Source: Muribaculaceae bacterium (GTDB lineage: Bacteria > Bacteroidota > Bacteroidia > Bacteroidales > Muribaculaceae). From it: 46,794 bases of DNA. The stretch's first letter is position 1; the number at the start of each line of letters is the position of its first letter. The notes below the pieces were generated by a model. The model was not told the DNA's origin and ran no database searches. It saw only the letters and a list, made by a program, of their open reading frames with translations. The position numbers and the translations under genes were made by a program. This document shows, piece after piece, positions 1 through 46,794 of the stretch. The stretch spans positions 1 to 46,794 of the forward strand of contig JAIDTL010000044.1 in assembly GCA_029060725.1 (NCBI GenBank). Direction: 5' to 3'.

Positions 1-1
1 G

Positions 2-74
<73 letters not shown>

Positions 75-107
75 AGTTTTGGAGGGGTGTCCCCCGTTTT
101 TGCGATG

Positions 108-139
108 CAAAGTTACTGCTTTTTTCTGAACTGTGCAAA
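108..139 (-). promoter_or_regulatory. Bacteroidota-type promoter of tRNA-Gly
   Basis: On the minus strand TTTG (136-139) is followed after exactly 20 bases by TAACTTTG (108-115), matching the Bacteroidota sigma-ABfr consensus TTTG-N19/23-TAnnTTTG. It lies about 34 bases upstream of the tRNA 5' end, and a GC-rich GGGGG/CCCCC stretch sits between them. Confidence 0.7.
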
Positions 140-193
140 TTTTTTTTGAAAAAAATTTCTTTCTTATTAATGTTTATTTTTTGGCAATATCGC

Positions 194-943
194 TTAAAGT
201 TTTGGCTGATTTAGAGTTACAGCTGTGGAATCTGCATTTTCTATTGTTGAATTTTTTGAGTCGGTAAGGTTGTCTACATTTACTTTATGATGAAAGAACC
301 CCTCAATAGAAATCACAGATGCTTTCTGCTCATTGTCAAGGTTGTTGGGAATCATAAGGGAGAGTCCTATTGTGAAAATCGTAATCAGCATTGCTGCGGC
401 ATGTACTGCTCGCTTGCTGATAGTAAAGACATATCTGTCGGCGGGAACCCTGATAATGCGGACATTTTTATCCTCAACTTCAGGCTCTTCAAGCATTTCA
501 TTGTCAATTGTCGTAATCTCAGCTGATTCTACCTTCTTTTCAGTAAGTTTGATTTCAGGTAAAAGATCCGATTCTACTGTTGACAATCTGGGCTGGAAGC
601 TAATCAATCCTTCTGCATCTTTTAGAAGACGACCAATCATTCCTACAGAAACTTCCCCTTCGTCGTTCAAGTCGGATGTCATTCTTTCAATCAAGGATGA
701 AAGAGTGCGACGAGCCTCTTCGTATGAAATGCCTTCATGTCGGGCGATGGAGTGGGCGAGGAGTCCGTCGTCGGTCACAACGCTACTGTTAAAGCTTATT
801 TCGCGCCGGCGAGGCCGGATGACACCGTTTTCAAGATCGATAAATGCTTCCGTTTCGGTAGCTATGAAGGCTCCGATTCCAGGCACAATGACGCAGTCAT
901 GGCGCGTAAGCAGATATTCAATATGAAGAGGAAGTATGTCCAT
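194..943 (-). CDS. HU-CCDC81-type DNA-binding-like membrane protein
   Basis: A 249-residue protein. Its first ~120 residues (MDILPLHIEYLLTRHDCVIVP, then a GIGAF motif and a VSVGMIGRL turn) match the two tandem HU-like folds of the bacterial HU-CCDC81 families. A single hydrophobic segment follows at about residues 181-200, after a charged linker rich in Glu, and a short polar tail ends the protein. In many Bacteroidales relatives the membrane segment is followed by a C-terminal SPOR (peptidoglycan-binding) domain. Here only about 45 residues follow and no SPOR domain is recognisable. The HU-like part should face the cytoplasm. Its biochemical role is not established; a link between chromosome and envelope is an inference. 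It lies 139 bp downstream of the TPR gene on the same strand. Confidence 0.7.
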   Translation of the reverse strand: MDILPLHIEYLLTRHDCVIVPGIGAFIATETEAFIDLENGVIRPRRREISFNSSVVTDDGLLAHSIARHEGISYEEARRTLSSLIERMTSDLNDEGEVSVGMIGRLLKDAEGLISFQPRLSTVESDLLPEIKLTEKKVESAEITTIDNEMLEEPEVEDKNVRIIRVPADRYVFTISKRAVHAAAMLITIFTIGLSLMIPNNLDNEQKASVISIEGFFHHKVNVDNLTDSKNSTIENADSTAVTLNQPKL

Positions 944-1032
944 CGTTGTTATTTTATTGAAATTTATGTGTTAATCTGGAGTCTTGTTCATGCAATTTGC
1001 AATTGCATAAAGTCGCTCCCAGTTTGCGATTG

Positions 1033-1040
1033 CAAAATTA
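1033..1040 (-). promoter_or_regulatory. possible -7 element for the HU-like gene
   Basis: The minus strand reads TAATTTTG, a perfect match to the Bacteroidota -7 consensus TAnnTTTG, 90 bases upstream of the HU-like start codon. No exact TTTG -33 element is seen at the usual distance, so this is a weak call. Confidence 0.35.
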
Positions 1041-1082
1041 ATAAAAAAATCCGATGTCGAAAAGGGGGTGTCAATATCTTTT

Positions 1083-1970
1083 TCATCGTTTTTCCGGGAA
1101 AAATCGTTCAACAGTTTGGTAATCAACGCCATAGTCAATTGCAAGTTTTTTATCTGCTTCTGCTTCCCTGTAGATAAGTAGGAGTTTCTTTATCCAGCCC
1201 CTCAAAAGATAGAGCCTGCCATCGTGCGGATGCTCGCTGATTGCATCCTTTGCTGTATCCAATGCTTCGCTCAGTTTTCCGGTATGTCCAAGATTTTCTA
1301 TCAGTCCTAACTGGAATTCTACCCGGTCTTCATCGTCAGGCAAAGTCCGCTTTAGTGCATCGGCATAGTATCCTGCCGCCTCCGATAGGTATCCCTGCAT
1401 CTCCATGCACTTTGCAAGTCCTCCGGGGCCCCATGTATTGTTAGGATATAGTTTGGTAAGTCTTGAGAAGTCGTCAAACGCACCTTTATAGTCTGCGTTG
1501 CGCATTCTCAAAAGTCCTCTTGTCTGCAAGGGCCATTCTGCAATGCTATCTATGGAAAGAATGGTTTCAAGTGTCTCCATAGCACCTGCAGTATCTGAAG
1601 ACTTTATCTGAATCTTAGCCTTTGATGTAAGCACGGGTAAACTCTTTGGGGCTCGTCCGAGAGCAATGTCAAAGCATTGCATTGCTTCTCCATACTTCCC
1701 TTCCATTCCTGATGCAAGACCGAGGTTGTTGAAAAGCATCACATTCCCCACGTTTGCAGGGTCAAGACGCAACGCCTCTCTGGTACATCGCGCTGCTTCG
1801 CTCCAGTTTTCTTTCCCGATGTAATATTGTGCAGAGTCAGCAAGCTCGAGATATCGTCTGTATTTAGGGGTGTCATTCGCCCCGATAATACTTTGCGTTG
1901 AAGAAGCGGCCTGCGCCATTGCGCAAGCCGCCCCAAAAAATATTGTTGTTAAAACGACAATTCTTTTCAT
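1083..1970 (-). CDS. secreted TPR-repeat protein
   Basis: A 295-residue protein beginning with a signal peptide (MKRIVVLTTIFFGAACAMAQA). The rest is helical repeats of TPR type. The clearest are around residues 38-70 (YLELADSAQYYIGKENWSEAARCT), 75-108 (NNLGLASGMEGKYGEAMQCF), 145-180 and 190-275, with the usual Gly/Ala/Tyr spacing. TPR proteins are protein-protein interaction scaffolds, and this one should act in the periplasm or at the outer membrane. The gene starts 71 bp downstream of dsbD on the same strand, so it may be co-transcribed with the redox cluster. No catalytic domain is visible and no partner can be named. Confidence 0.8.
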   Translation of the reverse strand: MKRIVVLTTIFFGAACAMAQAASSTQSIIGANDTPKYRRYLELADSAQYYIGKENWSEAARCTREALRLDPANVGNVMLFNNLGLASGMEGKYGEAMQCFDIALGRAPKSLPVLTSKAKIQIKSSDTAGAMETLETILSIDSIAEWPLQTRGLLRMRNADYKGAFDDFSRLTKLYPNNTWGPGGLAKCMEMQGYLSEAAGYYADALKRTLPDDEDRVEFQLGLIENLGHTGKLSEALDTAKDAISEHPHDGRLYLLRGWIKKLLLIYREAEADKKLAIDYGVDYQTVERFFPEKR

Positions 1971-2022
1971 GAATATTATATAGCCTATAGTTTAGAACTG
2001 ACTAATGGAAATACATCTAAAC

Positions 2023-2051
2023 TTCAAATCATTCTAAATTCTCAATTCCTT
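2023..2051 (-). repeat. short heptamer repeat at the dsbD stop codon
   Basis: The plus strand reads ATTCTAA ATTCTCA ATTCCTT (2031-2051), preceded by a related TCAAATC. The dsbD stop codon (2042-2044) lies inside the second unit. A similar period-7 A/T-rich pattern fills the spacer upstream of dsbD. Confidence 0.45.
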
Positions 2052-4102
2052 TTAGAGTAATTGTCAAGACCTTGCTTCAGGAAGCGCTTATAGCCCGGAA
2101 TGTCTTCTTCATATACGAATGCCGGAGCCAACGGATTGCCGTTATTGTCTACGAGAACATGGAATGGCTGTGCATTAGCACCAAACTTAGATCTTTGTAA
2201 ATAGCTCCACTTGTCGCCGTATGTGCGAAGGGTGCGTTGAGTCCCATCTTTTTCAGTTACCTTGATAGGCTCCGGAAGAGCTTTTTTCTCATCTACCATG
2301 AGAGTCACAAGTACATAGTCGTTGTCGATGGTAGCTTTTATTTCCGGGTCTGTCCATACGGCTGCCTCCATCTTGCGGCAGTTGACACATCCATAGCCGG
2401 AGAAGTCAAGCATTACCGGTTTCCCAAGTTTACGACCAAGTTCCATACCCTCTTCATAGTCATCTACCACAGCATGCACGTCGCCTTCATAGAGAGAGAA
2501 ATCCTGAGTGTATGTAGGAGGTGCGAATGCGCTGATGGCTTTCAGAGGAGCACCCCAGAGTCCCGGTAGCATATAGATGGCGAATGCAAAGGAGATGCAA
2601 GCGAGCATAAAACGTGTCACACCTGTCTTCTCCACTTTGTCATCATGAGGGAACGTAATTTTACCAAGAAGGTATACGCCAAGAAGCGCGAAGATGACTA
2701 TCCAGAGGCTTACGAAAACCTCACGGTCAAGTATTCTCCATCCGTAGGCAAGGTCTGCAACTGAAAGGAACTTCAGAGCTAAAGCAAGCTCAAGGAAGCC
2801 AAGCACTACTTTCACAGTGTTCATCCATCCTCCGCTCTTCGGCATGCTGTTGAGCATTGTCGGGAACATGGCAAAAAGAGTGAAGGGGAGGGCGAGGGCA
2901 AGTGCGAATCCGAACATGCCGACTGCCGGAGAAACGAAATTACTTGTTGAGGCAGCTTCCACAAGAAGAGTACCGATGATCGGACCCGTGCAGCTGAATG
3001 ATACGAGCACAAGTGTAAACGCCATGAAGAAAATGGAGAGCATTCCTGTCGTAGCATCTACCTTAGAGTCCATCTTATTAGTCCAACTTGCAGGCAGTGT
3101 AAGTTCGAAACCACCCATAAAAGAGATGGCGAACACCACAAGAAGAAGGAAGAAGATTATATTGAAGATGGCGTTTGTAGCAAGATTGTTTAGCGCGGAT
3201 GCTCCGAAGATGATAGTCACAGCTAATCCGAGCAGAACATAAATCACTATGATCGAACCTCCATACGTGGCAGCAGCGCTGATCGCCTTCTTGCGGCTTT
3301 TCTTATTCTGCTTAAGGAAGAATGATACCGTCATTGGAATCATAGGCCAAACGCATGGAGTGACGAGAGCAATTAGTCCGCCGAGGAAACCTGCTATGAA
3401 GATATAGAGCAGACTGCTTGTAGCTTCAGGAGCATCCTCTTCAAATGCACGCAGTTCAGCTTCCACATTAGTCCACCATCCTTCTTTAGTCACATCTCCA
3501 TTTGACAGGACTCCCGGAACAAGAGGTCCGTCTGCCTGATGCAATGAATCTACTGCCTCAGCTATTGCTTCAGCTTTTTCTTCGGTAGAAACCTCTGCGG
3601 CAGAGGGGAGGGGAGCCGGCAGATCCTTGACTTCTGAAACAGTGGAGACAGGTGCCTTTCCGGAAAGACTCTTTCCTCCATACACTTGCGTACATCCGGT
3701 ATCATTACAAGCTTGACCTTTTATTTCTACGTCTACCGAGTAGTTGGCGGCAGTTGGTTTCAGTTTCTGAGTAAATGTTACTTTATTGGAATAGAAATGT
3801 TGGTCTACTTCAAAAGTATCATCAAATTCTTTTGTATAAGGATGGTCGGCTGTCGGAGCTCCAACAGTCTCGCATCCCTTGGTATCGAAATAGAACACGA
3901 GTGGATTTGATCCTCCTGCCGGATTATCAATTGAATAAAGGTGGTAGCCGGGTTCAATTGTAGCTGTGGCTACAACTTTTGGAGAGTCCGTACCGTCTCC
4001 AACAAGTTTTATATCCCACTTCACTGCATCAGCTGCAAATCCGGAAACTCCTAAAATCACAGCATAAAGAGCTACAAATAGAGAAAGTGTAAGCCTCTTC
4101 AT
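2042..4102 (-). CDS. dsbD: DsbD-like thiol:disulfide interchange protein
   Basis: A 686-residue inner-membrane electron carrier with the three-part DsbD layout. After a signal peptide (about 1-24) comes a periplasmic immunoglobulin-like alpha domain with a cysteine pair (C132, C137). A CcdA-like membrane domain of about eight helices (about 228-520) carries the conserved Cys in VTPCVWP (C250) and FSCTGP (C371). The C-terminal thioredoxin domain has a GCVNC motif (C572, C575). In the family, electrons pass from cytoplasmic thioredoxin through the membrane cysteines to the alpha domain and then to periplasmic partners. It lies 50 bp downstream of the Omp28-like gene and in the same direction as two further CxxC proteins, which makes these its probable clients. 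The final product name is secure; the partners are inferred. Confidence 0.93.
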   Translation of the reverse strand: MKRLTLSLFVALYAVILGVSGFAADAVKWDIKLVGDGTDSPKVVATATIEPGYHLYSIDNPAGGSNPLVFYFDTKGCETVGAPTADHPYTKEFDDTFEVDQHFYSNKVTFTQKLKPTAANYSVDVEIKGQACNDTGCTQVYGGKSLSGKAPVSTVSEVKDLPAPLPSAAEVSTEEKAEAIAEAVDSLHQADGPLVPGVLSNGDVTKEGWWTNVEAELRAFEEDAPEATSSLLYIFIAGFLGGLIALVTPCVWPMIPMTVSFFLKQNKKSRKKAISAAATYGGSIIVIYVLLGLAVTIIFGASALNNLATNAIFNIIFFLLLVVFAISFMGGFELTLPASWTNKMDSKVDATTGMLSIFFMAFTLVLVSFSCTGPIIGTLLVEAASTSNFVSPAVGMFGFALALALPFTLFAMFPTMLNSMPKSGGWMNTVKVVLGFLELALALKFLSVADLAYGWRILDREVFVSLWIVIFALLGVYLLGKITFPHDDKVEKTGVTRFMLACISFAFAIYMLPGLWGAPLKAISAFAPPTYTQDFSLYEGDVHAVVDDYEEGMELGRKLGKPVMLDFSGYGCVNCRKMEAAVWTDPEIKATIDNDYVLVTLMVDEKKALPEPIKVTEKDGTQRTLRTYGDKWSYLQRSKFGANAQPFHVLVDNNGNPLAPAFVYEEDIPGYKRFLKQGLDNYSKRN

Positions 4103-4152
4103 AAAATCTAATTATAAATTCTCAATTAAATAATACTCAAATTTTGAAAATG
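4103..4152 (-). repeat. degenerate period-7 A/T-rich spacer between the Omp28-like gene and dsbD
   Basis: The 50-bp gap reads on the plus strand as a run of loosely related heptamers (for example AAATCTA, ATTATAA, ATTCTCA, ATTAAAT), and the adjoining Omp28 end contains TCAATTC. The pattern resembles the unit at the dsbD stop codon. It is degenerate, so this is a pattern call rather than a proven repeat. Confidence 0.35.
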
Positions 4153-4995
4153 TCAATTCTCATACAATGGAATGGAAATAGCTTGTTCCACTTCTTTGTT
4201 GTCGTCTCCATACACAAAGACTACGACATCACAATTTTCTGCAACCCAATCTTCTTTAAGAGTCATCGAAGCTGTCCCTTCTTTCTTTTCTCCATCAACG
4301 AATGATTTTCCGAGTTCTTCTCCCCAATCTCCGTTGAGTGATGCGCGAAGCACATGGTTGTGCTCATAGTTGAGATTCGTTTTTCCGTCAGGCATTGTCT
4401 GCGTACCCATTATCTTGTTTTCGACAAGCCAAACGCTGACATTCAATTGATTATTGACATAGTCGAGGAAATCAACAGAATAATCAACTGTAATTGTACG
4501 GGTAGTTTCATCATAATTAGATTTTGCATCGATATTCATAACCGTAGAAGATTTCAATGCATCAGTTGCTATCGACTTCCAATAGCCTGTGCTTGTAGAC
4601 ATTGAGGATTTGAGACCATTGAATACAGCGCAGGGAAAACCGGCCGGATTGTAAAATTTGTAATATGCAGTGGCGACGCCACACCTGAGATCTTGCTTTA
4701 GGGGAGCTGTGTATATACTTTTAACAGGTTCTGTATAATGAACTCCTTCAGGATGAAGTCCCACTGATATCACCCTTCCCGGAGCGTTCTCCTCCTTTAA
4801 TTGCTCTACTATAGTGGCTCCTGTCGGACAATTAGCACAGCTATTGCCGGTAAACTCCATTATGAGAAGATTCCGAGGATTGTCGATGACAGGTTTCTCC
4901 ACCTTAATATATCGGTCATCCTCGCTGATGTTGTCGCATCCGGTGGCAAATGCAGCGAGAAGAAAAAGTCCTATTGTAAGATAAGAAGCTTTCAT
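4153..4995 (-). CDS. Omp28-family outer-membrane lipoprotein with thioredoxin-like CxxC
   Basis: A 280-residue lipoprotein. The signal sequence ends in a lipobox with the lipidated Cys at residue 20 (AFATGC). A thioredoxin-like region follows: a strand LLIMEFTGNSC leads into CANC (C53, C56), and an AGFPCAVFNG segment around residues 118-127 looks like the cis-Pro loop. C105 and C122 are additional cysteines. Omp28 proteins were first seen as outer-membrane lipoproteins of Porphyromonas gingivalis; their biochemical activity is not established. The start codon shares a base with the stop of the upstream barrel gene (TGATG), which indicates translational coupling. Being placed between a barrel gene and dsbD, it may receive electrons from DsbD (inference). 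Confidence 0.85.
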   Translation of the reverse strand: MKASYLTIGLFLLAAFATGCDNISEDDRYIKVEKPVIDNPRNLLIMEFTGNSCANCPTGATIVEQLKEENAPGRVISVGLHPEGVHYTEPVKSIYTAPLKQDLRCGVATAYYKFYNPAGFPCAVFNGLKSSMSTSTGYWKSIATDALKSSTVMNIDAKSNYDETTRTITVDYSVDFLDYVNNQLNVSVWLVENKIMGTQTMPDGKTNLNYEHNHVLRASLNGDWGEELGKSFVDGEKKEGTASMTLKEDWVAENCDVVVFVYGDDNKEVEQAISIPLYEN

Positions 4996-6833
4996 CAGAA
5001 AGTATAATTATATGTTAGATTGAAACCTTTTGTCTCAGGCACCCATCGGCATACTCCGCCAGAGCAGTTGTAGCCTTCTTTTACACGTCCATATCCGAAT
5101 GTAAAGCGGTTGGCCTTTAGATTGTAGGTCACAAGAAATGAATAATAGTTATCATTGTGTGTAGTGTTCCAAGTGTCTGTCAGAGTCACCATCCAGTGTG
5201 GAGCAAACGAAACCTCCACGAGTCCTGCCAACCAGTCTCCCTTATCTTGTTTGGTCTGCAAGTATTGGGCCTCGAAACGAAGCTGAGTCTTCTTTGCCAT
5301 CTTCCATTGTCCTTCATAGATGAAGATGTTGCTTGTCACCATTCCGCCGTGCCCTTCTACGATTGTCTGGTTGTATTTTTGGAACATATAGAAGAATGTC
5401 ATCTGATAAGTCCTCGAGAGTTTTTTATTCAACTCAAAGTTCAGGTCTGCGTAATAGAGATCTCCGATTTTCCAGAAAGGCGCCCCGTATTGGTTTGTGC
5501 CCGGTTCGCGGTCGATTGCGGTTGCTCCGGCAGGTTTGTTGTAATAAAGGCCGGAAATATAGCTCGCGCTGAGTCGGATGTTCGTGCCATATTTACCTCC
5601 AAGAGTTGTCTTCTTCTTAAATAAGTACCTTAAGTCTGCTTGGAATGCCCATTCCCCATCAGCCTGTGTAGCGTATGGATACATGGCTGCCAAGGCGTAA
5701 GTCTGAGTGAGGGTAAATGCAGGCAAATGATTGACTGTAGAACTCAACAAATATTCAGCATCGATCACTCGCTTGGAGCGGAAATCCATATTGTCGCTTC
5801 TCTTAGCCTGAAGAAGTGCAGAAAATCCACTTTTTGAATATGTCCCTGATAGAAGGAACGCCTCTCCTCGGCGGTAGGTGAAGTTGTTGAGTGAGTTCGG
5901 GTCGTTGTTTTTAGTAGCGTATTCAAACAAGAAGTTGAAGTCGTTGGCACGCACCTTCACGCGTCCGTCGAAAGCTGCGATATTCTGTGGAAAATTCAGG
6001 TAATAATTATATCCCGGTTCAGGTTTCGGCACAATGCTGCCGGAAGGAGTCACGATAATTTGCTCATCTTTGTCATGCTTCCCGACGTATGAGAAACCAA
6101 GAGTCACACCTGTATTTCTTTTGAATTTGTCTTTGAAAGTTTCATTCAGACTCCATTCTGCATCGGCTCCCCATAGCCATGAAGCGTTCCATTCCCAATA
6201 TCTGCGCTGCTTGCCTCCAAGAGCAGTGAGGTGGACACCGGGAGCCGGATTCACTTTGACTCTGGCGCCACGGATGGCGTTGTCTACACCTAATGAGCGC
6301 TCCTGATATGTGCGAAGTATCAGACCGGATCCAAATTGCTCATAGAAATCACCTACAGTAGCTTGCCAACATTTGTAGCCTCCCGTAGCCCAGATATAGG
6401 GTACACCCCATCCTCCAAAACCTTTATCATATCCCGGAAGTGGCCATTTTGCCCATTGGAATCGAGCTCCAATCGAGACGTAAGGTGCATTGACAGTCAG
6501 ATCGAAATACGTATTGTTGAGCACATCCTTTTCATACTCTCCCGTCTTGTTGCCCTTGAAATCAAATGGGATTAGAAATTCAGATTGTATTGAACCGTTT
6601 GCTCTGATTTTGCTCCACCAAGAATCATTCTTCTTTTCCGAAGGCTGATATATATATGTAGAGGTAAGTTTTGAGTTCCCCTCTACGTAGGTAGAGGGGA
6701 ACTTGGTATCTCCTTCTATATATGTGTTGATATCCTTATCTTGTTCAGCAGATAATGAGGAGACTGATTCTTCAGCGTGTCCCCAAGCCGTCCCAAGCAA
6801 TAAAGTACAGAATGGAATGACTATTCGTTTCAT
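4995..6833 (-). CDS. DUF6029-type outer-membrane beta-barrel protein
   Basis: A 612-residue protein with a signal peptide (about 1-20). After a short linker holding a repeated YVEGNSKLTSTYI-like segment, the protein consists of alternating aromatic/polar strands and ends in an aromatic residue (FNLTYNYTF), all typical of an outer-membrane beta-barrel. The region around residues 72-120 (NGSIQSEFLIP, YVSIGARFQW) and the overall plan fit the DUF6029 family as I remember it. Function is unknown. The gene is 21 bp downstream of tlpA and overlaps the Omp28-like gene by one base, so the three are almost certainly co-translated. A transport or assembly role coupled to thiol chemistry is an inference from context only. 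Confidence 0.8.
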   Translation of the reverse strand: MKRIVIPFCTLLLGTAWGHAEESVSSLSAEQDKDINTYIEGDTKFPSTYVEGNSKLTSTYIYQPSEKKNDSWWSKIRANGSIQSEFLIPFDFKGNKTGEYEKDVLNNTYFDLTVNAPYVSIGARFQWAKWPLPGYDKGFGGWGVPYIWATGGYKCWQATVGDFYEQFGSGLILRTYQERSLGVDNAIRGARVKVNPAPGVHLTALGGKQRRYWEWNASWLWGADAEWSLNETFKDKFKRNTGVTLGFSYVGKHDKDEQIIVTPSGSIVPKPEPGYNYYLNFPQNIAAFDGRVKVRANDFNFLFEYATKNNDPNSLNNFTYRRGEAFLLSGTYSKSGFSALLQAKRSDNMDFRSKRVIDAEYLLSSTVNHLPAFTLTQTYALAAMYPYATQADGEWAFQADLRYLFKKKTTLGGKYGTNIRLSASYISGLYYNKPAGATAIDREPGTNQYGAPFWKIGDLYYADLNFELNKKLSRTYQMTFFYMFQKYNQTIVEGHGGMVTSNIFIYEGQWKMAKKTQLRFEAQYLQTKQDKGDWLAGLVEVSFAPHWMVTLTDTWNTTHNDNYYSFLVTYNLKANRFTFGYGRVKEGYNCSGGVCRWVPETKGFNLTYNYTF

Positions 6834-6854
6834 CTTTTTAGGTTGGTTCGATTT

Positions 6855-7340
6855 TTATTTGATCGCTTTCTTGACAGCCTCGAGTATTTCCTCTTCTGCG
6901 CCGTCAACGTATCCTTGATGGTTCCAAACTATATTGCCTTCCCCATCCACTACAAATACGTGAGGAGGATCGCTTACTCCAAGCTGGCGCTTGAAGTCTC
7001 CGTTAGGATCAAGAAGCACTTCGTATTCCCAACCCTTGTTTTCTACGAATGGTTTCACACGCTGCTCATTCTGGGCTTCGTCAAGACTTACGGCGTAAAT
7101 TTTCACACCTGTTTCTTCAACCCATTCGTCATATACATCAGCTATAGCTTTGAGTTCGCGTACACAAGGTTTACACCAGGTAGCCCAAAAATCAATTACG
7201 AATGGTTTGCCATCATTGCTCAGGGTAGATGTATCGACAGAATTGCCGTTCATGTCGCGGAGTTGCACTTGAGGTAGCGCAGCCGAAGCTGAGAATGCTC
7301 CTGCTAACAATGCAGCGGAAAGTAGAAGTTTCTTAAACAT
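6855..7340 (-). CDS. TlpA-like periplasmic thioredoxin
   Basis: A 161-residue protein with a cleavable signal peptide (MFKKLLLSAALLAGAFSASA) and a TlpA/ResA-type thioredoxin fold. The active site is WCKPC (C56, C59), and the cis-Pro loop is seen in SDPPHVFVVD. The open frame extends 38 codons further upstream, but that stretch has no signal-peptide character and the internal ATG at 7340 gives a perfect one, so the shorter form is chosen. Family members reduce specific periplasmic disulfides. It is the first gene of the tlpA / DUF6029 / Omp28 / dsbD cluster, with the next start only 21 bp away. Confidence 0.9.
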   Translation of the reverse strand: MFKKLLLSAALLAGAFSASAALPQVQLRDMNGNSVDTSTLSNDGKPFVIDFWATWCKPCVRELKAIADVYDEWVEETGVKIYAVSLDEAQNEQRVKPFVENKGWEYEVLLDPNGDFKRQLGVSDPPHVFVVDGEGNIVWNHQGYVDGAEEEILEAVKKAIK

Positions 7341-7451
7341 ATACTTTTTTTTAGTTATTGTTGTTGGTAAAATATTGCCTATTTTAATAAACGAAAGATA
7401 AAATGCTAATATTGTATCTCCCATTTTTTTGTATAGACACCAATATCGTCC

Positions 7452-7459
7452 CAAAGTTA
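7452..7459 (-). promoter_or_regulatory. probable -7 element of the redox cluster
   Basis: The minus strand reads TAACTTTG, matching TAnnTTTG, 112 bases upstream of the TlpA start. A TTCG (7482-7485), one mismatch from the -33 element, lies 22 bases further upstream. It would drive the tlpA-to-dsbD cluster. Confidence 0.45.
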
Positions 7460-7522
7460 CAAAAAAAAATGCAAAAAAATGCGAATTTTAATATGATTTT
7501 TTTGAGTCTACTTTTGCTATAT

Positions 7523-7552
7523 AAAAAAAACCTCACCGAAGGCGAGGTTTTA
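7523..7552 (-). terminator. rho-independent terminator after the DUF3127 gene
   Basis: On the minus strand a hairpin of AAAACCTC and GAGGTTTT with inner CC/GG pairs is followed by a run of eight T. It begins a few bases after the DUF3127 stop codon. Confidence 0.85.
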
Positions 7553-7556
7553 TGCT

Positions 7557-8072
7557 TTAGAATGGCAGATCATCGGTAGAGTCTGTGTCATACCCGTCAG
7601 GAGTAGGGGCTGGGGGAAAAGCATTTCCTCCGAAAGGCTCAGGCGCTCCAGGCTGCTGTGTCTGTGGTCCGGGTGCATATTGTTGTTGAGGAGCGTATGG
7701 CTGTTGAGGTGCGTATGGTTGCTGCGGAGCGTATGGTTGCTGTCCGTATGGTTGTTGCGGATACCCGGGTTGCTGGGGATAAGCTCCCTGGGGCATTCCT
7801 CCGGGTACGTATGGGCGGGCAGCATAGCAGCTTACATCTGTATACCAGCGGTCGTTAAACTCGCGGCTTTCCAAATCAACTGAAAGCGTATAAGAGTTGC
7901 CTACCTCTATTCCGATTGTGTCTGCCTTGTCGCCGAAAACATGAAACTTCACCTTGCGAGGATACTGGCCGAAAGTCTCGAGCACCCATTCCTTTTTCTT
8001 CCATTCGCGTCCTGCCTTTGACATGCCCGACTGCATGCCGAGGTCGAGTATTATTTTACCATCTATTTCCAT
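7557..8072 (-). CDS. DUF3127 protein with SSB-like acidic tip
   Basis: A 171-residue protein. Residues 1-90 form a small beta-rich domain (MEIDGKIILDLGMQSGMSKA, then EWKKKEWVLETF and VGNSYTLSVDLESREFNDRW) that matches DUF3127, a Bacteroidota family that I expect to be OB-fold-like. Residues about 92-150 are low complexity, with hexapeptides of PQQPYA type repeated several times. The last eight residues are DSTDDLPF, very close to the acidic DDDIPF tip by which single-stranded DNA-binding protein recruits repair and replication proteins. The layout (OB-like fold, Gln/Pro/Gly linker, acidic tip) is that of SSB, so a role in DNA metabolism is plausible. No activity has been shown that I know of. 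Confidence 0.82.
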   Translation of the reverse strand: MEIDGKIILDLGMQSGMSKAGREWKKKEWVLETFGQYPRKVKFHVFGDKADTIGIEVGNSYTLSVDLESREFNDRWYTDVSCYAARPYVPGGMPQGAYPQQPGYPQQPYGQQPYAPQQPYAPQQPYAPQQQYAPGPQTQQPGAPEPFGGNAFPPAPTPDGYDTDSTDDLPF

Positions 8073-8103
8073 CTACTGTTGTCGTTGTTTGTAATTAAGT
8101 CTC

Positions 8104-8135
8104 CAAAATTACTCAAAATCGCAAACATCTGCAAA
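8104..8135 (-). promoter_or_regulatory. Bacteroidota-type promoter of the DUF3127 gene
   Basis: On the minus strand TTTG (8132-8135) is followed after exactly 20 bases by TAATTTTG (8104-8111), both perfect consensus elements. It lies 32 bases upstream of the start codon, giving a short leader. Confidence 0.75.
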
Positions 8136-8156
8136 TTTTTTTGCCAAAAACTTCAA

Positions 8157-8193
8157 AAAAAAGACCGAGAGCAATAAATCCTCGGTCTTTTTT
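8157..8193 (-). terminator. rho-independent terminator after the lpxA-like gene
   Basis: A perfect stem AAAAAAGACCGAG/CTCGGTCTTTTTT with an 11-base loop starts 8 bases after the stop codon of the acyltransferase gene. T-runs on both sides mean it could also work in the other direction. Confidence 0.85.
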
Positions 8194-8200
8194 CAGTCAA

Positions 8201-8998
8201 TCATTCAAACTCTTCAAAATTCATCTTTGCCGCAATATCGTAGTTGTTGCGTTTTAAGAATGAAATAATGTTTTCTCGCTCCTTGCCGTCATCTACATCC
8301 TCTTTTATACGTTTGCAAGCATGGTGAAGTGCAATCTGCGACTGATAGATGTGTCGATAGCACTTTGCAATATCGTCTATCTTTTCATCTGAAAATCCTG
8401 CACGTCCAAGGATGAATGAATTCACACCGAAGTATGAAATGGGGTTGTGTGCCATCACTACGTATGGAGGAACATTGCCATTCACACGGCATCCACCCTT
8501 GACGAGCACATAATCGCCTACTTCATATCCTTCGTGTACTAATGCTCCGGATGAGAAAATGCAGCAATCCCCAATCTTGCAGTTGCCGGCAATCTTCACT
8601 CCATTGCCAAGTACACATTGGTTGCCAATCTTCGAATCATGTCCTATATGCGACTGTGCCATGATGCATGTCCCATTGCCCACAATCGTCGCTTTCCCTT
8701 CATATATACTGCGATTGATGATGACTTGTTCTCTTATGACGTTGTCATCGCCAATCACTACGTATGAAGCCTCTCCCTTCCATCGGAAATCCTGGGGAGT
8801 GGCTGCTATGATGGCACTCTCATAGATTCTATTGTTCTTGCCAATCTTTGCGCCGGAAAGAATACTGGAGTGGGAATGTATGAAGCAGTTGTCGCCAATT
8901 TCAACATTCCGGTCGATATAGACGAATGCTCCGACGGTAATGTTATCGCCAAGCTTTGCTTCCGGATGCACGAAAGCCAAAGGTGAAATATTATTCAT
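8201..8998 (-). CDS. lpxA: LpxA-family UDP-GlcNAc acyltransferase (possible paralogue)
   Basis: A 265-residue left-handed beta-helix protein with hexapeptide repeats over about residues 1-185 and a helical C-terminus, the size and layout of LpxA. In E. coli LpxA transfers a 3-hydroxyacyl chain from ACP to UDP-GlcNAc, the first step of lipid A synthesis. The catalytic His is present in SHIGHD (H120), with H117, D121 and the equivalents of E. coli D74 (D70), H160 (H155) and R204 (R199). Two active-site positions differ: the E. coli H144 position is Asn (N139, IAGNC) and Q161 is Glu (E156, LVHEG). The gene stands alone, not next to lpxC-fabZ as expected for the principal Bacteroidales lpxA, so this may be a second paralogue with a different donor or acceptor. 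Confidence 0.8.
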   Translation of the reverse strand: MNNISPLAFVHPEAKLGDNITVGAFVYIDRNVEIGDNCFIHSHSSILSGAKIGKNNRIYESAIIAATPQDFRWKGEASYVVIGDDNVIREQVIINRSIYEGKATIVGNGTCIMAQSHIGHDSKIGNQCVLGNGVKIAGNCKIGDCCIFSSGALVHEGYEVGDYVLVKGGCRVNGNVPPYVVMAHNPISYFGVNSFILGRAGFSDEKIDDIAKCYRHIYQSQIALHHACKRIKEDVDDGKERENIISFLKRNNYDIAAKMNFEEFE

Positions 8999-9030
8999 AT
9001 TTTTTGAGTTTTTCAGAATTAGTGATAATT

Positions 9031-9160
9031 GGTCTAATTAGTCATATTAGTCTAATTAGTCATATTGGTCTAATTAGTCATATTAGTCTAATTAGTCATA
9101 TTGGTCTAATTAGTCATATTAGTCTAATTAGTCTAATATGTGTTATTAGACTAATTAGAC
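9031..9160 (-). repeat. 18-bp tandem array (36-bp higher order) with terminal hairpin
   Basis: Six 18-bp units RGTCTAATTAGTCATATT run from 9031 to 9138. The first base alternates G, A, G, A, G, A, making a 36-bp higher-order unit; the last unit is changed at its end. An inverted copy follows, so that 16 bp at 9122-9137 pair perfectly with 9145-9160 around a 7-base loop. The array fills the 175-bp spacer between the oprM-like stop and the lpxA-like start. It may act as a transcript-stabilising or terminating structure; no U-run follows. Confidence 0.9.
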
Positions 9161-9173
9161 CAACTGATATTTA

Positions 9174-10547
9174 TTATTTGCCGCCTCCTACAGCCTGATA
9201 TAGGCTTATTAGGGCCGCTGTGCGGGCATGCCAACTGCTGAGGCTTGCAAGCTGAGCTTGAAGCAAGCTGCTGCGCGCAGTAAGCACTTCGAGATAACTT
9301 GTCTGATGGTTGAGGATGAAGAGCTCGTTGGTGTATTCTACCGATTTTTCAAGTTCCTTCACCTGCAGGTCGACAAGACGTTTCTTTTCAGCACTCTTGT
9401 CGATCTTTACCAGGGCATCACTTACGTCCGAAGCGGCAGACATTACGGTGTTTTCAAAATTATTCATAGCCTGTTCTTGCTGTGCTTTTGCCACTTTCAA
9501 TTGGGCTATATTCTGTCCTCTTGAGAAAATTGGAGCAGCAAGCTGTCCGGCAAGTTGTATAAACCATTTGCCTGGATTTGATATCATCGAGCCAAGAAGA
9601 TTTGTGAAGCCACCCTGAGCAGAAATTGATATGGATGGGTAGAAGTTGGCGTGAGCAGAACTAACAGTATAGAAAGCTGCAGCCAAACCTCTTTCTGCAG
9701 CTGCTACATCAGGGCGGGTAGCCAAATAGCTCATAGGCACTCCATTGATTGCCTCCTTTGGAAGTGAGATGTCAAGATTGTTGCTCACTTCCCAATCTTT
9801 GGGATAAGTATTGAGAAGCACCGAGAGAGTATTGTTGACCACTGTTATCTGCTGTTCCAGATCAGGAATTGATGCGAGGATATTATAGTAATTTGCTCGA
9901 CTCTGCACTACTGCGGCTTCCGTCGTGCTTCCGGCTTGCTTCAGTTGCTCCATTGTCGACACTTGGTCTTTCCATATTTCAGCAGTACGCTTTGAAAGAT
10001 CAAGTTGCTGATGTAAAAGCACAAGTGAATAGTAGGTAGAGGCAACTCCGGTGACAATCTGCGAACGCGCAGCTTGCTCGTATGCTTGGGTTTGCTCAAC
10101 GCTTACTTTAGCTCCACGTTTTCTGTTCAATATCTTGCCAAATGCGTCGATTTCCCAGTTGGCTGCCAAGGGGAGTGTATAGCTCCAATTCGCATGGCTT
10201 CCTCCGTAGGAGGCTGTGCCGCCATTAGGATTAAAGGCAAGTGAGGGGAAATAGGAGAGTTTTGCTCCCTGAAGTTGAGCTTTTGCGATCTCTACGTTAA
10301 GGCGAGCATTGTCAAGATTTGTATTGTTGGCAAGAGCCTGCTCAATGTAGCCCTGGAGTAGGGGATCGGTAAATATCTCACGCCATCCCATATAGGCCAG
10401 GCCCGTGGAGTCTTGGTTCTCCACGGCCTGACGATAGTCGGCTGCCACCGCATTGTCTTGCGGTAGCTGGTATTTATTGTAGATGTGGCAGCTGCTCATC
10501 ATAATGGCAAGTGCCGACATGCATGTTATCTTAATGATCTTATTCAT
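9174..10547 (-). CDS. OprM/NodT-family outer-membrane efflux lipoprotein
   Basis: A 457-residue protein with a lipoprotein signal ending at MMSSC (Cys 20). It has the two duplicated outer-membrane-efflux repeats typical of TolC/OprM proteins: long helices rich in Ala/Gln/Asn, and the conserved ATRPDVAAAERGLAAA motif at the start of the second repeat. It forms the outer-membrane channel of a tripartite RND pump. Its start lies 4 bp after the stop of the AcrB-like gene, so it is the last gene of the pump operon. Confidence 0.92.
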   Translation of the reverse strand: MNKIIKITCMSALAIMMSSCHIYNKYQLPQDNAVAADYRQAVENQDSTGLAYMGWREIFTDPLLQGYIEQALANNTNLDNARLNVEIAKAQLQGAKLSYFPSLAFNPNGGTASYGGSHANWSYTLPLAANWEIDAFGKILNRKRGAKVSVEQTQAYEQAARSQIVTGVASTYYSLVLLHQQLDLSKRTAEIWKDQVSTMEQLKQAGSTTEAAVVQSRANYYNILASIPDLEQQITVVNNTLSVLLNTYPKDWEVSNNLDISLPKEAINGVPMSYLATRPDVAAAERGLAAAFYTVSSAHANFYPSISISAQGGFTNLLGSMISNPGKWFIQLAGQLAAPIFSRGQNIAQLKVAKAQQEQAMNNFENTVMSAASDVSDALVKIDKSAEKKRLVDLQVKELEKSVEYTNELFILNHQTSYLEVLTARSSLLQAQLASLSSWHARTAALISLYQAVGGGK

Positions 10548-10551
10548 CGCG

Positions 10552-13500
10552 TTATTCTCTGTTAAAGGTATATTGTTCGAGCTCGCTCTTGATCTTCGAA
10601 TTGTCTTTGTCGCTCCATTTCTGAGGTGTGAATTTCTCCTGGAGTGTCTGGAATGCCACGAAGAGCGTTGGCACCACGAGAACCTGGAGAATCATACCGA
10701 TGAGCATTCCGCCTACGGCGCCTGTGCCAAGAGCTTGGTTTCCGTTTGCCCCGGCTCCTGTAGCATACATAAGCGGTAGAAGACCGATGATGAGGGCAAG
10801 TGAAGTCATGAGGATCGGTCGCAAACGAGCTTCGGCGCCCTGGATAGCTGCCTTCAATATGCTCATGCCGGTGCGTCGGCGATCGAGAGCAAACTCTACT
10901 ATAAGAATGGCATTCTTAGCAAGAAGACCGATAAGCATGATAAGCGCGATCTGCAAATAGATGTTGTTGGCGATATCACGGAAGTGAGCGAATATGAAGG
11001 TGCCCATAAGTCCGAATGGAACTGACAGGATTACAGCCCATGGGAGTAGGTAGCTTTCATACTGAGCGGAGAGGATAAGATATACAAACATGAGGATCAG
11101 CACGAAGATCATTCCTGTGCTACCGCTGCTGCCTGAAGCTTCTTCACGGCTCATACCTGAATATTCGAAGTCATAGCCACGGGGAAGAGTCTCCTGAGCT
11201 ACTCTTTCTATCGCCTGCAGAGCCTGACCTGATGAATAGCCGGCAGCCGGAGTACCTGTCACTTGAATTGAGGTAAACATATTGAAGCGGTTGATGATAT
11301 CCGGGCCATAGATGCGCTTAAGATGCACGAAGTTGTCGATAGGTGCCATCTCATTGCCGTTTCTGACTTTGATCTGCTTCAATGTCTCCGGGCTTACGCG
11401 AGCGTCGGGCGAAGCCTGCATCATCACTCGGTAGAGCTTGCCGTATGAGTTGAAGTTGGAGATATACATACCTCCGTAGTAGCCCTGGAGAGTAGAAAGA
11501 ATAGCATTCTGAGTCAAACCTGCTTGCTTCACCTTCGGCACGTCGATCTCTACGAGATATTGCGGGAATGTAGGATTAAATGTAGAGTATGCCATCTGGA
11601 TTTCGGGCTGTGCATTAAGCACTCCGATAAATTTCTGATAAATGGCAAAGAAGTCGTCGAGTGATCCGCCGGTCTTGTCTTCAAGCTTGAGCTCAAAACC
11701 GTTGGTAGCTGAATAACCGGAGATCATTGGCGGCTGGAAGAACATTATGTTGGCATCCTTTATTGTGGCAGCCTTGCCGTAAAGCATCTGCACAACTCCG
11801 GCTGCTGACTGTCCCGGTTTCTTGCGTTCGTCCCAAGGCTTTAGCTTGATGATGAATGAGCCGTAAGTGTTACCCTGACCGCCGATAAATGAGTAGCCGG
11901 TGATGGCAGTGCGGCTCTTCACTTCCGGTATCGAACCAATGATAGAGTCCATCTTGTTCATGACTGCCTGAGTGCGTTCCTGTGATGTAGCCGGGGGCAT
12001 TGTGACAGCACCCATGATCGTACCGGTGTCTTCTGTCGGCACAAGTCCGGTTGGTGTGATGTTCATAAGCCATACAAGGACTCCGATAGATGCTGCTACT
12101 GTGGCAAAAGATACAAGCTTGTGATTGATAAACCATGTCACAGCCTTCTTATATTTAGAGAGAAGTGCGTCAAACCCAACGTTAAACCAGTAGAAGAATC
12201 TCTTCATGAAGTTCATCTTTTCCTTCTTCTCTTTCTTTGGGCTTTCTACATCATAGCCTCCAAGAGGATCTTCATCTCCTTCGTCCACTTTGTGAGGCTT
12301 CAAGAAGAGGGCGCAAAGTGCCGGCGAGAGGGTAAGCGCATTGATTGCCGAGAGTCCGATTGCCATTGCCATAGTCATACCAAACTGGCGGTAGAATATA
12401 CCGGACGTGCCTCCTAAGAATGACACCGGTATAAACACGAGCATCATCACAAGTGTGATGGATACGAGAGCGGATCCAATTTCGCTCATTGCGTCGATGG
12501 AGGCCTTACGTGCTGATTTGTAGCCTTGGTCAAGCTTGGCATGCACAGCCTCCACCACCACTATTGCATCGTCGACCACAATTGCAATCGCAAGCACGAG
12601 TGCAGAGAGGGTCAGAAGGTTGATGGTGAAGCCAAATATATAGAGTAGGAAGAACGTACCGATAAGTGCCACAGGAATTGCTATCATCGGGATAAGCGTA
12701 GACCGGAAATCCTGAAGGAAGATGAACACGACTAAGAACACAAGGATAAATGCCTCAATAAGAGTCTTTACTACCTCATGTATTGAAGCAAAAAGGAAGT
12801 CGTTGACGCTCATCGTGGTTTCAATCACGAGACCTTTCGGTAAGTCCTTCCTCCAAGTGTCTTGAAGTTTTTCAATATTCTTGATGACTTCAGTTGCGTT
12901 GGATCCTGCCGACTGGAAGATTATGGCTGCCGAGCCGAGGTGGCCGTTATCGCGGTTGGCAAAGCCGTAGCTAAGTTTGCCGAGTTCCACTTCTGCTACG
13001 TCTCCGAGGCGAAGTATCTCTCCATCCTTTGTAGCGCGGATGACGATATCTTCAAATTCTGACTCATCCTGAAGTCTGCCCTTATAGCGCATCGTATATT
13101 GGAATGTCTGGTTGCCCTGGTCGCCGAAGCTACCCGGAGCAGCCTCGATATTCTGCTCTGCAAGCGCAGCAGTGATATCGGTCGGCATAAGTCCATATTG
13201 TGCCATTACGTCCGGTTTCAGCCATATACGCATAGAGTAGTCTGCACCGAATGCCATTGCCTCTCCAACGCCGGGTACACGCTTGATTTCCGGTATGATG
13301 TTTATAGACATGTAGTTGTCAATAAACTGGCTTGTATAGGTGTCGGTCTCGTCAAAGAGAGCCATAACCATAAGCATAGAGCTCTGACGCTTCTGAGTGA
13401 TGACACCTACCTGGTTTACTTCTGATGGGAGGAACGCGGCGGCTTTTGCCACACGGTTTTGCACATCTACCGCTGCCATGTCGGGGTCCATGCCCTGCTT

Positions 13501-13785
13501 GAAATATACTTGAATGGTAGCAGAGCCGTTGTTAGATGCGGATGAAACCATGTAGTCCATGTTTTCAGCACCGTTGATTTGCTCTTCAAGAGGTGCAATC
13601 ACGGAGTTAAGCACTGCTTGTGCGGATGCTCCGGTGTAGGTAGTGGTTACAGAAATAGTAGGAGGTGCTATATCCGGATATTGCTCTATGGCTAAGCCGT
13701 TAAGGCCAAGGATACCGAAGATGACGATGAAGATTGAGATCACCGTCGAGAGCACCGGTTTGTTTATAAATCTGTCAAGTTTCAT
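10552..13785 (-). CDS. AcrB-like RND (HAE1) multidrug efflux pump subunit
   Basis: A 1077-residue inner-membrane proton/drug antiporter with twelve predicted membrane helices and two large periplasmic loops. The N-terminus (MKLDRFINKPVLSTVISIFI, then EQYPDIAPPTISV) is typical of the HAE1 branch that exports hydrophobic drugs, bile acids and detergents. The proton relay is intact: paired Asp in AIVVDDAIVVVEAV of helix 4 and Lys in LLAKNAILIVEF of helix 10. It is slightly longer than E. coli AcrB (1049) because of a charged cytoplasmic linker near residues 500-525 (ESPKKEKKEKMNF). It sits between the adaptor (26 bp upstream) and the outer-membrane channel (4 bp downstream). The substrate cannot be read from the sequence. 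Confidence 0.95.
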   Translation of the reverse strand: MKLDRFINKPVLSTVISIFIVIFGILGLNGLAIEQYPDIAPPTISVTTTYTGASAQAVLNSVIAPLEEQINGAENMDYMVSSASNNGSATIQVYFKQGMDPDMAAVDVQNRVAKAAAFLPSEVNQVGVITQKRQSSMLMVMALFDETDTYTSQFIDNYMSINIIPEIKRVPGVGEAMAFGADYSMRIWLKPDVMAQYGLMPTDITAALAEQNIEAAPGSFGDQGNQTFQYTMRYKGRLQDESEFEDIVIRATKDGEILRLGDVAEVELGKLSYGFANRDNGHLGSAAIIFQSAGSNATEVIKNIEKLQDTWRKDLPKGLVIETTMSVNDFLFASIHEVVKTLIEAFILVFLVVFIFLQDFRSTLIPMIAIPVALIGTFFLLYIFGFTINLLTLSALVLAIAIVVDDAIVVVEAVHAKLDQGYKSARKASIDAMSEIGSALVSITLVMMLVFIPVSFLGGTSGIFYRQFGMTMAMAIGLSAINALTLSPALCALFLKPHKVDEGDEDPLGGYDVESPKKEKKEKMNFMKRFFYWFNVGFDALLSKYKKAVTWFINHKLVSFATVAASIGVLVWLMNITPTGLVPTEDTGTIMGAVTMPPATSQERTQAVMNKMDSIIGSIPEVKSRTAITGYSFIGGQGNTYGSFIIKLKPWDERKKPGQSAAGVVQMLYGKAATIKDANIMFFQPPMISGYSATNGFELKLEDKTGGSLDDFFAIYQKFIGVLNAQPEIQMAYSTFNPTFPQYLVEIDVPKVKQAGLTQNAILSTLQGYYGGMYISNFNSYGKLYRVMMQASPDARVSPETLKQIKVRNGNEMAPIDNFVHLKRIYGPDIINRFNMFTSIQVTGTPAAGYSSGQALQAIERVAQETLPRGYDFEYSGMSREEASGSSGSTGMIFVLILMFVYLILSAQYESYLLPWAVILSVPFGLMGTFIFAHFRDIANNIYLQIALIMLIGLLAKNAILIVEFALDRRRTGMSILKAAIQGAEARLRPILMTSLALIIGLLPLMYATGAGANGNQALGTGAVGGMLIGMILQVLVVPTLFVAFQTLQEKFTPQKWSDKDNSKIKSELEQYTFNRE

Positions 13786-13811
13786 TTCTCTCTATTGTTA
13801 TTGTCGTAGGA

Positions 13812-14939
13812 TTAGTTCTTGGGTGTGATGACCATTCCGTCTTTCACTGTCGAGCCGACGCCTTCTATTACGATTACGTCACCGGGATTCAAGCCTTTAG
13901 TCACAATGTAATTGACGCCATCGTTTTTAGAATCAATGATGATCGGAGACTGATGTACTTTCGAACTGTCGCCAACTACATAGACAAATTTCATATCCTG
14001 AATTTCAAATGTGGCTTTCTGTGGGATTGTTATGACTCCACGGTTGATCTGAGGAAGGAGCACCTGGCCGGTATTGCCGCTGCGCAGCATACCGTCCGGA
14101 TTCGGGAAGGCAGCCTTTACTGTGGCGCTTCCTGTAGAAGGATCAAGCACTCCCGATATTGAGATGATTCTGCCGGGCTGGCTGTATATTTCTCCATTCG
14201 CAAGTTTAAGTTCCACTCCCGGGAGGGAATCAAGCACTTGTGTTATGCTCTTACGACCATTGTCGGTAAGAGTAAGTATTTCTTTTTCGGTCATTGAGAA
14301 GTATGCTTCCATCTGCCCGTTGTCAGAGAGAATAGTGAGTAGGGTAGAGGGAGATACGAGAGCACCTTCCTTGTTGTCGATGGTGCCTACTACGCCGGCT
14401 ACCGGTGCTTTTACAAGAGTATAGGAAAGGTTCTTCTGTGCAGAAGTCAGGTTGGCTTGAGCCTGTCCCAGCTGAGCCTTTGCTGCATTCAATTGATCTA
14501 CACTTGTCTGATATGCTGATGCGGATATAATATTTTTATCAAGAAGTATCTTATTATTGTCAGCATTTGTCTGCGCTGTGTTTACACTTGCTTGAGCTAC
14601 TGCCACAGCTGCTTTAGCTGCATCTACAGCTGCCTGGAGCTGTACTTGATCAATAGTGAAGAGAAGTTGTCCGGCTGCTACTTTCTGACCTTCCTGCACG
14701 TGTACCTTGGTAAGGAAGCCTGATATTTGCGGACGAATCTCCACATCGTTCTTGCCATGGAGTGTGGCCGGATAATTGGTGTTAAGGTCAGCATCAGATT
14801 CTGTCACTTTTAGGGTAGCGAGTGTTGGAGCTGCCTGTTGTTGCTGAGCATTGCTGTCGCCCTTGCATGAAGTCAAGGACAGTCCGCTTCCTGAGATTAG
14901 GAGAGAGCAGACTGCGATTGTTGTTAGATTCTGTTTCAT
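13812..14939 (-). CDS. AcrA-like periplasmic adaptor (membrane fusion protein)
   Basis: A 375-residue lipoprotein (lipobox SLTSC, Cys at about 25) with the layout of RND adaptors. Lipoyl-like half-motifs flank a helical hairpin rich in Ala/Gln (about residues 95-170), followed by beta-barrel and membrane-proximal domains ending in GLNPGDVIVIEGVGSTVKDG. It bridges the AcrB-like pump and the outer-membrane channel. It is the first gene of the operon. No TetR-type regulator is adjacent. Confidence 0.93.
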   Translation of the reverse strand: MKQNLTTIAVCSLLISGSGLSLTSCKGDSNAQQQQAAPTLATLKVTESDADLNTNYPATLHGKNDVEIRPQISGFLTKVHVQEGQKVAAGQLLFTIDQVQLQAAVDAAKAAVAVAQASVNTAQTNADNNKILLDKNIISASAYQTSVDQLNAAKAQLGQAQANLTSAQKNLSYTLVKAPVAGVVGTIDNKEGALVSPSTLLTILSDNGQMEAYFSMTEKEILTLTDNGRKSITQVLDSLPGVELKLANGEIYSQPGRIISISGVLDPSTGSATVKAAFPNPDGMLRSGNTGQVLLPQINRGVITIPQKATFEIQDMKFVYVVGDSSKVHQSPIIIDSKNDGVNYIVTKGLNPGDVIVIEGVGSTVKDGMVITPKN

Positions 14940-15074
14940 ATTTTATATATGTGTTTTATCAAAAGGAATCGTTTTACCTGTGAGATAGAGTTAAGACAGG
15001 GTCTTAAAATTACAACAAATTAAAAAGAATAATTACGCATAGATATCCACAAAAAGGAAAAAAAGGACAATAAA

Positions 15075-15103
15075 AAGGGCGTCGGAAATATTCCGATGCC
15101 CTT
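15075..15103 (-). terminator. rho-independent terminator after the 1199-residue secreted protein gene
   Basis: The stem AAGGGCGTCGGAA/TTCCGATGCCCTT with a short loop lies 44 bp beyond the stop codon and is followed on the minus strand by TTTTATTGTCC. It sits between this gene and the downstream efflux operon. Confidence 0.8.
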
Positions 15104-15146
15104 ATCTGTAAGCTCTCAACGCGAACTTTATTGTGAATTAGATGAT

Positions 15147-18100
15147 TTATTTGACAAATTTGATAGCAGCCTTATTTCCATCTGCATCCATAGCAGTTGC
15201 TACATATACTCCCGCACTGAGTGAGCTTGCGTCAAGAAGGTCACTGCCGGCAAGCATTAGTTTGCCATTCATGTCGAATACTTTGATCACACATCCGGCT
15301 GCAGATAATATTCCGGAAGTATAGCTGAGAGCTCCGGAGACTGCTGATACGTTTTCTACAGCATTTTGATCGTTGACTACTTTGACATTGCATGTTGATG
15401 TGCCTCCAAGAATGGAGACTGAAATTTTTGCATCTCCTTCTTTGATTGCCTTAAATTCTACATTCATTGCCTTGCCGTCGAAAGTCATATTGCCTGTCAT
15501 CTCAAGTAGATCTTCAGAAAACTCACACATGAAGTCTTCAATTACTAATTCTTCCGTGAGTGTCTCACGTGTCAGCACAGCCACTTCGATATTGAAGACA
15601 GCATCTTTTTTTACTGTGAGTTCCGGAGTCGGGATAAAGACTACATTCTCATAATAAAGATTCGGATCGTATGCATACCAAGACTGAAGATTCCAAGGAG
15701 CTGAAATAGATGTGCCGTATTCAAATTCAAGTGTCTTTGTCAGCATATCAGAGTCTACTTCATCCTTGTCGACTGTGGTGCCTTCAAGTGTTTTCTCTGC
15801 AAAGTCATTGTCAATGACTGCAAGATCAGACACTACTATATTGTTGAGAATACCCTCTTCATATCTTACTTTGTTCTTATAGATTGGATTCCCTTCAGAG
15901 TCTACATCATCATATTCCGGTTCTGCATTGTAGCTTGAACGTCCTACCACGCGGTGAACAGTAGCAAGCTGATGGGGATATTTTTCTGTGATGTCACTCT
16001 GATCCGGATATTTAAGAGAAGAGACACCTATTAGGTTGTTGACTACAGGTACATCTCCATTTCCTTGCCAGTCGCCTTCAAGCTCTCCGGCGATACATCC
16101 GAGAGATATTGCATTTGTCCATTTTGAAGCCTTTGTAGCTTCTATTGTGCCTTCTACATAATTGCTCTTCACTTTCGAACGATCAAGGAAGCCTACTATA
16201 CCTCCGATTGTATTCTCCGCCTTAAGGTTGGCATCGACATGGCAATTGGAAATCACTTCATCACCGGTAGTAGTCGTTCCCACAATGCCGCCTACGGTGT
16301 TGTTGGCAAGCATATTTCCTGAGAAAGAACATGCGGTAATGGTCGTGCTTGTTCTGATATCACCTACAATGCCACCTGCACCGTTACATTTAGGAAGATA
16401 AATGTCTGCTCCTGAAACTTCACATCCTGTAAAGTTGGTATAAGTCCAGCTTTTTGCGCAGATGCCTCCGAAGATGCCTCCATAATTTTCACCTCTTGCT
16501 GTCAGTCTGCGTACATGGATATTGTCGAATGTCGTTTTGGATGAAGTTGATGCCAGGATGGCAGCCTCACTGTCTCCATCCAGAAGCATTTTGGTGTTGT
16601 AGAAGTTGATGTTTTTGATGGTGGCTCCATCACAAAATTTAAACATGCTTGCCTGACTGCTTGATGACAAAAGCAAGTTGCTCACTACGTGTCCGTCGCC
16701 ATCTAACACTCCGGAGAAATTCTCTATTTGAGAGAAGGAAACTCCACTGCAATCAATATCTGATATGATCTTGAAATATGATGATGGAGCGCTCTTTATC
16801 TGCTGAAGGTCGCCGGCTGTAGCTATCAGGTAGGGATCTTCTGCTGTGCCATTGCCTCCGGCAAATTTGGTGAAGGGAAGGGTGTAAGAGTCAGCAATAA
16901 ACTTATTGTCATTAAGGTAGACTATTACGAGTTCAGGATTCTTTCCTTCCATCAGATATACCATCCTGATTTCTCCCTTCTCCTTGTCGGGAGTAAACGT
17001 ATATATGGCTCCTTTTTCCGGAGTAGCAATCAGCAATTCTTCTTGTAGAGGGGAGGAGTTGCCAAGATTGCGCTTGACAAGGAGCATATATTCGATCTCC
17101 TTGTCTGTATTGAAGACGTAGGGAGAAAGGGCAAATGATGATATGTAGATTTGAGCGAGTTCTATTCCTTTGCCTGTCGGGATTTTATCAAGCCTGATCA
17201 TCTCGCCGTCAGTATCAAACCATATTACAGGGGCGTATGTGCTGTCGTCATCATCACCCGGAAGTCCTGTAGAAAGGGCACTGGCATATACATAGCCGTC
17301 GGCTGTTGCTACTCGGTCGAGCGATGTAGAGAGACCGTATTCTTTAATGGTTAGATCAGTCTCAGTTATAATCTGGCAAGAATAGAGATCGATAAATTTG
17401 AATCCCATTTCATCGCCTGTATAGACAAACATTGTCTGTGGTTCATAGCCCGGAATATCCGACATCTTGACGTAGTCGAATGTATTCTCTGCTATTGTCT
17501 TGATTCGGTTGCCGTCTGCATCATACACATAGTAGGATGAATTGTAGTGATCATCATCACTGAAGAGATAATCATCGGTTGTGATGACGAAAGCAGGTTG
17601 CCCGGCATTCGTGTAGTGCCCTTCATAATCCACGTCTGCATCCCAAGACAGCGTGCCGATGCCATAGTATGTGCAATATACGTTTGGATTGTCGGTATTT
17701 TGTATGGTCTCAATCTTTGTCGAATTGATAAGCTCCATCTCTGCAGGATATTTGTCATTCATCTGATACACGTCGATGATGAGTCGGTTGTCCGGCGTTA
17801 TGGCTTCATTTCCTCCCATACCGGATGGGTCAACGAAGAATGATTTTTCATAGTGGGCGTAAATAAGAGCAAGCTTGCCATTGATTTTCTTACAAAGCAT
17901 CATAGGCGATGTCATTCCGTCGCCCGGAAGATCAAGATTCCTTATTTCATGCTCGAAAAATACTTTCGGGTCACTGTTGTAGCCTCCTTTTGTGTAGGTG
18001 GTAAGCACGTGTTTGTATTCAGCCAAGAAATCTATGTATGATGGATAGTCTTTATTCGGATCCGCTTGCTTCTCAGTGAGAAATGTTATGTAGAAGTCTT

Positions 18101-18746
18101 CTCCCCATCTGTCTTTGGATACATCTATAGCATCCACGGGATAGCCGGGTAATACATTTAAGACTTCGGAATACTCTCCATCATTCAAATTCTCAATGGC
18201 ATAGATGTATGTGCGTTCGTTGTTGACATGCTCCGGGGTGTTCATGCTCACTGACACCATCACCTCATACTTGTCGTCGCTTCTGAAAAATTTCTTTGTG
18301 ACTGTTTCAGAAAGCTCTACTTGTGCACAACGAATCTCGTTTCCTTCAAACTTTATTTCATCACGTACTTTGCCTATTTCATTGAATTTGCTGTCGTAGA
18401 TAGTATAAGTGAAACCCTTTTTGAGGTGATCCGTAGCATAGCCACCTTCAAGCTCTACGTCTTCAGTGTCATAATTGCATATAGCATACCATTGCGAACC
18501 GTCAGGACCATAAAGATATTGGAAATCATCGCTTGCCGGAGAAGTAAAATGGGGGGCGATTCTGGATTGCCTATTTTCTAATTTATTCAGTCCCGACCAT
18601 CTTTGTGTTGGGTTGGCTTTACGCATTCTGCTCAGCGGTGCGGTCTCTTTGTCTCTGAATGAAGGAGCTTGGTAAGTCGCAGCTGATGAGCTCAGGGTAG
18701 CAACAAGGGCTGCTCCCAATAGCGTTCTTTGTAATTTTTTGCTCAT
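15147..18746 (-). CDS. large secreted surface protein with GLUG-like repeats and T9SS-like C-terminus
   Basis: A 1199-residue protein with a signal peptide (about 1-22). The N-terminal half is an unrecognised region rich in Asp/Tyr and beta strands. Around residues 750-880 at least four units start with GGI[VF]G and are followed by a Cys-containing strand (for example GGIVGDIRTSTTITACSFSG), resembling GLUG repeats of bacterial surface proteins. The last ~75 residues (VIKVFDMNGKLMLAG, SLSAGVYVATA, AIKFVK) have the shape of a Por/T9SS type A sorting domain. It is likely exported to the surface or periplasm. Whether the organism has a type IX system cannot be judged here. Function unknown. It is a single gene flanked by terminators. 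Confidence 0.75.
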   Translation of the reverse strand: MSKKLQRTLLGAALVATLSSSAATYQAPSFRDKETAPLSRMRKANPTQRWSGLNKLENRQSRIAPHFTSPASDDFQYLYGPDGSQWYAICNYDTEDVELEGGYATDHLKKGFTYTIYDSKFNEIGKVRDEIKFEGNEIRCAQVELSETVTKKFFRSDDKYEVMVSVSMNTPEHVNNERTYIYAIENLNDGEYSEVLNVLPGYPVDAIDVSKDRWGEDFYITFLTEKQADPNKDYPSYIDFLAEYKHVLTTYTKGGYNSDPKVFFEHEIRNLDLPGDGMTSPMMLCKKINGKLALIYAHYEKSFFVDPSGMGGNEAITPDNRLIIDVYQMNDKYPAEMELINSTKIETIQNTDNPNVYCTYYGIGTLSWDADVDYEGHYTNAGQPAFVITTDDYLFSDDDHYNSSYYVYDADGNRIKTIAENTFDYVKMSDIPGYEPQTMFVYTGDEMGFKFIDLYSCQIITETDLTIKEYGLSTSLDRVATADGYVYASALSTGLPGDDDDSTYAPVIWFDTDGEMIRLDKIPTGKGIELAQIYISSFALSPYVFNTDKEIEYMLLVKRNLGNSSPLQEELLIATPEKGAIYTFTPDKEKGEIRMVYLMEGKNPELVIVYLNDNKFIADSYTLPFTKFAGGNGTAEDPYLIATAGDLQQIKSAPSSYFKIISDIDCSGVSFSQIENFSGVLDGDGHVVSNLLLSSSSQASMFKFCDGATIKNINFYNTKMLLDGDSEAAILASTSSKTTFDNIHVRRLTARGENYGGIFGGICAKSWTYTNFTGCEVSGADIYLPKCNGAGGIVGDIRTSTTITACSFSGNMLANNTVGGIVGTTTTGDEVISNCHVDANLKAENTIGGIVGFLDRSKVKSNYVEGTIEATKASKWTNAISLGCIAGELEGDWQGNGDVPVVNNLIGVSSLKYPDQSDITEKYPHQLATVHRVVGRSSYNAEPEYDDVDSEGNPIYKNKVRYEEGILNNIVVSDLAVIDNDFAEKTLEGTTVDKDEVDSDMLTKTLEFEYGTSISAPWNLQSWYAYDPNLYYENVVFIPTPELTVKKDAVFNIEVAVLTRETLTEELVIEDFMCEFSEDLLEMTGNMTFDGKAMNVEFKAIKEGDAKISVSILGGTSTCNVKVVNDQNAVENVSAVSGALSYTSGILSAAGCVIKVFDMNGKLMLAGSDLLDASSLSAGVYVATAMDADGNKAAIKFVK

Positions 18747-18839
18747 TCTAAAATAGTTATAGTTTAAATGTTATGCTTGATTAGTTCTTTGTTCTGTGCC
18801 TGTACAATTATTGTTAGTAAAAAAGCACAGAATAGCCTA

Positions 18840-18847
18840 CAAAGTTA
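18840..18847 (-). promoter_or_regulatory. possible -7 element for the 1199-residue protein gene
   Basis: The minus strand reads TAACTTTG, a match to TAnnTTTG, 93 bases before the start codon. No good -33 element is seen at the right distance. Confidence 0.35.
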
Positions 18848-18924
18848 CGGAATTTCCAGTAAATTATTAGACTTTAAGCTATTTTTTTAAGTTAATTATT
18901 GTTAAGCAGTCTTTTAGATAATAT

Positions 18925-18957
18925 TAAAAAAGGTGTATCATCCGACACACCCTTTTC
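18925..18957 (-). terminator. terminator after the 35-residue-repeat protein gene
   Basis: A GGTGT/ACACC stem extended by flanking A/T pairs lies 20-50 bp beyond the stop codon, with T-rich sequence following on the minus strand. The stem is short, so the call is moderate. Confidence 0.6.
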
Positions 18958-18977
18958 TATATTATATTATGGTTGTT

Positions 18978-20264
18978 TTATTTTTCAAGTTCTGCTAACT
19001 TTGCCTTGAGTGCTTCGATTTCTCCCTTAAGTTCTTCAATTTGAGTATTGCTTGTATTCAACACTTGAGAGATCATTTCCTTAGCCTCTGTAAGTTGCAT
19101 ATAAAGCTGCTCAATTTCATTGTTGGTATCTTGGATTTCAGCCTTGTTGTCATTATAGTACTGAGACATCTGGTCGGAAAGACCACCTTCGCCCTTTACT
19201 TCAGCCCAAAGCTCATTGACTGACTTCTGAGCTTCTTCAGCAGCTTCCTTGTTGGCTGTATAGTACTGAGACATCTGGTCAGAAAGACCGCCTTCGCCCT
19301 TAACTTCAGCCCAAAGCTCATCAACTGACTTCTGAGCTTCTTCAGCAGCTTCCTTGTTGGCGGTGTAGTACTGAGACATCTGGTCAGAAAGGCCGCCTTC
19401 GCCCTTTACTTCAGCCCAAAGCTCTTCATTTGACTTAGCTACTTCTTCGATTTCAGTCTTATTAGCTGTGTAGTATTGCGACATTTGAGTGGTCAGACCA
19501 TTATCGCCATATACAGATTCCCAAAGCTCTTGATTTGAGGCGGCTACTTCATCGATAGCATTCTTGTTGGCTGTGTAGTATTGCGACATCTGAGTAGTAT
19601 AGCCGCCTTCACCGTTTAATGCCTCCCAAAGCTCTTGATTTGAAGCAGCTACTTCATCGATAGCATCCTTATTAGCAGTATATATCTGAGACATTTGAGT
19701 AGTCAGACCATTGTCTCCATAGATAGCTTCCCAGAGTTCTTTGCTTGATTTTGCTACTTCATCTATCTCTTCCTTATTTGCGGTATAGATCTGAGACATT
19801 TGAGTAGTCAGGCCATTATCGCCATATACTGCTTCCCAAAGTTCTTGGCAGTTGTTGGCAACTTCTTCGAGCTCACCCTTGTTTGCGTTAAGCACTTGAG
19901 AAAGCATCTCTTTAGTCTCTTCGATCTGCATATAGATCTGCTCGATTTCGTTGTTGACCTCAGTATTTGACTCTTCACACTGGTGGAGCACTTGAGTTAC
20001 AAACTGCTGAGTCTGCTCAAGCTGCTGATAGAGTTCCTGAATATATTGAGCATTTTCAACGATTGAAGTGACAGCATTGCCTTCAATACCTATTTCGTCA
20101 CCGTTGAAGGTAATGTTTTTGATGTCATTATGTCCAAGTGTGATAGTAGTTCCATTCTGGAGAGTGATCACCATGTTGTATTCAGTTTCATCCTGAGCGA
20201 ATCCATTGAATGGAAGAATTGTTGCAAGAGCAATGGCTGCAGTTGCTGATATTGTCTTTTTCAT
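18978..20264 (-). CDS. secreted 35-residue-repeat coiled-coil protein
   Basis: A 428-residue protein. The start at 20264 is chosen because it opens a clean signal peptide (MKKTISATAAIALATILPFN), whereas the longer frame overlaps the upstream gene. After the signal, residues 29-53 (YNMVITLQNGTTITLG, then HNDIKNITF) match a short motif common at the mature end of Bacteroidales secreted proteins. Seven consecutive 35-residue repeats (125-369) follow, with consensus YTANKxxIDEVAxSNxELW then a GDNGL or GEGGL turn and TTQMSQ. They are capped by related helical segments containing NEIEQ[IL]YMQ (about 104-128 and 382-405) and end in a Leu/Glu coiled coil. Thirty-five residues equal five heptads, so one continuous register is possible. 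Function unknown. It is the second gene of an operon, 22 bp after a small secreted protein. Confidence 0.8.
   Translation of the reverse strand: MKKTISATAAIALATILPFNGFAQDETEYNMVITLQNGTTITLGHNDIKNITFNGDEIGIEGNAVTSIVENAQYIQELYQQLEQTQQFVTQVLHQCEESNTEVNNEIEQIYMQIEETKEMLSQVLNANKGELEEVANNCQELWEAVYGDNGLTTQMSQIYTANKEEIDEVAKSSKELWEAIYGDNGLTTQMSQIYTANKDAIDEVAASNQELWEALNGEGGYTTQMSQYYTANKNAIDEVAASNQELWESVYGDNGLTTQMSQYYTANKTEIEEVAKSNEELWAEVKGEGGLSDQMSQYYTANKEAAEEAQKSVDELWAEVKGEGGLSDQMSQYYTANKEAAEEAQKSVNELWAEVKGEGGLSDQMSQYYNDNKAEIQDTNNEIEQLYMQLTEAKEMISQVLNTSNTQIEELKGEIEALKAKLAELEK
19158..19892 (-). repeat. seven 105-bp coding tandem repeats
   Basis: Seven in-frame 105-bp units encode the 35-residue repeats of the secreted coiled-coil protein. 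The units nearest the 3' end (about 19158-19370) are almost identical at DNA level, while the 5' units differ in the turn (GDNGL against GEGGL). This suggests recent expansion at one end. Confidence 0.9.
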
Positions 20265-20286
20265 TTCGTAGTCTGAATGTTGATTG

Positions 20287-20742
20287 TTACTTTTTAATTT
20301 TGAATGAATTGTTTGGAGTGCGGACAATGTAGTAGCCCGGAGCAAGGTCGTTTAGTTCTAAAGTGACGGTTGTCGTCTCGTCAGCTTTGAAAGAAGCTAC
20401 GTGTTGACCTTCGATTGTGTACACATCTACAGGTGTACCCGGGAGGAGTCCGCTTAGTGTAGATCCTTCGACTTTGATTTCGTCGACGCCTGATCCATTT
20501 GAAGACACAAAGTCAAAACTTTTGACATCTTCTGCCGGCACAGAGATTTCCATACGCATTGTCTCAACTACAAGAATATTGTCTTGATAGGTGATGACAG
20601 GACTTTCGTCGAGTGGAAATTGTGCCTCGATGCCGGTCTTCGTGATGATGACCATGCGGGCTTGTTCAGCCAGGACCGCTGAGACTCCAAGAAGTAGCAT
20701 TGCTACGACTGCGAAAGCACGAATTAGTAAATTTTTCTTCAT
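20287..20742 (-). CDS. small secreted protein with T9SS-like C-terminal domain
   Basis: A 151-residue protein from the ATG at 20742 (an alternative in-frame ATG two codons earlier is possible). A signal peptide (about 1-26) is followed by ARMVIITKTGIEAQFPL and later AEDVKSFDF. This is the same N-terminal theme as in the next gene. The last ~60 residues (GTPVDVYTIEGQHVASFKAD, LAPGYYIVRTPNNSFKIKK) look like a Por/T9SS type A sorting domain. It is likely exported; its role is unknown. The next gene starts 22 bp downstream, so the two are probably one transcript. Confidence 0.75.
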   Translation of the reverse strand: MKKNLLIRAFAVVAMLLLGVSAVLAEQARMVIITKTGIEAQFPLDESPVITYQDNILVVETMRMEISVPAEDVKSFDFVSSNGSGVDEIKVEGSTLSGLLPGTPVDVYTIEGQHVASFKADETTTVTLELNDLAPGYYIVRTPNNSFKIKK

Positions 20743-20795
20743 GTGCATTTTCTGTTTTACAGCGGTTTATTTTGTTGGTTTGTTAAAATCGGGTG

Positions 20796-20803
20796 CAAAA
20801 TTA
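20796..20803 (-). promoter_or_regulatory. probable -7 element of the small secreted protein / repeat protein operon
   Basis: The minus strand reads TAATTTTG, a perfect TAnnTTTG, 53 bases upstream of the first start codon. The -33 element is not clear. Confidence 0.5.
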
Positions 20804-20876
20804 GTAAATTATTTTCATATAGAAAAAGAATTTTGCTTGAATTTATAAAAATTTCGATATTTTAGACCTTTTTTGT

Positions 20877-20912
20877 AAAAAAAAGACGAGATTCGGCATT
20901 TGCCGAATCTCG
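20877..20912 (-). terminator. rho-independent terminator after ftsH
   Basis: A perfect 12-bp stem CGAGATTCGGCA/TGCCGAATCTCG with a 2-base loop lies 25 bp after the ftsH stop codon. It is followed on the minus strand by a C and a run of eight T. Confidence 0.92.
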
Positions 20913-20917
20913 CTATA

Positions 20918-20952
20918 ATTGATCATTTATCGCTGATCATTGTTCGTTATTC
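20918..20952 (-). repeat. degenerate heptamer array across the ftsH stop codon
   Basis: On the plus strand five consecutive heptamers read ATTGATC ATTTATC GCTGATC ATTGTTC GTTATTC. They are related to the GTTRATC units found near thiE and plsC. The ftsH stop codon (20937-20939) lies inside the third unit, so the last protein residues are encoded by the array. Confidence 0.6.
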
Positions 20953-22979
20953 GTTTTATTAAACGGTGGGGGTGTACCCGGATCAGAGTCATCTTCAGAG
21001 TCAGGTTTCTTTAATTCTATTCCTTTGCGGTTTTCTTCCTCCTTCTTATTGATTTCTATGATCTCATCTGTTCTGCTCTTCCATTTGCGCGGACCAAGAA
21101 TTGCCTTTACATCTTCGTTGTAGATCACTTCCTTCTTCACGAGAAGATCCCTTATCTGATTATGTTGGGCTGCATACTCTCTTAATATTGATTTAGCACG
21201 CTCATATTGTTCGTTGATCAGGCGTATTACTTCATCGTCTATCAGTTTTGCAGTCTCTTCAGAGTAGGGCTTTGTGAATCCATAGTCCTGCCCCGTAGAG
21301 TCATTATAGTTGACGTTGGGGAGTTTATCGCTCATACCATATACCATCACCATGGAGCGAGCCAATTTGGTGGTCTTTTCAAGATCGTCAGAAGCTCCGG
21401 TGCCAATCTTGCCGAGGAAAACTTCTTCAGCCGCCCTGCCGGCAAGCATGCCGCACATTGTGTCAAGAAGCGCTTGGGTAGGAATAATCTGGCGAGCTTC
21501 CGGAGCATACCATGCAGCTCCCAATGCTCTACCACGCGGTACAATGGTGACTTTTACAAGAGGATTGCCAAATTCTGTCATCCAACTGATGGTGGCATGT
21601 CCGGCTTCATGAGTTGCGATTGCGAATTTCTCATCGTCTGTAATTACGCGGGAACGTTTTTCAAGACCACCAACGATCCTGTCGATTGCTGCCATAAAGT
21701 CGTCCCAGTCTACAGCCTGTTTGTTGTTGCGGGCTGCTATAAGCGCAGCTTCGTTGCAGACATTGGCGATATCAGCTCCGGAGAATCCCTGGGTCTGGCG
21801 AGCAAGCTGTTCTACGTCAAGATGGGAGTTTGTCTTAATCCTTCTCAGGTGCACATTGAAGATTTCTACTCGATCTGATAGTTCCGGAAGGTCTACATAT
21901 ATCTGGCGGTCGAAACGTCCCGGACGGAGCAGAGCTTTGTCGAGCATATCTGCACGGTTGGTTGCCGCAAGCACGATTACTCCATTGTTTGATCCAAAAC
22001 CGTCCATCTCCGTAAGCATCTGGTTGAGAGTGTTCTCGCGTTCGTCGTTGCTTCCCATATTCGGGTTTTTGCCTCGGGCACGACCTACTGCATCAATCTC
22101 ATCGATAAAGACGATGCATGGAGCTTTATCTTTAGCCTGCTTGAAAAGGTCACGTACTCGTGCTGCTCCGACACCTACGAACATCTCTACGAAGTCTGAG
22201 CCGGAAAGCGAAAGGAAAGGTACTCCTGCCTCGCCTGCTACAGCTTTGGCAAGAAGAGTCTTACCGGTTCCCGGAGGGCCAACCAAGAGAGCTCCTCGAG
22301 GTATCTTTGCTCCCAGTTCAGTATAGCGTTGTGGATTTTTCAAGAATTCCACTATTTCTTCTATTTCTACTTTTGCTTCTGCAAGTCCGGCTACATCTTT
22401 GAATGTGACGTCAGTGCCGTTATTCTTGTCGAATATCCTGGCCTTCGACTTGCCGACGCTGAAGATACCACCGCCACCGCTGCCGCCACCGCTCATGCGT
22501 TTTTGCATATAGAAGATGAAGAAAGCAATGAGGATGAAGGGACCGAAATACCAGAAGAACTTCATCAAGTCGCTCCCTTTTTCATATTTAACTGTCAACT
22601 CAGGTTTTCCTTCGGAAGCCAGTTGTTCGTTCCATGCGTCGATTTTATCCTGGATCTTGTTGGTGCTTGGTATGTTGGTCTTGAGTCTTTTCTCAGCATC
22701 AACGCCCTGCACATCATCGTGCATATTCTGCTTCTTTGCGCCTTCTTTGGTCAGCACACCAATGGCAATGCCTGATTCCGGCACAACCTCAATCTTAGAG
22801 ATTTCACCGGCTTTAGCGGCATCTTCAAATTCTGTCCAGTCTACGCTTTTAGTCTGGCTGCTGTCTTGGAAATAGTAGAGGCCGATAAGGCACGCCACTA
22901 TTAAGATGTACATCCAGTACATCCCGAACATCGGACGCTTGTTGGAGCCTCCGTTTTTATTGCTTGGAAGTATTCCCAT
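20937..22979 (-). CDS. ftsH: ATP-dependent zinc metalloprotease FtsH
   Basis: A 680-residue membrane AAA+ protease that degrades misfolded and regulatory membrane and soluble proteins. A first membrane helix (about 20-38), a periplasmic domain and a second helix (about 143-158) precede a Gly-rich linker. The AAA domain has Walker A GPPGTGKT (about 234-241), Walker B VFIDEID (about 290-296) and the second region of homology in [18 protein letters not shown]. The zinc site HEAGH is at 457-461. The C-terminal tail is long, charged and ends in KTNNEQ encoded by a repeat array. The rsfS gene precedes it by 27 bp in the same direction. Confidence 0.97.
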
Positions 22980-23006
22980 TTCTATTGAGTTGTCAGTTAT
23001 TCATAA

Positions 23007-23348
23007 TTAATCAAGGTCTGGAATAAGCGTGGTCTCCGCATCGCTCCATAGCTCTTCAAGACGGTAGAATTCACGCGTCTCGGGCAAAAAGATATGCACC
23101 ATCGTGTCACCGTAATCTATCACTATCCATTGACTGTTGCGGTAGCCATCGTAATTAATGGGCTTCTCACCGGTCTTTTTTTGCACTTCTTCACGAACGC
23201 TGTCGGCTATTGAACTGACCTGGGTAGTCGATTTTCCCGTACAGATCACAAATTTTCCGGTTGGCGCGCCGTCCACTTTCGCAAGATCGAGAATGGTAAT
23301 GGCAAAACCTTTCTTATCCTGTATTGCTTCTATTATTTCTTTTATCAT
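23007..23348 (-). CDS. rsfS: ribosomal silencing factor RsfS (Iojap/YbeB)
   Basis: A 113-residue protein of the RsfS family, which binds ribosomal protein uL14 and blocks subunit joining when nutrients run out. Diagnostic segments are DGAPTGKFVICTGKSTTQVS, NYDGYRNSQWIVIDYGDTMVHIF and a tail with FYRLEELW. The start at 23348 (MIKEIIEAIQDKKGF) matches the family. A longer open frame upstream runs through a hairpin and is rejected. It lies 27 bp upstream of ftsH. Confidence 0.95.
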   Translation of the reverse strand: MIKEIIEAIQDKKGFAITILDLAKVDGAPTGKFVICTGKSTTQVSSIADSVREEVQKKTGEKPINYDGYRNSQWIVIDYGDTMVHIFLPETREFYRLEELWSDAETTLIPDLD

Positions 23349-23374
23349 CCTGATATATATGTTCTTAATATAAA

Positions 23375-23419
23375 AATTAGGGGGCATTGCATACATTTGA
23401 TGCAACACTCTCCCTAATT
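23375..23419 (-). terminator. stem-loop terminator between sodB and rsfS
   Basis: An inverted repeat pairs AATTAGGG with CCCTAATT, and an inner TTGCAT pairs with ATGCAA. On the minus strand it is followed by TTTTTAT, so it can end the sodB transcript. It could also shape the rsfS leader, since it ends only about 27 bases before that start codon. Confidence 0.65.
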
Positions 23420-23492
23420 ATAACAAATATCAAGCCAATTTGATTACAAAAACTTTTTCGTGGCTCAAATCTATCTTTGCCTTATATGACTT

Positions 23493-24083
23493 TTATGACT
23501 CAAAGATATTGTCATAGCGTTGGCCAACTATTCGCCAGTCTACGATGTGCCATTGCTGGTCAATGTAGTCCGGACGGCGATTTTCATAGTCGAGATAGTA
23601 GGCATGTTCCCATACGTCGATACAGAGTAGGGGAGTGAGTCCATCTTTCAGAGGAGACTCGGCATTGCGGCCCTGGGTGATGATGAGTTTGCCGTCAGCA
23701 TCAGCAGAAAGCCATACCCATCCGCTGCCGAAGAGTGTCTTTCCAGCCTCCTTCATAGTTTCTTTAAGATTCTCGACGCTTTCAAAAGTCTCCTCGATCT
23801 TCTTTCTGAAAGCTCCATCCGGTTCATGTTGTCCTTCCGGATCAAATGTGAAGAAATAGAAGATATGATTCCAGGCCTGAGAAGCATTGTTAAATAGTAC
23901 TCCATCGCTTTTCACTACTATTTCGTCGAGAGGCATTTCCTCATACTCTGTTCCCTTGATAAGAGAGTTTGTAGTGTCAAAATAAGCTTTTGTATGTTTG
24001 CCGAAATGAATGCTGACAGTCCTTTCTGAAATGAAAGGCGCCAAAGCATCTGGGGAATAAGGAAGTTTTGGTTGTGTCACCAT
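23493..24083 (-). CDS. sodB: superoxide dismutase, Fe-type
   Basis: A 196-residue Fe/Mn-family superoxide dismutase converting superoxide to oxygen and hydrogen peroxide. Metal ligands are visible: H26 in SIHFGKH, H73 in QAWNHIFYF, and D156 and H160 in CIDVWEHAYYLDY. Gln at 69 (NNASQAWNH) and the lack of a Gln in the later TQGRNAESPL segment are features of iron enzymes. Some Bacteroidales enzymes of this type work with either metal, so cambialism cannot be excluded. It is flanked by a downstream terminator and an unusual palindrome upstream. Confidence 0.95.
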   Translation of the reverse strand: MVTQPKLPYSPDALAPFISERTVSIHFGKHTKAYFDTTNSLIKGTEYEEMPLDEIVVKSDGVLFNNASQAWNHIFYFFTFDPEGQHEPDGAFRKKIEETFESVENLKETMKEAGKTLFGSGWVWLSADADGKLIITQGRNAESPLKDGLTPLLCIDVWEHAYYLDYENRRPDYIDQQWHIVDWRIVGQRYDNIFES

Positions 24084-24129
24084 AGTGTCTAAGAGTTTAT
24101 AAAGGTTAAAAGGTTAATTTGGGGTTATT

Positions 24130-24157
24130 ATCTTGATTCATCATGATGAATCAAGAT
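24130..24157. repeat. perfect 28-bp palindrome upstream of sodB
   Basis: The sequence ATCTTGATTCATCA and its exact reverse complement follow each other without a spacer, giving a perfect 28-bp palindrome. Further ATCAAGAT and TCATGATG words continue to 24188 and run into the heptamer array. It lies 47 bp upstream of the sodB start codon, so it could be an operator for a dimeric regulator or a degraded part of the repeat array. Confidence 0.85.
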
Positions 24158-24188
24158 TTATCATGTTTTATCAAGATCCATCATGATA

Positions 24189-24258
24189 GTTAATAGTTGA
24201 TCGTTGATCGTTAATCGTTAATCGTTGATCGTTAATCGTTGATCGTTAATCGTTGATC
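24189..24258 (-). repeat. heptamer array GTTRATC, ten units, across the thiE-like stop codon
   Basis: Ten perfect-period heptamers run from 24189 to 24258 on the plus strand: one GTTAATA, then a mix of GTTGATC and GTTAATC. The stop codon of the ThiE-like gene (24246-24248) falls inside the ninth unit and the last residues (IND) are encoded by the array. Confidence 0.92.
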
Positions 24259-24878
24259 CTTGCCTGCTCTTTTTCCTCGTATTTTTTTAGCAAGGCATTT
24301 GCTTTTTCAGTTTCAGCAGGGATATCAGCGGCATCTGCTATAGCTTCAGACATAGCTACTCCGTTGCATCCTGCATCCATAAGGAGAGCAATATCATCGT
24401 AGGTTATGCCCCCGGCTGCTACGCGTGGGAGTTCCATCTGCTTTTCTTCCATGTATTGGCATAGCTCTTTTATGCCATCAATTCCAAGGGAATTCTCAGC
24501 GTCTTTATAAGGCGTCAGCACTACATAATCCACATCGAGTCCCTGAAGAGCAGCTATCTGGTCTTTGGTAGACACTTCAACACCCACCACTGCTGCTGCA
24601 CCCAGAGCCATACGTGCGTGTGAAGGGAATTCACTTCCCTGACTGAGCTGTACGCCTCCCATGTTTATTTCTTTTGCGAGCTCCACTTTGTCCTTAAGGA
24701 TAAGAAAAGCCTGCTTCTCCAGACATGTCGGCATCACTTTCTCCACCAGTGCCTTCACATCCTCATCTGTCATTCCGGTAGGGTCAATAGTAATCCAATT
24801 TCCTCCGGCTGAAAGCACCTCCTTGATCTGATCTTCTACGCTGCGTTTAGCAGCGTTGTCGGTAATATATTGCAACAT
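24246..24878 (-). CDS. ThiE-like TIM-barrel protein, active site degenerate
   Basis: A 210-residue barrel of the thiamine-phosphate synthase (ThiE/TenI) family. Family features that remain are KDKVELAKEINMGGVQLSQ in the middle and the phosphate-binding end RVAAGGITYDDIALLMDAGCNGVAMSEAI. Family catalytic motifs are changed. The QxRxK strand is replaced by WITIDPTG, the ND before VELA is KD, the Mg-binding Asp of the GQxD motif is missing (SQGSE), and the Thr/Lys pyrophosphate loop (PTxTK) is replaced by TPYKDAENS. True thiamine synthesis is therefore doubtful. It may bind a phosphate-containing ligand, like TenI-type relatives. No other thiamine gene and no TPP riboswitch is nearby. It lies between plsC and sodB, flanked by matching heptamer arrays. 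Confidence 0.75.
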   Translation of the reverse strand: MLQYITDNAAKRSVEDQIKEVLSAGGNWITIDPTGMTDEDVKALVEKVMPTCLEKQAFLILKDKVELAKEINMGGVQLSQGSEFPSHARMALGAAAVVGVEVSTKDQIAALQGLDVDYVVLTPYKDAENSLGIDGIKELCQYMEEKQMELPRVAAGGITYDDIALLMDAGCNGVAMSEAIADAADIPAETEKANALLKKYEEKEQARIND

Positions 24879-24894
24879 AAGTATTAAATTTAAG

Positions 24895-24938
24895 GTTATA
24901 ATCGTTAATCGTTAATCGTTGATCGTTAATCGTTGTTC
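24895..24938 (-). repeat. heptamer array GTTRATC across the plsC stop codon
   Basis: Five heptamers (GTTAATC, GTTAATC, GTTGATC, GTTAATC, GTTGTTC) run from 24904 to 24938, preceded by a broken unit from 24895. The plsC stop codon (24912-24914) is inside. The unit is the same as in the array about 650 bp away, so the ThiE-like gene is bracketed by direct repeats. Confidence 0.9.
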
Positions 24939-25673
24939 ACTGCTCATCCCCTTGTCCTCTTCAGGAAGGGAAGACTCAATGGCTTCGCGACATTGTGCCA
25001 TGAGCACCTTAGTATTGAAACCCTTTTCTCCCGGCATGATAGGAGGATGAATTGTGATTGTAATCTTTGTGGGGCGGATATTATAAGTATACCGAGGCAT
25101 TGCCTTGAAAGAACCATCGATTGTGATCGGCACTACAGGGAGTCTGAACTCAGCTGCAAGCATGAAAGCGCCTCGCTTGAAAGGGATCATCTTTCCATCC
25201 CATGAGCGGCTTCCTTCCGGAAAAATCACCAGCGAACGCCCGCTCTGAAGTTTCTTTTCAGTCTCCTCAATAGTATGACGGATATTGGAAATGCTTTGGT
25301 CGTCAACGAAAACGTGTCCAGCCTTCTTGCATGCCCAGCCCACCATAAAGATATCCTCCAATTCCTTTTTCATCATCCAGATGAATTTATGGTTCAGATA
25401 TCCATATATCGACCATATATCGAAGGCTCCTTGATGATTGGCGGTAAAGACGTAAGAAGTGTTCTTATCTATGTTTTCTCTGCCTACCACCTTTACTCTC
25501 ACCCCAGCTATAGCGCAGCAGAATCTACTCCAATAGTGAGCCGGCCAATAACCCCATACTTCCGATTTTCCCAACGAACATCCGATTATGGTGACGATTG
25601 CGGCTATTAAAGTAGCCACCAAAAATATTGGCGCAGCAATCAGCCACTGATAGATTCTATAAAGCACTATCAT
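24912..25673 (-). CDS. plsC: 1-acyl-sn-glycerol-3-phosphate acyltransferase (PlsC-like)
   Basis: A 253-residue membrane acyltransferase that makes phosphatidic acid from lysophosphatidic acid. An N-terminal hydrophobic region (about 10-34) precedes the catalytic motif NHQGAFD (79-85, the NHxxxxD box) and the substrate-binding motif FPEGSRS (151-157), followed by PVVPITIDGS. The usual Ser of NHQS is Gly here. The C-terminal LTIND is encoded by the heptamer array. It lies 39 bp downstream of rprY on the same strand and 33 bp upstream of the ThiE-like gene. Confidence 0.93.
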   Translation of the reverse strand: MIVLYRIYQWLIAAPIFLVATLIAAIVTIIGCSLGKSEVWGYWPAHYWSRFCCAIAGVRVKVVGRENIDKNTSYVFTANHQGAFDIWSIYGYLNHKFIWMMKKELEDIFMVGWACKKAGHVFVDDQSISNIRHTIEETEKKLQSGRSLVIFPEGSRSWDGKMIPFKRGAFMLAAEFRLPVVPITIDGSFKAMPRYTYNIRPTKITITIHPPIMPGEKGFNTKVLMAQCREAIESSLPEEDKGMSSEQRLTIND

Positions 25674-25712
25674 CTTTCAATAGAATTGCAGATCAAAATT
25701 CTAAATTTATTT

Positions 25713-26414
25713 TTACTCTTCAGGCGTCGGGGCAATCAGTTTATATCCTTTGCCATGTATGTTGATGATCTCGATGCTCGGATCCCCTTTGAGGAGTTTG
25801 CGGAGTTTGGTGATATAGACGTCCATTGATCGGGCATTGAAGTAGTTGTCGTCTACCCATATCGTCTTCAGAGCATAGTTTCTCTCCAGAATGTCATTGA
25901 CATGCGAGCAAAGAAGAGCAAGGAGTTCTGATTCCTTGGTAGTCAGCTTTTGGGTTGAATCGCCTGATACAAGCACTTGCTTTTGGGTGTCGAAAGTAAA
26001 CTTTCCTATTCGGAAGAGTGTCACTTCGCGCTCTTTTTTCCCTTTTACTCTACGAAGGATAGCATCTATGCGCACTACGAGTTCCTCCATCGAGAAGGGT
26101 TTGGTGATATAGTCGTCAGCTCCTATCTTGAATCCTTCGAGGACATCATCTTTCAAATTCTTGGCTGTAAGGAATACGATGGGCACTTCTCCATTTACGT
26201 TTCTGATCTCCTGAGCTAATGTGAAACCGTCTTTCTTCGGCATCATGACATCGAGCACACACAGGTCGTACTTTCCTTTAAGGAAGGCTTTGTAGCCCTT
26301 TTCTCCATCAGGGAAAAGGTCGGCATTAAATCCTTTCGCCTGGAGAAACTCTCTCAGGAGCATTCCAAGGTTTTCGTCGTCTTCACAAAGCAGTATTTTA
26401 ATTTTTTCTTCCAT
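25713..26414 (-). CDS. rprY: OmpR-family response regulator RprY
   Basis: A 233-residue response regulator. The receiver domain (about 5-120) has the acidic pocket EDDE (11-14), the phospho-acceptor D55 in CVLDVMMP, and Lys in the YITKPFS loop. The C-terminal winged helix (about 135-230) has TTKESELLALLCSHVND and a recognition region NARSMDVYITKLRK. The whole sequence strongly resembles RprY of Bacteroides fragilis as I remember it, where RprXY was found through its effect on antibiotic sensitivity. It follows the cognate kinase gene by 136 bp. Confidence 0.92.
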   Translation of the reverse strand: MEEKIKILLCEDDENLGMLLREFLQAKGFNADLFPDGEKGYKAFLKGKYDLCVLDVMMPKKDGFTLAQEIRNVNGEVPIVFLTAKNLKDDVLEGFKIGADDYITKPFSMEELVVRIDAILRRVKGKKEREVTLFRIGKFTFDTQKQVLVSGDSTQKLTTKESELLALLCSHVNDILERNYALKTIWVDDNYFNARSMDVYITKLRKLLKGDPSIEIINIHGKGYKLIAPTPEE

Positions 26415-26550
26415 GGCTTATTTTTATTTAAGTATTAAATTAAAATTTTATTTATTTTTTAGTTATTTCAAATTATTCTTATTAGTCTCACGCGACTATA
26501 TAATATTAACGCATGAACTGCAATTTTTCCTTTCGATATGTCAATTTTTT

Positions 26551-28053
26551 TTAATCTTCTTCATCGTCAGGCTTTTTTGCAAGTGGCAATTCTATGGTAA
26601 ATTCCGACCCTTTACCGAGTTCTGACTCTACGCTTATAGTGCCTTTGAAGGCTGTCACCATCCTGTGTACGTATGCCAGTCCGAGTCCGAATCCTTTGAC
26701 ATCGTGGCGGTTGCCGGTATGCACTCTATAGAATTTTTCGAATATCTTCTTCAAGTCTTCTTTTTTCATACCAATGCCGTTGTCGCGGATTTGGATTCTC
26801 AGGCGATTGCCATCAATGTCGGTTGTCTTCACAGTCAATTCCTGTTCTACATCTTCGTTTCGGTATTTCACGGCGTTGTCAAGGAGATTGAATATTACAT
26901 TGGTGAATTGCATCTCATCTACATATACCAACGCTTCGTCTGCATCGTTGATAAAGCTTAAGCTTCCACCAAATCTCTCTACCTTCAACTTGAATGTCGA
27001 CACAACGCTCGCTATAGTTTTGTTGGCATCTACAAGCTTGAAGTTTAGCGCACTGTTGCTGTTGTTTTCAAACACCGACATCTGAAGCACTTTCTCCACC
27101 TGAAAGCGCAGTCGCTTTGACTCTGTATTGATCACTTCCGATATGTGATGCAGCGTCTCGGGTGATTTTCTCACAGAGTCGTCATTGAGCATTTGGGCGG
27201 CAAGTGAGATTGTAGAAATAGGAGTCTTGAGCTCGTGAGTCATGTTGTTGATGAAGTCGGTCTTCATTTCCCCGATTTTCTTCTGTCTGAATGCCAAGAT
27301 CATAGTGAATATGAAGATAGCAAGAAGCAGGATTGTCAGTGCCAAAGTCGGGATCACGAATCTCACTGAAGAGTAAATATAGTTTGCTTTGGTCGGAAAC
27401 TCCACTTTCAATTCATAGTGCGTGCTTGAATTCGGGAAGATTCTTGCTGAGTATATATGTTTTTCAGCGATGTCAGGATCATAATCCGGTGTAGAATATA
27501 TTATGGTGTTGTTGTCAGTTACGGCAAAACTGAATGGCACATCGAGTCCATTGTTGGCCAATTCTACTGTCAGCACTTTTCGAATCGTGTCAGCATCGGC
27601 TCTTTCCAATACCGGTCTTCGGGCTCCGTCATAAAGTATCGAAAGAATGACTTCGTTCAAAAGTCCTCGCTGATAGACGTATTGTTCCCAAATAGCTTCC
27701 TGTAGTTGCTGATAGCGTTTTTCTATCTTGTCGGTAGGATGCCTGAAGGATATTGCTGGTTTCTTCCCCGGCTGAGGGATAGGGAATAATTCTTCAGTCG
27801 TGAGAAACTCAGAAGCCTCATCATTGTCATCATCGTAAGAATTTAGCATCTTGATGTCCTGCTCCAGGAAATGCATGGTCTCCCTGCGTTCAAGCAGACC
27901 GGCAGTGCCATATATTGACCGCATGACTCCTTCGGAAAACTGGGACTCACGCATCTTCACCATATTTTCCAGATACGTGATCTGAAAATATAGCAAAGAG
28001 CAGAACGTGATACCCATCACTATTGTCAGAAGCCAAATTATAGATTTTTTCAT
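26551..28053 (-). CDS. rprX: sensor histidine kinase RprX
   Basis: A 500-residue membrane kinase. One membrane helix lies at about 5-25 and another at about 232-254, enclosing a periplasmic sensor of about 205 residues with no recognisable domain. The cytoplasmic part has the H-box with phospho-acceptor H273 in NNMTHELKTPIS, then N-box (NLLDNAVKYRN), G1 (IRDNGIGM), F-box and G2 (GFGLGLAYV). It is placed directly upstream of rprY, its likely partner. The signal is unknown. Confidence 0.9.
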   Translation of the reverse strand: MKKSIIWLLTIVMGITFCSLLYFQITYLENMVKMRESQFSEGVMRSIYGTAGLLERRETMHFLEQDIKMLNSYDDDNDEASEFLTTEELFPIPQPGKKPAISFRHPTDKIEKRYQQLQEAIWEQYVYQRGLLNEVILSILYDGARRPVLERADADTIRKVLTVELANNGLDVPFSFAVTDNNTIIYSTPDYDPDIAEKHIYSARIFPNSSTHYELKVEFPTKANYIYSSVRFVIPTLALTILLLAIFIFTMILAFRQKKIGEMKTDFINNMTHELKTPISTISLAAQMLNDDSVRKSPETLHHISEVINTESKRLRFQVEKVLQMSVFENNSNSALNFKLVDANKTIASVVSTFKLKVERFGGSLSFINDADEALVYVDEMQFTNVIFNLLDNAVKYRNEDVEQELTVKTTDIDGNRLRIQIRDNGIGMKKEDLKKIFEKFYRVHTGNRHDVKGFGLGLAYVHRMVTAFKGTISVESELGKGSEFTIELPLAKKPDDEED

Positions 28054-28270
28054 AAATTTTAATGTCTATTTCAGATTTTTCAAAAAATTAACACTCTCGC
28101 CCCTCCAAGAGTTCAATTCCCCTCCAAAATAGCTACCGAAAATCTTTACCGATATCCCTATACTCCCCAGTGTCTATCTATGTAAATGAAAAAATGTACA
28201 TCTATTAGGCATTTGCAATAAATATTGATTTTTTTCGTTAAACTTTTATGGGTATATAAAAAACAACCTA

Positions 28271-28278
28271 TAATTTTG
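28271..28278 (+). promoter_or_regulatory. probable -7 element of the clostripain-like gene
   Basis: A perfect TAATTTTG lies 45 bases upstream of the start codon, within the 270-bp divergent region shared with rprX. The upstream element at the right spacing is only TTTT (28244-28247). The rest of the divergent region is A/T-rich and shows no other clear site. Confidence 0.5.
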
Positions 28279-28323
28279 TAACTCCATAATCTAAGTCATA
28301 CTTTGCGAGACTAAATATAATAT

Positions 28324-29496
28324 ATGAATAAAATACTAAATTTACTCTTTGCTACTATCTTTATCTTTGCTTTCTCTTCATGCGACGATAATAAATTCAA
28401 AGAACCGGATGCTCATAAGACGAAGCGAACGGTGCTGATATATGCGGTGGCTTCCAATAATCTTTCTTCATATCTTATAGCTGATAAGAATGAGATGATT
28501 CAGGCGGCTCCTGACGTTGCCGGACTTGGCAAGGATGTTAGGATTTTACTCTATAGTGTGGCTTCCCAGTCGGCTACAGAGGCAACTCTTGCCGAGCTTG
28601 CTCAAGATTCTTCCGGCAACTGGGATTTTGTTGAGATTAAAAGCTATGACCGCAATACTTTTTCAACAGACCCTGTCAGGATGAACGAAGTCTTCAGTGA
28701 TCTGCGCAAAGAAGCAGAGGCAGAGAATTATGGACTTATCCTTTGGTCGCACGGCACCGGATGGGTCCCCAATTTCACCGAACACGTGGTGCCACAAGGA
28801 TTGCAGAAAAGCTATGGGCTTGATAAGTATCAAGGTGTCACTGACTATTGCGACATTGATGAACTTTCCAGTGCAATTCCGGACCGCATGTTTGATTATG
28901 TTTGGTTTGACCTCTGCTACATGATGGGGGTGGAGGTGGTCTATCAACTCCGAAATAAATGTGATTATATAGGAGGTTATCCTACGGAAGACTGGAGCCC
29001 CGGCATGAATTATGAGACTACACTCCCGATGCTTGCAGCTCCCACCCCTAATCTTGTGGGGGTAGGAAAGGCTTTCTATGACTATTACAACGATCAAAGA
29101 TTGGCTGTGACCGTGACAGTCATGAAAACGGATGGTCTTGAGAATTTAGCTCAGGCTGCTGCAGATATTTATGAATATGGCACTCGTCCCAAATCCGTAC
29201 AAGGTCTACAAAACTACAGCCGTCTCAGCACCGGCATGTATGATTTCGGTCAGTTCACAAAGAAATATCTTGACATGTCTGATCCAAAGTCAAAAGAACT
29301 CTCAGATGCTCTTGACAATGCACTCGCTGACATCACTCTCTATGCCGGCTGTTCAACAAAGAATTTCAATGGTACCAACAATGCCTTCGATCCCTCCATT
29401 TATTCCGGACTGTCTTGCCATTTCCCCGGATCCTCCAATGCTAAGGCGGAGACATACTACAATACTCTCGATTGGACACAAAGAGTAAATCCCTAA
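28324..29496 (+). CDS. clostripain-like (C11) cysteine protease lipoprotein
   Basis: A 390-residue lipoprotein (Cys 20 in FAFSSC) of peptidase family C11. The catalytic dyad is visible: H143 in LILWSHGTGW and C198 in VWFDLCYMMGVEVVYQL. Family enzymes cut after Arg or Lys, and the Bacteroides fragilis relative fragipain activates the BFT toxin. It should be surface or periplasm facing. No neighbouring substrate protein is obvious. It is the first plus-strand gene and is transcribed divergently from rprX. Confidence 0.88.
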   Translation: MNKILNLLFATIFIFAFSSCDDNKFKEPDAHKTKRTVLIYAVASNNLSSYLIADKNEMIQAAPDVAGLGKDVRILLYSVASQSATEATLAELAQDSSGNWDFVEIKSYDRNTFSTDPVRMNEVFSDLRKEAEAENYGLILWSHGTGWVPNFTEHVVPQGLQKSYGLDKYQGVTDYCDIDELSSAIPDRMFDYVWFDLCYMMGVEVVYQLRNKCDYIGGYPTEDWSPGMNYETTLPMLAAPTPNLVGVGKAFYDYYNDQRLAVTVTVMKTDGLENLAQAAADIYEYGTRPKSVQGLQNYSRLSTGMYDFGQFTKKYLDMSDPKSKELSDALDNALADITLYAGCSTKNFNGTNNAFDPSIYSGLSCHFPGSSNAKAETYYNTLDWTQRVNP

Positions 29497-29524
29497 GTTT
29501 TTTTCAAAAATGAAGCAAGATTAA

Positions 29525-29555
29525 TTCGCAATCTGAGATTTTTTTCGTAATTTTG
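29525..29555 (+). promoter_or_regulatory. probable promoter of lepA
   Basis: TAATTTTG (29548-29555) is preceded after 19 bases by TTCG (29525-29528), one mismatch from TTTG. The lepA start codon is 20 bases after the -7 element, so the leader is very short. Confidence 0.55.
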
Positions 29556-29575
29556 TGGCTAATTCGCATTTTAAT

Positions 29576-31363
29576 ATGAAAAATATCCGCAATTTCTGCA
29601 TCATAGCTCATATCGACCACGGCAAATCTACCCTTGCCGACCGACTCCTCGAACGCACTAATACAATAGCTGCCAAAGACATGGAGGCACAGGTGCTCGA
29701 CGACATGGATCTCGAACGCGAACGCGGCATCACAATCAAAAGTCACGCTATCCAGATGGACTATAATCTGGATGGCGAACACTATACTCTAAATCTTATT
29801 GATACCCCGGGACACGTGGATTTCTCCTACGAAGTTTCTCGCTCCATTGCTGCTTGTGAAGGGGCGCTTCTCATCGTAGATGGAAGTCAGGGCATTCAGG
29901 CACAGACAATTTCAAACCTATATATGGCGATCGACAATAATCTGGAGATTATTCCCGTCATCAACAAGTGCGACCTTGAAAGCGCCAATCCGGATGAAGT
30001 GGAAGATCAGATTGTCGACCTTCTCGGTTGCGACCGCTCAGAGATCATACGTGCTTCCGGAAAGACCGGTATGGGGGTGGATGAAATTCTAAAGGCTATA
30101 GTAGAACGTGTCCCTGCTCCCAAGGGAGATCCCGAGGCTCCTCTACAGGCCCTCATCTTTGACTCCGTCTTCAATCCATTCCGCGGAATCATTGCTTACT
30201 TCAAGATAGTAAACGGCACTATTCATACTGATGATTTTGTGAAGTTTGTCAGCACCGGCAAGGAGTATCACGCTGATGAGATCGGAGTGTTGAAGCTTGA
30301 TCTTTCTCCGCGTAAAGAACTTTCGGCAGGCAATGTGGGATACATAATTTCGGGCATAAAAACTTCGAAGGAAGTAAAGGTAGGAGATACAATCACTCAT
30401 GTCAATCGTCCTTGTGATAAGGCAATTGAAGGTTTTGAGGAAGTAAAACCTATGGTATTCGCCGGTGTATATCCAATTGATCCTGAAGATTTCGAAAATC
30501 TTAGAGCTTCGCTCGAAAAACTCCAGCTCAATGATGCTTCCCTTACATTCCAACCGGAATCATCGGCTGCTCTCGGTTTCGGTTTCCGCTGCGGATTCCT
30601 CGGTCTGCTTCACATGGAGATTATTCAAGAGCGTCTTGGCAGAGAGTTTAATATGGATGTCATCACCACCGTCCCCAACGTATCCTATTTTGTCTATGAC
30701 AAGAAGGGCAATAAGATTGAGGTGCATAATCCGTCCGGTCTTCCAGACCCAACACTTATTGACCATATCGAAGAACCATATATACGAGCTACTGTCATCA
30801 CTGCAGCTGAGTTTATCGGTCCTATTATGACTCTATGTCTTGGAAAAAGAGGTGAACTCATCAAACAAGAGTATATCTCCGGCAATCGAATGGAGATCAC
30901 TTTCGATATGCCGCTCGGCGAAATCGTGATTGACTTCTACGACAAATTAAAGTCAATCTCAAAAGGATATGCCAGCTTTGACTATCATATCCACGATTTT
31001 CGCCCATCGAATCTTGTAAAACTCGACATCCTTCTGAATGGCGAGAGTGTCGATGCACTCTCTACTTTAACTCATGCAGACAATTCCGTTAAGTTTGGAA
31101 GAAGAATGTGTGAAAAACTCAAGGAGCTCATACCGCGCCAGCAATTTGACATAGCTATTCAAGCAGCAATCGGCACAAAGGTCATAGCGCGTGAGACAGT
31201 GAAAGCTGTCCGCAAGGATGTGACTGCCAAGTGCTATGGCGGCGACATAAGCCGTAAGCGCAAGCTCCTCGAAAAACAGAAAGAAGGTAAAAAACGTATG
31301 AAGCAGATCGGTAGGGTAGAGGTGCCACAAAAAGCCTTCCTTGCCGTGCTCAAACTTGACTGA
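29576..31363 (+). CDS. lepA: elongation factor 4 (LepA)
   Basis: A 595-residue ribosome-associated GTPase. The start at 29576 ([20 protein letters not shown]) matches the family; a longer frame begins inside the promoter. G1 is [10 protein letters not shown]3 is DTPGHVDF with the catalytic His, and G4 is NKCD. The LepA-specific C-terminal domain ends in [20 protein letters not shown] and [16 protein letters not shown]4 acts in translation initiation and elongation, especially under ionic stress. Confidence 0.97.
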
Positions 31364-31464
31364 CTCTACCTCTCTCCTCAAAATTATCCTTTTCTACATT
31401 CTTTAAAGAATTATTTTGAAAATCTCTTAAATCTTCTAAAATTCTGCTATCATAAACCGATTTA

Positions 31465-31496
31465 TTTGCATAGTACCCATTTTTTTTGTAATTTTG
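31465..31496 (+). promoter_or_regulatory. Bacteroidota-type promoter of glycogen synthase
   Basis: TTTG (31465-31468) and TAATTTTG (31489-31496) are separated by exactly 20 bases, a perfect consensus. The start codon is 55 bases downstream. It probably also drives the phosphorylase gene. Confidence 0.75.
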
Positions 31497-31551
31497 CACC
31501 CACAAAGGAAATACCCCGGTTTATGTACTATCCCGGGAATATGCATGCGAT

Positions 31552-33342
31552 ATGAAAAAAGAACAAAAGTCACTCTCCTCAAAAAAGGCTGTCAAGGCTG
31601 CCAAAGCTGCCGACAAGCCAGTGAAAGGTAAAGGTAAAAAGACTGTGAATGAGCCATGTGATGGCTTTCCCAGCAAATTGCTTTTCGAGACAAGTTGGGA
31701 AGTTTGCAATAAAATCGGCGGTATATATACCGTTCTTTCCACAAAAGCTCGCGTCCTTAAAGAGCAGTTTGGCGATAATCTGATATTCATTGGTCCCGAT
31801 GTTTGGACTGATGAGACTCCATCCCCCTATTTTAAAGAATCAAAGACTCTTCTGAAGTCTGCACATAAACTTACTCTCCCTCATGGAATCTCAATGCGTG
31901 TAGGGCGTTGGGATATTCCTGGTTCCCCTATTGTAGTGCTAATCAAATTTGACGGTATCTATCCGCTCCTCAATGATATTTATGGTGAAATGTGGCGCAT
32001 GTTTGGCGTTGATTCCCTTCATTGCTACGGCGATTATCCTGAGGGGTGTGCTTTCGGAGTGGCTGCGGCAATCACTATGGAGGCTCTGTCCAATCATCTT
32101 GGTGCCGAAGACACAAATGTCCTCGCTCATTTCAATGAGTGGACTACAGGAATGGGTCTTCTTTGGCTACGCAAGATTATGCCTGAAGCAGCCAGCCTTT
32201 TCACTACTCATGCTACATCTATAGGGCGTTCCATCTGTGGCAACGGCAAGAATCTATATGAGTATTTCACCGGATATAATGGCGACCAGATGGCGCGCGA
32301 ACTCAACATGGAGGCTAAGCACTCCGTGGAGAAGGCTGCAGCTATTAATGCCGACTGCTTCACGGCTGTCAGCTCCCTTACAGCCGATGAATGTGCTCAA
32401 CTCCTTGACAAACGTCCGGAAGTTGTTACTCCCAATGGCTTTGAACCGGACTTTGTGCCCTCAAAACGCACTTACACCATGCTCCGCAATGCCGGAAGAA
32501 GACGCCTTCTCGATATAGCTGAGAAGATGACGGGAAAGAAATGGAGCGAAGACACTCTGATCATTGCTACATCAGGAAGAAATGAATACCGAAACAAGGG
32601 TCTTGACGTGTTTCTCGACAGTATGGCAGAACTATCAAGGACCGGGGCTGCCGCTCGCCGTGATATCCTCTCCCTCGTGCTCGTGCCGGCTTGGGTAAAG
32701 GAGCCTAATGGAGAACTCCTTATAGATATGTATCAGAGCGGTGAACTAAATGTCAACCCCGACTATCTTACTCATCGCCTCAACAATGAGGATTCTGATC
32801 CTGCTTGTCGTCGCATTGGTCAACTCCAATGGGATGGTCAGTTGGCGGGTAATGGCCAAGTAAAGACTATATTCATTCCTTGTTATCTTGATGGTGCTGA
32901 CGGAATTGTCAACATTTCTTACTACGATATCCTTCCAGCCCTTGATATAACAGTGTTTGCATCCTACTACGAACCATGGGGTTACACTCCACTTGAAAGC
33001 ATAGCTTTCGGAGTCCCGACAGTCACAACCGACAAGTCCGGTTTTGGTCAATGGGTAGAATCGGATGTAGCGTGCCAAAAGATTGACTCCCCAATAGAAT
33101 CTCTGACTAAGTCCGGTGTAGTAGTCGCTCCTCGCAACGACAATAGCTATTGGGACACTGTAAAGGCTATCGCCCACACTATTGAGGCTTTCTCCGGTGC
33201 TGACAAGAAGACAGTAGAGGCTTGCTCAAATGCAGCTTCCGCTACCGCAGCTCTCGCAGATTGGAAACTTTTCATCTCAAAATATGATGAGGCTTTTCAT
33301 ATAGCAGAGCATAACCGCAATAAAAGACTAAAAGAAAATTAG
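31552..33342 (+). CDS. glycogen synthase, eukaryote-like GT3 type
   Basis: A 596-residue glycosyltransferase that extends alpha-1,4-glucan from a nucleotide-glucose donor. A Lys/Ala-rich tail of about 30 residues precedes the GT-B fold, which opens with LLFETSWEVCNKIGGIYTVL (KIGG donor motif at 54-57). The C-terminal donor site reads SYYEPWGYTPLES, then FGVPTVTTDKSGFG, which is very close to yeast and animal glycogen synthases (GT3) and unlike bacterial GlgA (GT5). GT3-like enzymes are usual in Bacteroidales. The phosphorylase gene follows after 90 bp, giving a synthesis/breakdown pair. Which nucleotide sugar is used cannot be read. Confidence 0.9.
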   Translation: MKKEQKSLSSKKAVKAAKAADKPVKGKGKKTVNEPCDGFPSKLLFETSWEVCNKIGGIYTVLSTKARVLKEQFGDNLIFIGPDVWTDETPSPYFKESKTLLKSAHKLTLPHGISMRVGRWDIPGSPIVVLIKFDGIYPLLNDIYGEMWRMFGVDSLHCYGDYPEGCAFGVAAAITMEALSNHLGAEDTNVLAHFNEWTTGMGLLWLRKIMPEAASLFTTHATSIGRSICGNGKNLYEYFTGYNGDQMARELNMEAKHSVEKAAAINADCFTAVSSLTADECAQLLDKRPEVVTPNGFEPDFVPSKRTYTMLRNAGRRRLLDIAEKMTGKKWSEDTLIIATSGRNEYRNKGLDVFLDSMAELSRTGAAARRDILSLVLVPAWVKEPNGELLIDMYQSGELNVNPDYLTHRLNNEDSDPACRRIGQLQWDGQLAGNGQVKTIFIPCYLDGADGIVNISYYDILPALDITVFASYYEPWGYTPLESIAFGVPTVTTDKSGFGQWVESDVACQKIDSPIESLTKSGVVVAPRNDNSYWDTVKAIAHTIEAFSGADKKTVEACSNAASATAALADWKLFISKYDEAFHIAEHNRNKRLKEN

Positions 33343-33383
33343 ACTTATTTGACTAATTAGACTAATCGGACTAATTAGACTAA
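33339..33383 (+). repeat. nonamer array (TTAGACTAA) across the glycogen synthase stop codon
   Basis: Five 9-bp units (TTAGACTTA, TTTGACTAA, TTAGACTAA, TCGGACTAA, TTAGACTAA) run from 33339 to 33383. The first contains the stop codon of glycogen synthase (33340-33342). The words resemble those of the 18-bp array at 9031-9160. It occupies half of the gap before the phosphorylase gene. Confidence 0.8.
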
Positions 33384-33432
33384 AACTAATAAGATAAAAT
33401 AAGAAAGAAATAAAACTAAATAGATAATATTT

Positions 33433-35994
33433 ATGAAACTTCAAGTAAGCAACACCAACCAGCCCCAGTGGCACAATATGGTGGTATCTAATTCTCTCCC
33501 CAAGAAGCTTCGTCCACTTGAGGAACTCTCCAAAAACCTCTGGTGGGTTTGGAACAGCGAGGGCAAAAACCTCTTCCGCGACCTTGACCATGATCTATGG
33601 CGCAACACAGGTGAGAACCCTGTAATGCTCCTGCAGCAGCTCAGCTACGAAAGATTGCAGGAAATTCAAAATGATAAGCAATGGTTAGACCGTATCGAAA
33701 TGGTATATAAGTCTTTCCAGGACTATATGAAGCAGCCTATGCGCAACGACCTTCCTTCTATATCTTATTTCTCTATGGAATATGGTCTTTGCTCTTGCCT
33801 CAAAATTTATTCGGGCGGTCTTGGTGTGCTCGCCGGCGACTACATCAAGCAGGCTTCAGACTCCCGTATCAACATGACTGCGGTCGGCTTCCTTTATCGT
33901 TATGGCTATTTCCAGCAGAGCCTCAGTATCGATGGCCAACAGATCGCTAACTACGAACCCCAGAACTTTGATCAACTCCCAATTGAGGCTGTGCTCGGAG
34001 AGGATGGCCAGCCAATGATACTCGAAGTCCCATATCCAGGTCGTATCATCTACTGCCACGTTTGGCGTGTAAATGTTGGTCGCATGAAGCTTTACCTTCT
34101 CGACACTGACTTCGATATGAATTCTGAGTTTGATCGCCCTATCACTCACAAGCTCTATGGCGGTGACTGGGAAAACCGTATCAAACAAGAGTATCTTCTC
34201 GGTATCGGTGGTATCTATATGCTCAATAAACTTGGCATCCACACTGATATTTATCACGCCAATGAGGGTCACGCTGCGCTTCTCAACCTACAGCGTCTTG
34301 TGGAATATGTTCAGAACGATCATCTTCCATTCAACGTAGCTCTCGAAGTGGTGCGCGCAAGCTCCCTTTATACTGTTCACACACCGGTTCCTGCCGGCCA
34401 CGACTATTTCGATGAAGGTCTCTTCGGCAAGTATATGGGTGAGTATCCTGCAAAACTTGGTATTTCTTGGCAGGATCTTATGAATATGGGTCGCGAAAAT
34501 CCGGACAGCAACGAAAAATTCTCCATGAGCGTGTTTGCTCTCAATACTTGTCAGGAAGCCAACGGCGTAAGCTGGCTGCATGGAGAAGTTTCCAAGAAGA
34601 TGTTCGCCGGTGTTTGGAAAGGATATGATCCGGCAGAGAGCCATGTAGGTTATGTGACCAACGGAGTGCACATGCCAACTTGGGCTGCTACTGAATGGAA
34701 GGAGTTCTATGGCGAGAAACTCGGTCAGCAAGTGTTTGAAGACCAGAGCAACCCGGAAGCATGGAAGGGTATCTTCAAAGTTGGTGATGACGAGATCTGG
34801 AATATGCGTATGACTCTTAAGAACAAGTTTATCAACTTCGTTCGTAAGGACTTCCGCGAAAAGTGGCTACGCAATCAGGGTGATCCATCTGCAGTAATGC
34901 AGATTATGGATAAGATCAATCCAAACGCACTTATCTTTGGTTTCGCTCGTCGTTTCGCTACATATAAGCGTGCTCACCTTCTTTTCAACGACCTCGATCG
35001 TCTGGCTAAGATTGTCAACAACGAACAGCGCCCCGTGCAGTTCATATTCTCCGGTAAGGCTCACCCTGCCGACGGAGCAGGACAGGGCTTGATCAAGCAT
35101 ATCATGGAGATCAGCCGTATGCCTCAGTTCCTCGGAAAGATTATCTTCCTCGAAGACTACAATATGATCGTGGCTAAGCGCCTTGTGACCGGTGTCGACG
35201 TATGGCTAAACTTCCCGACTCGTCCGCTCGAGGCTTCCGGTACTTCTGGCGAAAAGGCTGAGATGAATGGTGTGCTCAACTTCTCAGTGCTCGATGGATG
35301 GTGGTATGAAGGATATAAGTTTGATGAGCAGGCAGGTTGGGCGCTTACTGAAAAGCGTACTTTCACCGATCAAGCTCAGCAGGATAAACTTGATGCCGCT
35401 ACTATCTACTCTATGCTTGAAAACGAGATTATCCCTCTCTACTATGACAAGAACTACAAGGGATACTCTCCGGAATGGATCCAGTATATCAAGCGCTCTA
35501 TCGGCAACATCGCTCCTCACTTCACTATGAAGCGTCAGCTTGACGACTACATCTCTCGTTTCTACGAGCCGGAAGCTAAGCGTGCAGCTGAATTGAAGGC
35601 TCATGATTTCGCAAAGGCTCGTGAGATCGTTGCATGGAAAGAGACTGTAGCTTCCAAATGGGATCAGATTGAAGTGCTCGCAGTAGATTACAACGAGAGC
35701 GTCAACAATACTTACCATACCGGCAGCGACTTCACCGTGAAGTGCACACTCGACACTAAGGGTCTCGGCGATTCAATCGGCGTAGAACTCGTCAGCTACA
35801 AGGAGCATGACGGAGTCTCTGATTTCGCTGGAACTAAGCAGCTGAAGGTGGTAGCTCATAACGGCTCAATCGTTAGCTACGAACTCGATGAGAAACTTAC
35901 AGATGCTGCAACTTATCGCTATGCACTCCGTATGTATCCGAAAAATCCGATGCTCCCTCACCGCATGGACTTCGCCTACGTACGCTGGCTCTAA
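33433..35994 (+). CDS. glgP: alpha-glucan phosphorylase (GT35)
   Basis: An 853-residue pyridoxal-phosphate enzyme of the bacterial/archaeal alpha-glucan phosphorylase subfamily, releasing glucose-1-phosphate from glycogen or maltodextrin. The PLP lysine is K608 in [12 protein letters not shown]. Other conserved parts are the [14 protein letters not shown] N-terminus ([20 protein letters not shown]), NEGHAALL and [16 protein letters not shown]. An extra C-terminal beta domain of about 110 residues follows the catalytic part. It lies downstream of glycogen synthase on the same strand. Confidence 0.94.
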
Positions 35995-36015
35995 GAAATT
36001 CCACTTCAATATAAT

Positions 36016-36054
36016 AAAAGGCATCCCGGCTGCAAATAAGCCGGGATGCCTTTT
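36016..36054 (+). terminator. rho-independent terminator after glgP
   Basis: A perfect 16-bp stem AAAAGGCATCCCGGCT/AGCCGGGATGCCTTTT with a 7-base loop, ending in a T-run, lies 22 bp beyond the stop codon. A short AATCTCA-type repeat follows it at 36070-36095. Confidence 0.95.
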
Positions 36055-36229
36055 ATATTGTAAATACTAAAATCTCAATTAAAAAATCTCATTTAAACAA
36101 GAAATATGCTTTAAAACATATCAGAAAATTGCTCATAATTGCAAAATTATTGCTAAATTGCGTCCGCAAACACGAGAGAGTCGTGATTTGCCACTCTTCT
36201 CCACACAGAAACCTATAAAATTTTTATCC

Positions 36230-38386
36230 ATGAAGGTCTACAAAACTAACGAAATCAAAAACATAGCGCTCCTTGGCTCCAAGGGGTCAGGTAAGACCAC
36301 CCTTGCCGAGTCTATGCTTTTCGAGTGTGGTGTGATTAAGCGTCGCGGCACTGTCGCCGGCGGCAACACTGTCTCCGATTACTTTCCGGTAGAAAAAGAA
36401 TACGGCTATTCTGTTTTCTCTACAGTGTTTGCCGCAGAGTTCAATAACAAAAAATTAAACATCATCGACTGCCCGGGAGCTGATGACTTTGTTGGCAATG
36501 CTTACACTGCTCTTGGTGTCACTGACATAGGAGTGGTGACTGTTGATGCTGAGTATGGTGTCGAAGTCGGCACTGAAAATATAGTCAGGACTACAGCTAA
36601 GCTGCATAAGCCGGTAATATTCGCCCTCAATAAGATGGATGGCGAAAAAGTGGACTATGACAATGTGATGGAGCAGCTTCGCGAGCACTTCGGCAATAAT
36701 GTCGTAGCCATACAGTATCCTATCAATGCCGGTCCCGGTTTCAATGCTATTATTGACGTGCTTCTGATGAAGAAGTATGAGTGGGGTCCCGACGGTGGAG
36801 TGCCTACTATCTCTGACATTCCGGCTGATCAGTTGGAAAAAGCTAAAGAACTCAACGGAATCCTCGTGGAAGCAGCTGCTGCTAACGACGAAGGCCTCAT
36901 GGATAAATTTTTCGGTGATGAACCGCTTACAGAGGATGATCTCCGTATGGGTATTAGAAAAGGACTTATCGAGCGTTCGATTTTCCCGGTTATATGCGTA
37001 AGTGCAGGTAAGGATATGGGCGTGCGCCGAATGATGGAATTCCTTGGCAACGTATGTCCTTTCGTCGACGATATGCCGGCGCCTGAGACTGTTGACGGTG
37101 TGCCTGTTGCTCCTGATCCTAATGGTCCGCTCAGTGTATTCTTCTTTAAGACTTCCGTAGAACCACACATCGGTGAAGTTTCATATTTCAAGGTCATGAG
37201 CGGTACGCTTAAGGCAGGTGCAGATCTCGAAAACATTGACAGAGGTGGAAAAGAGCGTCTTGCTCAGATATTCACAGTTTGTGGTCAGATACGCACTCCG
37301 ATTGATGCTCTTGAAGCCGGAGATATAGGTGCAGCTGTGAAGCTTAAAGATGTCCGCACAGGTAATACCCTCGACGAAAAAGGTTGCGAATACAAGTTCA
37401 ACTTTATCAAATACCCGGCTCCAAAATATACCCGTGCCATCAAGCCCGTCACAGAGAGTGATGCAGAAAAACTTGCAGGTATTCTTACCCGAATGCATGA
37501 AGAAGATCCAACATGGGTTGTGGAGCAGAGCAAGGAGTTGAAGCAAACTCTTGTAAAGGGTCAAGGCGAATTCCACCTCCGCACTCTTAAGTGGAGAATT
37601 GAAAATAATGAGAAGCTTCCTATCGTCTTCGAAGAGCAAAAGATTCCATATCGTGAGACCATCACTAAGGCTGCTCGCGCTGACTATCGCCATAAGAAGC
37701 AGTCTGGTGGTAGCGGTCAGTTTGGTGAAGTTCACTTGATCATCGAGCCCTATACTGAAGGCATGCCTGAACCCGACAGCTATAAGTTTGGAAGCCAGGA
37801 ATACAAGATGAATGTTCGCGACAAGCAAGAGATTCCTCTTGATTGGGGTGGTAAGATCGTTGTCTACAACTGTATAGTTGGTGGAGCAATCGATGCTCGT
37901 TTTATCCCGGCTATCGTCAAGGGTCTTATGGACCGAATGGAGCAAGGTCCTCTCACCGGTAGTTATGCTCGCGACGTGCGCGTGATGATCTACGATGGCA
38001 AGATGCACCCTGTGGATTCCAACGAAATTTCATTCCGTCTTGCTGGTCGCAATGCATTCTCCCAGGCATTCCGTGAAGCTAACCCGAAAATTCTTGAACC
38101 TATCTATGACGTAGAAGTTCTCGTGCCGGATGATTATCTTGGTGATGTGATGAGCGAACTTCAGGGTCGCCGTGCCATCATTATGGGTATGGATGCAGAA
38201 CATGGTATCCAGAAGCTTCAAGCTAAAGTGCCTCTAAAGGAAATGGCAAGCTACAGCACAGCTCTCAGTTCAATTACAGGTGGACGTGGCTCATTCTCTA
38301 TGGAGTTTGCCGGCTACGAACTCGTGCCTGGCGACGTACAGGAGAAACTTCTCAAGGCTTACGCAGAGTCTCAGACTGAAGACTAA
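36230..38386 (+). CDS. fusA2: EF-G paralogue lacking the catalytic His (FusA2/EF-G2-like)
   Basis: A 718-residue five-domain EF-G-type protein. The start at 36230 (MKVYKTNEIKNIALLG) is chosen because relatives begin there; the longer frame adds an unrelated tail. G1 is GSKGSGKT (16-23) and G4 is NKMD (134-137). G3 reads DCPGADDF (80-87), so the His of the normal DTPGHVDF is Ala (A84). The rest of EF-G is retained through domain V (IIMGMDAEHGIQKLQAKVPL). From memory, a Bacteroides thetaiotaomicron EF-G2 paralogue supports translation without ribosome-dependent GTPase activity and is needed for gut colonisation. This protein looks like its counterpart. It is not linked to rpsL-rpsG as fusA usually is. 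Confidence 0.88.
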   Translation: MKVYKTNEIKNIALLGSKGSGKTTLAESMLFECGVIKRRGTVAGGNTVSDYFPVEKEYGYSVFSTVFAAEFNNKKLNIIDCPGADDFVGNAYTALGVTDIGVVTVDAEYGVEVGTENIVRTTAKLHKPVIFALNKMDGEKVDYDNVMEQLREHFGNNVVAIQYPINAGPGFNAIIDVLLMKKYEWGPDGGVPTISDIPADQLEKAKELNGILVEAAAANDEGLMDKFFGDEPLTEDDLRMGIRKGLIERSIFPVICVSAGKDMGVRRMMEFLGNVCPFVDDMPAPETVDGVPVAPDPNGPLSVFFFKTSVEPHIGEVSYFKVMSGTLKAGADLENIDRGGKERLAQIFTVCGQIRTPIDALEAGDIGAAVKLKDVRTGNTLDEKGCEYKFNFIKYPAPKYTRAIKPVTESDAEKLAGILTRMHEEDPTWVVEQSKELKQTLVKGQGEFHLRTLKWRIENNEKLPIVFEEQKIPYRETITKAARADYRHKKQSGGSGQFGEVHLIIEPYTEGMPEPDSYKFGSQEYKMNVRDKQEIPLDWGGKIVVYNCIVGGAIDARFIPAIVKGLMDRMEQGPLTGSYARDVRVMIYDGKMHPVDSNEISFRLAGRNAFSQAFREANPKILEPIYDVEVLVPDDYLGDVMSELQGRRAIIMGMDAEHGIQKLQAKVPLKEMASYSTALSSITGGRGSFSMEFAGYELVPGDVQEKLLKAYAESQTED

Positions 38387-38411
38387 ATATAACCCACTAA
38401 CTTATCTTTTC

Positions 38412-38450
38412 GAAATCCGGCTTCCACTTTTATGTGGGTGCCGGATTTCC
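38412..38450 (+). terminator. stem-loop after fusA2
   Basis: GAAATCCGG pairs with CCGGATTTC and an inner CCAC with GTGG, 25 bp beyond the stop codon. The following T-run is short, so it may be a weak terminator. Confidence 0.65.
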
Positions 38451-38622
38451 TTAGTTAATGAGGACATCCAATGTCCAGTCTATCGAGAATGGACGATTTC
38501 TAAATATTTGTTAAAGATATTATCTTAATTAAACTTTTTGCTGCCAATCTGCTCTATATAGTAAACAATCATTAACAGGATGGCTTAGGCAAAAGCCAAG
38601 CTTCCACAATACCTACAGAGTT

Positions 38623-39285
38623 ATGAAGAAAATTTTACTTGTCGTGGCTCTCTCCCTCTCTTTAGGAATAGGAAATATTAACGCTGACGGCAACCATCGT
38701 GGTAACAATCGAGGTGGAAATAAAACCGAGCAGAACAAAGGTTCGCGCCCGGGCAACAATGGCAATAACCGCCCCGGTAACAATGGCAACCCCAATGGTA
38801 ATAACCGCCCCGGTAACAATAGTAAACCAAATAATAATTATCGTCCCGGAAACAATAAGCCGAACAATAACTATCGTCCGGGAAACAATGGCCATCACAA
38901 CGACTATCGTCCGGGAAATCCGGGATATAGCGCACCTCGTCCCGGGGCAGGTGCAGGCTTCCGTCCTGCTAACCGTCCGACTCCGCCGCCTCCGCACCTT
39001 CGCCCTGTTCCACCAAGAGTCCAGAGACCATACGTTCCGCCAATTCCAAACCCGAACTTAGCATACGTCATAGGAGCTGCTAATGTGGTCTTCAATGGCT
39101 TAATTATGAACACCGTAAACATCCCCACCTTCCAAGTCCTTGACTATGGTTATGCTCGCGATGCATGGAATGTATATTACCTTGGGCGTGTCCTTCCAGG
39201 TGCCGATCCTGCGACATTTGAGATCCTTCCTAATGGTTATGCTCGCGATGCATGGACTCTATACTATTACGGTCGTCCAATATAA
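38623..39285 (+). CDS. secreted Asn/Gly/Pro-rich protein with DKNYY-like tail
   Basis: A 220-residue protein with a signal peptide (about 1-22). Residues about 23-105 are a low-complexity stretch built on NNRPGNN and NNYRPGNN units. A Pro/Arg linker follows (about 106-145). The C-terminal part holds two repeats, YGYARDAWNVYYLGRVLPGA and NGYARDAWTLYYYGR, separated by DPATFEIL, which resemble DKNYY-family repeats. The asparagine-rich part should be unstructured, as in wall- or matrix-associated proteins. Function unknown. The gene stands alone between two terminators. Confidence 0.75.
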   Translation: MKKILLVVALSLSLGIGNINADGNHRGNNRGGNKTEQNKGSRPGNNGNNRPGNNGNPNGNNRPGNNSKPNNNYRPGNNKPNNNYRPGNNGHHNDYRPGNPGYSAPRPGAGAGFRPANRPTPPPPHLRPVPPRVQRPYVPPIPNPNLAYVIGAANVVFNGLIMNTVNIPTFQVLDYGYARDAWNVYYLGRVLPGADPATFEILPNGYARDAWTLYYYGRPI

Positions 39286-39311
39286 AATTATAAACTGTTG
39301 AATTACATTCG

Positions 39312-39349
39312 AGTCGTCGGTCAAATTATTTGACCGACGACTTTTTTAC
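39312..39349 (+). terminator. rho-independent terminator before the DUF1846 gene
   Basis: A perfect 15-bp stem AGTCGTCGGTCAAAT/ATTTGACCGACGACT with one loop base is followed by TTTTTT. It ends the transcript of the Asn/Gly-rich secreted protein. Confidence 0.9.
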
Positions 39350-39381
39350 AAAAAAAATGATGTTTTTTGCAAAAAAAATAT

Positions 39382-39389
39382 TAATTTTG
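39382..39389 (+). promoter_or_regulatory. -7 element just upstream of the DUF1846 start
   Basis: A perfect TAATTTTG ends 9 bases before the ATG. If transcription starts at the usual distance, the mRNA is leaderless or nearly so. A TTTG upstream (39366-39369) is too close to be a normal -33 element. Confidence 0.55.
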
Positions 39390-39398
39390 TATCCCGTT

Positions 39399-40862
39399 AT
39401 GGTTAAAGGATTCGACAACGATAAGTATCTTAAGATTCAATCTGAACATATTCAGGAGAGAATCGCTCATTTCGGTAATAAGCTCTATCTTGAGCTTGGT
39501 GGTAAACTTTTTGACGACTATCACGCCAGTCATGTGCTTCCGGGTTTCCAACCCGACAGCAAGCTTCGTATGTTTCAGAAGCTGAAAGATCAGGCTGAAA
39601 TAGTGATAGTAATCAGCGCTCTTGACATCGAACGCAATAAGATGCGTGGTGACTTAGGCATCACATACGATATGGACGTAATCCGTCTGCGCAAGGAATT
39701 CCAGAACCTTGGTTTCTATGTTGGCTCTGTCTGTGTGACTCATTATAATGGGCAGAGAAGTGCCGACAAATTCCGTGCGAAACTTGAGCGAATGGGTATT
39801 ACTGTCTATTATCATTATATCATAGAGGGATATCCTACAAATGTAGATCTGATTGCTTCCGATGAAGGTTTCGGACATAATGACTACATTAAGACTACTC
39901 GTCCTCTTGTGATTGTGACCGCTCCCGGTCCCGGCAGTGGTAAGATGGCAGTTTGTCTCAGTCAGCTTTACAATGAGAATAAGCATGGTGTGACAGCAGG
40001 GTATGCTAAATTTGAGACTTTCCCTGTGTGGAATCTACCATTAAAACATCCGGTCAACATTGCATACGAAGCAGCCACCGCAGATCTCAACGATGTCAAT
40101 ATGATCGATCCTTTCCATCTTGAGGCTTATGGAAAGACTGCTATCAACTATAACAGAGATATAGAGATTTTCCCCGTCCTAAATACTCTTTTTGAAGGTA
40201 TCTACGGCAAGAATCCATATAAGTCTCCCACGGATATGGGAGTAAACATGGTAGGATTTTGTATCAGTGATGATGCAGTGTGTTGTCATGCCTCCAATAA
40301 TGAGATTATCCGTCGCTACTTTACTGCACTGAATAATATGGCTAAAGGTGACGACAATGAGTCGGAGGTAAATAAGATAGCTCTTTTGCTTAAGCAGGCA
40401 AAGATTGATGCTTCATATCGCCCATGTATAGGTGCGGCACGTGAGCGATCGGAAAAGAGTGGATTGCCGTGCAGTGCTATTGAACTTTCCGATGGGACAA
40501 TCATCACCGCTGAACAGAGTGAATTGCTTGGTCCAAGTTCAGCTCTTATCCTCAATGTAGTCAAACATCTTGCAGGAATAGATCATGAACTCAAACTGAT
40601 ACCTCAGGAGATGATCGAACCGATTCAGCATACCAAGACCACATATCTCAAAGGGCACAATCCGCGTCTGCATAGCGACGAGGTGCTGGTAGCCTTATCC
40701 GTACTTAGCACTCATGATGAAAAGTGTAAGAAAGCCCTCGAGACTCTTCCTGAACTGGATGGATGCCAAGCACATTCTACTGTAATGCTCGGAGAAGTAG
40801 ACCATAAGATATTCAAGAAACTCGGAATCAGTCTCACTTGCGATCCAGCTAAGAAGAACTGA
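39399..40862 (+). CDS. DUF1846 family protein
   Basis: A 488-residue protein matching the DUF1846 family over its full length (about 490-500 residues). The start at 39399 (MVKGFDNDKYLKIQSEHIQE) aligns with other family starts. Conserved segments include VTAPGPGSGKMAVCLSQLYN (a P-loop-like GPGSGK), YAKFETFPVWNLPLKHPVN, AYEAATADLNDVNMIDPFHL, SPTDMGVNMVGF and NPRLHSDE. The family is widespread in Firmicutes and Bacteroidota; structures are known but no function is settled. The next gene starts one base after its stop codon. Confidence 0.92.
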   Translation: MVKGFDNDKYLKIQSEHIQERIAHFGNKLYLELGGKLFDDYHASHVLPGFQPDSKLRMFQKLKDQAEIVIVISALDIERNKMRGDLGITYDMDVIRLRKEFQNLGFYVGSVCVTHYNGQRSADKFRAKLERMGITVYYHYIIEGYPTNVDLIASDEGFGHNDYIKTTRPLVIVTAPGPGSGKMAVCLSQLYNENKHGVTAGYAKFETFPVWNLPLKHPVNIAYEAATADLNDVNMIDPFHLEAYGKTAINYNRDIEIFPVLNTLFEGIYGKNPYKSPTDMGVNMVGFCISDDAVCCHASNNEIIRRYFTALNNMAKGDDNESEVNKIALLLKQAKIDASYRPCIGAARERSEKSGLPCSAIELSDGTIITAEQSELLGPSSALILNVVKHLAGIDHELKLIPQEMIEPIQHTKTTYLKGHNPRLHSDEVLVALSVLSTHDEKCKKALETLPELDGCQAHSTVMLGEVDHKIFKKLGISLTCDPAKKN

Positions 40863-40863
40863 T

Positions 40864-41058
40864 ATGAGTGATGTCGTTTTCAGTATTCTGATAGCCGGAG
40901 TGGAGACCCTTATCCTTCCGGTTATCATGCGTTGGCTCAAAAAGCATATATCAAGACGTTGGCTCGTCTATGTTGTGCTTGTGTTTATAGTTCTGCTGAT
41001 GACGATGGTTTTAGGTACTGCTGTGTCAGTGACAGCTTATTATATTTCAAAAAGTTGA
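40864..41058 (+). CDS. small two-helix membrane protein
   Basis: A 64-residue protein. A hydrophobic segment (VVFSILIAGVETLILPVIM) is followed by a basic stretch (RWLKKHISRRW) and a second helix (LVYVVLVFIVLLMTMVLGTA). This is the shape of an inner-membrane hairpin. The start codon is one base after the DUF1846 stop, so it should be translationally coupled. No family is recognised. The reading frame is supported by position and composition only. Confidence 0.65.
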   Translation: MSDVVFSILIAGVETLILPVIMRWLKKHISRRWLVYVVLVFIVLLMTMVLGTAVSVTAYYISKS

Positions 41059-41085
41059 ATCTGTGTCGTAAATCAAAAGAATGTC

Positions 41086-41553
41086 ATGAAAAGAATTGAT
41101 TTTGTAAGACTCCGTAAAAGAGCTGGCATGAGTCAGCGTGAATTGGCTGATCTTCTTCAGGTACGTCCCAGTTTCCTCTCTGCTATAGAAAACGGAAAAA
41201 GCCGTATGCCGGAAGAGAAACTCGACAAGATTAAGGAGATATTCGAACTCGATAATCTGGATGACTATATGGTGGAGGAGCACGCGGAGCAGACTGTGCC
41301 TCCGCACACTCATGTAATGGATCAAAACGACACACTTGCCCAGCTTCTCAATCATTTCCATGATCTTGCCCATCAGCGTGAGCGAGAGCATTCCGGACAG
41401 GATGCAGACAATGTGGCAAGAATAGAGTTCCTTACCAAGCGAAACGACCGCCTTTCAGAGCGAGTTGACGACCTTCGCGATGAGGTTGATTCCTTACGCG
41501 AAGAAAATCTCCGTCTAAAGGAACTCCTGATAAAAAACGGCATTCAATACTAA
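41086..41553 (+). CDS. XRE-family regulator with C-terminal coiled coil
   Basis: A 155-residue protein. Residues 3-60 are a Cro/C1-type helix-turn-helix (RKRAGMSQRELADLLQVRPS, then FLSAIENGKSRMPEEKL). A polar linker follows, and residues about 108-152 form a leucine-zipper-like coiled coil (RIEFLTKRNDRLSERVDDLR, then DEVDSLREENLRLKELL). It probably binds DNA as a dimer. It lies 27 bp after the two-helix membrane protein, so the three genes may form an operon. Confidence 0.85.
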   Translation: MKRIDFVRLRKRAGMSQRELADLLQVRPSFLSAIENGKSRMPEEKLDKIKEIFELDNLDDYMVEEHAEQTVPPHTHVMDQNDTLAQLLNHFHDLAHQREREHSGQDADNVARIEFLTKRNDRLSERVDDLRDEVDSLREENLRLKELLIKNGIQY

Positions 41554-41575
41554 ATAAGCTCTAATGATATTGTGG

Positions 41576-41600
41576 GGACGCACGAGCCGTGCGTCCTTTT
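41576..41600 (+). terminator. rho-independent terminator after the XRE gene
   Basis: A perfect 9-bp stem GGACGCACG/CGTGCGTCC with a 3-base loop is followed by TTTT. It separates the XRE gene from the convergent methyltransferase gene. Confidence 0.88.
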
Positions 41601-41609
41601 ATACTTTTA

Positions 41610-42203
41610 TCAAAATTTAATTTCAACTATATACTCGTCTGGTGTAGCAGCCAATACTTCAGCTCTGAATCCCCAATTTCGTATCATCTCAGCCAAAGTA
41701 TGTGCTGTTGGCAGATGGTCATGCTCCGCTTTTCTTTCATGATGGATATTGTTGATAAACACTTCATCTGAAGGAAAAGCAATCACTATTCTTCCGTTTG
41801 GCTTCATATTCATCTTGAAAAGCCATTCCAGGGTATCTGCAGGAGCATGCAGATGGGGATAAACAGAGTAGAGCATTGCGATGTCATATTTCCCGGGAAT
41901 TTGCTCTTCTTCAAAATCTAATTTCAGAAACTCCACATTCTCAAGATGTCCATATTTCTTGAGGGCGATTGAAAGCATTCCTTCAGATAGGTCAATGGCT
42001 GTCACATGTCCTTCTGGTCCTACAATGTCACTCAGATACGGAAGTAAAACTCCGGTGCCGGTGCCAAGGTCAAGCACATCCATTCCCTTTGAGATTGACA
42101 ATTTGTTGAGAATATTTTTCACTCTTTCTGGAGTGGATCGAATTTCATTCTCATCCCATGACGGAGCCAGAGCATCAAAAAAGTCTATTTCAGATTGATT
42201 CAT
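41610..42203 (-). CDS. class I SAM-dependent methyltransferase
   Basis: A 197-residue Rossmann-fold methyltransferase. Motif I is VLDLGTGTGVLLPYL (about 40-54), followed by the acidic VTAIDLSEGML loop and a motif-IV-like IAMLYSVYPHL. The N-terminus (MNQSEIDFFDALAPSWDEN) resembles the UbiE/ArsM-like branch. The substrate cannot be told. It is a single gene, divergent from a TonB-dependent receptor with an overlapping promoter. Confidence 0.85.
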   Translation of the reverse strand: MNQSEIDFFDALAPSWDENEIRSTPERVKNILNKLSISKGMDVLDLGTGTGVLLPYLSDIVGPEGHVTAIDLSEGMLSIALKKYGHLENVEFLKLDFEEEQIPGKYDIAMLYSVYPHLHAPADTLEWLFKMNMKPNGRIVIAFPSDEVFINNIHHERKAEHDHLPTAHTLAEMIRNWGFRAEVLAATPDEYIVEIKF

Positions 42204-42237
42204 CTTTGATTAAGTGATTGTTTTGTGAATTTTATTG

Positions 42238-42269
42238 CAAAGTTAACTAAAATTTGCTGAATTATCAAA
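42238..42269 (-). promoter_or_regulatory. promoter of the methyltransferase gene
   Basis: On the minus strand TTTG (42266-42269) and TAACTTTG (42238-42245) are separated by exactly 20 bases. It lies 34 bases from the start codon and overlaps the divergent receptor promoter. Confidence 0.75.
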
Positions 42270-42286
42270 AATATTTATTAATTTTG
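42253..42286 (+). promoter_or_regulatory. promoter of the TonB-dependent receptor gene
   Basis: TTTG (42253-42256) and TAATTTTG (42279-42286) are separated by 22 bases. The start codon is 37 bases downstream. Its -33 element lies between the two elements of the methyltransferase promoter. Confidence 0.75.
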
Positions 42287-42323
42287 CATCCAAATAATAA
42301 TCTAACTAAAATTTCACTCAATT

Positions 42324-44201
42324 ATGAAGAGTCAAAAACTGTATTTACTTCCTCTCTTGGTGACAACCGGTGTCATGAATGCGTCTGAAATTAGGCGTGA
42401 TACTGTCAGTCTTCATGAGGTTGTAGTCACTGCTCCTCTGAAAACCGATGTGGATTTGATTCCGCTTAATGTCACTCAGGTAGATGCCGCTGAAATTGAG
42501 AAATCAGGGGAGAGCTCTTTGCTCCCGATACTCGTTAACAAAGTTCCCGGTCTGTTTGTCACAGAACGAGGTTTTGCCGGGTATGGAGTTTCCGGAGGCA
42601 GCGCCGGAGAAGTCAATATCCGTGGTGTAGGACAGGGCAATAAGGTTCTTTTTATGATTGATGGTCAGCCGCAGTGGGCGGGAGTGTTCGGTCATAGTCT
42701 TGCCGATACTTACGTTGCTAATGGCGTTGAGAAAGTGGAAGTAGTGAAAGGTCCTTCATCACTCCTATATGGTTCTAATGCAATGGGCGGTTCGATCAAT
42801 ATTGTCACACAAACCCAAAAGAAGGATGGCCTTACCGGACGTGCCCGTGCTATGTTCGGATCGTTCTATACTCAGAAATTCGCACTTTCTTCCGGCTATA
42901 AGAAGAATAAGTTTTCTGCTACTCTTTCAGGTCAGCTCGACAGAAGCAATGGCAACCGAGCAGGAAGTGCCTTTTGGCTTGCCAATGAATTTGCACAGCT
43001 TAAATATGCTGCTTCAAATCACTGGAATGTAGCGGGTATGCTTGATATGACCCAAAGCCATGCCAATAACCCGGGCACACTTCAGGATCCATTGGAGAAT
43101 ATGTGGACTGATATTTTCAGAGGTACAGGTGGACTGTATGTCAAGAATATATATGATAAATGCGACGGAGGAGTGCAAGGATATATAAATTGGGGTCGTC
43201 ATAATCTTGACGACGGCAATGCTCCCGGAGCTACTCCACGTGACTATCTTTTCCATTCTACCGACTACAATATGGGAGTCACTGCATACGAATCATTCTA
43301 TTTATGGAATGCCAATGTCCTTTCTGCCGGTATTGATTTCCAGCACTGGGGAGGACATATCTGGAATACCAATAAGGAAGATGAATCGATCCGCTCATCA
43401 GAGGCAACACATCACGTCAATGAGATTGCGGGATACGTAATGATGCAGCAAGGTTTCTTCAACGATATATTGAATATCAATGGGGGAGTGCGTCTGCAGA
43501 ACGGTTCTACATACGGCAATGTTTGGGTACCTCAGGCAGGTGTCATTGTGAAGCCAGGACATGCTTCTCAGATTAAGGCTTCATTCAGCAAAGGATTCCG
43601 TGCGCCGAATATCCGCGAGCTATATCTCTATCCGCCGGCAAATCCGGACCTCAAACCTGAATATATGCTCAATTACGAGATCAGCTATCGTCAACATTTC
43701 CTTGACTACAACCTGATGCTTGGGGCTGCACTGTTTTACATAGACGGTAGGAATATGATCCAGACTGTACGCGTCGACGGACGTCCACACAACGTTAATA
43801 CCGGCAAATTCAAAAATAAAGGTTTTGAGATAGAAGCAGCCTATCGTATCCTGTCTAATCTTCAAGCAAGTGCATCTTGGTCATATCTGCACACAAATTC
43901 CAACAATCTCTATTCTCCAAAAAATAAACTATGCGCTGATCTTACTTATTCTCCCGGTGATTTCAGCTTCACTTTGGAGGATCAGAGCATTTGGAGCATG
44001 AAAAATGGCAATCCGGATGGATCTACAGTGAATTATACTCTTGTTAATTTCAGGGCTGCCTATACACTTGGCTCTGAATCTGCAGTCCCTGTCACCCTCT
44101 CGGTTAAGGTAGATAATATTACAAACTCGCAGTATCAGATTATCTACGGTTGCCCAATGCCGGGCACCACTATAATGGGTGGTGTGGAGTTCAAGTTTTA
44201 A
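42324..44201 (+). CDS. TonB-dependent outer-membrane receptor
   Basis: A 625-residue receptor with a signal peptide (about 1-20) and a TonB-box-like segment (EVVVTAPLK). The plug domain (about 40-155) has VDAAEIEKSGESSLLPILVN, VNIRGVGQGNKVLFMIDGQP and VEVVKGPSSLLYGSNAMGGS. A 22-stranded barrel ends in MGGVEFKF. The size is that of BtuB/siderophore-type receptors rather than SusC (about 1000), and there is no SusD partner. The substrate is unknown. The next gene, 27 bp downstream, is a nucleoside-transporter-like MFS protein, so the two may import the same kind of solute across both membranes. Confidence 0.92.
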   Translation: MKSQKLYLLPLLVTTGVMNASEIRRDTVSLHEVVVTAPLKTDVDLIPLNVTQVDAAEIEKSGESSLLPILVNKVPGLFVTERGFAGYGVSGGSAGEVNIRGVGQGNKVLFMIDGQPQWAGVFGHSLADTYVANGVEKVEVVKGPSSLLYGSNAMGGSINIVTQTQKKDGLTGRARAMFGSFYTQKFALSSGYKKNKFSATLSGQLDRSNGNRAGSAFWLANEFAQLKYAASNHWNVAGMLDMTQSHANNPGTLQDPLENMWTDIFRGTGGLYVKNIYDKCDGGVQGYINWGRHNLDDGNAPGATPRDYLFHSTDYNMGVTAYESFYLWNANVLSAGIDFQHWGGHIWNTNKEDESIRSSEATHHVNEIAGYVMMQQGFFNDILNINGGVRLQNGSTYGNVWVPQAGVIVKPGHASQIKASFSKGFRAPNIRELYLYPPANPDLKPEYMLNYEISYRQHFLDYNLMLGAALFYIDGRNMIQTVRVDGRPHNVNTGKFKNKGFEIEAAYRILSNLQASASWSYLHTNSNNLYSPKNKLCADLTYSPGDFSFTLEDQSIWSMKNGNPDGSTVNYTLVNFRAAYTLGSESAVPVTLSVKVDNITNSQYQIIYGCPMPGTTIMGGVEFKF

Positions 44202-44228
44202 AGATTAATTATAAAGATTAAAGATAAG

Positions 44229-45566
44229 ATGAAAGCCCGTCTTTCATTGCTATATTTTCTCCAGTTTGGAGTTTGGGGATGCTATCTCACGAGTTTCGGA
44301 CAATTCCTTGGATCCGGAGGAATCGGCAGCAAGATTGCATGGTTCTACGCTGCTATCGGTCTCGTGTCAATCATCACCCCATCGCTCTTAGGACGTCTCG
44401 CTGATCGGACGGGACGTCCTGAGAGACTTTTAGGACTTTGTCATCTTTTGGCTGCAATTGTAATGTTTGCGATGTGGAGATACGGCATGACACACACTCA
44501 ACTTGACTTCAGTGTATTTTATCCGTTATATCTTCTTTTTCTTGCTGTGTATATGCCGACAATGGCGCTCGCAAATACAGCTACATTCGGCTTGTTGACT
44601 CAGAGTGGACACAATACTGTGACTTCATTTCCCTCAATACGTATTTGGGGTACTGTGGGTTTCGTTGCTGCAATGTGGTTTGTGAATTGTGCCTATTGGA
44701 ATGACGGTTCTTTAGGTTTTTCATTCAGTGAAGAGGGAATCGTAGGGCATTTACGTTTTCAGTATAATGCCATGCAGCTTTTATGTAGCAGCATAATGGG
44801 AATTTTGACTTCACTTTATTCATTTTCTCTTCCATCATTGAAGTCTCAACAGAGAGATTCTGAACTTACCACATCTGATAAGATACCTTTTAAAGATTCT
44901 CTAAAGATGATGTTCAGCAAACGAGAAATTGCTATATTTCTTGTTTTCGTCATTTTCTCCGGTGTCTGCCTTCAAATTTCTAACGGTTTTGTCACTCCAT
45001 TCATTACTCATTTCAGTGGAGTTGCGGAATATGTGGCGTCATTTGCCTCAGGAAATGCCACTATGCTTTTCTCTCTTTCTCAGATTTCGGAAGCTGTATG
45101 CATATTGCTTGTGGGTATCTCCCTCAAATGGAAAGGTATCAGATATGTATATGCAGTAGGACTGTTTGCTTGGGCTTTAAGGTTCTTTATGCTTGGTGTC
45201 GGCAATCCCGGTGATGGCCTTTGGTTGCTAATTGGCTCGATGCTTGTGTATGGTATAGCCTTTAACTTCATTACGATAGCCGGACATTTGTATATCCAGC
45301 AGGTTGCTCCTTCCAATATGAAAGGATTCGCCCAGGGACTGATGATGTTCATGAGCAATGGCATCGGAGCCACGTTCGGCACTATCGCTGCTGGATCTAT
45401 CGTAAACAAATGGTGTCATTGGGAGATGGTCAGTGTCTCCGGCTCAGGAGCGCCGATGCGCCTTTTCATGGGTGAGTGGATTTATCCTTGGAGCATATTT
45501 GCAGCGTATGCTTTCGTTGTTATGCTGATGTGGCTTATCTTCTTCCGAAAGAATCAGTGTAGTTAG
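44229..45566 (+). CDS. NupG-like nucleoside:H+ symporter (MFS)
   Basis: A 445-residue inner-membrane transporter with twelve predicted helices. The N-terminus (KARLSLLYFLQFGVWGCYLT) and the PSIRIWGTVGFVAAMW segment are typical of the nucleoside:H+ symporter family (NupG/XapB). It imports nucleosides in characterised relatives. It lies 27 bp downstream of the TonB-dependent receptor, in an A/T-rich spacer repeating the word AAAGATTA. Confidence 0.85.
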   Translation: MKARLSLLYFLQFGVWGCYLTSFGQFLGSGGIGSKIAWFYAAIGLVSIITPSLLGRLADRTGRPERLLGLCHLLAAIVMFAMWRYGMTHTQLDFSVFYPLYLLFLAVYMPTMALANTATFGLLTQSGHNTVTSFPSIRIWGTVGFVAAMWFVNCAYWNDGSLGFSFSEEGIVGHLRFQYNAMQLLCSSIMGILTSLYSFSLPSLKSQQRDSELTTSDKIPFKDSLKMMFSKREIAIFLVFVIFSGVCLQISNGFVTPFITHFSGVAEYVASFASGNATMLFSLSQISEAVCILLVGISLKWKGIRYVYAVGLFAWALRFFMLGVGNPGDGLWLLIGSMLVYGIAFNFITIAGHLYIQQVAPSNMKGFAQGLMMFMSNGIGATFGTIAAGSIVNKWCHWEMVSVSGSGAPMRLFMGEWIYPWSIFAAYAFVVMLMWLIFFRKNQCS

Positions 45567-45660
45567 CGCACTCCGTGCGCGTCCCGCATTGGCTGAAAGG
45601 AGTTAAGTATTTTTATTTAATTCGTATTTCATAGTGCGTTCCAATATTAAGAATATATTT

Positions 45661-46317
45661 ATGAATAATAAGATTTTGATCATATCAGCTTGTATTTTGT
45701 TAATGACGGCTTGTAGCAACAAATCGTCTAAGACGATTGATGGTGAAATATTGGCTACTCCACTTGTTACCGATTCCATCGCAGAAGCATTAGACTATCA
45801 GTTGACTCACTACCCATCATCTCAATACCGTGACGTCTACAAAAACTTCATGCAGGATTTCTTCGGACCGGGTCATATCCTTGCCGACACTGCTGCATCC
45901 GGACGTTACTTACGCCAGGAACTCGCTGATGATGGTCCATTTGACGGACCTCTCTATGAAAAGACCGGGTTCAAGGGTAATTTCTACCGTGTGAATCTTT
46001 CCCTTATCAAAGACGGTATTGTTTCGTACGAAACATTCTTTCCTGTCTTTGTGGAGAGTGTGCAGGGCATTATTCCTCCGTCGGGAGAAGAATGGATGAA
46101 GACATGGAATCTAATCGACAGTGTGATTATCGCTAAAGGTATGCACTTTCCGGATGAGGATATCGACAGGAAATCTCTTGCCGATCAGTTTACCGAAGGC
46201 AACTATATCGTCCATCACAGCCGTCGCTTCAACGACTCCGTCCATTTCCATTACAGAATAATCTCACGCGATAATTTTGAGAAAATCCTTCTTCCCTTGA
46301 TCGAAAAATCTAAGTAA
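45661..46317 (+). CDS. lipoprotein of an uncharacterised family
   Basis: A 218-residue lipoprotein. The start at 45661 (MNNKILIISACILLMTACSN) gives a proper lipobox with Cys at about 18; the longer frame adds a non-signal tail. The body contains LTHYPSSQYRDVYKNFMQDF and FGPGHIL, a pattern I remember from unnamed Firmicutes proteins in which a sequence like DVYKLLYQ is followed by GPGHA. A VNLSLIKDGIVSYETFFPVF segment and a final HFHYRIISRDNF also look conserved. No catalytic motif can be named. It lies 94 bp after the nucleoside transporter and may be part of the same unit. Confidence 0.7.
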   Translation: MNNKILIISACILLMTACSNKSSKTIDGEILATPLVTDSIAEALDYQLTHYPSSQYRDVYKNFMQDFFGPGHILADTAASGRYLRQELADDGPFDGPLYEKTGFKGNFYRVNLSLIKDGIVSYETFFPVFVESVQGIIPPSGEEWMKTWNLIDSVIIAKGMHFPDEDIDRKSLADQFTEGNYIVHHSRRFNDSVHFHYRIISRDNFEKILLPLIEKSK

Positions 46318-46367
46318 GCAAGAATTTCCATGCCGGCATAACTTCGATTGAGTCTCCATCTATGCGA

Positions 46368-46430
46368 ATATCGTTTTGTCGACAAAACAATATTTGGCAA
46401 ATATCGTTTCGTGGATAAAACAAAATGATG
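46368..46430. repeat. two related inverted repeats, 33 bp apart
   Basis: GTTTTGTCGACAAAAC (46373-46388) is a perfect 16-bp palindrome flanked by ATAT on both sides. A second degenerate copy (GTTTCGTGGATAAAAC, 46406-46421) follows in the same context. They lie in the 162-bp gap between convergent genes. They could be terminator-like or a repeated extragenic palindrome; there is no clear T-run. Confidence 0.75.
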
Positions 46431-46479
46431 AATATACAAGAGATTTCTACAACTTATGCATTCTAAATCTTAGAAATAC

Positions 46480-46794
46480 TTATTTTTCATTAAACTTATC
46501 AATAGCTTTCCATGTATCAGAGTAAGACTCTCCCGAATGTCCTAAAGATTTTGCACGAATATATGCAGTCTCCTGTCGATTGTCGGCAAGAATAGTATCA
46601 ACCCATTTCTCCTGTCTTAGATATCGTTCATTTTTATCAAATCCAATTAGATGTTTTCTTAAAGCCTCAATTACTTTTGCTGAAGAACCGAAGTACCGAT
46701 TCGTATTCTCAAAATGTAGAAGCAGCCAATATTCTATGGATGGCATGCTACAGGCTAATGTGACCTTATCATTGTTATCGTATTTGCGATGAAT
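46480..46794 (-). CDS. RloB-like protein, C-terminal part (continues beyond the window)
   Basis: The open frame runs off the right edge without a start codon, leaving 104 residues. SMPSIEYWLLLHFENTNRYF followed by a basic helical stretch with GFDKNERYLRQEK matches the end of RloB-like proteins, which usually have NPxFExWLLLHFE. RloB genes were first described in restriction-modification loci beside the ATPase gene rloA and are found in phage-defence clusters. The upstream partner would lie outside the window on the right. The internal Met at 46746 is inside the conserved motif and cannot be the true start. Confidence 0.75.
   Translation of the reverse strand: MHRKYDNNDKVTLACSMPSIEYWLLLHFENTNRYFGSSAKVIEALRKHLIGFDKNERYLRQEKWVDTILADNRQETAYIRAKSLGHSGESYSDTWKAIDKFNEK

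Follow-up and report, generated by a model that had tools for sequence, protein, structure and literature searches.

Heptanucleotide repeat arrays at gene ends in a Muribaculaceae genome: strand polarity, stop register and turnover among sister species

Arrays in the window

The window analysed here is a 46,794-nucleotide stretch of a Muribaculaceae genome (GenBank assembly GCA_029060725.1, contig JAIDTL010000044.1). Among its genes are ftsH, a ThiE-like gene, a plsC-type acyltransferase gene and a dsbD-like gene, and short tandem repeats of 7 bp lie on the stop codons of all four (Table 1). The main repeat unit is GTTRATC as written on the plus strand, and GATYAAC when read, as below, on the strand of the genes. 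A sequence-only reading had described three GTTRATC arrays, at 20918-20952, 24189-24258 and 24895-24938, overlapping the stops of ftsH, thiE-like and plsC. These arrays are real and the stop codons are where that reading had placed them, but only two arrays are clean; the one at ftsH is degenerate, and absent from the TRF list (minimum score 30). TRF assigns the array at the ThiE-like stop a period of 7 and 10 copies, and finds 5.1 copies at 24899-24934 at the end of plsC, where the array occupies most of the spacer up to the next start codon. Terminal residues such as IND had been ascribed to the array, correctly: the ThiE-like protein ends in IND, encoded by the repeat. ‘Related words’ had also been noted at 2031-2051, on the dsbD stop. 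A heptamer pair does sit there, but it is degenerate and consists of another word, in about two copies, and falls below the TRF threshold. Rfam gave no match within 20700-25200.

Table 1. Repeat arrays in the window and the genes whose stop codons they touch
Feature	Position	Strand	Relation or domain	Source
GATYAAC array, ~10 copies, clean	24184..24263	-	overlaps ThiE-like TAA stop, 24246-24248	direct reading and TRF
GATYAAC array, ~5 copies, clean	24897..24939	-	overlaps plsC-type acyltransferase TAA stop, 24912-24914	direct reading and TRF
Degenerate 7-periodic run	20918..20952	-	over ftsH TGA stop, 20937-20939	direct reading
Another heptamer, ~2 copies (sense strand TGAGAAT TTAGAAT)	2031..2051	-	starts on dsbD TGA stop, 2042-2044	
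10-bp repeat (TTATCATGAT)	24128..24187	.	directly beyond array at ThiE-like stop	TRF
ftsH	20937..22979	-		
ThiE-like gene	24246..24878	-	Pfam TMP-TENI	
plsC-type acyltransferase gene	24912..25673	-	Pfam Acyltransferase	
dsbD-like gene	2042..4102	-		

Distribution, polarity and register of GATYAAC

The assembly is a draft of 3,430,453 bases in 170 contigs, and is 86.6% complete. It holds 57 exact matches to three consecutive GTTRATC units, and none to the same pattern reversed (the control). The 57 matches make up 24 arrays, all but two of them outside called genes. In 16 cases the array touches a stop codon or comes no further than 3 nt from one, with GATYAAC on the coding strand; of the others, two are outside start codons, at distances of 4 and 7 nt, two are within coding sequence and four are elsewhere. 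Arrays thus recur at the stops of unrelated genes, starting there as the sequence-only reading had proposed, and for GATYAAC we found neither a lack of enrichment at stop codons nor an even spread over the spacers. A looser scan (two mismatches allowed in 21) gave 42 sites in the own-genome sequence that was fetched, which had been selected because it held GATYAAC arrays or lay on the same contig as such arrays. Three of these sites are inside genes; 20 of the 39 intergenic ones extend over a stop codon, in 19 cases with an assigned sense orientation. In the fetched stretches, 7-periodicity that starts with the stop's first base was counted at 32 of 468 gene ends, the remaining lags in the range 3 to 13 giving 0-4, and in 20 other contigs of the genome (237,869 bases) it occurs at none of 174. 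The first sample was therefore enriched by design, and the effect is specific to the GATYAAC word. Intergenic arrays in general (periods 7-10 and 14, fetched stretches) overlap a stop in 35 of 119 cases, against 15.9 to 29.3 under random placement, the expectation varying with the depth to which an array may enter a gene; the excess is non-significant (p 0.092) if 20 nt of entry is allowed on the stop side only. The strong effect at stops is thus a property of the word, not of arrays generally.

Exact GTTRATC triplets occur in 5 of 101 relatives. These five are among the 61 that share the genus; the 40 from other families have none. Of 395 sampled genomes of the class, four, our own included, have the exact pattern, the other three with two matches each. 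Reading 20-30 kb from each of two to three genomes of the genus (G030, G022; also loci L091 and L093) revealed no array.

Arrays of GATYAAC have a preferred polarity with respect to the ORFs that they adjoin. Across five species, the 5' end of the array is nearer to the ORF edge than the 3' end at 64 of 72 untied sites, a count that includes non-independent, orthologous sites of sister species. The genome of the window contributes 30 sites with the 5' end nearer and five with the reverse, plus one tie; stretches from four sister species contribute 34 and three. Within 10 nt of the 5' end are 47 stops and seven starts, and within 10 nt of the 3' end, two of each. On the start side by itself the polarity (7 vs 2) is non-significant (p 0.18). 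Of 13 arrays in spacers between convergent genes, 12 have the sense orientation of the gene that is nearer, which would speak against replication direction as the cause.

The arrays are also in register with the stop codons. At 40 of 51 stop-side sites the TAA of the gene is the TAA of the word, and at one further site a TGA occupies the same place. Such register is trivial where a gene runs into the array. At sites lacking array-like codons upstream—those where, of the seven bases just ahead of the stop, no more than four agree with the word—it is found in 14 of 23 instances, compared with the 1 in 7 expected (p 3e-7). That stops of this kind are native is seen in glutamate dehydrogenase, whose orthologues end in AQGVF* whether an array follows or not.

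Turnover, other words and arrays within genes

Arrays differ in length and in word at the same gene ends of sister species. At the ThiE-like stop there are about 10 copies in the genome of the window (G000), about four in G014 and about two in G057, as slippage would give; slippage, with a comparison of array lengths among close relatives, had been put forward in the sequence-only reading. G043 has only ATCAACGATTAA at this stop, then an octamer array. The ftsH stop bears a short TAACGAT array in G014 and no array in G057, and the end of plsC has other heptamers in G129 and G005. Behind glutamate dehydrogenase lies GATYAAC in G014, TVAGTCT in G005, degenerate TVAGTCT in G012, and no such array in the other seven of 10 genomes. 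A DUF1015 gene has GATYAAC in G000 only, among 11 genomes. (This comparison of orthologous stops leaves out rows L213, L211 and L222, for which the wrong ORF was picked.)

Genes can also contain arrays. On contig C19, they lie inside queA and aroA (both identified by Pfam) and inside an unassigned ORF of 147 residues, and the frames stay open. The position in queA is occupied by GATYAAC in G000 and by a short stretch of it in G014, by other heptamers in G005, G012 and G129, and by no array in G131 and G115; aroA has GATYAAC in G014, another heptamer in G005, and no evident array in G012 and G131. These in-gene sites are probably surface loops. The examined genes with affected stops or starts are mostly housekeeping genes, not surface genes alone. 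In phase variation, the copy number of simple sequence repeats switches the expression of surface or envelope genes.

A second word, TVAGTCT, has a comparable pattern in sister species. Triplets of it occur in seven of 101 genus genomes (220 matches in G005, 171 in G012 and 37 in G129), and not in the genome of the window. In stretches of G005, G129, G012 and G131, its polarity is the same as that of GATYAAC (36 vs 8, palindromic stretches not being counted on both strands): 20 stops and 11 starts are near the 5' end, three stops and one start near the 3' end. G012 taken alone has no such polarity (4 vs 3). A stop codon—TAA, TGA or, once, TAG—is in register at 16 of 24 stop-side sites, and at 10 of 18 by the rule of at most four upstream matches in seven. 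TAATGCA and TAATTCA lean the same way in the genome of the window (24 vs 6 and 32 vs 17, respectively), a lean that can follow from the TAA and CAT that these words themselves supply; TAATTCA has no stop bias (11 vs 9). Octamers, nonamers and decamers show no significant polarity.

Origin of the arrays and their relation to known repeats

Because 7 is not a multiple of 3, and the T form of GATYAAC yields TAA in all frames, arrays that start at stops could be multi-frame translational stops, selection keeping stop-containing heptamers because every frame then terminates inside 21 nt. This idea, which came with the sequence-only reading, fails on the composition and orientation of the repeats and we regard it as very improbable. 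Among 501 units, 225 have C at the Y position and 244 have T, so that nearly half lack a stop; the first unit after the gene's own stop is the C form in 21 of 33 cases; and the reverse orientation, although richer in stops (1.05 vs 0.51 per unit), is nearly absent at stop codons (2 vs 47 edges). Units in frame do lean to T, but non-significantly (T:C 19:19 vs 40:67, p 0.18), and stop-bearing words also occur beside start codons and within genes. Selection might act instead on the C-terminus of the protein, to which sense arrays add polar tails ending in ND and reverse arrays would add hydrophobic ones. Hydrophobic tails of this kind might act as degrons. The codon before the stop is GAT at 28 of the 40 in-register TAA sites, and the background agrees in that last codons are mostly polar, with GAT (26 of 475) commoner than CGT (1). 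Arrays that start exactly at the stop, however, add no residue and yet have the same polarity, and we hold this explanation to be quite improbable.

Two further possibilities concern the RNA and the DNA around the genes. A transcribed repeat might bind a protein or block exonucleases, and so set mRNA ends or couple translation within operons. The sense orientation of arrays at stops would suit such a role, as would the frequency with which they separate a stop from a start close downstream (19 sites in the genome of the window, 21 in relatives), and the 7-bp STRRs of Nostoc have been suggested to affect transcript stability or translation coupling (PMC2670836). Other arrays, however, are antisense beside starts, and word and presence differ among sister species at the same gene. 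Nor is folding consistent: sense RNA of GATYAAC folds weakly, and the outward strand is the weaker one for GATYAAC and TAATTCA and the stronger one for TVAGTCT. With the stronger-folding strand differing by word, RNA structure as a common cause is rejected, and an RNA-level element seems to us unlikely. We judge it rather unlikely, too, that palindromic elements of the REP or MITE type occupy the spaces between ORFs and have the arrays as their ends. Such elements would account for polarity from both ORF edges; the Xanthomonas campestris arrays include 70 cases of convergent pairs, according to Rehm et al. (PMC4692102); and in G005 several spacers, four of which were read, run from (TVAGTCT)n through a core that contains a GCGG...CCGC hairpin to the array in reverse. 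Some TVAGTCT arrays may thus be ends of palindromic elements, but many are single, and for GATYAAC there is no inverted pair among the listed sites and no common core behind the arrays.

On balance, we favor a reading of the arrays as dispersed heptanucleotide repeats that slip locally, are copied between loci and are tolerated at gene edges. A word active in the species (here GATYAAC) would be copied in trans to many unrelated loci, where the arrays would lengthen and shorten through replication slippage. They would persist where genes bear them—at ORF edges, and chiefly on the stop codon, the word itself supplying stops and the stop triplet being the first triplet of the array—and also at a few tolerant sites in proteins, with the reading frame staying open. 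They would have no dedicated function. The 57 exact matches against none in the control, the different copy numbers at the same gene ends, the different words at orthologous sites and the housekeeping genes among those affected argue for such repeats. Against them, plain slippage predicts neither the polarity (64 vs 8) nor the stop register, and local growth from one seed gives no reason for the state of the Y position, where at most loci C and T are about equally common and follow one another almost at random. Copying itself was not directly observed, and the analysis identified neither an enzyme nor an element.

Since dispersed repeats leave polarity, register and the even mixture at Y unaccounted for, a bolder reading may be raised, improbable as we think it: strand-specific writing. 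A template with the complement of the species' word would extend 3' ends whose last triplet is a stop (TAA or TGA), adding new heptamers that run away from the ORF and keep the register of the stop codon. Another array, through template switching, or an RNA could serve as the template. A system like DRT10, a telomerase-like tandem-repeat reverse transcriptase, would have a reverse transcriptase gene. A search with PF00078 gave no match in our assembly (86.6% complete), controls being positive in 3 of 14.

The closest known class comprises short tandem repeats of Xanthomonas and cyanobacteria (Nostoc), and also of Beggiatoaceae. The following comparisons draw on parts of the papers cited. Rehm et al. 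(2015, PMC4692102) described heptamer arrays of GGGNATC or GGGGA(C/T)T in Xanthomonas and Nostoc. Like ours, these have a 7-bp unit, are dispersed and mostly non-coding, overlap stops, form convergent pairs, and keep their positions while their length changes among relatives. They also share the strand rule of ours, which was thus already known for G-rich heptamers: near a stop (within 50 bp) the word is on the coding strand, and ahead of a start it is on the non-coding strand. The Rehm arrays are G-rich, form quadruplexes and prefer four units, whereas the present word is rich in A+T and has no G-runs (the composition of 501 GATYAAC units includes no GG). Because GATYAAC and TVAGTCT share the polarity of heptamers that form quadruplexes, quadruplexes cannot be its general cause. 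Three features distinguish the present arrays from those in the available text of that paper: the stop codon in register as the first triplet, the change of word between sisters, and the arrays in queA and aroA.

MacGregor (2015, PMC4679880) reported TAACTGA direct repeats from Beggiatoaceae, some Cyanobacteria and five Bacteroidetes. These, too, supply a stop in all frames, with 13 sets overlapping the stop of the upstream gene; arrays are long in some Bacteroidetes, and flanking relatives may be without them. TAACTGA sets are mostly directly upstream of starts, in forward orientation, whereas here the word in stop register is TAACGAT and stops dominate. The STRR sequences of cyanobacteria (PMC2670836) are likewise 7-bp tandem repeats between genes, but their described sites, where they form hairpins, are a promoter region and the gap separating hupS from hupL, and they have no tie to stop register in the text that we cite. 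Tandem repeats of archaeal Borgs (PMC9879509, cited in part) also evolve fast and also enter proteins, but Borgs are extrachromosomal elements. The open-licence literature yielded no report of such arrays in Muribaculaceae. New here are the other words, the stop register, the exchange of words among sister species and the in-frame arrays in enzymes.

The birth, spread and loss of bacterial heptamer repeats can be followed in a natural series, that of sister species whose words differ at one and the same stop codon. Strand-specific writing, if true, would give polarity, register and species-own words a single explanation. And the in-frame arrays of queA and aroA mean that the repeat process reaches enzymes of an essential type.

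Unit composition and coding arrays

Across all GATYAAC arrays (501 units), the fourth position of the heptamer is near parity between C and T (225 versus 244) and their order along the arrays is nearly random, while the other positions are 86-98% constant. Where arrays of this word lie inside queA, aroA and an ORF of 147 residues, the reading frame stays open through them.

Location of arrays and longer repeats
Feature	Stretch	Positions	Setting
GATYAAC array	L052 (own genome)	8349-8407	inside queA
GATYAAC array	L052	7091-7130	inside aroA
GATYAAC array	L052	6454-6489	inside 147-residue ORF
AATTAGTCT-type nonamer array	window	9017-9158	~15 nt behind outer-membrane efflux gene
AATTAGTCT-type nonamer array	window	33337-33383	covers stop of glycogen-synthase-like gene (31552-33342)
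105-bp tandem repeats	window	19142-19847	within gene called at 18978-20264
14-bp repeat, ~14 copies	L099 (sister species G131)	3024-3221	spacer beyond ThiE-like gene region
Converging TVAGTCT pair	L326 (sister species G005)	1690-1840; 8520-8690	spacers, arrays flanking hairpin core
Converging TVAGTCT pair	L317 (G005)	8580-8750; 12360-12540	spacers, arrays flanking hairpin core

Other dispersed words

The window and the fetched own-genome stretches (L031-L064) contain further dispersed words: the heptamers TAATGCA and TAATTCA, which often adjoin start codons and supply the ATG from their reverse strand, and words of 8, 9 and 10 bp. REP-like dispersed sequences are found behind arrays in the same material, namely CGCCTCTCCGAGGC (21 copies), GCGGAGCATGCTTTATTACGTT (36 copies, one within a called gene) and GCACTCGGAGAGTGC (16 copies). 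For the AATTAGTCT-type nonamers, tests of polarity, that is, of which array end lies nearer an ORF edge, gave no significant result.

Converging arrays in a sister species

In G005, the spacers in which two TVAGTCT arrays converge could fold into long stems.
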